This document shows, piece after piece, positions 1 through 64,000 of a stretch of 64,000 bases of DNA (position 1 is its first letter; each line of letters begins with the position of its first letter). Position numbers and translations under genes: made by a program. Source of the DNA: Methanolacinia petrolearia DSM 11571. Its GTDB lineage: Archaea; Halobacteriota; Methanomicrobia; Methanomicrobiales; Methanomicrobiaceae. Location of the stretch: contig NC_014507.1 of the NCBI RefSeq assembly GCF_000147875.1, positions 930,001 through 994,000 of the forward strand. The letters are read 5' to 3'. A model generated the notes under the pieces. That model ran no database searches. It was not told the origin of the DNA and saw only the letters and a list, made by a program, of their open reading frames with translations.

Positions 1-944
1 CTGTGCTCCGGCCCTACTCCGGGATAGTCCAGTCCCGCCGAGATGCTGTCCGTATCAGAGATCTGGCCGTTTTTGTCCTGGAGGAGATACGAGAGCGCAC
101 CGTGAAGAACGCCCGGCTCACCCTTGCAGAGGGCCGCACCGTGCTGTCCCGGTCCGTCTCCCTTTCCGCCCGCCTCGACCCCGATGAGCCTGACAGGATC
201 TTTAATGAACGGGTAGAACATCCCCATCGCGTTCGAACCGCCGCCGACGCATGCAATCGCCGCATCCGGCAGCCTACCTTCGGCCTCCATGACCTGCCTT
301 CTCGTCTCCTTCCCGATCACCGACTGGAAGTCCCTGACCATCTCCGGGAACGGGTGCGGGCCGACGACCGAGCCGAGGACATAGTGCGTATTCATCACGC
401 TCGCAACCCAGTCACGCATCGCCTCGTTCGTCGCATCCTTGAGCGTCTTCGTCCCCGAACTCACCGGGTGAACCTTCGCTCCCATCAGCTCCATCCGGAA
501 AACGTTCAGCTTCTGCCTCTCGCAGTCCTTCTCGCCCATGTAGACCTCGACCGGAATCCCGAGAAGAGACCCAGCGATCGCGGTCGCGACCCCGTGCTGT
601 CCCGCACCCGTCTCGGCGATAATCCGCTCCTTTCCCATGTATTTCGCGAGCAGGACCTGGCCGAGGGTGTTGTTGATCTTGTGGGCGCCGCCGTGGAGAA
701 GGTCCTCCCTCTTCAGGTAGACCCTGCACCCGAGATCCTCCGACATATTCCTGCAGAACGTAAGCGGAGTCTCGCGTCCGGCATAATTCTTCAGGTAACC
801 GTCAAGCTCCGCCCTGAAACGCTCGTCGGCCATGAACTTCCTGTAGTTCTCTTCGAGCTCGTCCAGAGCGAACATCAGCGTCTCGGGGACATACTGCCCG
901 CCGAATCTCCCGTACCTGCCGGGCTTATCTACATTCACAGGCAT
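1..944 (-). CDS. trpB: Tryptophan synthase beta subunit (partial, C-terminus outside window)
   Basis: TrpB condenses indole with serine to give tryptophan, using pyridoxal phosphate, in complex with TrpA. The 314 residues in the window start [21 protein letters not shown], a typical TrpB N-terminus. They contain the PLP-lysine motif GGAHKINNT (Lys near residue 89), GAGQHG and the phosphate-binding GGGSNAMG. The start lies 10 bp inside the end of trpF, so translation is probably coupled. The last reading frame runs off the left edge, so the C-terminal quarter and any trpA beyond it are not visible. It is the last visible gene of the trpEGDCFB operon. Confidence 0.97.
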
Positions 945-1519
945 GCCTCCGCCTCCCTGCAGTGCCTTATGAACTCCGCAACCCTCTTCGGGTCCTTTAT
1001 TCCCGGACTCTTCTCGACCCCCGACGATACATCCACCGCCGAAGGAGAGATCGTCCTGATCGCATCCTCGACATTTTCCGGGTTAAGTCCGCCCGCGAGA
1101 ATCACCGGGGCGCCGGTCTCCCTGACCATCCGGATCGCGAAATCGCTGTCGTAAGGTGTCCCGTTTCCACAGCTCCCGTCGACGAGCACCATATTGTAGC
1201 CCGGAACCGGCTCTTCGCCCGGCCGGACCGCACGAATTACGCGTATCCCGCATTTATCCGGGACCCCGATCCCACTGTGGAGCTGGATCGCGTCGGGCTT
1301 CACGTGCATTATGACCTCCAGGTCGCTCTCCGATCTCGTATCCGTAACGCAGACCTTCATCGTCGTCGGCTTCAGGGCGGCGAAGATCTCCTTCGCACGC
1401 TTCACAGGAACCGATCTCGGCGAATCCGAGCACACCACGACACCGATCGCGTCCGCACCCAGCTCCTCGGCCGTCAGTGCGTCCCTGACCGTCGTTATCC
1501 CGCAGATCTTTATGCGCAT
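935..1519 (-). CDS. trpF: Phosphoribosylanthranilate isomerase
   Basis: TrpF performs the Amadori isomerisation of phosphoribosylanthranilate, the step before indole-glycerol phosphate synthesis. The 194-residue protein begins MRIKICGIT, with the general-base Cys in KICGIT, and contains IQLHSG and the phosphate-binding [10 protein letters not shown] near the C-terminus. A single (beta/alpha)8 barrel of about 200 residues is normal. It overlaps trpC by 10 bp upstream and trpB by 10 bp downstream, so the three are tightly coupled. Confidence 0.96.
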
Positions 1520-2265
1520 ACGAGCCCCTCCAGTGCCTTCGCCGGGTCTTCAGCCTTCATCAGGTATGTCCCGACGAGGAACCCGTCGCAGCATTTTCTC
1601 ATCTCCCTGATATCCGCAGGGCCGGTGATGCCGCTCTCGCAGACGACCGTCACCCCTCTCCCTGCCGCAAGGGGGCCGAGCCTCCTCGTCGTTTCAAGTT
1701 CTGTCTTCATTGTCTTCAGGTTCCTGTTGTTGATCCCGATTATCCGTGCTCCGCCCGAGATCGCGTTCTCCATCTCGGCCTCGTCGTGGACCTCCACGAG
1801 GGCCTCGAGCCCGAACCCGTGCGTATATTCTATGAACCCGCCCAGTTCCTCACCGAGAACCGCCGCGATAAGCAGAACCGCATCGGCCCCGAGTGCCGCC
1901 GTCTCCCTGACCTGTGCCTCGTCGACGACGAAATCCTTTCGCAGGACCGGGACCGCTGTCTGCGGCCGGATCTTTTCTATAAATGAATTATCCCCGCCGA
2001 AGAACTCCGGGTTGGTAAGGACCGAGATCCCTGCACACCCTGCATCAACGTATCCCGACGCAATCCCCGCCGGGTCTTCATAACTCCTGATCAGACCTTC
2101 GGACGGCGACCTGAATTTAATCTCGGCTATAACCGGGTTTACGCCGTTCTGTTTCCGGGTCCTAATGCTCTTTTCAAGGCTTTGGATCTGCCTTTCCTCT
2201 ACCGGGACGGAAGAGTCGATCTCCTTTACCCGGCGTCTTGTGCTCTCCACTATCAGGTCAAGCAT
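1510..2265 (-). CDS. trpC: Indole-3-glycerol-phosphate synthase
   Basis: TrpC closes the indole ring to make indole-3-glycerol phosphate. Visible motifs are [11 protein letters not shown] (catalytic Lys), [27 protein letters not shown] and VCESGI, in family order. The frame is open eight codons further upstream to an ATG at 2289. The ATG at 2265 is preferred because it overlaps the trpD stop as ATGCTTGA and starts directly with [13 protein letters not shown], the usual N-terminus. Product is about 251 residues. Confidence 0.96.
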
Positions 2266-3313
2266 TGCCGTCACCTTCGTCACTTCCATACGATCCGTAT
2301 CCCACGAGGGCTTCGAGCTTCCGCATCGCCGAACCGCTGTCTATGGATGTTTCCGCCGCCGAGAGTCCCTTTTCAAGTGTCGGAGCATAACCGCCCACGT
2401 AAATCGCCGCAGCGGCGTTGAGAAGGACGATGTCCCTCGCTCCTATACACTTTTCTCCCTCATCTCCGCCGAGCACCCGCCTGATGATGCATGCATTCGT
2501 CCGGGGATCGTCTCCCGTCAGTTCGCCGGGGGAAGAGAGCGGGATTCCGAGGTCCCTGCAGTCAAGAGTGTATTCCGTAATCTCCCCGTCCTTCAGCTCG
2601 GCGACCGTCGTCTTGCCGGCCGTCGTGATCTCGTCGAGCCCGTCGCCGTGGACGACCATCGCCCTTTCGGTCCCGAGAATCGCGAGCACCTCGGCGATCT
2701 TTACTACAAGCTCCCTGTCGTAGACCCCGAGGAGCTGGGCCTGTGCACCAGCCGGGTTTGCGAGCGGGCCGAGGACATTGAAGACTGTCCTGATCCCGGT
2801 CTCCTGCCGTGCGGTCGAGGCATGCCCCATTGCCGGGTGGAAACTCCTTGCGAAGAGGAACCCGATCCCGATCTCTTCGATCGTTCTCTCGACAGTCGCC
2901 GGTTCGGCCATGATATCGACCCCGAGGGCCTCGAGGACGTCCGCCGAACCGCACCTGCTGGAGACGCTCCTGTTCCCGTGCTTTACGACCGGGACACCCG
3001 CACCTGCCGCAACGATCGCGGCCGCGGTGCTTATATTGAACGTATTGCTCCCGTCACCTCCCGTTCCGCACGTATCCACAAGAGTTCCTTTGACCTTAGG
3101 ATGAATTTTCACTCCCGACTCCCGCATGGCTTCAGCGAAGGACGCGATCTCGCGGCTCGTCTCACCCTTCATTCTCATTGCGGTGATGAACGAGGCGATC
3201 TGGGAGTCGGTAGCTTCCCCGGCCATGATCTCTCTCATTACCGAAGCGGCTTCAAAATCCGTCAGGTCCGATCCGTCCACGGCGGCCGCGATTGCACTGC
3301 GGATCATCTGCAT
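2258..3313 (-). CDS. trpD: Anthranilate phosphoribosyltransferase
   Basis: TrpD transfers phosphoribose from PRPP to anthranilate. The 351-residue protein has the glycine-rich PRPP loop [17 protein letters not shown] near residue 84, the [18 protein letters not shown] motif and [11 protein letters not shown], all diagnostic. It overlaps trpG: the ATG at 3313 lies four bases after a GGGAGG ribosome-binding site, while a second ATG at 3307 gives a 4-bp ATGA overlap, so the exact start is uncertain by two codons. Here trpD is a separate gene, not fused to trpG. Confidence 0.96.
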
Positions 3314-3882
3314 ATTCCCTCCCTCAGGAAATTTTCCATGAGCCTGTCGCCGGCCCCTGTCAGTATGCTCTCCGGGTGGAACTGAACCCCTTCGACCGGG
3401 TATTTCGTGTGCCTGACGCCCATAATCATCCCGTCGTCCGTGCTCTTCGCAGTCAGGACGAGCTCCTTGGGGAGCGTCTCAGCCAGCACTGCGAGCGAAT
3501 GGTAACGTGTCGCTGTGATGGGCGACTTCAGCCCCGAGTAGATGCTCCCACCGTCGTGGATGATCTCCGAGACTTTCCCGTGCACCGGCTTGTTGGTCTT
3601 TACGACCTCGGCACCGAAGAAGTGGCAGATCGCCTGGTGGCCGAGGCAGACCCCGAGCGTCGGGGTATCTTTGCTCAGTGTTTCGAGAACCTCGAGGCAG
3701 AGTCCCGAGTTCTCCGGCTTTCCGGGCCCCGGCGAGAGAATGATCCTGTCGTAGTTTCCTGCGAAGACCTCCTCCGGGTCCGCGTCGTTTTTGAATACGG
3801 TGAGGTTGCAGCCGGTCTTTCCGATCTGCTGGCAGAGGTTGTATGTGAAACTGTCGTAGCAGTCTATCACAAGGACATTCAT
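3304..3882 (-). CDS. trpG: Anthranilate synthase, glutamine amidotransferase subunit
   Basis: Class-I amidotransferase subunit that supplies ammonia to TrpE. Starting [16 protein letters not shown], it shows the oxyanion motif [12 protein letters not shown], the nucleophile in GVCLGHQAI, and the His-Glu pair in [10 protein letters not shown]. The start overlaps the trpE stop by 4 bp (ATGA), which fixes it at 3882. About 192 residues, normal for a stand-alone TrpG. Confidence 0.97.
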
Positions 3883-5444
3883 CTCGCCATCCCTCCGTCT
3901 CTCATCACTCCCGCTCCCTTTCCTCCGGCAGCATCGATCGATTTTATTATCCCCGCAGCCTTGCTCTCGGTCTCGAAGAACTCCGTCTCGGGAACAGAGT
4001 CGGCGACGATTCCCGCTCCTGCCTGGATCGTAAGCTTCCCGTTCTCTGCGAGGACCGTTCTTATCGCAATCGCGAAGTCGATGTCCCCGTCCGGGCAGAT
4101 ATACCCGACCGCTCCGGCATAGAGCCCTCTTGCTTCTGTTTCTAGCTCGTCTATTATCTCCATCGCCCTGATCTTCGGGGCACCGCTGACCGTTCCCGCC
4201 GGGAAGCAGGACCTCAGTGCGTCGAACCCGTCGAGGCCCTCCGAGAGATCGCCTTCTACGGTGGATACTATATGCTGGACATGGGAGAACTTCTCGACCT
4301 CCATGAACTGCGGCAGCCTGACCGTCCCGTATTTCGAGATCCTGCCGATATCGTTTCTCGCGAGATCGACAAGCATGATATGCTCCGAGCATTCCTTTCC
4401 GTCGGCAAGCAGCTCTTCGGCAAGTGCAGCGTCCTCTTCCGGTGTCATTCCGCGTTTCCTCGTCCCTGCGATCGGCACGGTAGAGACCGTTCCCTTCCTA
4501 CACCTGACAAGCATCTCCGGGCTTGCTCCGATCACCTGGCGTCCGCCGAAGTCTATATAATACATGTAAGGGCTCGGGTTGATCTTCCTCAGCGCCCTGT
4601 ATATCGAATACGGGTCGCCGCCGAATTCGCATTCGAACTTCCGTGAAACGACGGCCTGGAATATGTCTCCCGAGTAGATGTATTCGCGGGCGGAACCGAC
4701 CATATCCTCGTAGGACTCCTTTCCCGTGGGGGAGGTGTATTCGCACCGGTCGCCGGCAGGCCCGTGTTCCGTTTCCGTTTCGTTTTGCTTTCCCCTGAGG
4801 AGATCGACCATTCCGGCGATCCTTCCTGCGGCCCTAAGGTATTCCGACCTGGTATCCGTATCCTCACCGATCTTCAGGAGCGATGCGAAGTATACCGAAT
4901 TTTCAAAATGGTCGTATACAATATAGTCCCCAGGCATGAGGAATTCTGCGAGCGGGAAGTCGTTGTCTTCCTTCTTCTTCCTGCTGCCCAACCGCCCGGG
5001 GTAGAGCGAGTATACCATATCATACGAGAAGTAGCCCGTAAATCCGCCGGGAAAGATCGGGATTCCGGTATTGCAGAACCGCGGGTTCTTTATCGCGGCT
5101 CTTGCGGCTTCGAGCGGGTCTCCGTTTATCTCGCCGTCCGGCTTTCCGGTGAACTCGCGGTCGCCCGTGATCTCCGTCTCGTCCGAGATCGTGATCTTCG
5201 CCCGGACGTTGAAGCCGAGTATCGAGTATCTCGCCAGTTTTTCGTTTCCTTCGAGAGATTCGAGTATGAATCCCCCGTCTCTGCATCCATCTTCGCGCAG
5301 AATCCCGAATGCATCCGCAGGTCTCGGGAACGTATCGTCGAATACCGCGTAAACAGGAATTATCGCCGGATAATCCTTTTCCGCACAGATCTTTTCTATT
5401 TCCGAATATGCTGGTATTGTTTCCTGTAATAAACCGGTCTCCAT
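3879..5444 (-). CDS. trpE: Anthranilate synthase component I
   Basis: Chorismate-binding subunit converting chorismate to anthranilate with TrpG ammonia. The C-terminal chorismatase domain shows IAGTRKRG, HIMLVDLARNDIG and FPAGTVSGAPKIRAMEIIDELE. The N-terminal ILESLEGNEKLARYSILGF matches the LLES-type feedback site that binds tryptophan, so allosteric inhibition is expected. The start at 5444 has a GAGGTGA ribosome-binding site. A further ATG at 5468 would sit at the predicted transcription start and is less likely. First gene of the operon, about 521 residues. Confidence 0.96.
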   Translation of the reverse strand: METGLLQETIPAYSEIEKICAEKDYPAIIPVYAVFDDTFPRPADAFGILREDGCRDGGFILESLEGNEKLARYSILGFNVRAKITISDETEITGDREFTGKPDGEINGDPLEAARAAIKNPRFCNTGIPIFPGGFTGYFSYDMVYSLYPGRLGSRKKKEDNDFPLAEFLMPGDYIVYDHFENSVYFASLLKIGEDTDTRSEYLRAAGRIAGMVDLLRGKQNETETEHGPAGDRCEYTSPTGKESYEDMVGSAREYIYSGDIFQAVVSRKFECEFGGDPYSIYRALRKINPSPYMYYIDFGGRQVIGASPEMLVRCRKGTVSTVPIAGTRKRGMTPEEDAALAEELLADGKECSEHIMLVDLARNDIGRISKYGTVRLPQFMEVEKFSHVQHIVSTVEGDLSEGLDGFDALRSCFPAGTVSGAPKIRAMEIIDELETEARGLYAGAVGYICPDGDIDFAIAIRTVLAENGKLTIQAGAGIVADSVPETEFFETESKAAGIIKSIDAAGGKGAGVMRDGGMAR

Positions 5445-5483
5445 TCCACCGGCATCACCTCGTGTCACAACATTATTCAGTTT

Positions 5484-5519
5484 TGTACATATTTATACAT
5501 TGTTGTACTGTGATGTACA
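5484..5519 (-). promoter_or_regulatory. trp operon promoter with TGTACA (TRP-box) operators
   Basis: On the minus strand a TATAAATA box lies at 5497-5490, placing the transcription start near 5467. It is flanked by TGTACA at 5484-5489, TGTACT (read on the plus strand) at 5504-5509 and TGTACA at 5514-5519. A weaker GGTAC follows at 5526. TGTACA is the known TRP box bound by the TrpY repressor of Methanothermobacter. Occupancy would block TBP/TFB and shut off trpE. The regulator gene is not in this window. Confidence 0.7.
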
Positions 5520-5696
5520 GAAGTTGGTACGTGAGTATTGTGAAGCTGCTGTAAACCCTGCACTCCTGTTTTCGTGCCGCCGTCACGCTTCCCGCACAGT
5601 CTCCTGAAACAGGGCTTTAACGGGGAGATCTGCACGATTTCTGGATTTTCGATGCACAAAATTAAGTATTCTCCGGTGCCACTTATATGAACAAGT

Positions 5697-6812
5697 ATGG
5701 CCTCCGTTGAAGAAGAAATAAAAGCACTCGAAGACGAGATACAGAATACAAAATACAATAAGGCTACTTCTCATCATATCGGCAGGCTCAAGGCGAAACT
5801 TGCGAAACTGAAGGATGAGGCCGTAATGAGAGCGATGGCCTCGGCCGGCGGAGGAGAAGGCTACTCGGTCAAGAAGTCGGGCGACGGAACGGTCGTCCTC
5901 GTCGGTTTTCCTTCGGTTGGTAAATCCACGCTCCTCAACAAACTTACGGGCAATACTGACAGCGAGACCGCAAGCTACGCGTTCACCACGCTCACCGTCG
6001 TCCCCGGAGCGATGGAGCACAAGGGTGCGAACATCCAGATCCTCGATATCCCCGGACTTATCGCGGGAGCGGCGATGGGCAAAGGCCGCGGAAAGGAGGT
6101 CATCGCCGTCGTAAGAGGCGCCGACCTGATCCTCCTTCTCGGCGACGTATACAATGAAAAGCACATCAACGTCCTGATAAACGAACTATACGACGCCGGC
6201 ATTCGTATCAATAAGAAGAAGCCTGATATCACGATAAAGAAGGCGTCAAACGGCGGTATAAGGTTCAACACAGTCGGTTACTCGGGTCTCGACCTCGAGG
6301 AGATCCGTGCGATCCTCGCGGAGAACAAGATCGTCAACGCAGATGTCCTCATCAGGGGCGAGGTGACCCAGGACGACTTCATCGACGCGATGTTCGGCAA
6401 CAGGGTCTATGTTCCCGCTTTCTTTGCAATCAACAAGGTGGATCTCGTCGACGAGCAGACCCGGCGGGATATCGTAAAGGACGTGACGAAGAGATTCGGA
6501 AGGCCGCCGATCATGCTCTCGGCCCACAGCGGGTACAATATCGAAAAGCTGAAGGACGAGATCTACGACCAGCTCGGCTTCATCAGGATCTACATGAAAC
6601 CGGTCGGGGGAAAGGCGGACATGGAAGAGCCGCTCATCATCAGGGAGCCTGCGACTGTGGAAGATGTCTGCAACAAGCTTCACCGCGAATTCGTCAGCAA
6701 ATTCAGGTACGCGAAGGTCTGGGGCCCGTCGGTCAAGCACGACGCACAGAGGGTCAGCCTCCCGCACCAGCTCCTGGACGGGGATATTCTGACAATCGTT
6801 ACAAGGGCCTGA
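5697..6812 (+). CDS. DRG-family (Obg-like) GTP-binding protein with TGS domain
   Basis: Archaeal homologue of eukaryotic DRG1/DRG2, translation-associated GTPases. The N-terminal helical segment (1-60) precedes a GTPase domain with G1 GFPSVGKS near 70-77, G3 DIPGLI near 116 and G4 NKVD near 245. A C-terminal TGS domain (about 290-371) ends HQLLDGDILTIVTRA. Length of 371 fits the family. It is transcribed away from the trp operon, so 5469-5696 holds both promoters. It converges on trm1, with a 9-bp gap between stop codons. Confidence 0.93.
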   Translation: MASVEEEIKALEDEIQNTKYNKATSHHIGRLKAKLAKLKDEAVMRAMASAGGGEGYSVKKSGDGTVVLVGFPSVGKSTLLNKLTGNTDSETASYAFTTLTVVPGAMEHKGANIQILDIPGLIAGAAMGKGRGKEVIAVVRGADLILLLGDVYNEKHINVLINELYDAGIRINKKKPDITIKKASNGGIRFNTVGYSGLDLEEIRAILAENKIVNADVLIRGEVTQDDFIDAMFGNRVYVPAFFAINKVDLVDEQTRRDIVKDVTKRFGRPPIMLSAHSGYNIEKLKDEIYDQLGFIRIYMKPVGGKADMEEPLIIREPATVEDVCNKLHREFVSKFRYAKVWGPSVKHDAQRVSLPHQLLDGDILTIVTRA

Positions 6813-6821
6813 AAGGATCTT

Positions 6822-7931
6822 TCAGGTCAGTGACTCTTTTATTGCAGCAAGGGGAGCGTCGGTCTTCAACCCGGTTCCGCAGTAATGGACTCTTGAAGCG
6901 GCGTATCCCTTCTCTTTGAGCGATTCGATTACATCGTCGATCGATTTCGGGGATACTTTCCACAATCTGCTCAGCACGTGGTAGTCGTAGAATGTAGATG
7001 TGTCGAGCTCTTCACCGAGTGTCGTGAGGAGTTTTTCTATCTTTATTTGATTGTCGAGTTCCGCTTCAGGGAGCTTTTCGAGCATCTCGGCGATGAGCTC
7101 CTTGTCGTTGATCGGCCCGAGCCAGACCGGGCCTGAGACTGCAAGTTTTCCGCCGCATTCGCTGCACCGGATCGTCTCGGGAAGGATTCCTTTCTGCTCG
7201 GTCCTGAACCCGCAGCTGTTGCAGTGGTGGACGTAGCCGAGATTCGCGAGTGCCTTGTCAGCCCTTCCCGCTCCCCCGGTGACTCTCAGGTGGACCCTGA
7301 CGAAGTGCTCTCTCGCGTAGCAGAAGAGCGGTTCGATCCCGCGATCGTATTTTGCGCATTCCCTTGCCGCGTAGCCGAGGAGAACACGAAGGCCGGTCTC
7401 CGAGTGGTATTCGTTGTTCAGGGGTTTTGAGAAATACCGGCGGATTCCCGCCTTGAGATGTGCACCGCAGAGTGGGGCGGTGTCCGTCGCCGTTAAGAAG
7501 AGATATTTTTTGGCAGATGCCGCCGCCGAGTTCATGAAGGGTGCGGGCGAGCCGAAGGGATCGATATCGACCGCATCGAATCTTCTCTGGTGCATCAGGA
7601 CGTTCGCGTCGCATTCGACGACCTCCGCCTCCTTGCAGCACCGGTCGCGGTTGTATTTTATCAGTGTTATAGAGTCGGTGTCCTTGTCGCAGATCGTCGC
7701 CTTAATCCCGCATTCCTTCGAGACCCGGAGCCCTCTTGCTCCCGTTGCCCCCATCGCGTCGAGGTAGGTCTCGGGCTGGAGACACTTCAGGATAAGAACA
7801 GTCAGGTCCCTGTTTATCGCCATCCTTTTGTTGAAGAATACCGGTGCGCTTCCCGGCGGGAAATTGGTCGCTTCGTCCTGCTCCGGAATCAGGAATGCGG
7901 TCTTTCCCTCCTTTATTTCGACAAGTTTCAT
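6822..7931 (-). CDS. trm1: tRNA (guanine(26)-N2)-dimethyltransferase
   Basis: Trm1 methylates G26 of tRNAs with S-adenosylmethionine. The protein of 369 residues begins MKLVEIKEGKTAFLIPE and contains VFFNKRMAINRDLTV, the SAM loop DAMGATGARGLRVSKE, the catalytic DIDPFGSPAPF, and a Cys4 zinc module (HCNSCGF ... IRCSECGG) near 230-260. These are typical of archaeal Trm1. It stands alone and points away from tRNA-Arg. Confidence 0.95.
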   Translation of the reverse strand: MKLVEIKEGKTAFLIPEQDEATNFPPGSAPVFFNKRMAINRDLTVLILKCLQPETYLDAMGATGARGLRVSKECGIKATICDKDTDSITLIKYNRDRCCKEAEVVECDANVLMHQRRFDAVDIDPFGSPAPFMNSAAASAKKYLFLTATDTAPLCGAHLKAGIRRYFSKPLNNEYHSETGLRVLLGYAARECAKYDRGIEPLFCYAREHFVRVHLRVTGGAGRADKALANLGYVHHCNSCGFRTEQKGILPETIRCSECGGKLAVSGPVWLGPINDKELIAEMLEKLPEAELDNQIKIEKLLTTLGEELDTSTFYDYHVLSRLWKVSPKSIDDVIESLKEKGYAASRVHYCGTGLKTDAPLAAIKESLT

Positions 7932-8047
7932 TTCAAAATCCCTTCAAACCGGCGTTTCAGTATATTGTATGGCGTCATCTGCCTTAATCTGTATATCAGG
8001 AAATCTTATAGCTTATACAGTCTTAGTTATTAGAGCAGTTCTCGTGA

Positions 8048-8122
8048 GGGCTTGTGGCCTAGCCTGGATATGGCGTTAGCCTCCTAAGCTAAAAGTCAGG
8101 GGTTCGAATCCCCTCAAGCCCG
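8048..8122 (+). tRNA. tRNA-Arg (CCT)
   Basis: A full cloverleaf is visible: acceptor GGGCTTG (8048-8054) pairs with CAAGCCC (8115-8121), with discriminator G. The anticodon stem TTAGC/GCTAA encloses loop CTCCTAA, giving anticodon CCT. The T arm reads GGGGTTCGAATCCCC. CCA is not encoded. An AT-rich box (TCTTATAGC) about 40 bp upstream is a plausible box A. A T-rich tail follows. No intron. Confidence 0.95.
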
Positions 8123-8162
8123 TTTTTCTGAATTTTTAGTATTTCTTTGGATTGTCTTTGTA

Positions 8163-8582
8163 GGGGCATAAGTCCGTTTTTTTGATTTTTTGTATTGGGG
8201 CATAAGCCCCTTCGGGGCAGCCCGGTGCTTAGTTTGCTCCGCAAACTTGCGCAACGATGATAACCCGGCCTGGACGCTACCCTTTCGGGTAGCCTCGGCC
8301 GGGAATTTTAAAATTATTTAAATGGTGGTCTTTGATTTTTGGGGTTTCGAAAGGGCAACAGCCCTTCGGTTGCCTCAGTCGGGGAAAAAACAGTTTGGAT
8401 ATTAATTAGTGCCGGGGTGTCGCTTCAGGTTTCAAAAGGGCCGACAGCCCTTCGGTTACCTCAGCCGCGAAAAAATAATGCACTGTTATTAATAATGGAG
8501 CCGCAGGGACGCTCGTCCGTCCCGAGGCGACCTATCGCCGTGAGGGGGAGGGTCACAGGGAAGGGGAAAAATCCCCCTCCCT
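8163..8582 (-). repeat. R1 dispersed mosaic repeat, copy 1 (fills the 8123-8625 gap)
   Basis: No gene was seen in the 500-base gap after tRNA-Arg. It is filled by an inverted copy of the R1 repeat. In order: module C (8163-8305, GGCCGAGG..CCAGGCCGGG hairpin plus GCCCCGAAGGGGC hairpin), two module-B-like hairpins (8340-8384 and 8431-8475, each CCGAAGGGC..GCCCTTTCGAAA on the complementary strand), and module A (8500-8582, GGGGAAGTTTCCCC-type and GGCGATAGGTCGCC-type hairpins). Open frames across it follow the hairpins and are not credible genes. Confidence 0.8.
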
Positions 8583-8625
8583 CTAGTAGCGAAAGAAAAT
8601 GAATTAAATAAAGAATATTATTACT

Positions 8626-9591
8626 ATGGCAACAGGAGGAGCGTTCAGGGAATTTGAAAACAGGGTAATCATAACCCCCAGGCAGAAGATCTACAACTTA
8701 CTCAACCTTGGAATCGACGGCTACGGGCCCGGCCGGATCTTTAATACCCTGATGTTTCTCTTCATAACAATAATCATCGTCAACGTAATCATCCAGACCG
8801 TCCAGGGCCTGCCTGCGACTGTCTACCTTTTCGGCAGGCTTCTCGACTCTCTCGCGGTTATCGTCTTCACCTCCGAATATATCCTCAGGGTCTGGACCTG
8901 TGTCGAGAACCCCGAATACCATAAGAAAAACGCGGCCGAGACCGCAATCTTCGGGCGGCTCAGCTACATGGTCTCGGGAATGGCGATAATCGACCTCGTG
9001 GCCCTCTTCTGGTTCTACCTCCCGTTCTTCTTCGCGGACCAGGAGGTCTACGCGATGGTCGGAATCCTGAAATTCTTCACCATATTCAAGCTCATCAGGT
9101 ACTCCCCGTCGCTCCACGTCATCGCCAGGGTCTTCAACGCAAAAAGGCGCCAGCTCGCGATGATGTTCTACATAATCCTCTTCCTGCTCGTAGTCACCTC
9201 CGCAATCATGTTCTACATCGAGCACCATGCCCAGCCGGAGAAATTCGCCTCGATACCCGATGCGATGTGGTGGGCCGTAATAACGCTCACCACCGTCGGC
9301 TACGGGGACGTCTACCCCATAACCCCGCTCGGCAAGTTCTTCGGCGGGCTCTCCGCACTCCTCGGTGTAGGCGTCATCGCACTCCCGGCCGGTATCCTCG
9401 CCTCGGCATTCATGGAGGAGGTCTCCAAGGAGGCGAAGGAAGAGGAGGAGCAGATAGAAGAATTCAAAGACGAAAGCGGAGAAGGAAACGAAGAAAAAAC
9501 CGGAGACGATACGGAAAACAACAGCCACGGGACGAAGTGCACGTGCCCCGAATGCGGCCACGAATTCTTCCTCCCGGACGAAAACAATTAG
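8626..9591 (+). CDS. Voltage-gated-type potassium channel with C-terminal zinc ribbon
   Basis: Six-transmembrane K+ channel of the Kv/KvAP type. The selectivity filter TTVGYGD lies at residues 222-228 between S5 (about 175-195) and S6 (about 238-262). The S4-like helix ILKFFTIFKLIRYSPSLHVIARVF carries only a few Lys/Arg, so voltage sensing may be weak. After S6 come a charged acidic/lysine coiled segment (265-305) and a two-CxxC ending (CTCPECGHEFF) that resembles a small zinc ribbon. No clear ribosome-binding site precedes the ATG, so a leaderless mRNA is possible. Confidence 0.9.
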   Translation: MATGGAFREFENRVIITPRQKIYNLLNLGIDGYGPGRIFNTLMFLFITIIIVNVIIQTVQGLPATVYLFGRLLDSLAVIVFTSEYILRVWTCVENPEYHKKNAAETAIFGRLSYMVSGMAIIDLVALFWFYLPFFFADQEVYAMVGILKFFTIFKLIRYSPSLHVIARVFNAKRRQLAMMFYIILFLLVVTSAIMFYIEHHAQPEKFASIPDAMWWAVITLTTVGYGDVYPITPLGKFFGGLSALLGVGVIALPAGILASAFMEEVSKEAKEEEEQIEEFKDESGEGNEEKTGDDTENNSHGTKCTCPECGHEFFLPDENN

Positions 9592-9661
9592 TGCGGTGCA
9601 TCTTAAAGCGATTACCTCCACCATAAAATACTTTGAAGCATAGAACCAACACTTAGGCACC

Positions 9662-10153
9662 ATGAGTAGCAATACTCTCAGAAACGACGCTCTTTTCATT
9701 GCTGAAAACGCCACCGTAATCGGCGACGTATCCCTCGGGAAGGATACCGGAATCTGGTTCGGGGCCGTGCTCAGGGCCGACAATGAAAAAATAACAATAG
9801 GCGAAGGCTCGAACGTGCAGGACAACTGCGTAGTGCACGTCTCCAAAGGCCACCCCATAGTCATCGGGAAGAACGTATCGATAGGCCACGGTGCAATCGT
9901 CCACGGGTGCACCATCAGAGACAGGGTTCTCGTCGGGATGGGATCGGTGATCCTCAACGGGGCCGAGATCGGCGAAGACACCATCATCGGAGCGGGAGCC
10001 GTAGTGCCGGAGAACAAGACGATCCCGCCGGGCTCGGTCGTCATGGGAGTCCCCGGAAAGGTCGTAAAGGAGACCTCCGAAGAGCAGAAGGCCCACATCC
10101 TTAAGAATTCGCAGATCTATATCGAACTCGCAGGGAGATATGCCAATGAGTGA
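9662..10153 (+). CDS. Gamma-carbonic-anhydrase-like hexapeptide-repeat protein
   Basis: Left-handed beta-helix protein of the gamma-CA/YrdA/CaiE group, 163 residues. Hexapeptide repeats run through most of the chain (IAENATVIGDVSLG, IWFGAVLRAD, IGEGSNVQDNCVVHV, IGHGAIVHGCTI, VLVGMGSVILNGAEIGEDTIIGAGAV). Candidate zinc ligands are the His in VVHV, IGHG and IVHG. Whether it hydrates CO2 or is an acyltransferase-like relative cannot be settled. It overlaps the HdrA-like gene downstream, implying co-transcription. Confidence 0.85.
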   Translation: MSSNTLRNDALFIAENATVIGDVSLGKDTGIWFGAVLRADNEKITIGEGSNVQDNCVVHVSKGHPIVIGKNVSIGHGAIVHGCTIRDRVLVGMGSVILNGAEIGEDTIIGAGAVVPENKTIPPGSVVMGVPGKVVKETSEEQKAHILKNSQIYIELAGRYANE

Positions 10154-11432
10154 GATCGCGGTTATCGGTGCCGGAGCGGCCGGAATCCAGGCGGCACTCG
10201 ATGCGGCCAACAGGGGGATCAAAGTCCATCTTATCGAGAGGGAGCCGACGATCGGCGGCAGAATGGCGCAGCTCGACAAGACCTTCCCGACAAACGACTG
10301 CTCTATGTGCATCCTTTCTCCGAAGATGGTCGAGGCGGAGAGGAACGAGAATATAATACTCCATACGCTCACCGAACCCGTATCCCTCGAAGGAGAGGTC
10401 GGCAATTTTAAGCTGACACTGCTCCGTCACCCCCGGTACGTCGATGCAGAGCTCTGCAACGGCTGCGGGGACTGCTACGAGGTCTGCCCCGTCGAGGTAT
10501 ACAACAGGTACGACGCCGGCCTCGGGGTCAGGAAAGCGATATACAAGCCGCACGCCCAGATCGTCCCGAACCTTGCTATCCGCGACCCGGAGCACTGCAT
10601 AGACTGCGGGCTCTGCTACGATGTCTGCGGAAGGGAAGCGGTCCGTCACGACGACGAGGACTCCGAAGAGGAGTTCACCATCAACGTCGCTGCCATAATC
10701 ATTGCGACCGGCTACGACACATACAACCCGGAGAAGAAGACCGAACTCATGTATCTCAGGCACCCCGATGTTATCACGAGCCTTGAGTTCGAGCGGATGA
10801 TCTGCGCCAGCGGGCCGACCGGCGGAAAACTCAGGAAGCTCTCGAACGGAGAAAAGCCGAGATCGATCGTCTTCGTCCAGTGCATCGGGTCGAGGGATCT
10901 TACGATCGACCGGTGCTACTGCTCGTGTGTCTGCTGCATGTACGCTATAAAGAACGCCATGCTGATAAAGGAGAAGAACCCGGACACCGGGGTCACGATG
11001 CTCTACATGGATATCCGGGCCTACGGCAAGGGATACGAGGAATACTATGAGCGGGCGAAGAACCTCGGCATAAACTTCGTCAGGGGAAGGCCGGGGGAGA
11101 TCCTCGAAAAGCCCGGAAAGGGGCTTGAGATCATGGTCGAGGATACCGAGACAAGGGAGTTCCTGAAGCTCAGCCCCGACCTCATCGTCCTCTCGGTCGG
11201 GATGCAGCCTTCGAAGGGTGCGGACAGGATCGCGGAGATCTTCGGGATAAAGACCGAAGACTCGGGATTCTTCAGCTCGCCCGAGATGAAGCTCAACCCG
11301 GTCGGAACGATCAGGCCCGGAATATATATCGCAGGAGCGGCATCCGCCCCGAAGGACATCCCCGACAGCGTAACCCAGGGCGAGGCGGCGGCGATGAAGG
11401 CGTTCCTCGACGCACTGAAGGCGGGAGCCTGA
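10146..11432 (+). CDS. HdrA-like iron-sulfur flavoprotein (short form)
   Basis: Related to subunit A of CoB-CoM heterodisulfide reductase, the electron-bifurcating FAD protein. It has the FAD dinucleotide motif GAGAAGIQAALDAANRG at the N-terminus, the HdrA signature FPTNDCSMCILSPKM, two [4Fe-4S] motifs (CNGCGDCYEVCP and CIDCGLCYDVCG) and the CYCSCVCCMYAIKNA cluster. At about 428 residues it is far shorter than typical HdrA (about 650) and lacks the N-terminal domain and the C-terminal ferredoxin. The ATG at 10146 is preferred over one at 10140 by spacing from GGGAGA. No hdrB/hdrC lies nearby. Confidence 0.85.
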   Translation: MSEIAVIGAGAAGIQAALDAANRGIKVHLIEREPTIGGRMAQLDKTFPTNDCSMCILSPKMVEAERNENIILHTLTEPVSLEGEVGNFKLTLLRHPRYVDAELCNGCGDCYEVCPVEVYNRYDAGLGVRKAIYKPHAQIVPNLAIRDPEHCIDCGLCYDVCGREAVRHDDEDSEEEFTINVAAIIIATGYDTYNPEKKTELMYLRHPDVITSLEFERMICASGPTGGKLRKLSNGEKPRSIVFVQCIGSRDLTIDRCYCSCVCCMYAIKNAMLIKEKNPDTGVTMLYMDIRAYGKGYEEYYERAKNLGINFVRGRPGEILEKPGKGLEIMVEDTETREFLKLSPDLIVLSVGMQPSKGADRIAEIFGIKTEDSGFFSSPEMKLNPVGTIRPGIYIAGAASAPKDIPDSVTQGEAAAMKAFLDALKAGA

Positions 11433-11444
11433 CCGGAATATAAT

Positions 11445-12485
11445 ATGGAGGAGAAGACCGTATACTGGGACCACGATTCCGGTTCCATAATTTTTATCGA
11501 GCAGACCGCACTTCCGGCCGAATACAGGACAGTCTCATGCAAATCCGTCGAGAGGCTTGCAGAGGCAATCCGGAGGCTCGAAGTCCGCGGGGCTCCTGCA
11601 CTCGGTGTCGCGGGTGCGTTCGGCGTCGCCCTCGCTGCGAAGCTGCACGATGACTCAAACATGGACTCTTTTCTGCGGCTTGTCCGGGAGGATGCCGACT
11701 ATCTCAACTCGACGAGGCCGACCGCCGTGAACCTCTCGTGGGGGATCAACAGAACATACGAATCGATAAAGAACGCCGCATCGCCGGAAGAGGCGGCTGA
11801 AACCGCTCTCAGGGTCGCAGAGGAGATCGCGGCCGAGGACGAGATGATGTGCCGGAAGATCGGCGAGACCGGTGCGAAGTTCCTCCCCGACGAATGCACG
11901 GTTCTCACCCACTGCAACGCGGGCGCCCTTGCATGCTATACATGGGGAACGGCTCTTGGCGTGATCAGGTCGGCGGTCGAGGCGGGGAAGAACGTATCCG
12001 TAATTTCGTGCGAAACCAGGCCGCTCAACCAGGGATCGAGGCTCACAGCATGGGAGCTTTCGAGGGACAATATCCCCGTAAAGACGATCACCGATTCCAG
12101 CGCCGCTTTCCTGATGAAGAGAGGCGAGATCGATGCGGTCGTCGTCGGTGCCGACAGGATAACGCACGATGCGGTATTCAACAAGATCGGGACCTACATG
12201 CATGCGGTCTGCGCAAAGCACCACGAAATCCCGTTCTATGTCGCCGCTCCTACATCGACGTTCGATGCGACACTCTCGGAAAAGGACGTCGTCGTCGAGC
12301 AGAGGGACAGGAACGAACTTGCGAAATGCGGAGACCGTCTCCTCATGCCGGATTCGGTGGATGCGATAAACTACGCGTTCGATTCGACGCCGGTCGAGCT
12401 CGTAACGGCGATATTCACCGAGAAGGGAGCGGTCAGGCCGCCGTTCTCGGTCGATGAAATATTGCAGCGAAAGGTTGGTATATAA
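11445..12485 (+). CDS. mtnA: S-methyl-5-thioribose-1-phosphate isomerase (aIF2B-like)
   Basis: Isomerises methylthioribose-1-phosphate (or the ribose-1,5-bisphosphate relative) to the ribulose form. Motifs include RGAPALGVAGAFGV, NAGALACYTWGTALGV with the catalytic Cys position, CETRPLNQGSRLTAWEL, VVVGADRITHDAVFNKIGTY and FYVAAPTSTFD. At 346 residues it matches MtnA rather than the shorter R15P isomerases. It starts 12 bp after the HdrA-like gene, so they probably share a transcript. Confidence 0.9.
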   Translation: MEEKTVYWDHDSGSIIFIEQTALPAEYRTVSCKSVERLAEAIRRLEVRGAPALGVAGAFGVALAAKLHDDSNMDSFLRLVREDADYLNSTRPTAVNLSWGINRTYESIKNAASPEEAAETALRVAEEIAAEDEMMCRKIGETGAKFLPDECTVLTHCNAGALACYTWGTALGVIRSAVEAGKNVSVISCETRPLNQGSRLTAWELSRDNIPVKTITDSSAAFLMKRGEIDAVVVGADRITHDAVFNKIGTYMHAVCAKHHEIPFYVAAPTSTFDATLSEKDVVVEQRDRNELAKCGDRLLMPDSVDAINYAFDSTPVELVTAIFTEKGAVRPPFSVDEILQRKVGI

Positions 12486-12502
12486 CCGCTGATTACATAC
12501 AA

Positions 12503-13183
12503 GTGAGTGAAATGTTGCCGGGATCGCCCATATGGGATCAATTGATGATTGCGATCGGGGAGATTGCGATCATCGTTTTTATCGGGTTGTTCCTCTTCTC
12601 CCTCTTTGTCGTAGCGTTAGCGTTTTACTCCATCAAACGCGGCAGGTTCTACTTCCCGCGGGTCCTGCAGGCTGGCCTTGTCGTATCCGAAGGTTTCGTC
12701 AAGGCGATATGCAAGTTCTTCAGTCTCGACGACAAGGAGCTGACCGCATTCTTCATCAGGCTACATAACGCGATGACGAAGAGCGCCTTCGCCGCGGTTC
12801 CTTCGAACAAGAGGGCGATATTCGTACCACAGTGCCTGAGGCATTCGGCATGCCCGGCGAACCTGACACCCGAGGGCCTGGTATGCAGGCGTTGCGGAAG
12901 GTGCGAGATCGGTGCACATATCGACGAACTTGAGGATATGGGGTATATGGTCTGGATAGCCCCCGGTTCGACTCTTATCAAAAGAATGGTGGCAAAATAC
13001 CAGCCCGAGGCCGTGATAGGCGTCGGCTGCCTGGTCGAAGTAAAAGAGGGTCTCGAGATGCTTGATAAGGCGGGGCTTATCGGGATGGGCGTCCTTACGC
13101 TGAAGGACGGCTGTGTCGAGACTATAATGAACTGGAACGATCTTTTCGAAGTGGCACGCGAGGGTCTTCCGAAACCGGATTAG
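12503..13183 (+). CDS. DUF116 membrane-anchored cysteine-rich protein
   Basis: DUF116 family, function unknown. One long N-terminal hydrophobic helix (about 18-45) is followed by a cytoplasmic domain with conserved cysteines: FVPQCLRHSACPA, CRRCGRCEIG, GVGCLVEVKEG and a final CVETIMNW. The Cys pattern suggests a metal or Fe-S site, as inferred for this family. A TATATAACC box at 12478 would start transcription near 12503, so the GTG there could be leaderless. An ATG at 12512 is the alternative. The 3' end overlaps the convergent gene at 13122-13604 by 62 bp. Confidence 0.85.
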   Translation: MSEMLPGSPIWDQLMIAIGEIAIIVFIGLFLFSLFVVALAFYSIKRGRFYFPRVLQAGLVVSEGFVKAICKFFSLDDKELTAFFIRLHNAMTKSAFAAVPSNKRAIFVPQCLRHSACPANLTPEGLVCRRCGRCEIGAHIDELEDMGYMVWIAPGSTLIKRMVAKYQPEAVIGVGCLVEVKEGLEMLDKAGLIGMGVLTLKDGCVETIMNWNDLFEVAREGLPKPD

Positions 13184-13604
13184 GGTTCTGGATGGGGTCT
13201 CTCAGGACTTTTACCTGCCGCCCGAACAGTTTTCCCGACTTTACCTTTCCGTAGACGTATATCGTTCCTTCACTCTTGACGTCTCCCGTCTCGACTCCGG
13301 GGCGGAGGATCACGTCGCCTGCGGCCTCGATGGTTTTTATCTTTGCAGAGTCGCATATGGTGACATCCCCCGATGCCCTGAGCGGTCCGTTTATTTCGGT
13401 GTGCGGCCCGATCACCGCGTTTCTGCATAATACTCTCGATTTTACAGACGACCTGGGACCGAGTTCGAGATTTCCTGCGACGTCTAAAACGCCCCAGAAA
13501 TGAGTGAGGGGCGGGACAACGAAATCCCCGTTTATCTTAACATTGCCCTCAAAATACGACCCTGCGGGAGCTATAAAAGTATTGCCATCCCTGAAAACTT
13601 TCAT
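13122..13604 (-). CDS. Bactofilin-like / polymer-forming beta-helix protein
   Basis: 160 residues, starting MKVFRDGNTFIAPAGSYFEGNVKINGDFVV. Short repeats with alternating hydrophobic residues and Gly/Asn turns run throughout (VDVAGNLELGPRSSV, RNAVIGPHTEINGPLRASGDVTI, VILRPGVETGDVKSEGTIYVYGKV). This is the pattern of a right-handed beta-helix as in bactofilins and related polymer-forming proteins. The assignment rests on repeat character only. The C-terminal 20 residues are encoded opposite the end of the DUF116 gene. Confidence 0.65.
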   Translation of the reverse strand: MKVFRDGNTFIAPAGSYFEGNVKINGDFVVPPLTHFWGVLDVAGNLELGPRSSVKSRVLCRNAVIGPHTEINGPLRASGDVTICDSAKIKTIEAAGDVILRPGVETGDVKSEGTIYVYGKVKSGKLFGRQVKVLRDPIQNPNPVSEDPRVPLRKDRSSSL

Positions 13605-13638
13605 CCATCAACAAATGCAATCCCTATGTTTATTTAAT

Positions 13639-14511
13639 TTATCCTATGAGCATTGCGGACGCGATGAAGATTACGAGCGATAAGAACATCCCGTACTTCA
13701 GGATCGAGGTGGCCTTCGTTCTCCTGAGGTCCGCGGGAGTGTCTGCATAAAGACCGTTTGTCGCGCCCGCCATGATAACGAGATCTGCGATGACGATCAG
13801 GAGTAGGTATGCCGGGCTCCACCAGCGGAATACCGGCAGAAGGCTGATTATCACCGCGATAAGGGAGAGGACGAAACACAGGATTCCGGTCTTCTTCACC
13901 CCGATGGTCATGGGGAGAGTCCTGGCCCCGCCTTTGCTGTCGCCTTCGATGTCCTCGGCGTCCTTGAGGAGTTCGCGGGCGAGGATCGCGAGGAAGACGA
14001 TGAGTGCGACGTAGAAGTTCTGCATAAGCCCGAAGGGACCGAAGGTCGCACCGCCGAAGAGGAATATGCTTGCGGTGAGGTAGGATACGGCGATGTTTCC
14101 CGCGAGAGGAACTCCTTTGAGGCTGCTCGCGTAGAGTGCGAGGAGGGCCGAGTTTAAGATTGCAATGGCGATACATAGCAGGTTTGTGAAGAGAGAGGCG
14201 ACGATTCCTGCGATGAAGAGCACTATACTATATGCAAGTGCGGCCTTCGGGGAGATCTCTCCTGACGGGATGGGACGGTCGGGACGGTTGACGGCGTCGA
14301 TGTCCCGGTCGAAGTAGTCGTTGATGACGTTTCCGGCTGCGGTTATCAGTGCGACCGCGGTTATCAGGGCAGGATAGATGTATAACGGCGGTGCTCCCGG
14401 TGACAGAAGGTCAAACGGGCCTGCCGCGATTATTACTCCGAGCAGGACGGCGAATCCCGCGAAGAGGGAGTTTACGGGCCGTGTTATTCTGATGTATGCA
14501 GCCTGACTCAT
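13639..14511 (-). CDS. UbiA-type prenyltransferase, probable digeranylgeranylglyceryl phosphate synthase
   Basis: Membrane prenyltransferase of 290 residues, proposed to attach the second geranylgeranyl chain in archaeal ether-lipid synthesis. The first Asp-rich motif is NVINDYFDRDIDAVNRPDRP. The second lies at DAEDIEGDSKGGARTLP. About eight to nine membrane helices are apparent. The N-terminus AYIRITRPVNSLFAGFAVLLG is typical of archaeal DGGGPS. Other UbiA enzymes remain possible, but the length and both motifs favour this role. Confidence 0.88.
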   Translation of the reverse strand: MSQAAYIRITRPVNSLFAGFAVLLGVIIAAGPFDLLSPGAPPLYIYPALITAVALITAAGNVINDYFDRDIDAVNRPDRPIPSGEISPKAALAYSIVLFIAGIVASLFTNLLCIAIAILNSALLALYASSLKGVPLAGNIAVSYLTASIFLFGGATFGPFGLMQNFYVALIVFLAILARELLKDAEDIEGDSKGGARTLPMTIGVKKTGILCFVLSLIAVIISLLPVFRWWSPAYLLLIVIADLVIMAGATNGLYADTPADLRRTKATSILKYGMFLSLVIFIASAMLIG

Positions 14512-14627
14512 TTTTCCTGATAGTGGTTGGACTTTTAATTAAAATAGATTGGCGCTTTGAGAGGACCGGTCTCCGGAAAAAATGCTATTCTTAATTTTCA
14601 TAAGGGAGTCGTAATATCTGATTGTGT

Positions 14628-14925
14628 GAAGGGAGGGGGAAGTTTCCCCCTCCCTGTGACCCTCCCCCTCGTGGCGATAGGTCGCCTTCGGGACGGGCAA
14701 GCGTCCCTCCGGCTCCAGAAATAATAACAATCATAATAGCTCCCTCCCGGCCGAGGCAACCGAAGGGCTGTCGCCCTTTCGAAACCCAGGGCGACCTTTG
14801 GTCACCGATTCATTTCATGAAATGTATTCTCCCGGACGGGTAGCGTCCAGGCCGGGTTATCATCATTGCGCAAGTTTGCGGAGCAAACTTAAGCACCGGG
14901 CTGCCCCGAAGGGGCTTACGCCCTT
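14628..14925 (+). repeat. R1 dispersed mosaic repeat, copy 2 (in the 14512-15058 gap)
   Basis: No gene is seen in this gap. Module A (14628-14716) is intact, with the GGCGATAGGTCGCC hairpin and GGGACGGGCAAGCGTCCC. Module C (14740-14925) is interrupted: its GGCCGAGGC arm is separated from GGGTAGCGTCCAGGCC by a module-B insertion (about 14758-14835) containing CCGAAGGGC..GCCCTTTCGAAA and TCATTTCATGAAATG. The C module then continues with the GTTTGCGGAGCAAAC and GCCCCGAAGGGGC hairpins. Sequence after 14925 is AT-rich and leads to the coaD promoter. Confidence 0.8.
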
Positions 14926-15058
14926 ACAAAATATTCTAAAATAATTCAAAAATCAGAAGAAGAGGCTTATGCCCTTTCTTGAAACTCTAAGCAATCTTCT
15001 CCCTCCCTCATGAGACAGAAAAAACCTATTAACCCTCCCGCAGAATCATAAACGGATT

Positions 15059-15517
15059 ATGAGAGTAATGGTTGGCGGGACCTTCGATCCCCTTCATGAC
15101 GGGCACAAGAAGCTTATCGAGAGATCTTTTTTCATCGCGGGGCCGGGTGGTCATGTGATCATCGGTCTTTCGGGGGACGAGTTTGCGAACCGAAAGTTGC
15201 ATCCTATACGGCCATACGAGGTCCGGAAGAAGGAGCTTGTGGATTTTCTCGAAGAATCTAATTTCGGGTCGGAGTGGAGCATCGAGATGCTATCCGACAG
15301 GTTCGGGTCTTCTCTCGATTCGGACTTCGATGCGATTGTTGTGTCCGAGGAGACTTTTCCGACCGCCATCGAGATCAACAAACTCCGCCGGGAGAAGGGA
15401 ATGAAGAAGGTCGATATTCACCAGATCACCTGTGTTCTCGCCGAGGACGGAAGATGGATCTCGAGTACAAGGATCTGGAAGGGCGAGATCGATTCGCACG
15501 GGAAGGTTATTGGGTAG
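15059..15517 (+). CDS. coaD: Phosphopantetheine adenylyltransferase, archaeal type
   Basis: Transfers AMP from ATP to 4'-phosphopantetheine in coenzyme A synthesis. The nucleotidyltransferase motif GGTFDPLHDGHKKL holds the HxGH-type signature at residues 7-18, and ISSTRIWKGEI near the C-terminus supplies the ISSTRI-like motif. The length of 152 residues is typical of the archaeal CoaD group. A second CoA-pathway gene, coaBC, lies at the right end of this window. Confidence 0.92.
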   Translation: MRVMVGGTFDPLHDGHKKLIERSFFIAGPGGHVIIGLSGDEFANRKLHPIRPYEVRKKELVDFLEESNFGSEWSIEMLSDRFGSSLDSDFDAIVVSEETFPTAIEINKLRREKGMKKVDIHQITCVLAEDGRWISSTRIWKGEIDSHGKVIG

Positions 15518-15654
15518 TTTTTCAATTAAAATTTAATTTTTATTAAATATTAATAAATAAAAGACAAATTTTAAACACTCTTGTATAATATCTATTATTA
15601 GAACTAAAAGCAGATTTGTAGCAGTCTGCATTTTCGTAATTTAGGGGGAATAAA

Positions 15655-18258
15655 ATGAGGGGGTCGAATCATAATCTTAGGTCGGCGTTTTCTATTCCGT
15701 TTTGGCATATGGAAAAGAATCATTCGAATTTTGGCAAACTTTGGTGTGTTGTTGCGATTATAATCTTTTTTGAAGTAATTGGACTGATTGCGATGGTTTC
15801 CGCAGGACCGTCCATAATCTCTTTCGGATCTTCCAACATTTCCGGGAGCTATAAACCCGTTGATACCCTGGAGATCAATGCCGTATATGATGAGGCGCTT
15901 TTATCCGGTAGTTTCATTTCGGTTTTACTCAACAATAACGTCTCATTAACACTGGATAATCTTACAACAAAAATCAGCCCAAGACATGAAGGAAGCATTT
16001 CAAACGGCAATGACGGTGCCGTTTTGGACAATCCTGTTTCGGTTTATGTGAAAGATAACTATGCATACATTGCTGTCGTTGATAGCGACACCCTTGAAAT
16101 AGTTGACATTTCCGATCCTTCCAATCCACAACATAAAGGGAGTTATATCGATTCACAAAATCTTTCGCGTATGAGAGATGTTTTTGTCTCGGGTAATTAT
16201 GCCTATGGCATAAGCGGGGATCGTGGCACTCTTGAGATAATAGATGTCAGTGATCCCGGGCATCCTGTCCATGCCGGCAGGATTTCAGACGGAGAGAACG
16301 GAGCGATCTTAAATTATTCATATTCCGTTTATGTATCCGGGAATTATGCATATGTTGCTATCGGAGGTTTCAGCAACAACGCCCTGGAGATCGTGAACAT
16401 CAGCGATCCGTCCGCACCCTCTCATGTCGCGAATGTTTCAGATGGCGAAAATGGTGCAATGCTATCTCTTCCCAAGTCCGTGTTTGTTCCAGATGGTTAT
16501 GCCTATGTCGCAAGTTCCGGAAGTGATGCCCTTGAGATCATAAATGTCAGCAATCCTGCAGCCCCTGCTCATGCGGCGAGTGTCACGAACGGGGTTGCCG
16601 GTGCGATGAAATATCCCCTGTCGGTATTTGTTTCAGGAGATTATGCCTATGTTGTATGCAGGGACAGCTATTCTCTTGAGATAATAAATGTCAGTAATCC
16701 CGGTGATCCCGTTCCGGAAGGGGCCATATCCTATTCTAATCTCGATTATTCTTCCGTTTTTGTATCAGGTGGGTACGCATATTTAACAAGGTATCAGGAC
16801 GACGTGCTTGAGATAATCGATGTAAGTGTTCCTTCAAATCCGGTGTCTGTCGCGAATATTTCAAATGATAATCTTAACGGGGTTAGATCCGTATTTGTCT
16901 CGGGAGGAATGGCATATCTTGTGAGCAGTTTATCCAAAACACTGGAGATTGTAAGCACCGGTTATTCCACGCTATCGGGTACTTATAATGTAGGTACGGG
17001 AGAGGCGACACCGCTTCTGAATGTCGGTTTGATAACGGCACATGATGCTATTAGTCTTGACGGAATGAGGACAAATTCTTCAAAAAACCTTCCTCCCGAA
17101 AATCTCGCAGATAGTGTTCGTATTGAGATAACCGATCCGCTCAATGCTTCGTTCGACTGCATGCCTCTCTCCGGGACTGCTCCTTTGACCGTAACTTTCA
17201 CTGATACTTCTACCGGATCACCGGCGTCCTGGAACTGGTCTTTCGGGGACGGGTTGTGGTTCAATACAACAGATCCCGCTTCAAAAAACCCGCATCACGA
17301 ATATTCCATAGCAGGGAATTATACTGTAAGTCTTAACGTGAGTAATGCTTCTGATAGTAATACGTACACCCTGGCGGATTATATCGTGGTCGGCACTTCC
17401 GGGACTTCCCCACCTGCATCTTCCACCGGCACAGCCACAGCAACAATTACTGCCTCACCAACTGCTACGCTAACTATAACACCCGGCTCATCATCCGGCA
17501 GTTTGCATTCATCATCGAGAACCAGAGGCGAATCTAACACCGATACTGGAACTGGTTTTGCGGAGAACCTGAATGCCGGCGAAAACGTCTCGTTTGAGAT
17601 GGACAAAGGTGCGATCTATAAGGTCTCGATAACTCCTGTAACGAATTTAAGAAAACTGATGATAACAATCCGGAGAGATAGTTCAGTTCCGTCTTCGATC
17701 AATACACCTGATACGGATGTCTACGAGTACGAATTTGCTGATCTTTATTATGCCGGTAATTCAGATTTATCCGGCGGAACCTTCTGGTTTAAAGTTAAAA
17801 AAAGCTGGATTACAGCCGGGGGCTATAGCAGCAATGACATCGTAATGCTTTGTTATAATGAAGAGGCAGGAGAATGGGAAGAACTAAAGATCACATATGC
17901 CGGTGAAGAAGGAGCCTGTTATTATTACACAGCCGATATTTCTTCATTTTCATTGTTCGCAATCACAATATCCGAAGGGGAAACTATGGTTTTAGAAGAA
18001 ACGACTCCGAAAGTATTGCATTCCACTGTTAAAGGAACTGAAAAAACGGTGAGGGCCGGCATTCCGGCGTCTTCGGTCAGAGCCACTGCTTCAGGTGTTA
18101 GTCAAATAAATACGGATTCATCAAAAAGGAATTCGTCGTGGATGTCCTTTGCAATTCCTGTAATACTTGTGATACTGGGGGTTGTTATTATCATAGGACT
18201 CACTGGTAGAAAGAAATATCAAAAATACCCCGACTGGTGGGACAGGGATCTCAAATAA
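15655..18258 (+). CDS. Large surface protein: LVIVD beta-propeller, PKD domain, PGF-pre-PGF domain, C-terminal anchor
   Basis: 867 residues with an N-terminal hydrophobic segment (about 28-50). Roughly seven LVIVD-type repeats follow (about 100-430), each with a [S/Y]VFVSG.YAYV..........LEIINVSNP pattern, forming a probable propeller. A PKD domain lies near 500-575 (GTAPLTVTFTDTSTGSPASW, WSFGDG). A Ser/Thr-rich linker precedes a PGF-pre-PGF domain (about 640-785, FWFKVKKSWI, SSFSLFAIT). A membrane helix (about 835-857) and a basic tail end the chain. A strong GGGGGAA ribosome-binding site precedes the ATG. Composition is AT-richer than the core genes. Confidence 0.85.
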   Translation: MRGSNHNLRSAFSIPFWHMEKNHSNFGKLWCVVAIIIFFEVIGLIAMVSAGPSIISFGSSNISGSYKPVDTLEINAVYDEALLSGSFISVLLNNNVSLTLDNLTTKISPRHEGSISNGNDGAVLDNPVSVYVKDNYAYIAVVDSDTLEIVDISDPSNPQHKGSYIDSQNLSRMRDVFVSGNYAYGISGDRGTLEIIDVSDPGHPVHAGRISDGENGAILNYSYSVYVSGNYAYVAIGGFSNNALEIVNISDPSAPSHVANVSDGENGAMLSLPKSVFVPDGYAYVASSGSDALEIINVSNPAAPAHAASVTNGVAGAMKYPLSVFVSGDYAYVVCRDSYSLEIINVSNPGDPVPEGAISYSNLDYSSVFVSGGYAYLTRYQDDVLEIIDVSVPSNPVSVANISNDNLNGVRSVFVSGGMAYLVSSLSKTLEIVSTGYSTLSGTYNVGTGEATPLLNVGLITAHDAISLDGMRTNSSKNLPPENLADSVRIEITDPLNASFDCMPLSGTAPLTVTFTDTSTGSPASWNWSFGDGLWFNTTDPASKNPHHEYSIAGNYTVSLNVSNASDSNTYTLADYIVVGTSGTSPPASSTGTATATITASPTATLTITPGSSSGSLHSSSRTRGESNTDTGTGFAENLNAGENVSFEMDKGAIYKVSITPVTNLRKLMITIRRDSSVPSSINTPDTDVYEYEFADLYYAGNSDLSGGTFWFKVKKSWITAGGYSSNDIVMLCYNEEAGEWEELKITYAGEEGACYYYTADISSFSLFAITISEGETMVLEETTPKVLHSTVKGTEKTVRAGIPASSVRATASGVSQINTDSSKRNSSWMSFAIPVILVILGVVIIIGLTGRKKYQKYPDWWDRDLK

Positions 18259-18275
18259 AAAAAAAGATGGGTGGT

Positions 18276-18500
18276 CTTTTTCGGATTGGGGCGTCCCGGC
18301 CGGAAATATTTTCCTTCTTCAAAAGGAACGAGCGTACCCGGCAGATTCGGAGGGCCGGGTTGGCATGGCATGATAAGCTTCGGATTAGTGAGAAATGTCC
18401 ATCGTTTTTCTCCCGACCCGGGACGATCATAGAGTCTTGTTTTCGGGTATTTAAGCGGAAAGGGGACGGGGGGTGAAAGTAAACCCCCCGGAGATGCAAT
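18276..18500 (+). repeat. R2 dispersed repeat, copy 1
   Basis: About 225 bp that recurs at 19905-20130. Shared blocks are GGATTGGGGC, GTCCCGGCCGGAAATATT, GGGACGATCATAGAGT and GGGTATTTAA, ending GGGGTGAAAGTAA. Several blocks can pair (for example CCCGACCCGGGAC). It starts just after the stop of the surface-protein gene and contains no credible gene. The rest of the 18259-18642 gap shows only AT-rich promoter-like sequence. Confidence 0.75.
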
Positions 18501-18642
18501 CCTCCAATAATAAAAAAATAACACACCCTACCAATCCGGGGACAGCAGGATCGGCGATCCTCTTTTTGTTCGCATACACCAAAAGAACCGAAAAAAATCA
18601 GGTCATAGATAATCCGCCCCGAAGATCATAAACTGCGATACA

Positions 18643-19224
18643 ATGACTGAAGATATCTGGAAACTGGGTTTTTTTGCCTTGTTCGTAGTCTGGTTTCTGG
18701 TCCGTGCATACTACGGGAGAAAAGCGAAAGCAGGAAGATCCGATCATAAAGTCCGCCCCGTATTCGAATCCTGCCTCGTCGGGCTGAACTTCATCGGGAT
18801 GATGATTCTCCCGCTCGCAGCAGTATTCACCCCGTGGCTCGACTCGTTTTCCATGAACATTCCAGATCAGGTAAGACTCCTCTTTCTAGTAATCGGGTTC
18901 TTCAACGTCTGGCTCTTCGCCAGGATTCACGCTGACCTCGGGAAGAACTGGTCGCCCGTACTCGAGATAAAACAGGACCACACCCTCGTCAAATCCGGGA
19001 TCTATAAAAGAATCCGGCACCCGATGTATGCCCACATCTGGCTCTGGGTAATCGGGCAGGGCATCATACTCGACAACTGGCTCGTCCTCGTCTTCGGGGT
19101 TGCGGCATGGTCACTGCTCTACTATCTCCGTGTGCCCAAAGAAGAAGAGATGCTCATCACGAAATTCGGCGACGAATACAGGGAATACATGAAAACCACC
19201 GGGCGGGTCATCCCGAAGATCTGA
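18643..19224 (+). CDS. Isoprenylcysteine carboxyl methyltransferase-family membrane protein
   Basis: 193 residues with about five membrane helices. The C-terminal half carries the family signature: [19 protein letters not shown] (RHPMY motif) followed by [25 protein letters not shown]. Family members use SAM to methylate prenylcysteine or small lipid-like substrates; the substrate here is unknown. It sits alone between two R2 repeat copies, next to SnoaL-like genes, with no conserved operon partner. Confidence 0.85.
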
Positions 19225-19310
19225 CAATCCTTTTTTCCCGGCACCTTTCCGCGGGCGGCACTGTTAAATAATGTTAGAATGAACAAGGCATCAACTGAAT
19301 GTGATACCCG

Positions 19311-19760
19311 ATGTCAACCGAAGTAAATAGAGCGATCGTCCGGAGATTCATCTATGCCTATAACACCCGGAACCTGGACCTCTTCAACGAACTCGTCGCC
19401 CCCGGATACGTCGACCACACACACGGGAAGAAAGGAATCGAAGAGTTCAGGAAACTCTTCGAGCTTGCTTTCGTGGCCTTCCCCGACTGGCACGAAGAGA
19501 TCGTCGACATGATCGCCGAAGAAGACAAGGTCTGGGTCCGTGTCGAGGCTACGGGAACACAGACCGGCGAATGGAAATACATGGGTGGCAGCCTTTCTCC
19601 GACTGGAAACAAGATCACGATGACGATGGTCTTCATCTGGCGGATCGCAGGCGGAAAACTTGCAGAAGGATGGGAGGTCGACAGTGATTCCGATTTCCTC
19701 AATAAACTGGGCCTGATGGACTATACAGAAAAAGGAAAGGAGATGTTCTCCGGAGAATAA
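19311..19760 (+). CDS. SnoaL-like (NTF2-fold) protein, copy 1
   Basis: 149 residues, ester-cyclase/SnoaL-like family of NTF2-fold proteins. It starts MSTEVNRAIVRRFIYAYNTRN and contains the family core LVAPGYVDHT, FPDWHEEIVDMIAEEDKVWVR and GTHTG-like TGTQTGEWKYMGG. Family members bind or cyclise small molecules; no specific substrate is supported. A paralogue lies 400 bp downstream (20164-20619). A 170-bp stretch is identical at the DNA level, while the ends of the genes have diverged. Confidence 0.85.
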   Translation: MSTEVNRAIVRRFIYAYNTRNLDLFNELVAPGYVDHTHGKKGIEEFRKLFELAFVAFPDWHEEIVDMIAEEDKVWVRVEATGTQTGEWKYMGGSLSPTGNKITMTMVFIWRIAGGKLAEGWEVDSDSDFLNKLGLMDYTEKGKEMFSGE

Positions 19761-19904
19761 GAATTTGAACGACCGTATGGGAAATATTTTCCTGCCGTAA
19801 TCTCCCTGGAATACTGCAAGGTGATTATGCAGTCTCCTGGCCCGGGCAGGATATTCAAAAAACAGCTCTCTTTCCATATTGAAAAAGCAAAAAAAGGGTT
19901 GGTG

Positions 19905-20130
19905 ATCTTTTTGGATTGGGGCAGGTGTCCCGGCCGGAAATATTGTTCTTCTCCAGGGGAACGGGCAGGTCCGGCTGATTCAGAAGACAAGTAGGTATGA
20001 ATATTTGGGGTTTGTGAGATCTGTCCTGTCTCTTTTTTCCGGCCAGGGACGATCATAGAGTTTTGCGTAAGGGTATTTAATCCAAAGTCGGATGTGGGGT
20101 GAAAGTAAGCCCGCGGGACGGCAACGCTAA
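19905..20130 (+). repeat. R2 dispersed repeat, copy 2
   Basis: Second copy of the R2 element, placed between the two SnoaL-like paralogues. It shares GGATTGGGGC, GTCCCGGCCGGAAATATT, GGGACGATCATAGAGT, GGGTATTTAA and GGGGTGAAAGTAA with 18276-18500 but has diverged in between. Its position just upstream of the second paralogue means it may carry that gene's promoter. Nothing coding is seen in 19761-20163. Confidence 0.75.
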
Positions 20131-20163
20131 ATAAGGTGAAAAAGAACAGACCACCAGGAAGTG

Positions 20164-20619
20164 ATGCCAGTGTCACCCGAAGAGAATAAAGCGATCGTCC
20201 GGCGGTTCATCGACGCCCACAACACCCGGAACCTTGATCTTTTCAGCGAACTCGTCGATCCCGGCTACATCGACCATACCCATCATCAGGAGGGAATCGA
20301 AGAGTTCAGGAAACTCTTCGAGCTTGCTTTCGTGGCCTTCCCCGACTGGCACGAAGAGATCGTCGACATGATCGCCGAAGAAGACAAGGTCTGGGTCCGT
20401 GTCGAGGCTACGGGAACACAGACCGGCGAATGGAAATACATGGGTGGCAGCCTTTCTCCGACCGGGAACAAAGTCGCGATATCGATGGTCTTCATCTGGC
20501 GGATCGCAGACGGAAGGCTTGCGGAAGGTTGGGGGGTAGATGGTGATTCCGATTTCCTTTACAGCCTGGGCCTGATGAAGTACACGGAAAAAGGGGAGGA
20601 GATGTTTTTTGGGGAATGA
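20164..20619 (+). CDS. SnoaL-like (NTF2-fold) protein, copy 2
   Basis: About 151 residues, paralogue of the gene at 19311-19760. It begins MPVSPEENKAIVRRFIDAHNTRN. GTG codons at 20161 and 20170 are alternative starts. The middle (from GIEEFRKLF to GGSLSP) is identical in protein and in DNA (20293-20462 against 19434-19603), whereas the first and last 40 residues differ at many positions. Function unknown beyond the fold. Confidence 0.83.
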   Translation: MPVSPEENKAIVRRFIDAHNTRNLDLFSELVDPGYIDHTHHQEGIEEFRKLFELAFVAFPDWHEEIVDMIAEEDKVWVRVEATGTQTGEWKYMGGSLSPTGNKVAISMVFIWRIADGRLAEGWGVDGDSDFLYSLGLMKYTEKGEEMFFGE

Positions 20620-20933
20620 GTGTTTGAATTGCTGTGCGGGTGATCTTCTCCTGTCTGAGACGATCACAGTTTTTTTGGGCTGTTTACCAGCAAAAAAGCC
20701 CGTTCCAATTCAGGTCATATCGTCATGGACCATTTTGCCGACGCCGGGAAATTGGTCTCACTTGGATCGAGGTTCTAATGTAAAAAAAGTTATTTTAAAT
20801 TGAATTCATGTAAAAATTCCCATCGTCCAAAAAGAGACAATGGTACTTGAAATTCAAATAAATTTGCTATAAAATCAAGGTCTGGACCTTTTAGATTCCC
20901 TACCCAAATTCCAATAAACATTTGGCTCTTTGC

Positions 20934-21030
20934 TGCCTCTTGTCTTTCTCCGGCAACCCCGGCACCGGCAAGGGTCCCCTGTGCTGTTGAATATAGTTTT
21001 CTTTGGAAATCTGGTCGAGACCTTTGTTTC
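20934..21030 (+). repeat. R3 dispersed repeat, short copy (in the 20620-21171 gap)
   Basis: A shortened copy of the R3 element found at 28044-28500 and 42827-43258. It keeps the ends (GGCTCTTTGCTG, TCCGGCAACCCCGGCACCGG, CAAGGGTCCCC, GCTGTTGAATATAGTTTTCT) but lacks the central GGCGGCCAGG / GGCCCCTGCCC hairpins. The remainder of the 550-base gap is AT-rich; small frames across it do not look like genes. It ends in the AT-rich promoter region of the next gene. Confidence 0.7.
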
Positions 21031-21171
21031 ATAAACGTTTTTGATAAAAACTATCCGGGGTTAAGTAATAAACAGAGATTTTTAACTAGTAACATAATTT
21101 CGAGGCAACTTCAAAAATTTAATTGTTGTAGATAAACATTATATTTGTATTCCGGTTAGGCAGGATCTGTG

Positions 21172-22026
21172 ATGGTGACGAGTGAATTAATTATCGGATT
21201 GGCAATACTCATTTTTGTTTTTGTTATTGCCGTAGCAGTACTAGAATGGATTACGGAAAGTGAAGGAATCAGTTTTGCCGGAGGTATCGTTGTTGTTTTT
21301 CTGGTAATTTACCTGGCGGGAGGGCATGGCGGAGGAGGGGTCATTGATCCTGTGACCACTCCCATGTCAAGTGTGCAATCCGCTGTAACTGAAATAATCA
21401 AAGGATCGCCAACAACAACTCCGGCTAAGGCATTGCCCGGTTCGTTATCCCCTGATGCAAAAAAATCCAAAAGCATATCGAAAGCAATAGACGGTTCGAA
21501 TTCAGTTGTGAGAAGTTTTTCGCTCAATGCAATCTCTTCAAAACATGGGGGTAAATATAACGTACAGCAGGTCTGCGATATATATGATAAATTATACAAA
21601 TCGTGGACATATGTAAACGACCCGGCAGTTTCTTCAGATTATTATGCAGACGCGGGTGAATCTGTAAGACTTCTAAAAGGGGACTGTGATGATTATGCAA
21701 TCCTCATGGCATCCTGCATTCAGGCAATCGGAGGAAGTCCCCGTATTGTTTCCGCACATAATGGTAACTCCGGACATGCTTACGCGGAATTATACCTGGG
21801 CGATAAAAAATCTGAGGTCGACAATCTCAGAAAAACAATCTCACGACGTTACGGGGTCAAATCTGTTCATTGCCATACAAGCTCCGCTAACGGCAAGAAA
21901 CAGTACTGGCTGAATCTTGACTGGTCCGCGAATCATCCTGGTGGTTCTTTTTACAAAAATTCAGGTGAAATCCTTATTATATACCCAAATGGGAAATATT
22001 ACCGGGAAAACTTTAATTCAAATTAA
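21172..22026 (+). CDS. Membrane-anchored transglutaminase-like protein
   Basis: 284 residues. Two N-terminal hydrophobic segments (about 5-27 and 34-50) precede a Thr/Ser-rich linker and a transglutaminase-like cysteine-protease-fold domain. The likely catalytic Cys is in LLKGDCDDYAILMASCI, the His in GHAYAELYLG, and the Asp in WLNLDWS. The fold fits a peptidase or amidase working outside the cell, but the substrate is unknown. The ATG at 21172 is preceded by an in-frame GTG at 21169. Composition is AT-rich compared with pyrBI next door. Confidence 0.75.
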   Translation: MVTSELIIGLAILIFVFVIAVAVLEWITESEGISFAGGIVVVFLVIYLAGGHGGGGVIDPVTTPMSSVQSAVTEIIKGSPTTTPAKALPGSLSPDAKKSKSISKAIDGSNSVVRSFSLNAISSKHGGKYNVQQVCDIYDKLYKSWTYVNDPAVSSDYYADAGESVRLLKGDCDDYAILMASCIQAIGGSPRIVSAHNGNSGHAYAELYLGDKKSEVDNLRKTISRRYGVKSVHCHTSSANGKKQYWLNLDWSANHPGGSFYKNSGEILIIYPNGKYYRENFNSN

Positions 22027-22103
22027 ACATTTATTTTGCTTTGATCCTGCAAAAAATAATATTAAAATCAACTCTCAATGAATAGTTTTGATAATTTTTT
22101 TCA

Positions 22104-22574
22104 TCAAATAATATAATCCACAATATTGTCCGAAATTATCGTATCGCAGTAGATGCACTGGAGCCGTCCGCCTTTCTTCGTCTTGAAACTGCTCTCTACC
22201 GGCTCGTTCGAGTTCGTAATGCAGCCGGGGTTCGGGCAGCAGACAAAGCCTTCTACCTTCTCCGGTATCTCGACCTTCATCTTCTCGAAGACCCTGAAGT
22301 CCCTGATGATATTGATCGTCGCGTTCGGGGCGATCAGTGCTATCCTGTCGACCTCCTCCTTTGAGAGCTCCCTGTTCGAGATCTTCACGATGTCCTTCTT
22401 CCCCGAAATCCTGCTTCCCACATTCGTTCCGACCGAGATCGTTTCCTTCGTCGTCCCGGTTATCCCTAGGATTCTCAGGACCACGAGAGCCTCACCGCCC
22501 GTGATGTGGTCGATCACAGTTCCGTCCCGGATCGGGCTTATCAGGAGTCCTTCTTCGAGTTTCTTTTCGCTCAC
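22104..22574 (-). CDS. pyrI: Aspartate carbamoyltransferase regulatory subunit
   Basis: Regulatory chain of aspartate transcarbamoylase, binding CTP/ATP. The 156-residue protein has the N-terminal nucleotide-binding fold (GLLISPIRDGTVIDHITGGEAL) and a C-terminal zinc domain with CCPNPGCITN and LQCIYC. Its start overlaps the end of pyrB by 4 bp (ATGA), so the two are co-translated in the order pyrB-pyrI. Confidence 0.96.
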   Translation of the reverse strand: MSEKKLEEGLLISPIRDGTVIDHITGGEALVVLRILGITGTTKETISVGTNVGSRISGKKDIVKISNRELSKEEVDRIALIAPNATINIIRDFRVFEKMKVEIPEKVEGFVCCPNPGCITNSNEPVESSFKTKKGGRLQCIYCDTIISDNIVDYII

Positions 22575-23467
22575 AAAATCACCTCTTCCAGCATCGCCAT
22601 TCTCACAGGCACACCGTTCTCCGCCTGCCTGAAGTATTTGGCATATGGTAGTTTGTCCACCGCAGGATCGATCTCGCCTGCCCTTGGGAGCGGGTGCATC
22701 AGAATAAGGTTGTCCTTCACGTCTTTGAGAACCTCCGGCGTGATCCTGTATGAGTGTGCCACCCTCGCGTAGCTCGCCGAATCCGGGAACCTCTCCCTCT
22801 GGATTCTGGTCACGTACAGGACGTCCAGCTCGTTGATGACATCCGTAAGGCTGTCGTGCTGGATCAGTTCGACGCCCCGCTCCGCCATCTCCTCGATGAT
22901 AACCGCGGGCATCTCCAGGCTCTTCGGTGCGATCGTGTGAATCCGGACGTTGTAGTTCGAAAGTGCGTATGACAGCGAGTGTGAAGTCCTCCCGTAGCGG
23001 AGGTCTCCGAGAAGTCCCACGTCGATATTGTCGAGCGGCATGTTCTCCCTTATCGTATACAGGTCAAGAAGCGTCTGCGACGGGTGCTGGCCCGCACCGT
23101 CACCGGCGTTGATCACCGGAACGGTCGAGAAATTCGCCGCAAGCCTCGCCGCACCCTCCTTCGGGTGGCGAAGCACGATCGCGTCCACGTAGCTGCTGAC
23201 GACCCTTATCGTATCCGCAAGAGTCTCCCCCTTCGAAATCGAACTTCCCTCGACGCTGTCCACCGTGATAACATCTCCCCCGAGGCGGGAGAGGGCGGCA
23301 GAAAAAGACATCCTGGTTCGGGTGGAAGGTTCAAAAAAGAGTAGTGCGACGAGTTTTCCTTCAAGGGTCCGTCGTTTGAACCCCTTTTCCTGGATCAGAC
23401 GGGCCTTGTCGAGCAGTCTGTTTATATCTTCAACTTCAAGTTCCTTGATCGAGATGATATGATGCAT
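22571..23467 (-). CDS. pyrB: Aspartate carbamoyltransferase catalytic subunit
   Basis: Catalytic subunit joining carbamoyl phosphate and aspartate in pyrimidine synthesis. Key motifs: carbamoyl-phosphate site FFEPSTRTRMSF near residue 50, HPSQTLLDLYTI, and HPLPR near the C-terminus. Length 298 is typical for the archaeal enzyme. The sequence starts MHHIISIKELEVEDI. pyrI follows with a 4-bp overlap. Confidence 0.97.
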   Translation of the reverse strand: MHHIISIKELEVEDINRLLDKARLIQEKGFKRRTLEGKLVALLFFEPSTRTRMSFSAALSRLGGDVITVDSVEGSSISKGETLADTIRVVSSYVDAIVLRHPKEGAARLAANFSTVPVINAGDGAGQHPSQTLLDLYTIRENMPLDNIDVGLLGDLRYGRTSHSLSYALSNYNVRIHTIAPKSLEMPAVIIEEMAERGVELIQHDSLTDVINELDVLYVTRIQRERFPDSASYARVAHSYRITPEVLKDVKDNLILMHPLPRAGEIDPAVDKLPYAKYFRQAENGVPVRMAMLEEVIL

Positions 23468-23591
23468 GAACTCTCCATCTGTAATTATCGCTCCACTGCT
23501 TTAAAATTGTTCGAGTAATGTGCCGGGGGAAGTTCCCCCATCTCCACGTGCCTGCCCCCGGCCCCCGGTCAAAAAAAATATTGTTCGTCCT

Positions 23592-25169
23592 TCAGGACAA
23601 ATCCGTCTCTCTTTCCGGCGAATCCACTATCGACCTGTCGTAGAAATGTGCGACACACAGCACGATAGCCGAGATCGGAAGAGCGATCACGATTGGGTTC
23701 ACCACTCCCCAGGGCATCGGGAGAACCGAAGATACCCCGAAGATCGCCTGCGAGAGCCCCAGGACGGACGATTCGGACGAGTGCACGAATGCGGTCCAGA
23801 GGAACCACGAGACCGTACCGGAGATGAGGCTCGCCTTCGCCGCGAAGAGCGACGGCTTCTTACAGTATAGTGCATAGGCGAATGCCGGGATGAACGCAGC
23901 GGCGCAGAGGCCCATGAACATCACGGTCGCCCTCGCGATGATGTTTGAGGGCATCATGTATGCGACGATCGTGCTCACGACGATCATGAGAACCGTTCCC
24001 GCCTGGATCGCACGGATCGACGGCTTCGAATCCTTCATCCGCACGTTCAGGTCGTAGCCGATAGTCGTTCCCATAGTGTGGAAGAGCGAACTCAGCGTCG
24101 ACATCGCGGCTGCAAGGAGAGCGAGCATGAAGATGATCACGAAGTAGTCCGGCATCGCCGAGTTGATGAAGTTTGGGATGACGGTATCGACATTTCCTCC
24201 CGACGCCTCGACCGCGAGCATTCCCTGGGTTTGCATGAACCACACATTCGTCAACGGACCGACGGTGAACGCAACCCCGGTCATCACGAGGACAAACGGC
24301 CCGCCGACCATCACCGCCCTGTGGATCGAGCGGTTGTCCTTGACCGACATGAAACGGACCGCGAGCTGCGGCTGTGCAAGAACACCGATTCCGACACCGA
24401 GCACCATCGTCGTTATCATCGTAATCCAGATCGGCGATAAGAAATCCGGCATCGATGTCCAGCCCGTCATACCGCTGGCTGCAAGCGCCTCGGGGACCAT
24501 CGACGACATCGCATCGAGCGCAGAATTTGCCGTTATGACTCCGCCGAGATACGTATACGTGAGGATCAGCAGGATCGTCATCCCGATGAACATGATCGCA
24601 CCCTGCAGGGCGTCGGTGTACATGACGGCGATAAGGCCGCCGAGGATGACATACGCAGCGACGATCACTGCGAACGCGATAAGAGCCGTGTCGTACGGTA
24701 TCGCGAGCGTCGTCTCGATGAAGCGTGCACCGCCGATGAGGATCGCGGCGGTGTAGAGCGGCATTCCGACAAGGATCACGAGCCCGGCCGCACGCTGCAT
24801 GAAAGTCGACCCGTAGCATTTGCCCAAGAGATCGGGAAACGTCACTGCGTCCGTTTTTTTCCCGAGCTCACGGGTCTTTTTTCCGAAAACGATGAATGCG
24901 ATGAGAACGCCGACTCCGATACAGAGCACAGTGAGCCACACGAGGCCCATACCGAGCTGTGCCGCGACACCGCCGAAACCCACGATCGCCGAGGTGCTGA
25001 TGAAAGTCGCACCGTACGAGAGTGCGAGGACGACCGGGTTGATCCTCCTCCCTGCGATCATGAAGTCGTCGCTGCCTTTAGTCTGACGGTACCCCACGTA
25101 GCCGAGGAAGATGATGACCGCCAGGTAGACCGCGGTTATCGCGGCGAAGACCAGCGTGTCAACTGCCAT
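23592..25169 (-). CDS. Sodium/solute symporter (SSS family)
   Basis: 525-residue permease with about 13 membrane helices. The N-terminus (YVGYRQTKGSDDFMIAGRRINP, LALSYGATFISTSAIVGFGG) is typical of the SSS family, and helix 1/8 positions are compatible with a Na+ site. Substrate cannot be read from the sequence; the family carries proline, pantothenate, acetate and others. It is immediately preceded by a 44-residue membrane protein overlapping its start by 11 bp. Confidence 0.92.
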   Translation of the reverse strand: MAVDTLVFAAITAVYLAVIIFLGYVGYRQTKGSDDFMIAGRRINPVVLALSYGATFISTSAIVGFGGVAAQLGMGLVWLTVLCIGVGVLIAFIVFGKKTRELGKKTDAVTFPDLLGKCYGSTFMQRAAGLVILVGMPLYTAAILIGGARFIETTLAIPYDTALIAFAVIVAAYVILGGLIAVMYTDALQGAIMFIGMTILLILTYTYLGGVITANSALDAMSSMVPEALAASGMTGWTSMPDFLSPIWITMITTMVLGVGIGVLAQPQLAVRFMSVKDNRSIHRAVMVGGPFVLVMTGVAFTVGPLTNVWFMQTQGMLAVEASGGNVDTVIPNFINSAMPDYFVIIFMLALLAAAMSTLSSLFHTMGTTIGYDLNVRMKDSKPSIRAIQAGTVLMIVVSTIVAYMMPSNIIARATVMFMGLCAAAFIPAFAYALYCKKPSLFAAKASLISGTVSWFLWTAFVHSSESSVLGLSQAIFGVSSVLPMPWGVVNPIVIALPISAIVLCVAHFYDRSIVDSPERETDLS

Positions 25170-25293
25170 CCGATCCCTCCTCGGGCTCCTGGCCGTTTCT
25201 CCAGTTCAAAATGCCGTACGCTATGCAGGCCGCCGTAAATAAAAACGACAGCAGGTAACCTATCCAGATATAGGGATCAGAAATTCCAAACAT
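25159..25293 (-). CDS. Small membrane protein, symporter accessory type (44 aa)
   Basis: A 44-codon gene starts MFGISDPYIWIGYLLSFLFT, has a single membrane helix (about 8-29) and an acidic tail, and ends in TGA at 25161-25159, 11 bp inside the symporter gene. Many archaeal and bacterial SSS genes are preceded by such a protein (MFGI.DP.IW..Y.L motif), annotated as symporter small accessory protein. Translational coupling and family context make it a likely subunit or assembly factor. Its exact role is not established from the sequence. Confidence 0.82.
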   Translation of the reverse strand: MFGISDPYIWIGYLLSFLFTAACIAYGILNWRNGQEPEEGSDGS

Positions 25294-25593
25294 CGTAAAA
25301 CCTGATAAATTCCTTGCGGTAATCTGAATGATGACTAAAATGATACAAGGGCGACCGGATTGTTTTTCGGCGCCCTATCTAAAGCTAAAGAAGTTAAATC
25401 CAAAGAAAAATGCGAATGCCGAGGCTGAAGTGTTGAAAACCGAACCCTCCAGTGACGTGTATTCGCATGTCATATTCAGGATACCTAATAGAAGTTGCTC
25501 TTCCGGGATATAATGGTGTCTGATTGCGGTTCGAGGGGAAGGAAGGTGGTGCACCACCCCCAATCCTCCCTATACCTCATCTTTTGTCGAAGA
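25294..25593. other. Intergenic region with promoter and palindromic hairpin
   Basis: No gene is supported here. The right-hand end of the symporter transcript lies near 25293. At 25545-25558 a perfect 14-bp palindrome GGTGGTGCACCACC extends into GGAAGG/CCTCC flanks, just downstream (in transcription sense) of the cohesin-like gene stop at 25594. It could serve as a transcript-end hairpin. A GGGCGACC..GGCGCCC hairpin lies at 25349-25375. Confidence 0.5.
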
Positions 25594-26250
25594 TCATTTC
25601 TCTGCGTTATCCCGCTTGAAAGGTCTGACCGCGAATAAGAGAATCCCTGCAACAACTGCCAGCAACGAGGCACATGTTGCCAAAGGTGCGGCTCGGGTAG
25701 TAGAATCCGGAGTTTGTTCGGCAACTACCTTATTACTTGTCGTAGTCGCAGACACTGTCGGCATAACCGGCGGTTCTGCATCGCCTACAACAAGTGCCCC
25801 GTCATAGAGTGTCCGGCCAATTATGTCACCCAGGTCATCATCAAATGTATCATGCGAGATGTGGATGATCGTTGAACCTACACCTGCTCCCTGGAACGTT
25901 ATGGTGGCAAGTTCGATATTTTTCGCTCCTGCCTGGATGTTTTTGCCCAGGTCGACCACACTCAGCTGGACATCCGTGCCGCTCTCGAGACCTTTTGTAT
26001 CTTTCATCGAAGCCCATCCAGGGTAATCAACCTTTACCATCTTTGCAATATCCTGATCCACCGTAAGATTAAGGATATATCCTGCAAGACCGTCGGGGGC
26101 CTCGTCGAGATAAAGAGTGGCCGAAGCCTGCTCTCCCGATGAATCTATGTCTACATCATCTATAGTGACCTTTGCAGCGGATGCGGCAGATGCTGCCACA
26201 GCCAGGAGAATGAAAACTGCTGCAATCCTGAAAAAAAGTTTGTATTTCAT
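25594..26250 (-). CDS. Secreted cohesin-like domain protein with C-terminal membrane anchor
   Basis: 218 residues. A signal peptide (MKYKLFFRIAAVFILLAVAASAASA) is followed by one cohesin-like beta-sandwich domain (about 28-155: KVTIDDVDIDSSGEQASATLYLDEAPDGLAGY, LATITFQGAGVGSTIIHI). A Thr-rich linker and a membrane helix (about 185-207, LATCASLLAVVAGILLFAV) with basic tail follow. It lies 15 bp downstream of a gene for a protein with the same fold plus dockerin repeats, so the two form an operon of cell-surface proteins. Confidence 0.8.
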   Translation of the reverse strand: MKYKLFFRIAAVFILLAVAASAASAAKVTIDDVDIDSSGEQASATLYLDEAPDGLAGYILNLTVDQDIAKMVKVDYPGWASMKDTKGLESGTDVQLSVVDLGKNIQAGAKNIELATITFQGAGVGSTIIHISHDTFDDDLGDIIGRTLYDGALVVGDAEPPVMPTVSATTTSNKVVAEQTPDSTTRAAPLATCASLLAVVAGILLFAVRPFKRDNAEK

Positions 26251-26265
26251 CTATCTTCACTTACC

Positions 26266-27243
26266 TCACGATATACTGTCGAAGAGGACCACGATATCCG
26301 CCATATCCAGTCTTCCGTTGTTGTTGAAGTCGAATGCATCTTCCGGTTCGTTCCCTTCGATCCAGCTGTAAGAGACAAAGAAAATGTTGACATCTGCGTA
26401 ATCAGCCTGGGCGTTCCCGTTCAGGTCTTCATATATCCCGTCTCCGTTGGGATCGGTCGGCATCACGCCGTTTACCGGCGCCATCGACATGATTATGGTA
26501 AATCCATCTGTTAATGTTGCTTTCTTTCCGTCCGGGTTTGTGACGGTTACGTTCCATCTACCCTCGTCCAGCCCGTTAATGTCGAATATTCCGTCGATCT
26601 GTGTCTCGGAAACGTAGCTGAGATTAACAGCCGGAATAGAAGAATCGCCCCTGGTGAGGTTTACGGATGCACCGGACATCAGCCACGAGCCATTAAGCAT
26701 AAAGTTGACCGAGCCGTTGTTGTATCCTGAATCAGGAGTAATGTTGAAAATAGCAGGTGTATAATCCACGCTCAGTGTTCCTGTGCTGACATAATGCGGA
26801 ATGTCACTGCCGTTATCGTCGTCGAAATTGGCGTTTGCCATGGTGATTTCCGTACTCCCGGGTCTGAGCCCTTTAAGGGTCAGGGTCGCAAGAGTGATGC
26901 TGGTTGCACCGGGTTCGACAAGATAATTAACGTCACTTGCTTTTATCAGCAGGCCCGAACCTGCCGGAAGTGCCCCGTGTGTACTCATGTTTGCAGCCCA
27001 GTCAGGGAATGAAACCCCTGTGATCTCTGCGATCGATGTATTATCAAGCGATACGTTAAGGTTGTATCCGCTAAGCCCTTGTGGAGCATTGTCAAGTGTC
27101 AGGTATATGGTCGTTGAATCTCCAATTTCGCTGATGTTGCCACAATCTATGAAAACTGTCGCGTTCGTTGCGATCACCGGCGTTACGATCAAAAGAAGCA
27201 TCATGACAGTTGTTATCATGAAGATTCCGTGTTTTTTGTACAA
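26266..27243 (-). CDS. Secreted protein: cohesin-like domain, IPT/TIG-like domain, dockerin-like repeats
   Basis: 325 residues with signal peptide (MITTVMMLLLIVTPVIA). An N-terminal cohesin-like domain (TVFIDCGNISEIGDSTTIYLTL, GLSGYNLNVSL, ITLATLTLKGL) resembles that of the next gene. Then comes an IPT/TIG-like segment (about 170-250, ITPDSGYNNGSV ... WNVTVTNPDG). The C-terminus carries two F-hand dockerin-like repeats: DPNGDGIYEDLNGNAQADYA and FDFNNNGRLDMADIVVLF, with the expected D/N calcium ligands. A dockerin and cohesins in adjacent genes suggest calcium-dependent assembly on the cell surface. Confidence 0.8.
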   Translation of the reverse strand: MYKKHGIFMITTVMMLLLIVTPVIATNATVFIDCGNISEIGDSTTIYLTLDNAPQGLSGYNLNVSLDNTSIAEITGVSFPDWAANMSTHGALPAGSGLLIKASDVNYLVEPGATSITLATLTLKGLRPGSTEITMANANFDDDNGSDIPHYVSTGTLSVDYTPAIFNITPDSGYNNGSVNFMLNGSWLMSGASVNLTRGDSSIPAVNLSYVSETQIDGIFDINGLDEGRWNVTVTNPDGKKATLTDGFTIIMSMAPVNGVMPTDPNGDGIYEDLNGNAQADYADVNIFFVSYSWIEGNEPEDAFDFNNNGRLDMADIVVLFDSIS

Positions 27244-27413
27244 GTTGTAAACTCTTTCAGTAATAGTAACCCCCCCTTTAGTTGTTAAAGGAATGTTATT
27301 ATAGAATTTAGCCTTTGGAACGATACTTATTATAAATTTCCATTTTAGTTTGATTCAAAAAATGGCCTGAAATCCTTTTTGGTTTGTTAAAAATTATAGA
27401 TAGAGCGATATGG

Positions 27414-28022
27414 CTACCACTCGTCCGTCTCCATCTTCTTCATCCCGTCGGGGTAGAGGAACCACTTGAACGCCTTCGTCATGAAGGGCATCACGACATA
27501 TGTCAGGAGGAATACGAGGATTGCAACGGCGATCATCTTCTGGACGAGATACGGGATTCCTTCGAAGAGAGAGTTCTCGATTGGTGTGAGGATTGCGAGA
27601 ATCGGCCAGACCGCAAGCCACGTCACCATAAACTGGCGGTGGCGTTTCGGGGGCTTCATGATATTGTTTCCCGGGAGGGTGAACCAGGTTTCGAGCCCGT
27701 TGACGGCGTATCTCTTCGGCGGTGCGATCGTGAGCTCCTTCTCCCTTTCGATCCATTTTTTGCGTTCGTCCGAGTCCCTCCACCTGTTGAAGTCCTTTTC
27801 CGACCTGAACCTGAGGACGACCCTGAAGTCCCCGTCCGCCGGGTCCGACGGCCTGAAAAAGTTCACTCCCATGTAGCCGGGATAGCCGGAGAAATACCCG
27901 GACAGGTTCCTGATCTCTTCACTGAACTCATCCATCTTCCCGGGTTTTACATAATGCGTCGTCACCAGTGTGAACGGTTCGGGTTTATTGCCGGGTTCGT
28001 TTTCGGCTCCTTCGGTCGTAAT
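27414..28022 (-). CDS. ABM-domain (antibiotic biosynthesis monooxygenase-like) membrane protein
   Basis: The N-terminal half is an ABM ferredoxin-like domain (FTLVTTHYVKPGKMDEFSEEIRNL, RVVLRFRSEKDFNRWRDSDERKKWIE). The C-terminal half has three membrane helices (about FMVTWLAVWPILAIL onwards). An ATG upstream at 28091 is in frame, but its first 16 codons lie in an R3 repeat. A perfect AGGAGGA ribosome-binding site sits six bases before an ATT codon at 28022, so ATT may be the true start. Function unknown; ABM proteins often act on quinones or haem-like compounds. Confidence 0.7.
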   Translation of the reverse strand: MTTEGAENEPGNKPEPFTLVTTHYVKPGKMDEFSEEIRNLSGYFSGYPGYMGVNFFRPSDPADGDFRVVLRFRSEKDFNRWRDSDERKKWIEREKELTIAPPKRYAVNGLETWFTLPGNNIMKPPKRHRQFMVTWLAVWPILAILTPIENSLFEGIPYLVQKMIAVAILVFLLTYVVMPFMTKAFKWFLYPDGMKKMETDEW

Positions 28023-28043
28023 TGAAATTCCTCCTGTGAATAT

Positions 28044-28500
28044 AGGGCTCTTCGCTGTTTCATGTAGGTAAATAATTTGGGGATAGCACACATCCTCATA
28101 TGTTCAGAGACCGAAAATACTTCGCATTTTCTTATCCTCACATATGTTCGGATATTACATACATGTTTTACTCCGGCAACCCCGGCACCGGCGGCCAGGT
28201 CCGCCGGACGGCCCCTGCCCAGGGGCCTTGCCCGAAGATAATCTCCACACGGCACGCTCCGGGGACCGGCAAGGGTCCCCGGGCTGTTTAATTTAGTTTT
28301 CTCTGGCATATTTCATTCCGTACACGCCATGAACTTCCTGCGTTTTGCCGCTCAGAGGATACTCGTCTATCCCCTGAGTGGCTATCGCCATTGAGAGGCC
28401 CCGAGGTCGGGGCCGATCCGCGAGCCTGCTGTGCCGCTCGCGGCTGTCAAAAGCAGTGAAACTTTTATACCCGCGCCGATTAGCGAAGAGCCTAAAATAG
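28044..28500 (-). repeat. R3 dispersed repeat, long copy 1 (fills 28092-28520)
   Basis: Shares with 42827-43258 the blocks GCTGTTTCATGTAGG/GCTGCTTCATATGGG, ACTTCGCATTTTCTTATC, TTCGGATATTACATAC, CCCGGCACCGGCGGCCAGG, GGCCCCTGCCCAGGGGCC, GGGGACCGGCAAGGGTCCCC, TGTCAAAAG and GATTAGCGAAG. Strong hairpins dominate. Extra hairpins GGCCCCGAGGTCGGGGCC (28397-28415) and CGCGAGC..GCTCGCGG (28420-28447) are unique to this copy. No gene is seen. Confidence 0.78.
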
Positions 28501-28520
28501 TTTATTCCTGCAGGTTATTT

Positions 28521-29252
28521 CTATTTCCTGCAGACCGTTATATATCCCGAATGAGCGACTCTCGTCGAGGGACGGGTTCCCCTCTCGGTTCTCGTGAGCT
28601 CTCTTGCGATGGTCTCGTGGCAGACAACCTCGGCGAAAAGGGGTTTTGCCGTGTCCATCACGAGTATCGTGTGCTCGATGAACGGGGTGTATGTCGCAAG
28701 GTACCCCCCCTTTTTGAGAAGTTTCCAGGCGTGCTCGACATGCTCCCTTCCGATCTGCATGTCGAGGTGGACGACGTCGAACTCCTCCTCTCCTTCCGCT
28801 TCGAGGACGTCGCCGGCGATGACATCCACGTTGTCGAGACCTGCATCCTCGATGTTCTTTGCGCAGACCTCGGAAAACTCCGGCCTCTTCTCGTATGTGA
28901 CAACCGAAGCCGCAACTCCGCCGAAGAAGATCGCAGCGATCCCGCTCCCCGTTCCCGCATCGAGGACGCGGTCGTTTTTGTTCATCCCGGTGCAGGCGAT
29001 GACCATCCCGATGTCCTTCGGGAGCATGGGGGCGCCTGTCCGTCTTGCATAATTAAAAAAGTCGGTGGGCCTCGGTTCCCTGACCTCGAACTCGAAGCCC
29101 ATGTGGGTCGAGACCTTATCACCGGTCGAGAGGCCGACGAGCTCGCCGAGCTTAACCATTCCCTTGTCGGTCGAGAACTCGCCTTCGCCTGCCCTGACGA
29201 AGAACTCGCGTTTCCGCCCGGCGAGAAGAACCCTGTCGTTTTCCTGTATCAT
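28521..29252 (-). CDS. tRNA (adenine-N1)-methyltransferase, TrmI-like
   Basis: SAM-dependent methyltransferase that makes m1A57/58 in archaeal tRNA. The 243-residue chain has the N-terminal beta domain (IQENDRVLLAGRKREFFVRAG), motif I VLDAGTGSGIAAIFF, DVVHLDMQIGREHVEHAWKLLKKGGYL, and the C-terminal family signature GTRPSTRVAHSGYI. It is the last gene of a likely operon: RecJ-like, PUA, NAC, TrmI. Confidence 0.9.
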   Translation of the reverse strand: MIQENDRVLLAGRKREFFVRAGEGEFSTDKGMVKLGELVGLSTGDKVSTHMGFEFEVREPRPTDFFNYARRTGAPMLPKDIGMVIACTGMNKNDRVLDAGTGSGIAAIFFGGVAASVVTYEKRPEFSEVCAKNIEDAGLDNVDVIAGDVLEAEGEEEFDVVHLDMQIGREHVEHAWKLLKKGGYLATYTPFIEHTILVMDTAKPLFAEVVCHETIARELTRTERGTRPSTRVAHSGYITVCRK

Positions 29253-29268
29253 TTCGTATTGGGTTTTT

Positions 29269-29604
29269 TTATTCCGAAAGTTTCAGGATCGCCTCGGCGA
29301 TGTCGCCTTTGGCTTCCGTAAGGGCTGCCTTTGCCTCGTCCTCGGAGACTCCCGCCTGCTCTGCAACGAGCTTCACGTCGTCCTCTGGGATTACGGCCTC
29401 GGCTTCCTCGAATCTCGGCTCGCCGTTGATCTGGTATGTGGTCATGCCCTGCATCACAGTCGCGACGACCTCCGCGTTGTCGAAGACGTAGTTGCCGGAC
29501 TTCGTGTATACGACCACACGCTCGACATCCTCGATGGTATCCATCTTCATGCCGAGCTTCTTCATCATCTGTTTCATCTGTTTCGGGTTAACACCTGGAA
29601 TCAT
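29269..29604 (-). CDS. nac: Nascent polypeptide-associated complex protein (archaeal NAC)
   Basis: Ribosome-exit chaperone that forms homodimers in archaea. The 111 residues begin MIPGVNPKQMKQMMKKLGMKM, continue with the NAC domain (VVVYTKSGNYVFDNAEVVATVMQG), and end with a UBA domain (VAEQAGVSEDEAKAALTEAKGDIAEAILKLSE). Start is set by the GGGAGTTAAAAG-like ribosome-binding site just upstream. It lies 5 bp after the PUA gene. Confidence 0.95.
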   Translation of the reverse strand: MIPGVNPKQMKQMMKKLGMKMDTIEDVERVVVYTKSGNYVFDNAEVVATVMQGMTTYQINGEPRFEEAEAVIPEDDVKLVAEQAGVSEDEAKAALTEAKGDIAEAILKLSE

Positions 29605-29609
29605 ATCTT

Positions 29610-30083
29610 TTAACTCCCTTTTCTTACCTGTACTGCTACTCCATAATTAAATGCGAGCATTTCCTCCCCGGAAAGGACTGCGTTGCCTATGCCGAGGAAG
29701 CCTCCCTGCTCGTCGCAGACCATGACCTCGTCGCCCGCCCTTATTCCGGGGTCGGCGGAGATCACGTGTTTGGACATCGCGTTCTTTCCCGCTACGACGA
29801 ACTCGGCGACATCGTTTTGGACTGTCACACGGTACGCGGGTGAGGGGAGAATTTCGCAGAGCTTTGCACCTGCCTCTTTTCCGAGCGTGAGACGCCCGTC
29901 GCCCGCCCTGACCGTTGCAAGACGGGTCTTTCCGGACATCACGTACCTGATCCTTTTGGTTGAGGATAACCTGAAGGTGCAGTCGTCCGGGAAGAGCTCC
30001 TTCCCTGTGCCTCTTCCGAACTGGAAGTCGGCTATCGTCCTGACCCGCTTAAGCGAGCTGCTGTCTGAGGATTCTGTTGACAC
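29610..30083 (-). CDS. PUA-domain RNA-binding protein
   Basis: The C-terminal half carries a PUA domain (TVQNDVAEFVVAGKNAMSKHVISADPGIRAGDEVMVCDEQGGFLGIGNAVLSG) as in archaeosine transglycosylase-related proteins. The N-terminus (RVRTIADFQFGRGTGKELFPDDC) matches the uncharacterised archaeal partner family that sits next to NAC. No ATG fits; a GTG at 30083 that overlaps the RecJ-like gene by 35 bp is the likely start, and an ATG at 30155 would need a 107-bp overlap. Confidence 0.8.
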   Translation of the reverse strand: MSTESSDSSSLKRVRTIADFQFGRGTGKELFPDDCTFRLSSTKRIRYVMSGKTRLATVRAGDGRLTLGKEAGAKLCEILPSPAYRVTVQNDVAEFVVAGKNAMSKHVISADPGIRAGDEVMVCDEQGGFLGIGNAVLSGEEMLAFNYGVAVQVRKGS

Positions 30084-31428
30084 TTTCTGCAAACCCCTCT
30101 TCGGATTCTTTTGGAATATATGCGCCCGCCGCAATCTTATGTCCTCCGCCTGCACCGCCGAGTTTCTCGGAGGCTTCGAGCAGTGCGGCCTGGAGATCGA
30201 CTCCCGCCTGCACCATCGTCTCGTTGGTCCGCATTGAGACCTTGACGAGTTCGGGGTCGTCGGAGAGATAGCATAATACCATAATCGGGAGCCGCCGGTT
30301 GAGCTTCGAGAGCGCCATTCCCGCCCCGATCCCGACGATGGTGTCCGGGAACCTGCTGCCGACGTGGATATACTGGAGGTTGGAATATTCGGTAACGCCC
30401 TTGTCGAGGATGTACTCCATCATCTCGCGGATGATCTTCCTATGATGCCTGAGCATGTGCTCGGCCTCCCTGTACTCCTCGCCCCTGTCCCCGCAGCAGA
30501 CTGCACTTCCGGTGTAGGGCTTGACCCATCGTCCGCATGCGTTCAGCATCGTCGCGTATTCGGACGCGTTCCGGAGCGGCGTGTATTTCCTCTCGTCGGG
30601 GAAGATGTAGTGCTCGCCCCTGAGACGTTCGAGAGGTTCGCCTGCGGAATGAAGTTTGAGTGCGAGGCGGCCCATGATGCTCTTCCTCTCGTCCTCGTCC
30701 AGATCCTCCCAGACCTTCCACTTGCCGTTGGGCTTATGGAGCTGTATTCCCGCCTCGTATGTCAGCATGTTCTGGGCCTCGCCGGGACGGTTGGATATTC
30801 CGGGGATGTGAGGGTCGTCTGCGAAGGAGAGTAGTATATGGAGGGGTCTCGTGGATATCCCGTAGCAGTTGAGGTCGTCCTTTACGATCTCGACGTTGCC
30901 GAACTCTGCGCCGTCGTCGGCGATCTTCCGGGCGGGGCCGATTAATCCGCAGTTCTCGCGGGCCATCATATCGCCGACGTTTCCTATGACGGCGAGCTTC
31001 GCGAGGTCGATGTTGACGTCGTCGATCTCTCTTGCGACGAGGTATCCTACTCCTGCGGCCGAGAGCTTTTCGTGACCGTAAGGGAGTCCGTTCGCCTGAA
31101 TATATTGGGTATCGACGTCCTGTGTCACGTGGTGATCGATGATTACGACTTCACGGTCAGAGAGGCCCCGCTCCTCAAGCAGGTTTTGCTGGCCCGCCCC
31201 GAGGTCTATGAAGAGCTTGAGGGAGTCGTCGTCCGGCACGTGCTTCATGGTGATCGGCTCGAGCTGCCTGACGAAGACTGACCTGACCTCAATGCCGGCC
31301 CTTGCTACGGCCTGCCTCATGATCGCCTCGCTGGTTATCCCGTCGGCGTCGATGTGGGAGATTATCGTTACTTTTTTGGAATCATGTATTATCCCGGCGA
31401 CTGCGGAGATGTCCTTGTCGAGACTCAT
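30049..31428 (-). CDS. DHH-family RecJ-like phosphoesterase/exonuclease
   Basis: 459 residues. Motifs: HIDADGITS (25-33), FIDLGAGQ (73-80), DHH at 98-100 (VVIIDHHV), and DHHA1 GGGHKIAAGAYIP near the C-terminus. It matches archaeal RecJ homologues, which degrade single-stranded DNA or RNA and (as GAN) associate with the replicative helicase. It is the first gene of the leftward RecJ-PUA-NAC-TrmI operon. The ATG at 31428 begins MSLDKDISAVAGII. Confidence 0.9.
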   Translation of the reverse strand: MSLDKDISAVAGIIHDSKKVTIISHIDADGITSEAIMRQAVARAGIEVRSVFVRQLEPITMKHVPDDDSLKLFIDLGAGQQNLLEERGLSDREVVIIDHHVTQDVDTQYIQANGLPYGHEKLSAAGVGYLVAREIDDVNIDLAKLAVIGNVGDMMARENCGLIGPARKIADDGAEFGNVEIVKDDLNCYGISTRPLHILLSFADDPHIPGISNRPGEAQNMLTYEAGIQLHKPNGKWKVWEDLDEDERKSIMGRLALKLHSAGEPLERLRGEHYIFPDERKYTPLRNASEYATMLNACGRWVKPYTGSAVCCGDRGEEYREAEHMLRHHRKIIREMMEYILDKGVTEYSNLQYIHVGSRFPDTIVGIGAGMALSKLNRRLPIMVLCYLSDDPELVKVSMRTNETMVQAGVDLQAALLEASEKLGGAGGGHKIAAGAYIPKESEEGFAESVNRILRQQLA

Positions 31429-31562
31429 CTGTAATATTGTTGGTGCCGCGAGTTTAAAACGAAGGTTATTTTGCCAGATGCGTCTGTCTGTTGAACCACC
31501 GTAAAAAGGATTTACTATTCCGGCGCAAGAGTTCTTTAAAGTTGAATAGTGAGGATGGCAGA

Positions 31563-32990
31563 ATGAACGGGGATCTAATCGAATTCGAGGAGACGGGGAT
31601 AATCAAACCGGGGAGGATGCGGGCCGTGGACCGGAACGCGATGCATCTCGGCGTCGACGGGCTCAGGCTGATGGAGTCGGCGGGTTTTGGCCTTGCGGGA
31701 GTGGTCCGGAGGTATTCCCCGGATCTTGTCCTGGTTTTGTGCGGGAGCGGGAACAACGGGGGTGACGGTTTTGTCGCTGCCCGCCACCTCCAGAGGGATT
31801 CGGAGGTTCATGTGATCTACCCGGAGGACAGGGTGAAGACTCCCGATGCAATCGCGAACCTGAGACTGCTGGGGCACTGTTCGGTTACGCTTCACCCCGT
31901 TTCGTGCCCGGACGACGTGAGCGGCCTTTCAGGCCTTTACGAGAACGCGGATGTAATAATAGATGCGATTCTCGGGACCGGTGCAAGGGGTGATCTCCGG
32001 GAGCCGTATGCGTCGATGGCGAAGGCTGTCTCTCTCTCCGGTGCGACTGTGATCTCAGCCGACATCCCGACCCAGGGTATCACTCCGGATGTGGTCTGCG
32101 GATTCCACAGGCCGAAGCTCCACGGCTCCGAGCGGATCGACATCGGAATCCCGCTGGAAGCTGAGATCTTCACCGGGCCGGGGGATCTTACTATGATCCC
32201 TGCAAAAGATTCGGCAGCTCACAAGGGTGCAGGCGGGCGGGTGCTCGTCATCGGCGGAGGGCCATACCAGGGTGCTCCGTATCTTGCCGGGATGGCTGCT
32301 CTCCGTGCCGGTGCCGATATTGTAAGGGTCGCATCGCCGGTCGTTATGCCGTGCCCGGATATAATAGTCGAGGAGCTCGAAGGCCCGTGCATCTCGGAGT
32401 CGCACCTTGAGGATATTATAAGATTGATCGAAGATTCGGATGCGGTGGTATGCGGGTGCGGACTGGGAGATAAGAGCCACGATGTGATCGTTAAAGCCGC
32501 ACCGTTCATGAAGAAAGCCGTGTTCGATGCCGATGCACTTCGAAAACCCCTGCCCGTTCCCGGCGGAATTGGCGAGGCGATATACACCCCGCATGCGGGA
32601 GAGTTGGAGAGGATCTCCGGGTACCGGCCGGAAGGGACGTTGTACGACAGGGCGAAAGCGGTCAGCAATATCGCCGGTAATATTGCGAAGCATTCGACAG
32701 TTCTTTTGAAGGGCGGGACAGACATTATTACAGACGGCAGCCGTGTCAGGTTCAATCGCACCGGGCATTCGGGAATGACCGTCGGTGGAACGGGCGACGT
32801 TCTCGCGGGAGTCTGCGGGGCGCTGCTCTGCAAACTTCCGGCGTTCGAGGCCGCGTGCATAGGGGCGTACATAAACGGCTGTGCAGGGATGGCGGCCGGA
32901 GAGGCGGCGGGCGACGGAATGGTCGCGACCGATCTCCTCGAAAGGATTCCATCCGTAATACTTGGAGATATAACAGGAGATATAGAATGA
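31563..32990 (+). CDS. nnr: Bifunctional NAD(P)H-hydrate epimerase / ADP-dependent dehydratase
   Basis: Repairs damaged NAD(P)H hydrates. The N-terminal YjeF epimerase domain (about 1-215: [37 protein letters not shown]) is fused to the C-terminal dehydratase domain (about 220-475: [36 protein letters not shown]). The ATG at 31563 has a GAGGAT upstream and begins [10 protein letters not shown]; an ATG at 31491 would add a 24-residue tail that lacks family similarity. The stop overlaps the moaC start by 4 bp. Confidence 0.93.
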
Positions 32991-33457
32991 CGGAATTTAC
33001 GCATATAAAGGACGACAAGGCATACATGGTCGACGTGACCGAAAAACCGGATGTGGGAAGGGTGGCGGTCGCCGCCGGAAAGATCTATCTCCGCGAGGAG
33101 ACGGTGGAGGCAATCCGCAGGGGAGATGTCGTGAAGGGCAATGTCCTTGCGACGGCAAGGGTCGCCGGGATAATGGCTGTGAAGCGGACATCCGATCTTA
33201 TACCTATGTGCCACCCGCTTCCCGTCGGGGGCGTGAACATCGATTTCAACGAGATCAAGGGCGAGCCCTGCATCGAGGCGATCTGCACTGTAAAGACCTA
33301 CGGGAAGACCGGGGTCGAGATGGAGGCCCTCACCGGTGTCTCGATCGCACTTCTTACTATATGGGACATGGTCAAGTCCGCCGAGAAGGACGAGGACGGT
33401 CAGTATCCGGAGACCGGGATCGAGGACATCCACGTCGTCGAGAAGAGGAAAGGGTGA
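32987..33457 (+). CDS. moaC: Cyclic pyranopterin monophosphate synthase MoaC
   Basis: Second step of molybdopterin/tungstopterin cofactor synthesis. The 156-residue protein begins [20 protein letters not shown] and contains [40 protein letters not shown], matching the MoaC active site. Methanogens need this cofactor for formylmethanofuran and formate dehydrogenases. Its last 42 bases plus six downstream recur 4.3 kb away (37736-37783), marking the edge of an insertion. Confidence 0.95.
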
Positions 33458-33463
33458 AGGATT
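33416..33463 (+). repeat. 48-bp direct repeat, left copy (moaC 3' end)
   Basis: Last 14 codons of moaC (from [10 protein letters not shown]) plus the bases after the stop. Identical to 37736-37783 except for one base (A at 33441, G at 37761). It bounds the left side of the 33464-37735 island. Sequence to the right, before the next gene, is AT-rich with no gene. Confidence 0.9.
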
Positions 33464-33564
33464 CTTCCCGGACCATATGAAACGGAGTATAAACTCATTT
33501 TTAGCATTATAATCTATTTTTTAGGATTTGAGAAAACCTGAAAAATTAAGAATTTTAAGATTAT

Positions 33565-34524
33565 TTATAGATCCGAAGCCTCTTTCGCGAGAAATGCCCC
33601 TGCCGGAGTTACCCTTACCCTGACCTCAAGAACATTCTCCACTGCCGAACGTATCCTTTCTTCAATTTTTTCGGATATTTCATATGCTTCCCTTACAGTA
33701 ATATCCGGATCTGTCTCTATAGTAATATCAACAGAGATAGCGCCTCCAAAACTTCGGATCCGGTGGTCTGAAATGAATAATACTTCCGGCAATTCTTCTG
33801 TTATCTTTTCGGTCAAATTCATAACATGCATCGACGGGTTGGCATCGATAAGCTCTTTTGCTGCTCCGAGACATTCACCGACACTGTAGATGAAGAGACC
33901 CATCGCCACAAGGAGGGTCAAAATCGTGTGTATCATCAATAATGACGGGGCAACGACCTGAATTAATCCGCTTACTAAAATAATCGCCATACATGCAATA
34001 TCAGCTTTGATTACTACAGAATCCAGCAGAAGAATCTGACTGTTTAACCTTTTTCCAACACCCCGTATATACCGGTAGAGAAGACACAACAAACCGATTA
34101 CGATTAAGGAAAATATAACGGTAACAGGTCCGTAATCGGCATTCAGTTCAGGAGATGGGAAAAATAGCGTCTCAAAGAAGAAATAAAGTACATATAATGC
34201 AACTGCAAGGGTAAAAACAAACATTGTAAGCGTTTCAATTCGTTGGTACCCGAAATGCATTCGAAAATCTGCTTTGTGCCCGCCTAACAGGATCATGGCA
34301 AGCAGCACTGCATCGGGAATTACCCAGACCAGATTTCCAAATCCTTCAATATAAAAGAGTTCATTCTCTGATAAATGCCATAGAATAATCTCCGATATAC
34401 CAATAAAAACCGTCAGTGACATCGAGAGAATGAATGCTTTTGAAGCGGTGATGGACCTGGGATCAGAGCTACTGAACAAGGCAGGGCGTTTTTTAGTTTT
34501 TTGTCTTAAATCCCCTTTAAACAT
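33565..34524 (-). CDS. Cation diffusion facilitator (CDF)-like transporter
   Basis: 319 residues with six predicted membrane helices and a C-terminal cytoplasmic domain (TEKITEELPEVLFISDHRIRSFGGAISVDITIETDPDITVREAYEISEKIEERI) typical of CDF metal exporters. Membrane positions HKADFRMHFGYQRIE (helix 2 region) and LLLDSVVIKADIACM (helix 5, D..IKAD) correspond to the canonical metal-site helices, but the usual HxxxD is D-x(6)-D here, so substrate is uncertain. It is monocistronic, with a palindromic operator-like site about 50 bp upstream. Composition is AT-rich compared with moaC. Confidence 0.8.
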   Translation of the reverse strand: MFKGDLRQKTKKRPALFSSSDPRSITASKAFILSMSLTVFIGISEIILWHLSENELFYIEGFGNLVWVIPDAVLLAMILLGGHKADFRMHFGYQRIETLTMFVFTLAVALYVLYFFFETLFFPSPELNADYGPVTVIFSLIVIGLLCLLYRYIRGVGKRLNSQILLLDSVVIKADIACMAIILVSGLIQVVAPSLLMIHTILTLLVAMGLFIYSVGECLGAAKELIDANPSMHVMNLTEKITEELPEVLFISDHRIRSFGGAISVDITIETDPDITVREAYEISEKIEERIRSAVENVLEVRVRVTPAGAFLAKEASDL

Positions 34525-34572
34525 ATATTCTGTCCCTTCAGACTAGAGTGGCGAACGTTTCTTTTTGAAATA

Positions 34573-34599
34573 ATATTATACGCAATATGCGTATAATAT
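34573..34599. promoter_or_regulatory. Palindromic operator upstream of the CDF-like gene
   Basis: Perfect 12-bp arms ATATTATACGCA and TGCGTATAATAT are separated by three bases, overlapping the expected TATA region of the leftward CDF-like gene (start 34524). Outer half-sites GAACGTTT (34553-34560) and AAACGTTC (34617-34624) surround it symmetrically. The site looks like a dimeric repressor target. A metal-sensor regulator is an inference from the neighbouring transporter. Confidence 0.55.
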
Positions 34600-34710
34600 C
34601 GTTTAATATCAAAAATAAACGTTCTGCACTATATTGAGAAAACCAAACATTCTTAGAAGTTTGGTTTTTGACTCTAATTTATTCCTTTTAGATTTTCAGA
34701 CGTATTTAGT

Positions 34711-35319
34711 TTAGGTAATTCCCTGCTGAGACTTTTTCTTAAGTGCAATTGATTCTACGAGTTGGTATGTACATTCCTCGGCAATAAGAGCAAAGAAAAA
34801 AACCCATGGAACAGCTATAGTTAAAATCAGAAATATAATCCCCACATAGGAGGTAACACGATACAAAAACCAGTGGGTACGGAGATTTCTGATTATTTCC
34901 TTAAAACCTGATCTTTTTTTATCTAAATATGGGATTTTCATTTCCTTATCGACCTGGTCGTTTCCAATTTCATCTATTCCGGAACAGAGGAGTATTACAA
35001 GAAGTGTCAGGATGGAAACTGAAAGTAATCCCGATACACCAAGGATAACCACGGTTGTAAAAATTATTGCCACAATTAGAGAAAAAGCAAAGTTGTCTAT
35101 TTTTCCGCATAGAATCACGGAAATTACGATTCCAAGACAAATCCCCGCAGCATATTGATTTAGTGCAATAATTACGCAATATACTATGCCTGTTACAGGT
35201 GAAAGGGCTAGTGCAAATTTCCGGTTAAATACTTTATCGTCATAACTTGCATCGATATATTTCAGACTGGCACCAATAAAGCCAAAAAGGATAATAATGG
35301 CAATATCCTCACCTAACAT
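34711..35319 (-). CDS. Orphan polytopic membrane protein
   Basis: 202 residues, not recognised. About five to six hydrophobic helices: 5-20, 36-56, 56-75, 78-110 (two), and 150-182. A soluble loop follows helix 4 (IDEIGNDQVDKEMKIPYLDKKRSGFKEIIRNLRTH). It ends in KKKSQQGIT. Strongly AT-rich. It lies between the transporter and the partner-switching genes with no close spacing to either, so it is probably its own unit. Confidence 0.6.
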   Translation of the reverse strand: MLGEDIAIIILFGFIGASLKYIDASYDDKVFNRKFALALSPVTGIVYCVIIALNQYAAGICLGIVISVILCGKIDNFAFSLIVAIIFTTVVILGVSGLLSVSILTLLVILLCSGIDEIGNDQVDKEMKIPYLDKKRSGFKEIIRNLRTHWFLYRVTSYVGIIFLILTIAVPWVFFFALIAEECTYQLVESIALKKKSQQGIT

Positions 35320-35477
35320 AATAATTAGATTGGATTCTTTTTTATTTTATAGATTGCCTGTCAGATTGAAGAGATATTCTGCCTGTAAGGCGAAATATAC
35401 GATATAATAAAATTCAGGAACAATTGTGCGGACATTGATCCCTGCATCTCCTTAATCAATGAGATTTCATGTTTCAT

Positions 35478-35906
35478 TCAGCCGTCTTCAATTTTTTTAA
35501 TAAGGTACAGGACGTTCTCGTCTCCTTCTCTATTATAAGATATAGAATCGGAAAACTTCCGTACGAGCATTATTCCAAGTCCGCCGATCTTCCTCTCTTC
35601 CGCAGAAAGCCCTGTATCGGGAACCGGTGCGTCTTTTAAGGGATTGAATTCATTGCCGTTGTCCCTGAACTCTATCTCCAGGAGATCATCCTTTAATTCA
35701 CACCTGAACGAAAAAGACCTGTGAGGGGCTGCATGCCCGATAATATTCTCCGAGACCTCCTCAAGCATTATTTCAGCGCTCATGCGGACTTTGGCAGGCA
35801 CGGCGAGAGACCTGAGGTATCCGGAAAATGCCTCCGACAAATGCGGCAGTTTTTCCTTCGTCAATGAATCCGTATCATAACAAAATATTTCACTCATTAT
35901 ATCCAC
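35478..35906 (-). CDS. Anti-sigma-factor-type histidine-kinase-like ATPase (RsbW/SpoIIAB-like)
   Basis: 142 residues of the HATPase_c fold as in RsbW: N-box EIMLEEVSENIIGHA, G1 EFRDNGNEFNP, G2 GGLGIMLVRKFSD. In bacteria such kinases phosphorylate a STAS antagonist and hold a sigma factor. Archaea have no sigma factor, so the target must be different. It is the third gene of a leftward set: STAS (37333-37680), SpoIIE phosphatase (35958-37319), ATPase. Confidence 0.85.
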   Translation of the reverse strand: MDIMSEIFCYDTDSLTKEKLPHLSEAFSGYLRSLAVPAKVRMSAEIMLEEVSENIIGHAAPHRSFSFRCELKDDLLEIEFRDNGNEFNPLKDAPVPDTGLSAEERKIGGLGIMLVRKFSDSISYNREGDENVLYLIKKIEDG

Positions 35907-35957
35907 CTGCTGCGCCGACAGGCTACAGGCTACCTCTTACAGCCGTGCCTCCGGACG

Positions 35958-37319
35958 TTATAACACCTTCAGGATTATAAGTGTAATATCGTCAAATTGA
36001 GGATTTCCTGCTGAATGAAGGTCTACTGATTCGATTATCAGGTCGGCAATTTCGTCCGGTTTTTTGTGCCTGTTGTTCATAATAATCTCTTTGAGTCTTT
36101 CCTCTCCGAACTCTTCCTCCCTGGTGTTAATCGATTCGGTAATGCCGTCGGTAAAGAAGACTATAAGATCGCCGGAGGAGGTGGAGATCTCCCCTGCCCC
36201 GTATTTATTGTCCTCCAGCACCCCGAGAGCCATACCTGTGGGGTTGAGGGGCAGAAAATCATTATCCGAAGCTCCAAGATACAGGGGCGGGCAGTGTCCG
36301 GCATTTGCATATTCGATCTTTTTAGACGAATGGTTGAGGCGCATGTAAAATAATGTAACAAACATTCCGGCCCCTGATTCGGCCAGGATCAGGTTGTTTG
36401 CATCTTCCATCGCCTTTTTTATCGACCTGTTCCAGCCTGCGCTTGCATTCATAAGAGTCTTCGAGAGAACCATGAAAAGTGCGGCAGGCACGCCTTTCCC
36501 TGAAACGTCGGCGATAACTATTCCGGTTTCTTCACCGCCGCAATCGATAAAATCATAAAAATCCCCGCCGACCTCCTTTGCAGGTCTGCTTAAGGCAAAG
36601 ATGCTGAACCCCGGTATCTCGGGGATAGCCCCCGGAAGAAAGTTGGTTTGGATTTCGGAGGCGATCTCCAGTTCCGCCCTGTTCTTTGCAACCTCTTTCT
36701 CATATTGATCCCTCTCATTTATCGTTTTCTTCTCTTCGAGAAGATTCCTGAAGAGATATGAAAAGATAAGAATCCCTATGACATTTGCAATTATCATGGG
36801 AATCGCCGCAAAACTGACAATTTCAAAGGCAATTTCAGGAGGTTTCACCATAGCGAGAATTATCAGCATCTGGAGTGATTCCATGGCTACCGCAAATACG
36901 ACGGCGATTTTTACCCCTGCAAAATCTTTTTTCAGCAGAAGATAGACCAGACCGGCAAACAGGCCGCTCAAAACTGCTGCAATACTACACGGGAGGCTGG
37001 TTGTACCACCCGTTGCAGATATCAGGGCTGCGCCGATCAGTCCGGCACCGATGCCGACATAGGGGCCGCAGAAAAGCCCTCCTAACATAGGGCCTATGTC
37101 CCCGACATTCAGAGGCTCGCCGAGGATGCTGAGACCTCCGAGAGTACCGTAAATCGAGAGAAGACCGAAGAAGACGATAAGGACGGCCTGGTTTTTCCAG
37201 GTGTATCTTCTCTTGACGGCATCCGAAAACCAGCGTGAGCGTATAACAAAGATGGAGAAGACTATAATTACGCAGATCAGTTCAAAAAGGTCTATGAAAA
37301 AGTCCAGTTCCACGCTCAT
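35958..37319 (-). CDS. Membrane sensor phosphatase: 5TM LytS-type sensor plus SpoIIE PP2C domain
   Basis: 453 residues. The N-terminal half has a 5TM receptor of LytS type (about 1-200: NVGDIGPMLGGLFCGPYVGIGAGLIG, GGTTSLPCSIAAVLSGLFAG), then a linker helix, then a SpoIIE-type PP2C phosphatase (about 225-450: EIQTNFLPG, GGDFYDFID, VIADVSGKGVPAALFM, LIVFFTDGITESIN, DDITLIILKV) with the metal-binding Asp residues. It would dephosphorylate the STAS protein encoded 13 bp upstream in response to an extracellular ligand. Confidence 0.88.
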   Translation of the reverse strand: MSVELDFFIDLFELICVIIVFSIFVIRSRWFSDAVKRRYTWKNQAVLIVFFGLLSIYGTLGGLSILGEPLNVGDIGPMLGGLFCGPYVGIGAGLIGAALISATGGTTSLPCSIAAVLSGLFAGLVYLLLKKDFAGVKIAVVFAVAMESLQMLIILAMVKPPEIAFEIVSFAAIPMIIANVIGILIFSYLFRNLLEEKKTINERDQYEKEVAKNRAELEIASEIQTNFLPGAIPEIPGFSIFALSRPAKEVGGDFYDFIDCGGEETGIVIADVSGKGVPAALFMVLSKTLMNASAGWNRSIKKAMEDANNLILAESGAGMFVTLFYMRLNHSSKKIEYANAGHCPPLYLGASDNDFLPLNPTGMALGVLEDNKYGAGEISTSSGDLIVFFTDGITESINTREEEFGEERLKEIIMNNRHKKPDEIADLIIESVDLHSAGNPQFDDITLIILKVL

Positions 37320-37332
37320 ATGTCAAAGTATT

Positions 37333-37680
37333 TTATTTTATAAAATCCGAAAGTGCTTCATTCTCCGAGCCATGAATATCAAAAATACTGTTAAATCCGG
37401 ATACAACGAATACATCCATGACGAAAGGTTTTAATCCGGATAATTTTATGTCTCCTCCTGACAGCCTTACTGTTTTTAATGCAGAAAGCATTACTCTAAG
37501 CCCCGAGCTGCTGATATAATCCACTTCATTCATATTGATTATTATCTTCCCAGAACCTGATTTGATGGCTTCTTTCAGATTTTCATCGAGAATACTGGAG
37601 TTTTGTGCATCGATCCGGCCTTTGACCATAATAATTTCAGCCGGTTCGGATTTTTTCCGGTTAATCTCCATGATATTCAT
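37333..37680 (-). CDS. STAS-domain anti-sigma-factor antagonist
   Basis: 115 residues, first gene of the set, starting MNIMEINRKKSEPAEII. The STAS core is KGRIDAQNSSILDENLKEAIKSGSGKIIINMNEVDYISSSGLRVMLSALKTV, with the phospho-acceptor Ser in the DYISSSGLRVML motif. It should be switched by the ATPase (kinase) and the SpoIIE phosphatase encoded next to it. No promoter motif was securely identified in 37684-37735. Confidence 0.88.
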   Translation of the reverse strand: MNIMEINRKKSEPAEIIMVKGRIDAQNSSILDENLKEAIKSGSGKIIINMNEVDYISSSGLRVMLSALKTVRLSGGDIKLSGLKPFVMDVFVVSGFNSIFDIHGSENEALSDFIK

Positions 37681-37735
37681 TTTCTAATTGGAACAGATAA
37701 TATCTTCCTGTTTTTTCAGTCCGGTATCCGGGACA

Positions 37736-37783
37736 GGGATCGAGGACATCCACGTCGTCGGGAAGAGGAAAGGGTGAAGGATT
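37736..37783 (+). repeat. 48-bp direct repeat, right copy (moaC fragment)
   Basis: A copy of the moaC 3' end, 47 of 48 bases identical to 33416-33463. It is not part of a gene: no start codon precedes it in frame. It closes the island on the right. The gap 37681-38068 also contains the R1-like GGCCGCCGCCCCGAAGGGCG hairpin (37819-37845) and then the L15e promoter (TTTTAATACC near 37957). Confidence 0.9.
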
Positions 37784-38068
37784 TCCCTCTGGTTCCTCTA
37801 TGGAATGAATACGTGATTCCGGCCGCCGCCCCGAAGGGCGCCCCGCGGCGGCATCAATTAACCTATGGCAAATATTTGAATTAAGAAAGAGTATCGGCCG
37901 GTTGTAGATCGTTATCCGGCGGCATTTGGTTTTTTTTCTTCAGTTCATGCCGACTGTTTTAATACCGACAATAACAAAACTGTAAAGAACTGTGGGGATG
38001 CGTCCCTCCAGGATCACAAAGGAATGTGGCCGGTTTCAGACCGGCTGAACCTTTCAGGTGAATCAAAA

Positions 38069-38659
38069 ATGGTAAAATCAATGTATGGATACGTCCGCGA
38101 CGCATGGAAATGTCCGGACGAAACCGAAGTAAAGACACTTCTCTGGAACCGTATGCAGGAATGGCGCCGCGAGGGCAGTGTCGTCCGTATCGAGAGACCT
38201 ACAAGGATCGACCGTGCAAGAAACCTCGGCTACCGTGCCAAGCAGGGAATCATCGTCTGCCGTGTCAAGGTTCGCCGTGGAGGCCGCAGAAAGCCGCGTT
38301 ACATCCGCGGACGCAGGACGAACCGCATGGGTATGCGCCGTGCCACAATGGGCAAGAGCATCCAGAGGATCGCTGAAGAGCGTGCGGCACGCAAGTTCGT
38401 CAACATGGAAGTTCTCAACTCCTACTGGGTCGGAGAGGACGGAAAGGCGAAATACTACGAGGTCATCCTCGTCGACGGTCACCACCCCGCGATCAAGAGC
38501 GACGCACACCTCTCGTGGATGGGCGACAACAAGCACAGGGGCCGTGCAGAGCGCGGACTGACCAGCGCCGGCGTAAGGGGACGCGGTATGCAGAAGAAAG
38601 GCAGGGGAACAGAGAAGACCCGCCCGAGCATCCGTTCGAACCAGAACAGAGGAAAGTAA
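38069..38659 (+). CDS. rpl15e: Large-subunit ribosomal protein L15e
   Basis: 196-residue archaeal/eukaryal ribosomal protein eL15. It starts [16 protein letters not shown] and contains [23 protein letters not shown] and the C-terminal [22 protein letters not shown] basic motif. A frame upstream to 38024 is open, but MVKS is the family start. It opens the superoperon that runs to prefoldin beta. Confidence 0.96.
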
Positions 38660-38690
38660 TTTCCCAACCTTTTTTCAATAGATTATTGTT

Positions 38691-39368
38691 ATGGCATATT
38701 CCGACGCCTGCGTATTTCCGTATCCCTCCGGCGACACGTCAGTCCGCAGATTCGCTCTCGAAGCTAAATACATGGGCTTTGACAGCATCGTATGTGCTGA
38801 CGGGAACGGAGGAGTTTCCGGTGAGTTTTACGGCGTCCGCGTCTACCGGGCGCTGCATCTCAGGCAGAAGAACCAGAACGATCTCGTGAAGGCGATGAGG
38901 AAATGCAGATTTAAGCCCGACATCATCCTCGTCAGTGCAGGCGACGCCACGTTCAACAGGGCTGCCCTTTCCACCGGTGGCGTGGGTATCCTCCGCGGAA
39001 TTCACGATGCGGGGAGCCGTGCGTTCGACGATGTCTGTGGTAGGAAGGCGGCCGAGAACTCGGTTGCCGTCGATATCGATCTCTCTGCGATTATCTGCCG
39101 GAGGGGGAATCCACGCCAGAAGGCTCTCGAATCTTTCGGGGAGATCCTGAAGTTCCAGCGTAAGTTCGGGTTTCCGGTCTCGATCTCCTCGGGCGCCTCG
39201 TCTTATATCCACATGAGGTCGGTCGACGAGATCGTCTCCCTTTGCGGGATCTTCGGGATGGAGGAGGACGAAGTGAAAGCAGCGCTCGGATCGGTGGATG
39301 CGATAATCAACAGTCCGCCGATAATCGAGGTTCTCGATGAGGCGATCGACGAGGTGATCCCCGAATGA
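38691..39368 (+). CDS. rnp3: RNase P protein component 3 (Rpp30)
   Basis: TIM-barrel subunit of archaeal RNase P, which matures tRNA 5' ends. 225 residues starting MAYSDACVFPYPSG, with GGVGILRGIHDAG, VAVDIDLSAIIC and PVSISSGASSYIHMRSVDEIVSLCGIFGM as in Rpp30. The next gene (rnp2) overlaps by 4 bp, consistent with stoichiometric synthesis. Confidence 0.92.
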   Translation: MAYSDACVFPYPSGDTSVRRFALEAKYMGFDSIVCADGNGGVSGEFYGVRVYRALHLRQKNQNDLVKAMRKCRFKPDIILVSAGDATFNRAALSTGGVGILRGIHDAGSRAFDDVCGRKAAENSVAVDIDLSAIICRRGNPRQKALESFGEILKFQRKFGFPVSISSGASSYIHMRSVDEIVSLCGIFGMEEDEVKAALGSVDAIINSPPIIEVLDEAIDEVIPE

Positions 39369-39847
39369 AGCCGTTGCCGCCGACACTCAGGCAGAAGAAG
39401 CGCTATGTGCTCTTCAGGATTGTTCCGCACGAGGCAGGACTGGACGGGAAGCAGATGTACTATGCAGTGTATGACGCGATTTCTTCTCTCTATGGTGATT
39501 TCGGAGCCGCGGAACTGTCGATGGCTGTCGTTCTCTGCGAGGGCAATTACACCATTGTCCGGTGCAGGAGGGGGAGTGAGAAGATGCTTGTCACGGCGGC
39601 ATTGACCGTGAACAGGATAAACGGAACCTTCTGCGCCCTTCGTCCTGTGGCAACCTCGGGGACCATCGCGGCGTTGCGGCGGCGAATGCCGGAGTCCCGC
39701 CCTCCTCTTCCGGAGAGGCAGGCTGTCTTTTCCGGGATGGAGTACACCGTCCGGCAGCGTTCACAGGAAAAGGTTGATTTATACGGAGATGGAATAAAAA
39801 ACCAAGAGATTTTGTATTTTACTCAAGATGATATGGAGGATATATAA
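39365..39847 (+). CDS. rnp2: RNase P protein component 2 (Pop5)
   Basis: 160 residues, starting MKPLPPTLRQKKRYVLFRI, typical of Pop5 (LRxKxRYVLFxI). A GTT...GNYTIVRCRRGSEKMLVTAAL core follows. It pairs with Rpp30 in the holoenzyme. The C-terminal 40 residues are a longer tail than in some archaeal Pop5. The gene ends one base before the proteasome start. Confidence 0.92.
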   Translation: MKPLPPTLRQKKRYVLFRIVPHEAGLDGKQMYYAVYDAISSLYGDFGAAELSMAVVLCEGNYTIVRCRRGSEKMLVTAALTVNRINGTFCALRPVATSGTIAALRRRMPESRPPLPERQAVFSGMEYTVRQRSQEKVDLYGDGIKNQEILYFTQDDMEDI

Positions 39848-40606
39848 ATGCAGCCAATGAATGCCCAGATGGGCGGATATGACAGGGCTATCACCGTTTT
39901 CAGTCCTGACGGAAGGTTATACCAGGTAGAGTACGCCCGCGAGGCGGTGAAGAGGGGGACGACCGCCGTCGGTGTGAAGTGCTCGGACGGAGTCGTCCTC
40001 ATCGTCGACAAAAGGGTCAGCACGAAACTCCTCGAACAGTCATCTATCGAGAAGATCTTCAAGGTCGACGACCATATCGCCGTCGCATCCTCGGGTCTTG
40101 TCGGAGACGCAAGGGCACTCGTCGACAGGGCGAGGGTCGAGTCTCAGGTAAACCGCGTGACATATAACGAGTCTATCGATGTCGAGACCCTCTCCAAGAA
40201 GATCTGCGACCACATGCAGACCCTGACGCAGTATGGCGGTGCAAGGCCGTACGGAACCGCACTGCTTATTGCAGGAATCAGCGACGGCGTCCCCCGCCTC
40301 TTTGAGACAGATCCGTCCGGGACGCTCCTCGAATACAAGGCGAGCGCAATCGGTACTGGCAGGCCCGCGGTCATGAAGGTCTTCGAGGAAGACTACCAGG
40401 AAGATATGAAGATCGTCGAAGCTATCCCGATGGGCTTAAAGGCTCTTCATGCGGCGACCGAGGGCAAGTTCGACGTGAACAATGTCGAGATCGGCGTTAT
40501 CGGAACCGAGGACGGGGGATTCAGGAGAATGTCCCGCGAAGAGGTCGATAAATACGTTGAAAACTTCAATTTCGATACACCTGAAGAGAAACAGGAAGAG
40601 GAGTAA
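39848..40606 (+). CDS. psmA: Proteasome alpha subunit
   Basis: 252 residues of the 20S proteasome gate-forming ring. Signature: [42 protein letters not shown]. It includes the N-terminal gating segment and the [13 protein letters not shown] motif. It ends in an acidic tail (EKQEEE). The beta subunit is not nearby, as usual. Follows rnp2 immediately. Confidence 0.97.
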
Positions 40607-40624
40607 CCGAACAGGTGACAGCAT

Positions 40625-41326
40625 ATGATTCCACTTGAACAGGCCGTCGTTGCAAGGCTTGAAAGCCATGGCGAGAGGTTCGAGATCCTTGTGGACCCCG
40701 ATCGTGCGGCGGAGATCCGCCAGGGAGACGATATTGATATTGAAGACGCGGTAGCTGCGCTTTTCGTATTCGAAAACGCCTCAAAGGCCGAAAAGGCTCC
40801 CGAAGAATCCCTCAAAAAGGTATTCGGGGAGACGGATTTCGCGAACGTTGCCGTGAGGATCATCAAAAAGGGTGAGATCCACCTTACCGCCGAGCAGCGG
40901 AAGAAGATGATCGAGGACAAACGGAAGCAGGTCGTGACCTTCATCTCGAGGAATGCGATCAACCCGCAGACTAAGCTTCCTCATCCTCCTATGCGCATTG
41001 AGATGGCGATGGATGAGGCGAGGGTCAACATCGATCCGTTCAAACATGTCGATGAGCTTGTCAAGGAGACGGTGAAGGCGCTCCGCCCTCTCATCCCCAT
41101 AAAGTTCGCGGAGATGAAGTTCGCGGTGAAGATCCCGGCCGATTATGCCCCAAAGGCTTACGGCGAGATCGCGTCTGCAACGACTATCGAGAGGGAAGAA
41201 TGGCAGAACGACGGCTCGTGGATCTGCGTGTGCAGGATCCCGGCCGGTATCCAGGAAGAGTTCTATAATATGATAAACAGGCTAACGAAGGGCGACGGAG
41301 AGGTAAAGATCCTCAGCCAGGACTAG
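40625..41326 (+). CDS. sbds: Ribosome maturation protein SBDS
   Basis: 233 residues, homologue of Sdo1/SBDS, which releases aIF6 from 50S subunits. It begins [25 protein letters not shown], then [44 protein letters not shown], and [17 protein letters not shown], matching the three-domain family. In many archaea the exosome genes rrp4, rrp41 and rrp42 follow directly; here the next gene is rpl37ae. Confidence 0.95.
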
Positions 41327-41344
41327 CCACTATTAATAAGGATG

Positions 41345-41360
41345 CAGTACAAATATATAC
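41345..41360 (+). promoter_or_regulatory. Probable promoter of the rpl37ae-pfdB segment
   Basis: The only sizeable gap inside the superoperon (41327-41387) contains AAATATATACAG, an archaeal TATA-like box about 35 bp before the L37Ae start, followed by GGGGTATAAC. It sits exactly where the exosome genes would be. It implies a separate transcript for L37Ae to prefoldin. Confidence 0.5.
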
Positions 41361-41387
41361 AGACCTAAATTTCGGGGTATAACAAAT

Positions 41388-41678
41388 ATGGCTAATTCAG
41401 GAAAACACAGAGCAAAAGGAAGGACAACAGGAAGCGCAGGAAGGTTTGGTCCCCGTTACGGCCGTTTTATCAGAAAGCGCGTCAACGAAGTCGAAAAACT
41501 TTCAAAAGCGAAGCATGTCTGTCCCAACTGCGAGTCGAAAGCTGTCTCCAGGAAGGGTACAGGAATCTGGGAATGCCGCAAGTGCGGATACAAATATGCC
41601 GGCGGCGCATACGTCCCGCAGACGCCGAACCTTAAAGTGGCACTCCGTACAATCGAGCGTTCGCTGATTAAGGAATAA
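41388..41678 (+). CDS. rpl37ae: Large-subunit ribosomal protein L37Ae
   Basis: 96-residue zinc-ribbon ribosomal protein eL43. It starts [25 protein letters not shown], then [32 protein letters not shown] with CxxC pairs. The next gene, rpoP, follows by 16 bp. Confidence 0.96.
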
Positions 41679-41694
41679 ACGGAGGCCTGACATA

Positions 41695-41826
41695 ATGGCC
41701 GGTTATAAATGTGCAAGGTGTAAACAGAAGGTCGAGATCGATCTTAATGTCCGCTGCCCGTACTGCGGACACAGGATTCTGTTTAAAGAGCGCGGTGCGG
41801 GTATCAAAAACGTGAAAGCCCGATAA
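41695..41826 (+). CDS. rpoP: DNA-directed RNA polymerase subunit P (Rpb12)
   Basis: A 43-codon gene beginning [20 protein letters not shown], with CxxC (CARC) and CPYC zinc pairs and the C-terminal [16 protein letters not shown] motif of archaeal RpoP. The stop TAA shares its last base with the ATG of the Brix-domain gene, so both are co-translated. Confidence 0.95.
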
Positions 41827-42227
41827 TGGAAGTTACAACTTCTCGAAAACCCGCTCCTTTTTTGAGGACTTTTTCAAAGGATCTGGCGTTCGCCCTCGGC
41901 GGTCATTATACTCCGCGGGGTAAGTCGGGTCTTGGCGAGATTACAGGGATAGATTCTGTCGTTCTTGTGGTCTCGAAGCAGAAGCATAGTTATCTTATCG
42001 AAATTTTTGAAGAAGGGGAGCCTGTCGAAGGCATCCCTGTCTCTAATTTCCAGGTTGTCGAAAGAGAGGACGAGATCGTCCGCGGTTTCCAGGTCGGAAA
42101 CCAAACTGTTTATGATAACCTGAAACAATACCTAAATGTTTCAAAGGCAGAGTGCGGGGATTCGACGGCCGTATTCGACGGTGCACAGAGGAGGAGGTAT
42201 GTCCTCACCCTTAAGAATGCCGTATGA
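41826..42227 (+). CDS. Brix-domain ribosome biogenesis protein
   Basis: 133 residues. Begins [39 protein letters not shown], the archaeal Brix/IMP4-like start (TSRKP...R.F.KDL). Family members assist rRNA processing. Position between rpoP and pcc1 is the standard archaeal arrangement and supports the call. Its end overlaps pcc1. Confidence 0.85.
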   Translation: MEVTTSRKPAPFLRTFSKDLAFALGGHYTPRGKSGLGEITGIDSVVLVVSKQKHSYLIEIFEEGEPVEGIPVSNFQVVEREDEIVRGFQVGNQTVYDNLKQYLNVSKAECGDSTAVFDGAQRRRYVLTLKNAV

Positions 42228-42453
42228 GGCGGTTTTCGAATTCAAAACTCCCATGGCGGTAAGAATTTTCGAGTCCGTCGTCCCGGAGAGCGAGGATATG
42301 GGCCGTTCGTTTGCCTCGGTAAAGCTGGAGGGCGAGAACAGGATTTCGCTCTTCGTGCAGGCGGAGGACGTGTCCGCACTCCGGGCTGCACTTAACACGT
42401 GGCTCAGGCTGATTAATATTGCAGATGAGATGCAGGAGGTAGTTAATCCATGA
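42199..42453 (+). CDS. pcc1: KEOPS complex subunit Pcc1
   Basis: About 84 residues, starting MSSPLRMPYEAVFEF. Small Pcc1 fold (FESVVPESEDMGRSFASVKLEGENRISLFVQAEDVSALRAALNTWLRLI). KEOPS makes t6A37 in tRNA. A GGAGGAGGT ribosome-binding site sits 5 bp before the ATG at 42199, inside the end of the Brix gene. A frame open from 42136 is not needed. Confidence 0.85.
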   Translation: MSSPLRMPYEAVFEFKTPMAVRIFESVVPESEDMGRSFASVKLEGENRISLFVQAEDVSALRAALNTWLRLINIADEMQEVVNP

Positions 42454-42809
42454 ATAATATTTCACCGAAAGTTCAGCAGCAGATTTCTATGCTGCAGCAG
42501 GTACAGCAGCAGCTCCAGACGATTGTCCAGCAGAAGATGTCATTCGAGATGTCTGTGAAGGAGGCGAAGAAGGCGAACGAGGAGCTTGAGACCCTTAAGG
42601 ACGATGCAGAGGTTTACGTGTCGGTCGGGGCGGTTATGATGCAGAAGGACAAGGCATCGGTCAAGGCGGAGTTGGAAGAGAAGATCGAGACGCTTGAGCT
42701 TCGTATCAAGTCGCTCCAGAAGCAGGAGACTGCGCTGCAGGGCAAGTTCGAGCAGCTCCAGCAGCAGATCCAGATGGCGATGAGCGGCGGAGCTCCGCAG
42801 GCAAACTGA
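42450..42809 (+). CDS. pfdB: Prefoldin beta subunit
   Basis: 119-residue coiled-coil chaperone subunit that, with the alpha subunit, passes unfolded proteins to the thermosome. Long N- and C-terminal heptad coils (QQQISMLQQVQQQLQTIVQQKMS; LEEKIETLELRIKSLQKQETALQGKFEQL) flank the beta-hairpin (DAEVYVSVGAVMMQKDK). It overlaps pcc1 by 4 bp and ends the superoperon. Confidence 0.95.
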   Translation: MNNISPKVQQQISMLQQVQQQLQTIVQQKMSFEMSVKEAKKANEELETLKDDAEVYVSVGAVMMQKDKASVKAELEEKIETLELRIKSLQKQETALQGKFEQLQQQIQMAMSGGAPQAN

Positions 42810-42826
42810 ATATTCCTTTCTTTTAT

Positions 42827-43258
42827 TGCTCTTTGCTGCTTCATATGGGTAAATAATTTTGGGACAGCAAACAATTACTCGAAAACGCGTCGCATTTTCT
42901 CGTCCTCACATGCTTTCGGAGCCCGAAAATGCTTCGTATTTTCTTATCTTCACGTGAGTTCGGAGCCCGGCTTTGCATTTCCTCATCCTCACGTGCGTTC
43001 GGATATTACATACCTTACTATACCTTGCCTGGGCGACCCCGGCACTGGCGGCCAGGTCCGCCGGACGGCCCCTGCCCAGGGGCCTTGCCTTAAGATAGCC
43101 CTCTCACGCACGCTCAGGGGACCGGCAAGGGTCCCCTAAGCTGTTTTTTGACAAATTCCCCTTCCATGAAAACCGCATCTCGCGGCGAGGTTTTGTCAAA
43201 AGTGATGAGACTTGCTTCTATACTCACACAGATTAACGAAGTGCTTTTTTTAATTCCG
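42827..43258 (+). repeat. R3 dispersed repeat, long copy 2 (in the 42810-43431 gap)
   Basis: Same element as 28044-28500, in direct orientation as read here. It has a three-fold tandem expansion of the TTCGGAGCCCG..ATTTTCTTATCTTCACGTG unit (42878-43010) absent from the other copy, followed by GGCGGCCAGG, GGCCCCTGCCCAGGGGCC and GGGGACCGGCAAGGGTCCCC hairpins, then TTTTGTCAAAAG. The remaining gap to tRNA-Tyr holds a TTATTAAAACC box near 43391 suitable for tRNA transcription. Confidence 0.78.
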
Positions 43259-43431
43259 TTACGTTATGTTCAATCCGGCATTGCCGGTGCAGTGCATTTT
43301 CCCGTTTGAGCAGGATTTTTTATGCGCAAGACCCTGATTTTTCATGTCCGGGGTGTTTTTCGCCCTGATTTCAGGGCACAAAAGCGAAATTATTAAAACC
43401 TAATTTTCCCAACATTATAGAGCACAGTGTC

Positions 43432-43542
43432 CCGCCTTAACTCAGACTGGTAGAGTGCGCGGCTGTAGATAGTTTTACCCTCACGAAAGGGGTAACTGCG
43501 CGGCTACCGCGATGTCCCCGGTTCGAATCCGGGAGGCGGGAT
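43432..43542 (+). tRNA. tRNA-Tyr (GTA) with 37-nt intron
   Basis: Acceptor CCCGCCT (43432-43438) pairs with AGGCGGG (43535-43541), with discriminator A. C1-G72 is the archaeal Tyr hallmark. D stem ACTC/GAGT, anticodon stem CGCGG/CCGCG, T arm CCCGG-TTCGAAT-CCGGG. The anticodon GTA is at 43466-43468. The loop is interrupted after position 37 by an intron. Confidence 0.95.
43470..43506 (+). other. tRNA-Tyr intron
   Basis: 37-nt intron at the canonical 37/38 position, where a bulge-helix-bulge can be cut by the archaeal splicing endonuclease. The intron forms its own hairpin (AGTT..ACCC with GGGGTAACT). Removing it restores anticodon loop CTGTAGA. Confidence 0.88.
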
Positions 43543-43554
43543 ATTTGTTGTTTG

Positions 43555-43627
43555 CCCAGTTAGTGTAGTGGCCTATCATGCAGCCCTGTCACGGCTGCGA
43601 CACGGATTCGAATTCCGTACTGGGCGT
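43555..43627 (+). tRNA. tRNA-Asp (GTC), copy 1
   Basis: Acceptor GCCCAGT pairs with ACTGGGC, with discriminator G. The anticodon stem GCAGCC/GGCTGC encloses loop CTGTCAC, anticodon GTC. T arm GGATTCGAATTCC. It lies 12 bp after tRNA-Tyr and is probably co-transcribed. An identical second gene is at 49065-49137. Confidence 0.95.
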
Positions 43628-43657
43628 TTCTTGTTTTTAGATTCTTTAATTGTTTAG

Positions 43658-43824
43658 CCTAGCCTGTGAGAAGGGCGAGGGATTCTCCCCCTCCTTTCAA
43701 CCCTCCCCCTGTGGCGATAAGTCGCCGACCGAAGGACTGTCCCCCTTTCGAAACCCAGGGCGATCTTCGGTCACATTTTGTGAAAATTAGTATTTGAAGG
43801 ATGGGCAAGCATCCCTCCGGCTCC
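43658..43824 (+). repeat. R1 dispersed mosaic repeat, copy 3 (in the 43628-43964 gap)
   Basis: Module A only, interrupted by module B. The hairpin arm GGCGATAAGTCGCC is followed at 43727 by the B insert (GACCGAAGG..CCCTTTCGAAACCC..CGGTCAC, then TGTGAAAATTAGTATTTGAA), and A resumes at about 43799 with GGATGGGCAAGCATCCCTCC. No module C. The rest of the gap is AT-rich promoter sequence of the next gene, with a strong AAGGGGGG ribosome-binding site. Confidence 0.8.
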
Positions 43825-43964
43825 TGATCTTTCTCTTGACCGAAATAATTCTTGAAATTTGGTAATAATCCAAGCAAAAATGTGTTAAGCATATTGACAA
43901 AACATTTTGAAAATATTAATCAACTGGTCCTTTCATATTACAGATTATTCCTTAAGGGGGGGTC

Positions 43965-45065
43965 ATGGTTTACTTAAAAAAAATATACATTTTTATCCTG
44001 TTGGTCTTTCTGGTTTTGGTGGCGACCGGTGCAGCAACCGATCCCGTAGATAATAATGGAAAACCGATAGCGGAATATCTGTCAGATGCTTTTGAAGCCG
44101 AAACAGGTCATTTTTCTGTTCCAGCCAATTTTACATATATGGGTCTGGATGGAGAGTGTTTGTATTATAGGGATTATATTTCAACTGACTACAGAATGGG
44201 GGATTATTATATATCTGTCTCCATTCCAGATGATTTTTCAGACCCTGTTTTGGCTGATGGCACTTACTGGGTTGATACATGTAATGCCCGTTGTTCCGAA
44301 TCTTATGGTTTCGAGATTACTATCTCGTCGATACCCCAGTGCGGGGGAGATTATAACGGGATATATACCTGCTGTCCGAGTGCGGAGATACTTGCGGAAT
44401 GTCAAAATTCTTCGGACGGTAGCGGATGTTCGGGTTGTACCCGCCCGACTTGCGAAGCCGCGAACGGGGTTTTGGCATGTTGTCCAAGTGAGGAGGGTCT
44501 GGATTCATGTATGTTATCATCGTCCGTGTCATGTCCTACCTGCAGTTCGGGCTGTAGTGGCTGTATCTATCCGACGTTAGAAAACTGGCTTAATTATTAC
44601 AACAGCATCGGTGTCGTGAAGGTTGCCGGTGCAGAATTTGATCCATCCATAGGCAAGACCGTATTCGGGAGATATCTCGGAGATGGTGAAGCAGGCAGTT
44701 ATCAAAATATTGCCGATGATGTCGGTGCAAACAAGTTCTATATCAATGTAGAGGGATTGTCTGAGGAAGAAATACAGGCACTGAATGATATATTTACAAG
44801 GGCTGCAGGAAAAGATGCAGCTGAAAACGGGGGAAGTATTTTTGTCACCGAAAGGCCCCCGGCTGATCGAAACGATGTATTTTGGGAAGGAAAGACTGGG
44901 TTTGCCAGAGAAATGAAAATCCTGACGGACGAGTTCAAAGGTGTCGTAACTGAAGAACCCGTTCCAGTAACGGGGCCGAATGGTGTTACAAGATATCTTT
45001 ATGAAGTGGAGATCCCTACCGCAGCTGAAATTATCAATACAATAATTATGTGTGCTTTGATATGA
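43965..45065 (+). CDS. Secreted Cys-rich protein with toxin-like C-terminal domain (orphan)
   Basis: 366 residues with a signal peptide (about 1-24). A Cys-rich central region (106-200) has two tandem repeats of about 40 residues (126-162 and 163-204), each with NG..CCPS and GCSGC..PT. The C-terminal region (about 228-335: KTVFGRYLGDGEAGSYQNIADDVGANKFYI ... GFAREMKIL) recalls, from memory, the TVIG-type C-terminal domain of many bacterial polymorphic toxins (GA..F.I, E...LN..F..A, then G.F..E...L). This is weak and needs a profile search. The stop overlaps the next start by 4 bp. Confidence 0.6.
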   Translation: MVYLKKIYIFILLVFLVLVATGAATDPVDNNGKPIAEYLSDAFEAETGHFSVPANFTYMGLDGECLYYRDYISTDYRMGDYYISVSIPDDFSDPVLADGTYWVDTCNARCSESYGFEITISSIPQCGGDYNGIYTCCPSAEILAECQNSSDGSGCSGCTRPTCEAANGVLACCPSEEGLDSCMLSSSVSCPTCSSGCSGCIYPTLENWLNYYNSIGVVKVAGAEFDPSIGKTVFGRYLGDGEAGSYQNIADDVGANKFYINVEGLSEEEIQALNDIFTRAAGKDAAENGGSIFVTERPPADRNDVFWEGKTGFAREMKILTDEFKGVVTEEPVPVTGPNGVTRYLYEVEIPTAAEIINTIIMCALI

Positions 45066-45724
45066 GTAGAAACAATGAGAAAAACCAGGAGTCAATGCGT
45101 ATGAACGAAACCGAGAGTATAGGCTTATTTGAGCAGACTCAGCTAGCTGTGCAGCCGCTGGTTGACAGTGGTAATTTCCGGCTGGAGATTCTCGAATATG
45201 AATCTCGCCCTCTGGATGTACGTGTTCTTCTGTGTTCAACGGAAATTGATATTATGTTTGCATTTTATACTATGCCGGGTGGAGAGGAAGTACGGTGCGG
45301 TTTCAGGGCAAATGCATCCGGGAAAACATTTGGAGCACCTTTCTTTTTTTCAACTTTCGGCATTGATATTCCCATGACTGCTGATGACCTTGCAAAAGAA
45401 CGGAAAGCATATGAGAAATCCCTTCAGGAATTTGAAAACTTGCATCTTAAGGATATAACATATACAGAATGGTGTATCAGTAATTTTTCCCATAAAAAAA
45501 GAAGTCCTCTTGAAGACACCGGGTACATGCAGGAATTATCTCGGTTATCAACCGAAATTGTAAAAAATATGCCGGAAATTCTTGAGTTGCTCTCTCCGGA
45601 AAATGTTGAAGGGACATACGAGCGTTATAGAATGGAAGTGAAGAAAGATGATGAAATACGTAGGGAAAACATAAGACTCTTGTCGTTGGCCCGCTCGAAA
45701 AAACGGACCGGGAGTACAAACTAA
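45062..45724 (+). CDS. Orphan cytoplasmic protein of the 44-47 kb cassette
   Basis: 221 residues, not recognised, no membrane segment. The start is set by the ATGA overlap with the upstream gene; MRMNETES at 45095 is an alternative. The N-terminal half is a mixed beta fold (FRLEILEYESRPLDVRVLLCSTEIDIMFAFYTMPGGEEVRCGF). The C-terminal 60 residues are charged and helical and resemble the C-terminus of the next protein: L..L...I..N...L.E..S.EN+E.TY. If the first gene is a toxin, this is the nearest immunity candidate (inference). Confidence 0.6.
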   Translation: MSRNNEKNQESMRMNETESIGLFEQTQLAVQPLVDSGNFRLEILEYESRPLDVRVLLCSTEIDIMFAFYTMPGGEEVRCGFRANASGKTFGAPFFFSTFGIDIPMTADDLAKERKAYEKSLQEFENLHLKDITYTEWCISNFSHKKRSPLEDTGYMQELSRLSTEIVKNMPEILELLSPENVEGTYERYRMEVKKDDEIRRENIRLLSLARSKKRTGSTN

Positions 45725-45752
45725 TATTCTAGGCAACCCTTGGAGGCCGTTC

Positions 45753-46292
45753 ATGGGAAAAATTGAAGAGATTAAGGAAGCGATAAGCGGGATCTGGAGT
45801 TTATCGTCCCGGTATATTGTCACCTATCATGTTTCACAGGATACCGTCGATATTTTATTCAGGGAATTAGCTATTCTCATTCATCAGGAAAATGATAAGA
45901 CCATTGCGGCTTATCGTATTTTGTCTACTTGGAATCGTAGATATACTTTTATCAAAGGACGGGAAGAGCTCGCACGGGATAAAAAAATGATCATTTTTCC
46001 CTGCAAGAACATCTTCCGGCTGCTTGGAATACGTTATTCATACGAGCCAAAAGGGTATCTTGCCGATCTGGGTGAATTATGCCAGCTGATTCAGGATAAT
46101 TCGTCTCAGCTTATTGAAGCGTTTTCTGAGAAAAATATTGAGAAGACCTATCATGCGTTAATCGCATTGAAAGGCAATAATGATGAGGAAATTCAGAAAA
46201 CGCTCCAGCAGTATTCTGATTATTCACACCCCCCACCTGATACACTAAGGAGTTCCTCTTTAAATACATGCAATGAACTCTACCCGAGGTAA
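45753..46292 (+). CDS. Orphan cytoplasmic protein of the 44-47 kb cassette
   Basis: 179 residues, not recognised. Preceded by TTGGAGGCCG, a good ribosome-binding site, 28 bp after the previous gene. Predicted helical; no membrane segment. The segment LCQLIQDNSSQLIEAFSEKNIEKTYHALIALKGNNDEEIQ parallels RLSTEIVKNMPEILELLSPENVEGTYERYRMEVKKDDEIR in the preceding protein, suggesting a shared domain. Possible immunity protein by position only. Confidence 0.55.
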   Translation: MGKIEEIKEAISGIWSLSSRYIVTYHVSQDTVDILFRELAILIHQENDKTIAAYRILSTWNRRYTFIKGREELARDKKMIIFPCKNIFRLLGIRYSYEPKGYLADLGELCQLIQDNSSQLIEAFSEKNIEKTYHALIALKGNNDEEIQKTLQQYSDYSHPPPDTLRSSSLNTCNELYPR

Positions 46293-46297
46293 AAAAT

Positions 46298-46849
46298 ATG
46301 GATCCAAACGACATTCAGAAAAATTATCAGGTTATCGATGCTGCATCCCACGATTTACTGCAGTTTTTCGGACCGAAGTTCACCAGTCTCCCCAAAGGAC
46401 ATATCGAAACTGATATTTCTGCTGCGGCGAGCCTTGGGGGTCTCATGGTATTAAGGCATCAGTTCCCCGGGATTGGTTCATGGGAAGAAAGAGGGACGGT
46501 TGCTTATCAGATGGATGAAGAGCTTAAGGATATGCGGATGTTCATCAACGGGGCATGCGGGAGCCTTAATCTGGATCCGAATCAGTGTTCGTCTGCCATA
46601 CCCGATGCAAATCAGCCTGTCTACAGTGTCCCTGAAATGACCCATAAAATTGAGAAGGATTTTCTTGCCATCTGCAGGGATCACGATCTGGAAGAAGATT
46701 ATTATCCTTTTGTGGCTCTCCTTACTGCATTAAAATTGGTAGCCGCTGGAAAGAAGATGTCTCTTCTAGACCAGAAGATCGGGATTGCCCTTACCATTTA
46801 CTACTATATAGCCGGTGCAAAGACAATTCCGTATCCACAGGAAGATTGA
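46298..46849 (+). CDS. Orphan cytoplasmic protein of the 44-47 kb cassette
   Basis: 183 residues, not recognised, 5 bp after the preceding gene and hence same transcript. Mostly helical; a moderately hydrophobic stretch (ALLTALKLVAAGKKMSLLDQKIGIALTIYYYIAGA) lies near the C-terminus but is broken by charges. Begins MDPNDIQKNYQVIDAASHDLLQF. It carries no similarity to its neighbours that I can see. Ends the cassette; an R1 repeat follows about 60 bp later. Confidence 0.55.
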   Translation: MDPNDIQKNYQVIDAASHDLLQFFGPKFTSLPKGHIETDISAAASLGGLMVLRHQFPGIGSWEERGTVAYQMDEELKDMRMFINGACGSLNLDPNQCSSAIPDANQPVYSVPEMTHKIEKDFLAICRDHDLEEDYYPFVALLTALKLVAAGKKMSLLDQKIGIALTIYYYIAGAKTIPYPQED

Positions 46850-46911
46850 GCAGGAGCCTGAGGCGACTTGAGGTTAGATATGGCGATGATTCAGTTTTCC
46901 TGAACTATTAT

Positions 46912-47240
46912 GTGAGAAGGGAGTGGGATTCTCCCCCTCCCTTCAACTCTCCCCCTATGGCGATAGGTCGCCTTCGGGACGGGCGAGCGTTCCTCCGGCT
47001 CCAAACAAATTTTTACAAGTGGAAAATATGTGACAATTTTGCCGAATCCTAATTTGGTTTTCTCCCGGCTGAGGCAACCGAAGGGCTTCGCCCTTTCGAA
47101 ACCTACGGGCGACCTTCGGTCACCGGTTCATTTCATGAAATGTTTTTTTTCTAAGGGTAGCGTCCGGACCGGGTTATCGCGATTGCGCAAATTCGCGTAG
47201 CGAATTTAAGCACTGGGCTGCCCCAGAGGGGCTTATGCCC
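46912..47240 (+). repeat. R1 dispersed mosaic repeat, copy 4 (fills the 46850-47325 gap)
   Basis: Module A intact (46912-47002, with GGCGATAGGTCGCC and GGGACGGGCGAGCG). After an AT-rich spacer, module C (47061-47240) is split by a B insert (CCGAAGGGCTTCGCCCTTTCGAAA ... TCATTTCATGAAATG, about 47076-47150), the same arrangement as at 14740-14925. No gene is present. Confidence 0.8.
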
Positions 47241-47325
47241 GAACAATGACCAAAAAATCAGGAATTGTTGTAAACTCACGCTTTAATTATCTCCGCGGTG
47301 CATAATTATCCCAACGGTGTGAATA

Positions 47326-48279
47326 GTGGCGTGCGGAAAAAGAATATACAAACATCTCTTCGGTCCCGTTCCTTCGAGGAGGCTCGGGATCTCTCTCGGG
47401 ATCGATCTCATACCTCATAAGACGTGCAGCTACAACTGCATATACTGCGAGTGCGGGAAGACGACGAATCTTACCTCTGAACGCCGCGAATATGTCCCGA
47501 CTGCGGAGGTTATCGAAGAGCTGGATTCATACCTTTCGGAATCGCCGCGGCTGGATTATATTACATATTCCGGTTCAGGCGAGCCGACGCTTCACAGTGG
47601 CATCGAAAAGATCACCCGTTTTATCAAGGATAATTATCCGGGCTACAGGGTTGCGTTGCTTACGAACGGAAGCCTCTTTTTTGATAAAGGGGTCCGTGAT
47701 GAGATGAAGGATATCGATGTGATTATTCCTTCGCTGGACGCCGCAACGGATATAGGGTTCATGAAGATAGATCGTCCGTGCAGTTCGCTGAAGGTCGAAG
47801 AGATCATATCGGGTCTCGTGGAGCTGAAGAAGGAGTTTTCGGGCGAATTTTGGCTTGAGATCTTCGTTGTTCCTGGACTGAACGATACGGAGGAGGAGCT
47901 CGCTGCATTATCGAAAGCGGTGCACAGGATTGCGCCTGACAGGGTTCAGCTGAATACCCTCGACCGTCCGGGTGTCGTCGACTGGATCAGGGCGGCGACT
48001 CAAGAGGAACTGGAGAAGTTCGCTGAAGGTCTTGGTTATGAGAGGACGGAGATCACCGGGAGACCGTCGTCGAGATCGGGAGTAGAGAGCTTCTCCGGCG
48101 ATGCGATGGAGTGCATTATTCAGACGATCTCACGCCGTCCCTGCACTGTGGAGGATCTCTCGTCCATTCTCGGGATGCACCCGAACGAGATCAATAAATA
48201 TATCCAGCTTTTGATTGAGGAAGGACGGGTTGCGGAGAAGAGGGAGGAGAGAGGGATCTTTTTCGTTAGTGTTGAGTGA
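47326..48279 (+). CDS. Radical SAM protein (COG0731-type) with C-terminal winged-helix-like region
   Basis: 317 residues. N-terminus KHLFGPVPSRRLGISLGIDLIPHKTC leads into the [4Fe-4S]/SAM motif CSYNCIYCECG. A GSGEPTL motif follows and continues into the barrel (LTNGSL, EIFVVPGLND). The last 80 residues (ECIIQTISRRPCTVEDLSSILGMHPNEINKYIQLLIEEGRVAEKREERGIFF) look like a winged helix. Homologues are related to the wyosine enzyme TYW1; substrate unknown. It starts with GTG. Confidence 0.85.
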   Translation: MACGKRIYKHLFGPVPSRRLGISLGIDLIPHKTCSYNCIYCECGKTTNLTSERREYVPTAEVIEELDSYLSESPRLDYITYSGSGEPTLHSGIEKITRFIKDNYPGYRVALLTNGSLFFDKGVRDEMKDIDVIIPSLDAATDIGFMKIDRPCSSLKVEEIISGLVELKKEFSGEFWLEIFVVPGLNDTEEELAALSKAVHRIAPDRVQLNTLDRPGVVDWIRAATQEELEKFAEGLGYERTEITGRPSSRSGVESFSGDAMECIIQTISRRPCTVEDLSSILGMHPNEINKYIQLLIEEGRVAEKREERGIFFVSVE

Positions 48280-48300
48280 CGGAGTGGTCTTTTTATTTTG

Positions 48301-48595
48301 AGAAGGGAGTGGGATTCTCCCCCTCCCTTCAACCTTCCCCCTGTGGCGATAGTCACCGACCGAAGGGCTACCGCCCTTTCGAAACCCAGGGCGACATCCG
48401 GTCACCAGTTGTGAAAATTAGTATTTGAAGGATGGGCAAGCATCCCTCCGGCTCCGGTTCAACAACTTATTTTTGTCTTCCCGGCCGAGGCTACCCGGAT
48501 GGGTAGCGTCCAGGCCGGGTTATCGCCATTGCGAAAGTTTGCGCAGCAAACTAAGCACTGGGTTGCCCCGTAGGGGCTTATGCCCATCCACGAAT
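48301..48595 (+). repeat. R1 dispersed mosaic repeat, copy 5 (fills the 48280-48633 gap)
   Basis: Module A (48301-48455) is interrupted by the B insert (48358-48428), as at 43658-43824 with the same flanking TGTGAAAATTAGTATTTGAA. Module C (48478-48595) is uninterrupted here: GGCCGAGGCTACCC pairs with GGGTAGCGTCCAGGCC, followed by GTTTGCGCAGCAAAC and GCCCCGTAGGGGC. No gene. Confidence 0.82.
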
Positions 48596-48633
48596 CTCTG
48601 AAGAGTCTTAATAAAAAAAAGAGAACTCAAATT

Positions 48634-48909
48634 TTATTTTTTGTCTTTTTCCATGTATTCCCTGATCTTCTTCTCTTCCCATTCGTCACCCATTATTTTG
48701 GAGTGCCCGAAGACACGCCATGCATGTCCCAGGACAGCCAGTCCCCAGAAGAAGGTCACCCAAAGGAACCAGTAGTAGCCGGAGTACGTCAGGAGGTTGA
48801 TTGAAATGAGCATGAGATTGACGCATATGTATGCGGCGAGATGAGAGTAGAATCCTCTCAGTTCCGCTACTTTCTCCTTCGCCTTCCGGTATGATTCGTC
48901 ATCAGTCAT
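48634..48909 (-). CDS. 2TM-domain small membrane protein
   Basis: 91 residues from MTDDESYRKAKEKVAELRGFYSHLAAYI. Two membrane helices (about 22-44 and 48-68) in the 2TM-domain pattern: HLAAYICVNLMLISINLLTYSGYYWFLWVTFFWGLAVLGHAW, followed by a charged tail. Such domains often accompany kinases or regulators; here it is free-standing. A frame open to 48978 adds residues of no family likeness. Confidence 0.8.
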   Translation of the reverse strand: MTDDESYRKAKEKVAELRGFYSHLAAYICVNLMLISINLLTYSGYYWFLWVTFFWGLAVLGHAWRVFGHSKIMGDEWEEKKIREYMEKDKK

Positions 48910-49064
48910 TTTTCCACGACAAAGAATCGGAGGAAGAGAATATAATACATTATGCTGCGTTCCGGGAGGACTTCTCATGCAATATTGCAGATTCCTGCTG
49001 CTGCCAAATAAAACCCTTAAATAACCAAAAAGATCAATATGTTATGCTGATTACAGCACGCTTT

Positions 49065-49137
49065 GCCCAGTTAGTGTAGTGGCCTATCATGCAGCCCTGT
49101 CACGGCTGCGACACGGATTCGAATTCCGTACTGGGCG
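49065..49137 (+). tRNA. tRNA-Asp (GTC), copy 2
   Basis: Identical in all 73 bases to the gene at 43555-43627, with three further shared bases on each side (TTT). It has its own upstream AT-rich region and T-rich end (GTTTTTGTTTTC). Two identical genes 5.4 kb apart may be a simple duplication or the two ends of an integrated element. Confidence 0.95.
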
Positions 49138-49212
49138 TTTTTGTTTTCTTTTTTGTTAATTCATAAAATCAAATAGAAAAATTCATCGATCATAGAATCG
49201 TATCGCGATACA

Positions 49213-49374
49213 ATGGCAAAGAATACAGGAAGCGGTTCGAGGAAAGGCGCTGTCAGGGACAGGTCGCAGGTTAAGAACCCGAAAACCGGATTGTATACGA
49301 AAAGAGGTTCTGATGGGAAATTCACGGATGTCAAAACAACCGGTGGGAAATTTAAAGGCGTAAGGAAAGAGTGA
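49213..49374 (+). CDS. Conserved small basic protein (53 aa)
   Basis: A 53-codon frame: MAKNTGSGSRKGAVRDRSQV at the start, then KNPKTGLYTKRGSDGKFTDVKTTGGKFKGVRKE. Very rich in Lys, Arg and Gly. This pattern (MAKNTG.G.R.GAVR.RSQV.NPKTG...KRD..TG+F.DVK..G..FKGVR+E) occurs in many bacteria and archaea as an uncharacterised protein, from memory. It lies 75 bp after tRNA-Asp with no other partner. Nucleic-acid binding is plausible from charge alone. Confidence 0.8.
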   Translation: MAKNTGSGSRKGAVRDRSQVKNPKTGLYTKRGSDGKFTDVKTTGGKFKGVRKE

Positions 49375-49563
49375 TCGTTGTCTGAGATGGAACGGAATTT
49401 TCCAGTTCTTTTGTTTTTTATAATCTGATTTATTCGAAATTTTAGAATTCATTTGAAGGCTGCCCGGAAGGGCAGCACTATCTTCAGCGCGAAGCCCTGA
49501 GGTCAGGGCGTGTTCGCGAAGCGAACTGCGCAAGGGTTGCCTTAGGATGGGATTTTTTCATTT

Positions 49564-49826
49564 TGAGAAGGGCGAGGGATTCTCCCCCTCCCTTCAACCC
49601 TCCCCCTGTGGCGATAGGTCGCCGTCGGGATGGACAAGCATCCCTCCGGCTCCAAGAAATATTATTAATCCGAAATTAATTTGAAAAATATCAGTGTGTT
49701 TTGATTTTATTCTCCTCCCGGTCGAGGCTACCCGAATGGGTAGCGTCCAGGCCGGGCTATCACGAGATCGCAAGTTTCGCAGAAACTTGCGTCGGGCTGG
49801 CCCGCAGGGGCTCATGCCCTATTAAG
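49564..49826 (+). repeat. R1 dispersed mosaic repeat, copy 6 (in the 49375-49924 gap)
   Basis: Modules A (49564-49651) and C (49714-49826) are both uninterrupted. A has GGCGATAGGTCGCC; C has GGTCGAGGCTACCC pairing with GGGTAGCGTCCAGGCC and the GCAAGTTTCGCAGAAACTTGC hairpin. Upstream at 49455-49543 are related hairpins: CTGCCCGGAAGGGCAG, GCCCTGAGGTCAGGGC, TTCGCGAAGCGAA. No gene is seen in the whole gap. Confidence 0.8.
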
Positions 49827-49924
49827 TTAAAAAAATTCTCTTAAAGCACTCCTGCAAAATTTATAATCGCTGAAAATGAATCTGTTCTTAAAGGACATTG
49901 TTATCAGGTAAAGGAAGTGAAGCG

Positions 49925-50434
49925 GTGGATAAAAGCGAGGTGATCCTGGATAAAGAGATCTTTGAAGTGTTGTCATCCGACAAAAGGATCGATATACTCA
50001 AGTCTCTGAACACAAGACGGAAGACGAATTCGGAGCTTGCAAGAGAATTTTCTTTGCAGGAATCCACAATGCATCACCACCTGATGAAGCTGGAGGAAAC
50101 AGGGCTGATACAACCTGTCGATTCAAAGAACAAATGGATCTATTACGAACTCACGGCGAAAGGGGATGCTATATTAAATCCTGATAAGGATACCCGGTTT
50201 ACGATTCTTATCTCATCTTTACTCACTTATATTGCAGCGTTTGCCGCGTTCTTTACATATATCTCAATTCCAAAATTATGTTCAAAGCCCTTCGACCAGG
50301 GCATATTGGAGAGCCTGATGAGGCATCTGGCGACCAGCCCTTTTCTTTCTCTTTTCGTGATCTGCCTTATCATTGCAATTGCCCAGACGATTGTATTGGT
50401 ATTCTATTTTCTCAAAAAGAAGAATTACATTTAA
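49925..50434 (+). CDS. Winged-helix regulator with C-terminal membrane helices
   Basis: About 169 residues. An ArsR/MarR-like winged helix (EIFEVLSSDKRIDILKSLNTRRKTNSELAREFSLQESTMHHHLMKLEETGLIQPVDS) is followed by two membrane helices (about 105-125 and 143-165). The GTG at 49925 has AAGGAAGTGA seven bases upstream, so it is preferred over a TTG at 49898. A membrane-tethered DNA-binding protein could sense an envelope signal; the nearest target is the secreted-protein gene 130 bp downstream (inference). Confidence 0.82.
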   Translation: MDKSEVILDKEIFEVLSSDKRIDILKSLNTRRKTNSELAREFSLQESTMHHHLMKLEETGLIQPVDSKNKWIYYELTAKGDAILNPDKDTRFTILISSLLTYIAAFAAFFTYISIPKLCSKPFDQGILESLMRHLATSPFLSLFVICLIIAIAQTIVLVFYFLKKKNYI

Positions 50435-50565
50435 AATTTATGATTATATTAGCTTTTCATCGAATCTTTTTGATTGTTTTATATTAGCCAGTCCCGTACC
50501 TGGTATTTACAGGAAGCGTATTTTATGGAGATCGAAAACTGGTTCCGGCACAGGGAAAGGATATT

Positions 50566-51141
50566 ATGAGTAAAATATCCTGTCTGAATTTGTTGATTGT
50601 ATTCTTTCTGGTTTTGTGCCTGTCCGGGGCGGCTTCCGGGTATGAACTGAGAAATAAATCATATCAGATTGTGTCGGAGGACTATACCGAATACCTCATT
50701 GCCGCCTATGGAAACGTTCCGGTATACGATCAAAACGGTGAGGTCGTCGACACCGGTATAATCAAAGATCTGCCCGACAAAAGAGCGCTGAATGACTGGT
50801 ATGGTGATATCGATCTGATTGTTGAAGATACACATCCGGATATGGAGGCGTACTACTATCCCGAAGGACCTGTTCTCTCTTACGGTTATGATCGCCTGGG
50901 AACTGTCCGTGTAGGAATCGATGAGGAAACGGATATCGACCGGGAAACGACGGACAAAATCTACCGGGTTATAAGTTCAAAGGCGTCCGAATCGGGTATT
51001 GATGATGTCCCGGTCATTTTCGTATCCGAGCCGATTCCTGATATAGGGATGCCCTATAAACCTGAATGGGTCTGGGTCATCCTGGGAGTGAAAAACACGG
51101 TTCGTGACCTTTTCGGGACGAACATTTTTGCCGCGGCATAA
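50566..51141 (+). CDS. Orphan secreted protein
   Basis: 191 residues, not recognised. Signal peptide MSKISCLNLLIVFFLVLCLSGAASG, then an acidic soluble domain (YELRNKSYQIVSEDYTEYLIAAYGNVPVYDQNGEVVDTG ... RLGTVRVGIDEETDIDRETTDKIYRVISSKASESGIDDVPVIFVSEP) and no C-terminal anchor. The VRVGI-D-x-ETT-xx-IYR-xI pattern resembles periplasmic/archaeal surface domains but I cannot name the family. It follows the winged-helix membrane protein on the same strand. Confidence 0.65.
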   Translation: MSKISCLNLLIVFFLVLCLSGAASGYELRNKSYQIVSEDYTEYLIAAYGNVPVYDQNGEVVDTGIIKDLPDKRALNDWYGDIDLIVEDTHPDMEAYYYPEGPVLSYGYDRLGTVRVGIDEETDIDRETTDKIYRVISSKASESGIDDVPVIFVSEPIPDIGMPYKPEWVWVILGVKNTVRDLFGTNIFAAA

Positions 51142-51163
51142 ATCTGACCTTCTTCATTTTTGT

Positions 51164-51841
51164 CTACCACCAGCCTCCGGAATAAACCCTCTCGGTCAGC
51201 TCCGGACCCTCAGCCTCCGGGGAATTCACCTTCGAACCGACGGCGTAGACCTCCGTCTCTTCTGCAGGGTATGGCCTGAGCATAGCGAGATAGTCGTCCT
51301 GTGAAAGTCCGGGGGAGAGCCATCTCCTGCAATCCTTCCCAGACAAGATCGCCGGCATCCTGTCGTGAACCTGCTTTACCTCGGCGTTTGCCCCCGCCGT
51401 TATGATGCAGCAGGAGTTCCTCCCGTCGCCCTCCGGTGCGGTCCATGTATCGTAGATTCCCGCGAATGCGATCAGCGGCCGGTCGAAATGGATGTAGTAG
51501 GGAACCTTCCTCGTGCCTTCGTGTCTCCACTCGTAGAATCCGTTCGCAGGAATGAGGCATCTGTGTTCCCGGAAGTTGTCCCTGAAGGCCGGTTTTTCGG
51601 TGAGCGAATCGGAGCGGGCGTTGATGAGCCATGCTCCCGATTCGTCGTTCTTCTTCCAGAATGGGACAAGGCCCCATTTAGCGAAGACGACTTCAGGGTT
51701 TTCGTTTCCGTCCTGGCAGACGACCGGGATGCTTCTTCCCGGCGAGATGTTGTAGGAAAGAGGAAGGATCGGAAGCGGGTTGAAATTTCTGTGTACGTCC
51801 TCGAACCCTTCCGCATTGAAGAAAGCGAACCTCCCGCACAT
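51164..51841 (-). CDS. SOS-response-associated peptidase family protein (SRAP, HMCES/YedK-like)
   Basis: SRAP proteins cross-link to abasic sites in single-stranded DNA via Cys2. This 225-residue protein starts MCGRF with Cys2 in place, then SYNISPG, WGLVPFWKK, LINARSDSLTEKPAF (Asn), RCLIPANGFYEWR (Glu) and VHDRMPAIL (His), the complete active-site set. It is on its own and points away from the helicase. Confidence 0.93.
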   Translation of the reverse strand: MCGRFAFFNAEGFEDVHRNFNPLPILPLSYNISPGRSIPVVCQDGNENPEVVFAKWGLVPFWKKNDESGAWLINARSDSLTEKPAFRDNFREHRCLIPANGFYEWRHEGTRKVPYYIHFDRPLIAFAGIYDTWTAPEGDGRNSCCIITAGANAEVKQVHDRMPAILSGKDCRRWLSPGLSQDDYLAMLRPYPAEETEVYAVGSKVNSPEAEGPELTERVYSGGWW

Positions 51842-52191
51842 GACCTTATCTCTTATTCCTTCCGGGAAATACCTTTTCTTAATCGACGAGAAAACGAACC
51901 CGATCTCCCTTTTCCTGATTATGATCCAAACCCCAGAATAACAAAAACAACAATATTGAACTGAAGATCACTGGAAAAAAAACGAAACTACCCAGACAGG
52001 TCGTGAGGAACTTTACGGTGAATTAATTTTGGGGGGCAAAATTACGAAAATAAGAGGGAGTTCTGCAACATTTAGTTGAGCAGAAATCTCCATTTATTTT
52101 TTCACAGTTCAGACCCTCACAACTCCTGCCTTTGGGTCATATTACTCACAAAAGATAAAAAAATTATCCCTGGCACAGACCGCAGCCGGGA
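51842..52191. other. Gap between divergently placed SRAP and the end of the Lhr gene
   Basis: No gene or RNA is supported in these 350 bases. They contain the SRAP promoter at the left and, at the right, AT-rich sequence with several T-runs (for example near 52079-52100) after the helicase stop at 52192. No R1, R2 or R3 repeat is present, unlike other long gaps. Confidence 0.6.
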
Positions 52192-54879
52192 TTAATTCCA
52201 GAACCTGTGAGTTTTGATATAATTTCTCTCTGCTTTAAGGATTTCAAGATAAAACTGGTCGCCGTTTGCAAACGTCCCGATAATTCTTGAAGCAGTGTCG
52301 GGCCCCACGCCCCTTGCAGCAAAAGCGCGGACGGCTTTCTTCCCGCTTGAAAGAACTATGTTTGCGTTCCGGAGCATCTTAACCTCGACAGCCCGGTCCT
52401 CAGCGGACTTATCTTTCCTCCGGACGGTATCGATCATGTGCTCCTCGTACGGCTTAAGCGCGGCGATCAGCCTTGCGCCGCATACCGGGCATACAATATC
52501 ATCGTCGGGAACTCTCGAAACCACCGTCTTGCTCTTCCACTTCCGGCAGTTCATGCAGAAGAGAATAATATTATCGTTCTCGATCCTCCTTTTGACGGCA
52601 TTGATTACGGCCTTGTCTGTGGCAGGAGGAGGGATCATGTCCCTTGATGAAGTGAGCCCCTCGCGGCCTAGTGCGGAGAGCGGAGCGATCTGGATATCGA
52701 TATCCCCGGCCACTAACCTCTTTACGATAAGTTCCGCACACGCCACGTCCATGTAATCGGAGAAGAGCTCCCTGAACGCCTCCTCCTGTATCGCGGTCCC
52801 TTCGAAGAGATCGATCAGTTTGTGCATACTGAACTTCTCGTAGTCCGCATCCGCATCGATCGCACCGAATTTCTTGGCGATCTGAACCACCTTCCACCTG
52901 AATATGGCAGTTCTCTTGAGGGCGATCTCGAGAAGTCCGCGGATGTGATCCGGATCGATCGAGTTTATCGTTTCAAGAACATCTACCGCACCGATCTCCC
53001 TCGGGAGCCTCAGCAGTATCCTGTATGCACCGATCTCGACCCCTACCGTCGTCCCGAATCTTGCGCTGAGAAGGATGGAGATCAACCGCCCGAGGGCTTC
53101 GTTCGCCTTGTGCCCGCCGCAGAGATTCATCACGACACCTTCGTCGTAGTGCTCGATCGTCATCAGCCGGTCGGATGCCACCGGTGACCTGGCGTGATCC
53201 ATTCCGTCAAGGAACTGAAGGATGAAATTCTCCGAAACCTTGTCGGCATCGTACTTGCCGAGCTTCCTCTTCCGGCGGATGCTGCCGCTCTCCTGCGCAA
53301 CGGCATAGGGAACAGGAATCTGCTCGCCTTCCCACGACGGCAGTTCGCCCCTCATCTTCACCGCGGGTTCGACCTTCACCATCCCGTCCTCGATCGCGAG
53401 AACCTGCCACAACTGGCCCTTGGTGACGAACACCGCACCTGTATGAATCCAGCTTATGACAAACGACTCGTCCAGCGTCCCCACGGTCCGGCGGGTCAGG
53501 ATATCGAAGATCTTCACCTTCTTCTCGTCATGGATCATCGAGAGGTTGGAGTACATGTACTTCCTGCACCGTCCGGTGCGTATGACCGTACCCGCATCGC
53601 GGCGGATCATCCTGTGATATTCGAGCTGCGAAAGCACCCTGTCGAGAAGCGGTTCGAAACCATTGAATACCGCAGTCTTGCCAAGAATTTTCACGATCCT
53701 CTCTTCGGGGATCTCACCATATTCAAGCGCCATCGCAGATACCTGGTTCGCAATAACGTCGGCGGCATTCTCCGGGATCACCACGTCTTCGCACTCGTTC
53801 GATGTCGCCTTCTTCGCAATCACGAGCGACTCGACGAGATCGTCAAAGCTGGTTGCGAGGATAGTCCCCCTTGATACAGTATCCAGCCTGTGCCCCGCCC
53901 GCCCGACACGCTGGAGGAGACGCGAGACCTCACGCGGAGAGCCGAACTGGAGGACGTGCCCGATGTGGCCGATGTCGAGCCCGAGCTCCATCGAGGATGT
54001 GCAGATCAACGCCTTGATCTTCCGGTTCTTGAACTTCTCCTCGGCCTCGATCCTCACCTCCCTCGAAAGCGAGCCGTGGTGCACCTCGACATCCCCACGA
54101 TCGAAGAGCTGCTGGCCGAGCGCCTCCGCAGTGGTGCGGGTGTTGACGAAGATCAACACGGATTCGTTCCTGTCGATAAGTTTCGATACGAACTTCGCCT
54201 GTGAAGAAAACTCGCCTCCCGCGTACTTCACGTCGATGGAAAGTCTGGGTGCGGAAGGAATGTTGACGAGATGATATGGCCGCTCCCCGCAGAGGAAACG
54301 GGCGACATCTTCGGGATTTCCGACAGTCGCAGAGAGGGCGATCCTCTGGAACTCCCCTGCCTGCTCGACGATCCGCTCGAGGGCCACCGAGAGCTGGACT
54401 CCCCTTTTGCTTCCGGCAAGTTCATGAATCTCGTCGATAACGACATACCTGACGCTCTTCAGGTGCTCCCTCAGGTTCTTCCCCATGAAGAGTGCCTGCA
54501 CTGTCTCGGGTGTAGTTATCAGGAGGTCGGGCGGATTTCGCGACTGGCGTGCCCTCTCCGCCTGCGTCGTATCGCCGTGCCGGACACCCACCGTCAGGCC
54601 GAGCTCCCCGCACCACCATTTGAGCCTCGAGAGGATATCGCGGTTCAGCGACCGGAGCGGAGTGATATAAAGTGCACGGAACCCTCTTCCCCTGTTCTCA
54701 TCCCTGAGGAGCTTGTGGAATACCGGAAGCATCGCACTCTCGGTCTTTCCCGTCCCCGTCGGTGCGATGCAGAGCGTATGGTGCCCCTGCATGATCGGCG
54801 GTATCGCCTCCTCCTGTGTATCGGAGAGTTCGTCGAAGCTCCTTTTGTCGAGAAGCTTCCGGATCTCCGCATCAAGCAT
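52192..54879 (-). CDS. Lhr-type superfamily 2 DNA helicase
   Basis: 895 residues. RecA-like helicase domains with motif I APTGTGKT (residues 39-46), Ia TPLRSLNRD, II VIDEIHEL (DEIH), III LSATVG, and motif VI QRVGRAGHR. After the Lhr-type winged-helix region comes a zinc-ribbon-like CMNCRKW ... CPVCGARL and a C-terminal helix-hairpin-helix-like region (AARGVGPDTASRIIG). Lhr-Core helicases unwind branched or lagging-strand DNA. The start lies one base after the phosphoesterase stop (TGATATG), so it is coupled. Confidence 0.9.
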   Translation of the reverse strand: MLDAEIRKLLDKRSFDELSDTQEEAIPPIMQGHHTLCIAPTGTGKTESAMLPVFHKLLRDENRGRGFRALYITPLRSLNRDILSRLKWWCGELGLTVGVRHGDTTQAERARQSRNPPDLLITTPETVQALFMGKNLREHLKSVRYVVIDEIHELAGSKRGVQLSVALERIVEQAGEFQRIALSATVGNPEDVARFLCGERPYHLVNIPSAPRLSIDVKYAGGEFSSQAKFVSKLIDRNESVLIFVNTRTTAEALGQQLFDRGDVEVHHGSLSREVRIEAEEKFKNRKIKALICTSSMELGLDIGHIGHVLQFGSPREVSRLLQRVGRAGHRLDTVSRGTILATSFDDLVESLVIAKKATSNECEDVVIPENAADVIANQVSAMALEYGEIPEERIVKILGKTAVFNGFEPLLDRVLSQLEYHRMIRRDAGTVIRTGRCRKYMYSNLSMIHDEKKVKIFDILTRRTVGTLDESFVISWIHTGAVFVTKGQLWQVLAIEDGMVKVEPAVKMRGELPSWEGEQIPVPYAVAQESGSIRRKRKLGKYDADKVSENFILQFLDGMDHARSPVASDRLMTIEHYDEGVVMNLCGGHKANEALGRLISILLSARFGTTVGVEIGAYRILLRLPREIGAVDVLETINSIDPDHIRGLLEIALKRTAIFRWKVVQIAKKFGAIDADADYEKFSMHKLIDLFEGTAIQEEAFRELFSDYMDVACAELIVKRLVAGDIDIQIAPLSALGREGLTSSRDMIPPPATDKAVINAVKRRIENDNIILFCMNCRKWKSKTVVSRVPDDDIVCPVCGARLIAALKPYEEHMIDTVRRKDKSAEDRAVEVKMLRNANIVLSSGKKAVRAFAARGVGPDTASRIIGTFANGDQFYLEILKAERNYIKTHRFWN

Positions 54880-54880
54880 A

Positions 54881-55636
54881 TCAATCGCTTTTGGCAGCGA
54901 TGATCCCTCCTATGGTATCGATATATGTCCCGTCCGCGAGGAAGACGTCGGCGGTCTCCTCTTTAATGCACCTCGAAAGAGGACTCAGCCCGCTCTTCTT
55001 CATTTCGCAGACGTCCATTCCTCCCGCAAGCTCGAAGAATGCCGGGGCGAAGAGGACGCGGGTTCCCGGCCGGAGACCCTTCATATCGAGCAATTCATCG
55101 TCTATCTCCGCGAGAACAAATGACGGGACGCCTCTCATGAAGCAGCCGACTTCGTCATAGAGATGAACGACAGGGTGGTGGTGTCCTACGACGATCAGGC
55201 CGCCGGTAATCTCAGGAGACGGGAACGTGTGCCCGTGCATGTAGCCGGTATTTCTGATCATGCAGCCTGTCTTCGGGAGAAGTTCGTCTTTGCGAAGAAA
55301 CAGCTCGATCCCCACGTCGTGGTTTCCGGGAAGAACCTTCAGGTCGATCTTCGCCCTGATCGCATCCAGGATCTCGGGCATCTCCCTCTTCTCCTGCCAC
55401 GATGTGACCGGAACAGAATCCTTCACGTCCCCGAGTAGCAGGAGGAGATCAGCGCCCGAGACATCTATACAGTCAAGCAGCCTCCTGAGCCTTCCCGGGG
55501 TGTTGCTCATGATATGAACGCCCTTCCTGGACAACTCGGACTCCGCCCCGAAATGCGTGTCGGCTACGACAAGTATCCTCAGGTCGTCCTCTTCGACGAC
55601 AAACGCAGGGCCCTCCGGGAGAAATTCGGGTTTCAT
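54881..55636 (-). CDS. Calcineurin-like metallophosphoesterase (RPA-associated type)
   Basis: 251 residues from MKPEFLPEGPAFVV. Metallophosphoesterase motifs: LVVADTHFG, LLLLLGDVKD, VLPGNHD, GLIVVGHHHPV. In Haloferax the phosphoesterase gene rpe is cotranscribed with an RPA and its associated protein; this gene lies 35 bp after an OB-fold RPA-associated-like gene and directly before the helicase, so a role in DNA repair is likely. A frame to 55711 would overlap the neighbour. Confidence 0.88.
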   Translation of the reverse strand: MKPEFLPEGPAFVVEEDDLRILVVADTHFGAESELSRKGVHIMSNTPGRLRRLLDCIDVSGADLLLLLGDVKDSVPVTSWQEKREMPEILDAIRAKIDLKVLPGNHDVGIELFLRKDELLPKTGCMIRNTGYMHGHTFPSPEITGGLIVVGHHHPVVHLYDEVGCFMRGVPSFVLAEIDDELLDMKGLRPGTRVLFAPAFFELAGGMDVCEMKKSGLSPLSRCIKEETADVFLADGTYIDTIGGIIAAKSD

Positions 55637-55671
55637 ACTACTGATCCACAAAAAATAAAATAACCAAACGG

Positions 55672-56391
55672 CTACAGCCGCCTTATGTACCCGCCGGCAG
55701 GGAGATAGCACTCGCCATCCTCCACGAGCGATTCTATTGTTCTTTTTATATCCGTTTCGCTTAGTCCGGACGATTTACAGGTATTTACCAGATCTTCGAC
55801 CAGCATTCCCTTTTTCCCTGAATGGATATCGATAATCTCCAGTATCTTCTCTGAATAATCCTGGCTCCCGGAAGAACCCTCCTCCCCTGAAGATGAAGAC
55901 TCACAGACTGCATCAAGGACACGCCCGGCAAGGCCGGCGTAACGGCACATCTCCTTTAAGTCCGGTTTCGCATTTTCATTATCGAGAGATGCCTCCATCC
56001 TCCTGATAGTATCCCGGAGGACCGCACATGCCCACGAATCCCGGGCACTCCTGTCTACGGGAATTACCGCTTCGGCAATAATATGCATCCCGCCGCCAGC
56101 CACCGCCCTTCCTGTAACCGCAACGAACGAGGGAATCTCTGCTCCTGCAAGAGATCTGCCTGTTGATGAATCCTTCTTCCCGCCGTCCACGAGGAAGACG
56201 CCTGTCGGATCTGAAATTCGTGCCGTGACCTTACCTGAAACACGGGATGTTTCAACTCCGGAAACAGCTCCTGCAACACTGACCGTATCGAACACCTCCC
56301 CGAGAGGCGAGATGCAGTCGCCGGCACCGGCGCCATGCTCTGCCGATTCGTTGAATTCAAAGGCGAACAGCTCTTTTGCAGGATGCAGCAT
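55672..56391 (-). CDS. OB-fold RPA-associated-like protein with C-terminal winged helix
   Basis: 239 residues. The N-terminal part is an OB-fold with VSVAGAVSGVETSRVSGKVTARISDPTGVFLVDGG, the C-terminal part a winged helix (SEKILEIIDIHSGKKGMLVEDLVNTCKSSGLSETDIKRTIESLVEDGECYLP) as in RPA32-type and archaeal RPA-associated proteins (COG3390-like). It heads the leftward operon OB-fold / phosphoesterase / Lhr helicase, and diverges from rfcS. No RPA gene lies in the window. Confidence 0.78.
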   Translation of the reverse strand: MLHPAKELFAFEFNESAEHGAGAGDCISPLGEVFDTVSVAGAVSGVETSRVSGKVTARISDPTGVFLVDGGKKDSSTGRSLAGAEIPSFVAVTGRAVAGGGMHIIAEAVIPVDRSARDSWACAVLRDTIRRMEASLDNENAKPDLKEMCRYAGLAGRVLDAVCESSSSGEEGSSGSQDYSEKILEIIDIHSGKKGMLVEDLVNTCKSSGLSETDIKRTIESLVEDGECYLPAGGYIRRL

Positions 56392-56499
56392 ACTTAAAAT
56401 AAATCTCCGGAGTTACAAATAAAATCTTACCCGTCATGCAATAATAGGATCGATGATGCCATAATAAATCAAAACAAAACCTAAAGACATTGCCTGAAT

Positions 56500-56543
56500 A
56501 ATACAGCATTAATACACCACTAATACACCACTGATACAGCATT
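56500..56543 (+). repeat. Four 11-bp iterons upstream of rfcS
   Basis: Four contiguous 11-bp units: AATACAGCATT, AATACACCACT, AATACACCACT, GATACAGCATT. The outer two and inner two match each other. They end 22 bp before the rfcS start, so they could be an operator of helical-turn period or lie in the 5' UTR. AATAAATC at 56463 is a possible TATA-type box. No other copy of this array is seen in the window. Confidence 0.6.
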
Positions 56544-56565
56544 ACCTTTTGAGAGGTCATAGCGG

Positions 56566-57540
56566 ATGGACGAGAACAATACGATATGGACGGAAAAATA
56601 CAGGCCGAAGACTCTTGACGACGTTGTCGGGCAGAAGGAGATCGTCGCACGCCTGAAATCATATGTCAAAACCGGCAGCCTCCCACACCTCCTCTTCACG
56701 GGCCCGGCGGGGATCGGCAAGACAACCTCTGCGGTCGCCCTTGCAAGAGAGTTCTTCGGGGAGAACTGGCAGGTCAACTTCAGGGAACTGAACGCATCGG
56801 ACGAGAGGGGAATCGACGTGGTACGAAACCAGATCAAGCAGTTCGCACGGACGGCGCCGATGGGCGGTGCGGAGTTCAAGATCCTCTTCCTCGACGAGGC
56901 CGACGCACTCACGAACGATGCGCAGGCGGCGCTAAGGAGAACGATGGAGAACTATGCATATACGTGCAGGTTCATCCTCTCGTGCAACTACTCCTCGAAG
57001 ATCATCGACCCCATCCAGAGCAGGTGCGCACTATACCGCTTCAGGCCGCTCGACAGGGAGGCGGTAACAGAGGAACTCAACAGGATCGCAAAGACCGAAG
57101 GGCTCAGCATAACCGAAGACGCCATGAGTGCAATTATCTACGTCGCACAGGGCGACATGAGGAAGGCGATAAACGCACTCCAGGGCGGAGCGATCATAAG
57201 CCCTGAGATAAAAGAGGAGATGATCTACGAGATCACGTCGACCGCAAGACCGGACGAGATCAGGGAGCTTCTCAGTATAATAATGGACGGCAACTTTAAT
57301 GCCGCGGAGCACAAACTAAACGGACTCATCACGGGGAGGGGGATCGCCCCGCTCGAACTTCTCAACCAGTTCTACAGGACTCTTATAGACAACCAGGAGA
57401 TCGACAGAAAGATGAAGGTCGAGATGATCAGCCATCTCGGAGATGCTGACTTCAGGATCAGCGAGGGGGCGAACCCGAACATCCAGATGGAAGCCCTGCT
57501 TGCAAAGTGCATTCTCAGTGCAGAGAACAGCGTCAAATAA
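56566..57540 (+). CDS. rfcS: Replication factor C small subunit
   Basis: Clamp-loader subunit that opens PCNA. 324 residues. Walker [10 protein letters not shown] (from residue 46), Walker [10 protein letters not shown] (Asp110), sensor [19 protein letters not shown] with the SRC arginine finger, and a C-terminal collar domain. It begins [25 protein letters not shown]. The mcm gene follows by 25 bp with its own AGGAGGT. Confidence 0.96.
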
Positions 57541-57565
57541 GGACGGAGAACCAGGAGGTTAACAG

Positions 57566-59686
57566 GTGGCCGAAGAAGAAGAGGTAAAGATAACCGACAA
57601 GGCGGGAGACTGGAACCGCTTTTTAAAGAAGCATTACAAGGCGGAGCTCGGCGAGATCGCAAGGGAGTTCCCGCACAAAAAATCCCTTATAATCGACTAC
57701 CGCAAGCTGGAGAAGCACGGAAAAAAAGGTCTTGAACTCGCGGATGAACTCCTCAGGAATCCCGGAAAAGTCATCGAGGATGTCAGGGATGCGGTAAAGA
57801 ACTACAACCTGATCTTTACCCGGGACGAAGAGGAAAAGGCCGACTTCATTAACATCCGTTTCACCGGGCTCCCGAAGAAGGTCGCGGTAAGGGACATCAG
57901 GGCGGACGATATCAATACCTATATCTCGGTCGAGGGTATCGTCAGGAAGGTCACCGAGGTCCGGCCCCGCCTGACCTATGCCGTCTTCCGGTGTCTCCAG
58001 TGCGGAACGCTCACCCCGCCCATAAAACAGGGATATGGAAAATTCCAGGAGCCCTACAGGCCGTGCACCCAGTGCGAGCGGCAGACCAAGATGGAGATCG
58101 TCCCGTCGCTCTCGAAGTTCGTGGACGTCCAGAAGATACGAATCCAGGAATCGCCCGAGGGTCTCAGGGGCGGAGAGCAGCCGCAGACGATCGACGTTGA
58201 CGTGACCGACGATCTCGTCGCACTTGCCGCACCCGGCGACAGGATAATAATCAACGGAATCCTGCGATCGATCCAGCGGGTGTCCTACGGGAACAAGAGC
58301 TCCCTCTTTGACATATACATCGAGGCGAACTCGATCGAGATGGGCGAAAAGGAGTTCGAGGAAGTAAACATCAGCGACGAGGACGAAAAGGCGATCGTAG
58401 AACTGAGTAAGGATCACGAGGTCTACAGGAAATTTGCAAGCTCGATCGCACCGTCCATCTACGGAAACGAAGAGGTCAAGGAGGCGATATCGCTGATCCT
58501 CTTCGGCGGTATCATGAAGGAGCTGCCCGACGGAAGCCACCTCAGGGGCGACATCCATATGCTCCTCGTAGGTGACCCGGGTATTGCAAAGTCGCAGATG
58601 CTGAGATATGTCATAAAACTCTCGCCACGCGGAATCTATACGAGCGGAAAATCTTCGACATCCGCTGGTCTCACTGCAACGGCCGTCAAGGACGAGTTCG
58701 GCGACGGAAGGTGGACCCTTGAGGCAGGTGCTCTCGTCCTTGCGGATATGGGTATCGCGGCAGTGGATGAGATGGACAAGATGGCGAGGGAGGACCGGAG
58801 TGCACTGCACGAGGCGATGGAACAGCAGTCGATCTCGATCGCGAAGGCCGGAATCACCGCCACCCTGAAGTCGAGATGCGCACTGCTCGGTGCGGCGAAC
58901 CCGAAGATGGGACGGTTCGACGAGTACGCACCGATGGCGGAACAGATCAACATGCCGCCGTCGCTCCTCTCCCGTTTCGACCTGATATTCGTCATGAAGG
59001 ACCAGCCCAACGAAGCGCTCGACCGTGCGATCGGTGAGCACATCCTGAAGTCGCACAGGGTAGGGGAACTGATCGAGCATATAAAGAAAGAGCCGATCGA
59101 AGGTGTCGATTCTGACTACATCGAGCAGGCGTTGAAACCTGTTACGCCGGAGATCGAACCGGGGCTGTTCAGGAAATACATTGCGTATGCAAAGAGGAAC
59201 TGCTTCCCGATCCTCACCGACGAGGCAAAGGAGCAGCTCATGCACTACTACCTCAACCTGAGAGGTCTTGCCGACGAGAACAAACCGGTCCCTGTGACTG
59301 CAAGGCAGCTGGAAGCACTCGTCAGGCTCGGGGAAGCGAGCGCCAGGCTCAGGCTCAGTACCAGGATCGAAGAAGAGGACGCAGAGAGAGTCGTCAGGAT
59401 CGTCGACAGGTGCTTAAAGGATGTCGCATACGACCCGAACAGCGGCACGTTCGACATCGACAAACTCGTGACCGGCATTCCCAAGCAGAGGCGCGACATT
59501 ATCAGGGAGATAAAGGAGACCATCCGCAGCACAGCCGATGAATCGGGCTATGCAAAGATCGATGTCGTCATCGAGACCATGGAGCAGAAGGGCCACCACA
59601 AGGACGATGTAAGGAAGAGGATCGACGACATGCTCCGGACCGGAGAGGCGATGGAGCCGAGGCACGGAATTATCAAATTAATATAA
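57566..59686 (+). CDS. mcm: MCM replicative helicase
   Basis: 706 residues. An N-terminal domain with OB-fold and zinc motif (CLQCGTLTPPIKQGY ... CTQCERQ), the AAA+ core with Walker A GDPGIAKSQ near 336-344, Walker B LADMGIAAVDEMDKM, the pre-sensor helix and SRFDLIF arginine finger. A C-terminal winged helix ends EPRHGIIKLI. Start is GTG with AGGAGGT seven bases upstream. Loaded on rfcS's transcript. Confidence 0.97.
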   Translation: MAEEEEVKITDKAGDWNRFLKKHYKAELGEIAREFPHKKSLIIDYRKLEKHGKKGLELADELLRNPGKVIEDVRDAVKNYNLIFTRDEEEKADFINIRFTGLPKKVAVRDIRADDINTYISVEGIVRKVTEVRPRLTYAVFRCLQCGTLTPPIKQGYGKFQEPYRPCTQCERQTKMEIVPSLSKFVDVQKIRIQESPEGLRGGEQPQTIDVDVTDDLVALAAPGDRIIINGILRSIQRVSYGNKSSLFDIYIEANSIEMGEKEFEEVNISDEDEKAIVELSKDHEVYRKFASSIAPSIYGNEEVKEAISLILFGGIMKELPDGSHLRGDIHMLLVGDPGIAKSQMLRYVIKLSPRGIYTSGKSSTSAGLTATAVKDEFGDGRWTLEAGALVLADMGIAAVDEMDKMAREDRSALHEAMEQQSISIAKAGITATLKSRCALLGAANPKMGRFDEYAPMAEQINMPPSLLSRFDLIFVMKDQPNEALDRAIGEHILKSHRVGELIEHIKKEPIEGVDSDYIEQALKPVTPEIEPGLFRKYIAYAKRNCFPILTDEAKEQLMHYYLNLRGLADENKPVPVTARQLEALVRLGEASARLRLSTRIEEEDAERVVRIVDRCLKDVAYDPNSGTFDIDKLVTGIPKQRRDIIREIKETIRSTADESGYAKIDVVIETMEQKGHHKDDVRKRIDDMLRTGEAMEPRHGIIKLI

Positions 59687-59725
59687 ATAAGAAAGCAAAA
59701 GAAAAAAATCAAGATTCGTGATAAT

Positions 59726-60052
59726 ATGGACGATAAGATACAGGCCGCATTCGAAGCGGGAATAAAACTAGGGGCACTCTACCACCAGTGGGTCGGGACA
59801 CCCATCTCGCCGGAGACCGCACATACCGTAGAGACTGCAATCGAAAAAGCCGTCGGGCTCCAGCCCTTTGTAACGGATATCAAAGTCAGGATCGATACCG
59901 GACTAATGGTCCTCAACTCATTCGGCTACAGTGAACTCGCCGGGAAGATGTTCGATGTCTCGATCACCACGAAGGTCGGCGACGCAGTATGCCATGCGAA
60001 GCTTGCACTCGAGAACGAATACCCGCTGATGAAGATTATCAGCATAGAATAA
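59726..60052 (+). CDS. mptD: Dihydroneopterin aldolase, archaeal type (MptD)
   Basis: 108 residues of the archaeal MptD family, which makes 6-hydroxymethyl-7,8-dihydropterin for methanopterin synthesis. It starts MDDKIQAAFEAGIKLGALYHQWVGTPIS and ends CHAKLALENEYPLMKIISIE. Tetrahydromethanopterin is the C1 carrier of methanogenesis, which fits the inferred organism. Same strand as mcm, 39 bp after it. Confidence 0.9.
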   Translation: MDDKIQAAFEAGIKLGALYHQWVGTPISPETAHTVETAIEKAVGLQPFVTDIKVRIDTGLMVLNSFGYSELAGKMFDVSITTKVGDAVCHAKLALENEYPLMKIISIE

Positions 60053-60063
60053 AACAATAAACC

Positions 60064-60891
60064 ATGAAACCCCCGCAGATCCCCATAACCGACGACCACA
60101 TCCATATCGATCCCGTTAACGGCCGCGGGATGGAGGCGGTAAAAGATTTCAAAAGATCCGGCGGGACACATATGTTTCTCGTCACAAAGCCGTCGTGGTC
60201 GCACGGGATCGCACCATCACGCGGGGAGGATTTTATCGATGTCTTCGAGGCGACCATCAAAACCGCCATGATGATCAAAGAGGAGGGAGTAACCGCATTC
60301 CCGATCCTCGGCGTCCATCCGGCCGAGATGACGAGGATGACAGACAGGCTCCCTCTCGAAGAGATCGAGAAGATCATGTGCGACGCCCTCTCGATTGCGG
60401 GGGAATATGTAAAGGAGGGCAAGGCCGTTGCACTCAAAAACGGGAGACCGCACTATCCTGTCGAAGACGAGATCCTGAACTCCTCGAACAGGGTGCTCAT
60501 GCACGCAATCGAACTTGCCGCGGATTGCGGGTGTGCACTCCAGATCCATGCCGAGAGCGGACCGTGCTCTGATGTCGTAAAGATGGCGGAGGATGCAAAA
60601 ATGCCGGTCTACAGGGTCGTCAAGCACTTCGCAATCCCCGAGACCCCGCTCACCCCGTCGATGCTCGCAAAGCACGAGGCGATACCGGGGATGGCAAACG
60701 CAGGGAGGCTCATGACGATGGAGAGCGACTACATGGACGACAACGAGAGGCCCGGATCTGTAATCGGCCCGAGATCGGTCCCGCGGTATACGAGAAAGAT
60801 GCTTGACTGCGGTTCGATCGACGAAGAGACCGCATTCAGGATACACAAAGACAATCCCGAGAAGATCTACGGCGTGGAGATCACGCTGTGA
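60064..60891 (+). CDS. TatD-like metal-dependent hydrolase (archaeal group)
   Basis: 275 residues of the amidohydrolase fold. The metal site is built by DDHIHID at the start, HPAEM (about 82), HAESG (about 158) and VKHF (about 182). These match archaeal TatD-related proteins (COG1099-type). Nuclease or hydrolase activity is likely but unproved. It lies 11 bp after mptD, so co-transcription is expected. Confidence 0.85.
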   Translation: MKPPQIPITDDHIHIDPVNGRGMEAVKDFKRSGGTHMFLVTKPSWSHGIAPSRGEDFIDVFEATIKTAMMIKEEGVTAFPILGVHPAEMTRMTDRLPLEEIEKIMCDALSIAGEYVKEGKAVALKNGRPHYPVEDEILNSSNRVLMHAIELAADCGCALQIHAESGPCSDVVKMAEDAKMPVYRVVKHFAIPETPLTPSMLAKHEAIPGMANAGRLMTMESDYMDDNERPGSVIGPRSVPRYTRKMLDCGSIDEETAFRIHKDNPEKIYGVEITL

Positions 60892-60949
60892 TTAATACCG
60901 CAATTGCTGCTACCAAAGCAGTTTAACCGATCGAAGCGATTAATATACA

Positions 60950-61237
60950 ATGTATCTCCGAATATACAAGATGCCCGGCAAGGGAGAGATCGTTGCCGCG
61001 TGCGATCGTGAACTTCTCAACCGGACTCTGACCTTCGGCGATATCGAGTTCTTTGTCGATGAGAAGTTTTACGGCAATACCCCGGCAACTGAAGAAGAAC
61101 TCATAACTGCGTTAAAGGAAGCTGAAAACGCCAACCTGGTGGGCATAAAAGTAGTATCCGTCGCAATCAGATGCGGGGCGGCGGAGCAGGAGTCCTGCCT
61201 CATGATCGGCGATATCCCGCACATCCAGATCTTATAA
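60950..61237 (+). CDS. DUF424 family protein
   Basis: 95-residue archaeal conserved protein MYLRIYKMPGKGEIVAACDRELLNRTL; DUF424, function unknown. It is typically encoded near translation and tRNA-modification genes, here before NMD3. It ends DIPHIQIL. The gene is 58 bp after the TatD-like gene and 3 bp before NMD3. Confidence 0.88.
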   Translation: MYLRIYKMPGKGEIVAACDRELLNRTLTFGDIEFFVDEKFYGNTPATEEELITALKEAENANLVGIKVVSVAIRCGAAEQESCLMIGDIPHIQIL

Positions 61238-61240
61238 AAT

Positions 61241-62284
61241 ATGGATATTAAGCAGAATATATGCCCAAAATGCGGCAGACCTACGGAAGAGGGCCTCTGC
61301 AGCAACTGCAGGGTCGAAGAGACCGAGTGGATGATCTGCCAGCCGCGTGTCCAGTGTACTCAATGCCCCACCTGCGGGTCCCTGAAAACGGGAAGCATCT
61401 GGACTGACAGCCACCTCGAGAGGGAGAGCCTGATCGGGGAGCTTGCGATGTCGGGAGTAAAGCTCCACGAGGACGTCGAAGATATCAAAGTCACCCTCTC
61501 TCACCACGACCCGACCCCGAACAGGACCAGCGTGAAAGTGACAGTCGAAGCCACGCTATACGGGATTCAGGTTGAGCAGTCGTGCAACATCCTGATTGTA
61601 TGGATCGGCGAGCAGTGCGACCGGTGCAGCAGGCTGTCCGGGAACTACTATGCCGGGGTCATACAGGTCAGGGCGGACGGCAGGAAGCCGGACGACTGGG
61701 AGAAGGCGAAGGCAATCGAGATCGCCTACACTGTTGAAGACTCCTGCCAGAACAGCGGCGACCGCCTCTCGTTCATAACGAAGACTGAAGAGACCAGAGA
61801 CGGCGTCGATATCGTCATCAGCAGCCATACGATCGGAGAGTCGATAGCCAAGGAGATCAAGAATCGGCTGGGCGGAAAATATTCGCGGCACCCAAAACTC
61901 ATCGGGGAGAAGAACGGAAAGCAGGTCTACAGGATAACATACCCTGTGAGGCTGCCGAAGTTCAGGCGTGGCGACATCCTTGAGATTGGAAAAGAATATT
62001 TCGAGCTCCGGTCAAACGAATCCGGAAACATGAAGCTCTTCGACCTGCAGAACGGCGAGATCAGGTACGTCAACGAGAACGAACCCGCACGGCTCGTGGG
62101 AAACGTTCTCGACTCGGAGACCGCCTTCGTTGCATACAGGGAGAACGACACCTTCGGGATGCTCGACCCGAAGACATACGTGAATATTGAATGTATCAGA
62201 AGGCCCTGGCTCGAGGTCACCGAAGGCACCGAGGTCCGGTTCATCCGCGACAGGGAAAAAGACGCGATCATACTCCTGGGTTAG
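61241..62284 (+). CDS. nmd3: NMD3-family 60S/50S ribosome export-like protein
   Basis: 347 residues related to eukaryotic NMD3, which binds the large ribosomal subunit. The N-terminus has Cys4 zinc modules (CPKCGRPTEEGLCSNCRVEE and CTQCPTCGSLKTGSIWTDSH), then the family's eIF5A-like and beta domains. In archaea it is thought to act in large-subunit maturation. It starts 3 bp after DUF424. Confidence 0.9.
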   Translation: MDIKQNICPKCGRPTEEGLCSNCRVEETEWMICQPRVQCTQCPTCGSLKTGSIWTDSHLERESLIGELAMSGVKLHEDVEDIKVTLSHHDPTPNRTSVKVTVEATLYGIQVEQSCNILIVWIGEQCDRCSRLSGNYYAGVIQVRADGRKPDDWEKAKAIEIAYTVEDSCQNSGDRLSFITKTEETRDGVDIVISSHTIGESIAKEIKNRLGGKYSRHPKLIGEKNGKQVYRITYPVRLPKFRRGDILEIGKEYFELRSNESGNMKLFDLQNGEIRYVNENEPARLVGNVLDSETAFVAYRENDTFGMLDPKTYVNIECIRRPWLEVTEGTEVRFIRDREKDAIILLG

Positions 62285-62290
62285 AGAGAT

Positions 62291-63181
62291 ATGCGGGCCA
62301 GAAAGATTCTGCTGGATTCACTTGCGGCCGCGATGGCGGACGAATGGGTTGACAAGAACAGGAAGCCCTTCGTCTCCGGCGATACGGCATATGTCCCGGT
62401 AAGAACAGGCTATCCGGCCGACACACAGCTCGACGAAAGACGACCCTACAGGGGAAGGGGATACCAGATGATCGGCGATATCGCGGTCTTCCACGGTGAG
62501 AGGCCGGATGATTCCGACCTGAAGGGTCTTATCGAATGGAAGAATCCCCGTGCCGTCCTGTACATAAAGAATTACAGGGAGATCATGCGGCTCCCTGAGG
62601 CGGAGACGCTCTACGGCGAGTCGTGCGACGTTCTTCACAGGGAGGAAGGATACAGCTTCAGGCTCGATCCCTCGAAGGTGATGTTTGCGCAGGGCAACCG
62701 CGAGGAGAAGAAGAGGATGGCAGAGTATGTCGGCATGGCTCCCACAGGGGAGAGGGTCGCCGACATGTTCGCGGGGATCGGGTATTTCACGATCCCGATG
62801 GCAAAGGCCGGGGCATTCGTACACGCGATGGAGATCAATCCGGTTTCATTCGGTTACCTCAAGGAGAATATTGCCGAAAACTGTGTCGGCGAAAACGTCA
62901 CGGCAGAGAACGGGGACTGCCGGGATCTCCTGAAAGGCGAATATGACAGGGCTGTGATGGGCCATTTCGATGCACCTTCGATGCTCGGCAATATCCTCCC
63001 GCATATGAAAAGCGGCGGAACGATCCATCTCCACGCAATCGACGGCGGCACTGGCGACGGCAATGACAAGATTATAGATGCCGCAGGAGAATATGGTTTT
63101 TCAGCAACAGTCACGCTCAGGAAAGTGAAAAAATATTCTCCCGGGAGCTGGCATACGGTGCAGGACGTGAGGCTTGAATGA
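62291..63181 (+). CDS. taw2: Taw2-like tRNA aminocarboxypropyltransferase (wyosine pathway)
   Basis: 296 residues of the Trm5/TYW2 fold. SAM-binding VADMFAGIGYFTIPMAKAG, AMEINPVSFGYLKENIAENC, and MGHFDAPSML in the position where Trm5 has NPPY/NLP. These features favour Taw2 (transfers the aminocarboxypropyl group in wyosine formation at tRNA-Phe G37) over Trm5. Its stop overlaps the next start by 4 bp. Confidence 0.8.
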   Translation: MRARKILLDSLAAAMADEWVDKNRKPFVSGDTAYVPVRTGYPADTQLDERRPYRGRGYQMIGDIAVFHGERPDDSDLKGLIEWKNPRAVLYIKNYREIMRLPEAETLYGESCDVLHREEGYSFRLDPSKVMFAQGNREEKKRMAEYVGMAPTGERVADMFAGIGYFTIPMAKAGAFVHAMEINPVSFGYLKENIAENCVGENVTAENGDCRDLLKGEYDRAVMGHFDAPSMLGNILPHMKSGGTIHLHAIDGGTGDGNDKIIDAAGEYGFSATVTLRKVKKYSPGSWHTVQDVRLE

Positions 63182-64000
63182 AGGAAAAACTCCGGACACT
63201 TGAGAACAAGATGATAGTCCTCGGTGTTACGGGCAGCATCGCAGCGGTCGAGGTCATAAAACTCGCACGCGAACTGAGGAGAAAGGGTGCGTCGGTGAGG
63301 GGAGTCATGAGCAAAGCGGCCTGCGGAATAATCCATCCGGATGCACTCACTTATGCCTGCGACTTCCCTGCAATCACCTCGATCTCGGGCATGATCGAGC
63401 ACGTAAAATACTGCGGGATCGGCGGGGAGGCGGACCTGCTCCTGATCGCTCCTGCGACTGCAAATACGATCTGCAAGATAGCAGCGGGAATCGACGACAC
63501 GCCGGTTACTACCTTCGCCACGACCGCGATAGGAAGAGGTATGCCGGTCGTCGTAGTCCCTGCGATGCACGAGAGCATGTACAACCACCCGGCGGTCAGG
63601 GACGCGATTGCAAAGCTCGAAGGCTGGGATATTACCGTCCTCTCCCCGCTGATGGAGGAGAACAAGGCGAAGATCCCCTCGATGCAGGAGATCGTCCTTA
63701 CTGTCGAGAGGGAGCTTTCGGGAATGCCGCTTGCGGGAGAGAAGGTGCTGATCACCTCCGGAGCATGCGTCGAAGAGATCGACGATGTCAGGGTGATGAC
63801 GACGAGGTCGAGCGGAGCGATGGGCCGGGAGATGGCTCTTGCCGCGTTCAGGCTCGGTGCGGATGTCACGGTGGTGCACGGCGGGGAGGAGATCCCGCTC
63901 GTCAGGAATATCGGGATCAGGAGCGCCTCCGAGATGAGAGAGGCCGTACTGGATATCCTGGAAAACGAAAATCCCGGCTATTATGTAAGTGCTGCGGCGA
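63178..64000 (+). CDS. coaBC: Phosphopantothenoylcysteine synthetase/decarboxylase (partial)
   Basis: Bifunctional CoA enzyme cut by the window edge; 274 codons are visible. The decarboxylase flavoprotein domain (MIVLGVTGSIAAVEVIKLARELRRKG; LLIAPATANTICKIAAGI; VPAMHESMYNHPAV) leads into the synthetase domain (VLITSGACVEEIDDVRVMTTRSSGAMG). The ATG at 63178 shares ATGA with the taw2 stop. With coaD at 15059, the window holds two CoA-pathway steps. Confidence 0.93.
   Translation, partial: MKEKLRTLENKMIVLGVTGSIAAVEVIKLARELRRKGASVRGVMSKAACGIIHPDALTYACDFPAITSISGMIEHVKYCGIGGEADLLLIAPATANTICKIAAGIDDTPVTTFATTAIGRGMPVVVVPAMHESMYNHPAVRDAIAKLEGWDITVLSPLMEENKAKIPSMQEIVLTVERELSGMPLAGEKVLITSGACVEEIDDVRVMTTRSSGAMGREMALAAFRLGADVTVVHGGEEIPLVRNIGIRSASEMREAVLDILENENPGYYVSAAA

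Follow-up and report, generated by a model that had tools for sequence, protein, structure and literature searches.

We analysed a window of 64,000 nucleotides from Methanolacinia petrolearia DSM 11571 (NC_014507.1, positions 930,001 to 994,000), numbering positions from its first letter. Five genes on one strand, in the order STAS antagonist (STAS), phosphatase (PP), kinase (KIN), P202 and CDF-like protein (CDF), occupy a 4.3-kb island that sits after moaC. P202, as the fourth gene of the operon, the lateral mobility of the unit and the duplication of the moaC 3′ end at both flanks of the island had been overlooked earlier. The features are as follows.

33412 to 33463, plus strand: left copy of a 52-nt direct repeat, which comprises the moaC 3′ end and 7 further nt, found by repeat search, with 96% identity between the copies; single copy in the sister genome G111.
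33565 to 34524, minus strand: CDF-like membrane protein of 319 aa (Cation_efflux, PF01545, 8e-13; ZT_dimer, PF16916, 2.3e-11), the aligned site-A ligands probably mostly lost.
34543 to 34673, no strand assigned: MITE-like insertion of 131 bp with a palindrome inside (34574 to 34598), absent from G112, the second species that carries the island.
34711 to 35319, minus strand: P202, a membrane protein of 202 aa with homologues in other genomes; its archaeal family is uncharacterised.
35478 to 35906, minus strand: KIN, an RsbW/SpoIIAB-like HATPase kinase (HATPase_c_2, PF13581, 1.7e-17; invariant N-box and G-box residues; fold match).
35958 to 37319, minus strand: PP, 453 aa, a 5TM-5TMR_LYT sensor with a SpoIIE/PP2C phosphatase (PF07694, 6.1e-38; PF07228, 1.2e-48; metal-site Asp kept).
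37333 to 37680, minus strand: STAS antagonist, 115 aa, with a YISSSG phospho-acceptor motif (PF01740, 3.7e-19; TIGR00377 over cut-off; PDB relatives TM1442, RsbV and SpoIIAA).
37732 to 37783, plus strand: right copy of the moaC 3′-end direct repeat, marking the island boundary (repeat search; comparison with G111).

The domain matches place STAS, a 5TM-SpoIIE phosphatase and an RsbW-like kinase in one run at 35478–37680, as the first-pass annotation had read it, and the PF07694 match in PP bears out its description of the phosphatase as membrane-bound and LytS-type. STAS scored 78.4 bits against the NCBIfam model ant_ant_sig (TIGR00377, cut-off 53.45), and KIN exceeded the PF13581 cut-off but fell below the NCBIfam equivalog cut-offs for RsbW proper and SpoIIAB proper. 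A sequence search of the PDB returned no match for KIN; a fold search was used in its place, with a structure model of mean pLDDT 88.7, and gave SpoIIAB and RsbW as the top matches. KIN likely starts at the ATG at 35897, instead of the listed GTG; on that start the PP–KIN gap is 60 nt, and STAS and PP are separated by 13 nt.

Residues E47, N51, D79, G105, G106 and G108 of KIN were invariant across 24 aligned homologues, and the SpoIIE metal-site Asp positions were 96–98% conserved. The phospho-acceptor of STAS, the middle Ser of YISSSG, was invariant in 57 of 57 sequences and corresponds in the alignment to the Ser in the YMDSTG motif of RsbV, which we take to be the RsbV phosphosite. With all three components found and no catalytic residue of KIN, STAS or PP missing after alignment, the module is complete, as had been claimed, and the trio is very probably a real partner switch; phosphotransfer, switch direction, signal and client we infer. 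Profile searches of the genome identified a single STAS gene, PP as the only strong SpoIIE match, and KIN as the top HATPase_c_2 match by a wide margin over the rest. A second SpoIIE match, considered as a paralogous module, was rejected as an ordinary PP2C.

The trio belongs to the same protein families as RsbU/RsbV/RsbW and SpoIIE/SpoIIAA/SpoIIAB of Bacillus, with the same catalytic residues and the same kinase fold. The output of the Bacillus switches is a sigma factor, whereas the archaeal PP carries a 5TM-LYT sensor and the client proposed here is a membrane protein. Pfam annotation of the island genes revealed no sigma factor and, to our knowledge, sigma factors are absent from archaea. 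The literature likewise describes archaea as lacking them (PMC2686161), so that the usual sigma-factor output cannot apply, a point the earlier reading had made correctly.

Its presentation of a complete module in an archaeon as a novel surprise does not hold. In 2009, Anderson et al. reported a SpoIIAA/SpoIIAB/SpoIIE trio in Methanomicrobiales, target unknown (Memar_2467-2469 and Mlab_1450-1452; PMC2686161), and the M. marisnigri genome paper restates the point (PMC3035220); the headline claim had therefore been published. That trio has the same three components and comes from the same order of archaea, but the module described here is joined by P202 and a CDF-like gene in a mobile five-gene island. 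Moreover, clusters of STAS, SpoIIE and KIN genes also occur in other families of this phylum (loci L137, L138, L140, L142 and L151 among them), and the published statement that the trio proteins occur nowhere outside the order thus needs amending. New here are the five-gene operon on a lateral island, the recurring CDF–KIN link, the probable loss of most site-A ligands in CDF, and the permease-tail and MBL-fold neighbours elsewhere. These bear on a question that has stood since 2009, namely what the archaeal anti-sigma and anti-anti-sigma proteins regulate.

P202 matched neither a Pfam nor an NCBIfam family, and its structure model reached a mean pLDDT of 47.9. The G112 island encodes a homologue at 84%. 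Across genome collections that are a sample and include MAGs that may be incomplete, 28 of 393 genomes gave a match to the P202 family. Many belong to family f10, in which P202 is widespread and lies apart from the trio.

In CDF, the Cation_efflux and ZT_dimer matches both exceed their cut-offs, and the protein falls 3.7 bits short of the CDF superfamily cut-off (TIGR01297). At the positions of YiiP site A (TM2 and TM5), a two-step mapping at low identity places G, W, V and D. CDF has likely lost most of the ligands that canonically bind metal at the transport site, a judgement kept short of certainty because of the nature of that mapping. The loss extends to the CDF proteins of G112 and G120, whereas in the f10 proteins TM2 retains H and D, and TM5 an HHRS(D/A) motif. 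With most site-A ligands apparently lost, CDF should not be taken at face value as an exporter of metals, and the stress function that the first-pass annotation suggested is conjectural. If the loss is right, CDF would either transport by a different mechanism or be a sensor-like protein built on the CDF fold.

The first-pass annotation had tied the island's CDF-like gene to the module, and this connection gained support: the five genes are tightly packed in one operon in G112, and CDF lies directly 3′ of KIN in two f10 genomes, G292, with a 2-nt gap between the matched stretches of the two genes, and likewise G470. As G292 and G470 represent one family, the link is found in only two lineages. 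The subfamily to which the island CDF belongs is itself rare, with members in 6 of 393 genomes at E<=1e-20. In G120, CDF is paired with a P202 homologue, apart from the trio, and CDF stands beside the trio in only 4 of 57 archaeal SpoIIE loci, which together argue that CDF is not a general client. At the G470 locus, an acetolactate-synthase-like ThDP enzyme, recognised by eye (L157, 5986–7707), lies between STAS and a Cache/HAMP-type SpoIIE, which is followed by KIN and then CDF; the sensor domain is swapped and the remaining module kept.

In M. petrolearia, the MITE-like insertion lies between the P202 and CDF genes. Shuffled sequences predict no chance matches to its palindrome, which we considered as a CDF operator; this was rejected, and a MITE-like repeat is the likelier explanation, because the palindrome lies inside the 131-bp insertion that G112 lacks.

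We then compared the island and its surroundings between genomes. The close sister G111 is 93–96% identical in the flanks and has one copy of the repeat and no island. In genomes of genus g7, a moaC-like 3′ end also lies within a few hundred nucleotides of L15e, suggesting that the island-free state is probably ancestral. At the site that the island occupies in M. petrolearia, the moaC–L15e gap of G111 (L131) holds two small ORFs that by eye resemble HicB and HicA. The 3′ end of moaC is a possible hot spot for insertion.

Nei–Gojobori estimates between this genome and G112 gave dS values of 0.17–0.35 for all five island genes, far below those of the flanking genes (0.63 to saturated), indicating recent lateral sharing of the island. 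All five reading frames are intact, and dN (0.040–0.083) is well below dS (0.169–0.354), which points to purifying selection on the island genes. Two g8 genomes each carry an orphan STAS gene (L132, 10050–10397; L133, 10316–10663) that is 88–89% identical to the island STAS, closer than the STAS of their own trios (65–66%); this also points to mobility, the orphans being probable island remnants or second inputs. The G+C content of the island is 41.9%, against 53–57% in the flanks, which is weak evidence by itself given the genome mean of 47.4% (PMC3035365).

ORF and Pfam annotation found no integrase or recombinase gene within the island. CIME-type elements are recombinase-less, att-flanked mobile islands. 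The island resembles them in its sequence features and could belong to this type: it is short and bounded by direct repeats of the 3′ end of a gene, lacks an integrase of its own and occupies the same site in two species, a site that is free of it in a third.

To see what accompanies archaeal trios more widely, we compared the neighbourhoods of 57 SpoIIE genes, picked for strong SpoIIE matches and lying in loci that differ in length. Both STAS and KIN adjoin PP in 34 of the 45 loci of 5TM type. No fourth gene was universal across the 57 neighbourhoods, and several neighbours recurred in unrelated families: an MBL-fold protein (13 loci), a xanthine/uracil permease (8) and CDF (the 4 loci above), as well as a STAS protein with an extension of about 320 aa (8) and a CxxCxxCC protein (8).

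In many loci, the MBL-fold gene either overlaps the STAS gene or lies immediately next to it; its product is possibly a second client or regulator. At L089 (10697–12752), L100 (6921–8976), L102 (6822–8874) and L101 (10886–12938), the overlapping gene encodes an MBL-fold protein with an unannotated C-terminal region. The idea that the C terminus is a HATPase found no support (hhalign probability 1.9%).

In several families, a permease with an RsbW-like C-terminal domain adjoins STAS, SpoIIE and KIN (L091, 9563–11266; also L103, L137, L138, L139, L140 and L156). Its tail matches the KIN profile with an hhalign probability of 92.6% (E 4.5e-7, a profile–profile value without database-size correction). 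Residues equivalent to KIN N51 and D79 are missing, and the tail therefore looks like a degenerate RsbW-like domain.

Gene fusions and other companions were also observed. SpoIIE and KIN profiles match a single long frame in L143 (7191–10586) and L142 (9203–11188), and in L144 and L170 the KIN match covers one part of a frame some 800 aa long. Trios of genera g5, g7 and g8 lie near a VWA protein, a PP2C and a protein kinase, resembling a TerY-P triad (L086, 3505–5022; L087, 12364–16000), and near a divergent CxxCxxCC protein. Among bacterial relatives were two SpoIIE proteins of Pseudodesulfovibrio, at 37% across the phosphatase domain; the surrounding DNA examined contained no STAS or KIN gene.

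By homology with characterised modules, the switch might work as follows. The 5TM-LYT domain of PP would sense a signal at the membrane and activate the cytoplasmic SpoIIE phosphatase, which would remove the phosphate from the conserved Ser of STAS. Dephosphorylated STAS would bind KIN, freeing the client that KIN holds; once the signal is off, KIN and ATP would re-phosphorylate STAS and KIN would recapture the client. The client would be a membrane protein of the same operon, the P202/CDF-like pair, and in other archaea the RsbW-tailed permease or the MBL-fold protein may take that role.

Taken as a whole, the reading that we prefer is a functional, laterally mobile partner-switching operon with a non-sigma output and the co-encoded P202/CDF pair as client; we hold it tentatively, at a little under even confidence. 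Two observations favour the pair: the unit is mobile and complete in itself, and genes of transporter type turn up repeatedly next to the module. A local client is favoured by the presence of the whole unit in two species as one island, by a CDF that is rare yet follows KIN in f10, and by the tailed permease beside the trio; the wide occurrence of P202 in f10 apart from the trio and the degenerate site A of CDF speak against it. A client unlinked to the operon, or direct action of STAS on a target, comes close to a P202/CDF client in likelihood. That the partner switch has its client encoded elsewhere, be it a transcription factor, an enzyme or another regulator, with P202 and CDF as passengers of the island, is doubtful yet a serious possibility. 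It would fit the absence of CDF and P202 from most archaeal trios, the differing neighbours between families and the independent P202–CDF pair of G120; it fits less well with the transfer of the unit between species as a single island, which speaks for a self-contained system, and with a CDF–KIN adjacency seen again in a second family. A TFB variant, the client floated in the first-pass annotation, drew no support, as no TFB or other transcription factor was among the recurring annotated neighbours in the loci examined. The RsbW-tailed permease was rejected as a client in M. petrolearia itself, where the only two permeases are plain, both without the tail.

STAS could instead be the output itself, with the dephosphorylated form acting on a target and KIN only setting the phosphorylation state. 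There are bacterial precedents, proposed for SypA (PMC8256260) and shown for SiaC (PMC8457831); the MBL-fold genes that overlap or abut STAS and the orphan STAS genes of the two g8 genomes point the same way. We regard this as unlikely, since no STAS-binding target is identifiable at the locus and the genome has one STAS gene. Decay of the island into a mobile remnant whose module no longer signals is very improbable: its lateral movement, its absence from the sister G111 and the repeat-like insertion that breaks the P202–CDF spacing in this strain are set against five intact frames, dN values below dS and retained catalytic residues. Beyond the preferred P202/CDF client, archaeal partner switching might in general control transporter-type membrane proteins directly (here P202 and a CDF-like protein without most of its transport-site ligands, the RsbW-tailed permease elsewhere), with the whole control unit spreading between methanogens as a recombinase-less island, a broader proposal to which we give rather low credence.

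Outputs other than a known sigma factor have been described in bacteria for BtrU/V/W (through BtrV), SypE/SypA and RbaV (PMC8256260) and for SiaABCD through SiaC–SiaD (PMC8457831). Like the system proposed here, these combine a STAS-type protein with a kinase and a phosphatase; they differ in being bacterial and having other clients, and PMC8457831 and PMC8256260 describe no archaeal member. The recurring fourth genes (CDF/P202, the RsbW-tailed permease, the MBL-fold protein and the STAS protein with a long extension) offer a shortlist of testable clients, and the mobile operon of five genes is compact and could be introduced into a tractable methanogen for testing.

Elsewhere in the window, tRNA-Asp is duplicated within an 86-nt repeat (43551–43636 and 49062–49147, 97% identical). 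The intervening 5.5 kb or so, with its several dispersed repeats and radical-SAM-like gene, is possibly another integrated or duplicated segment.
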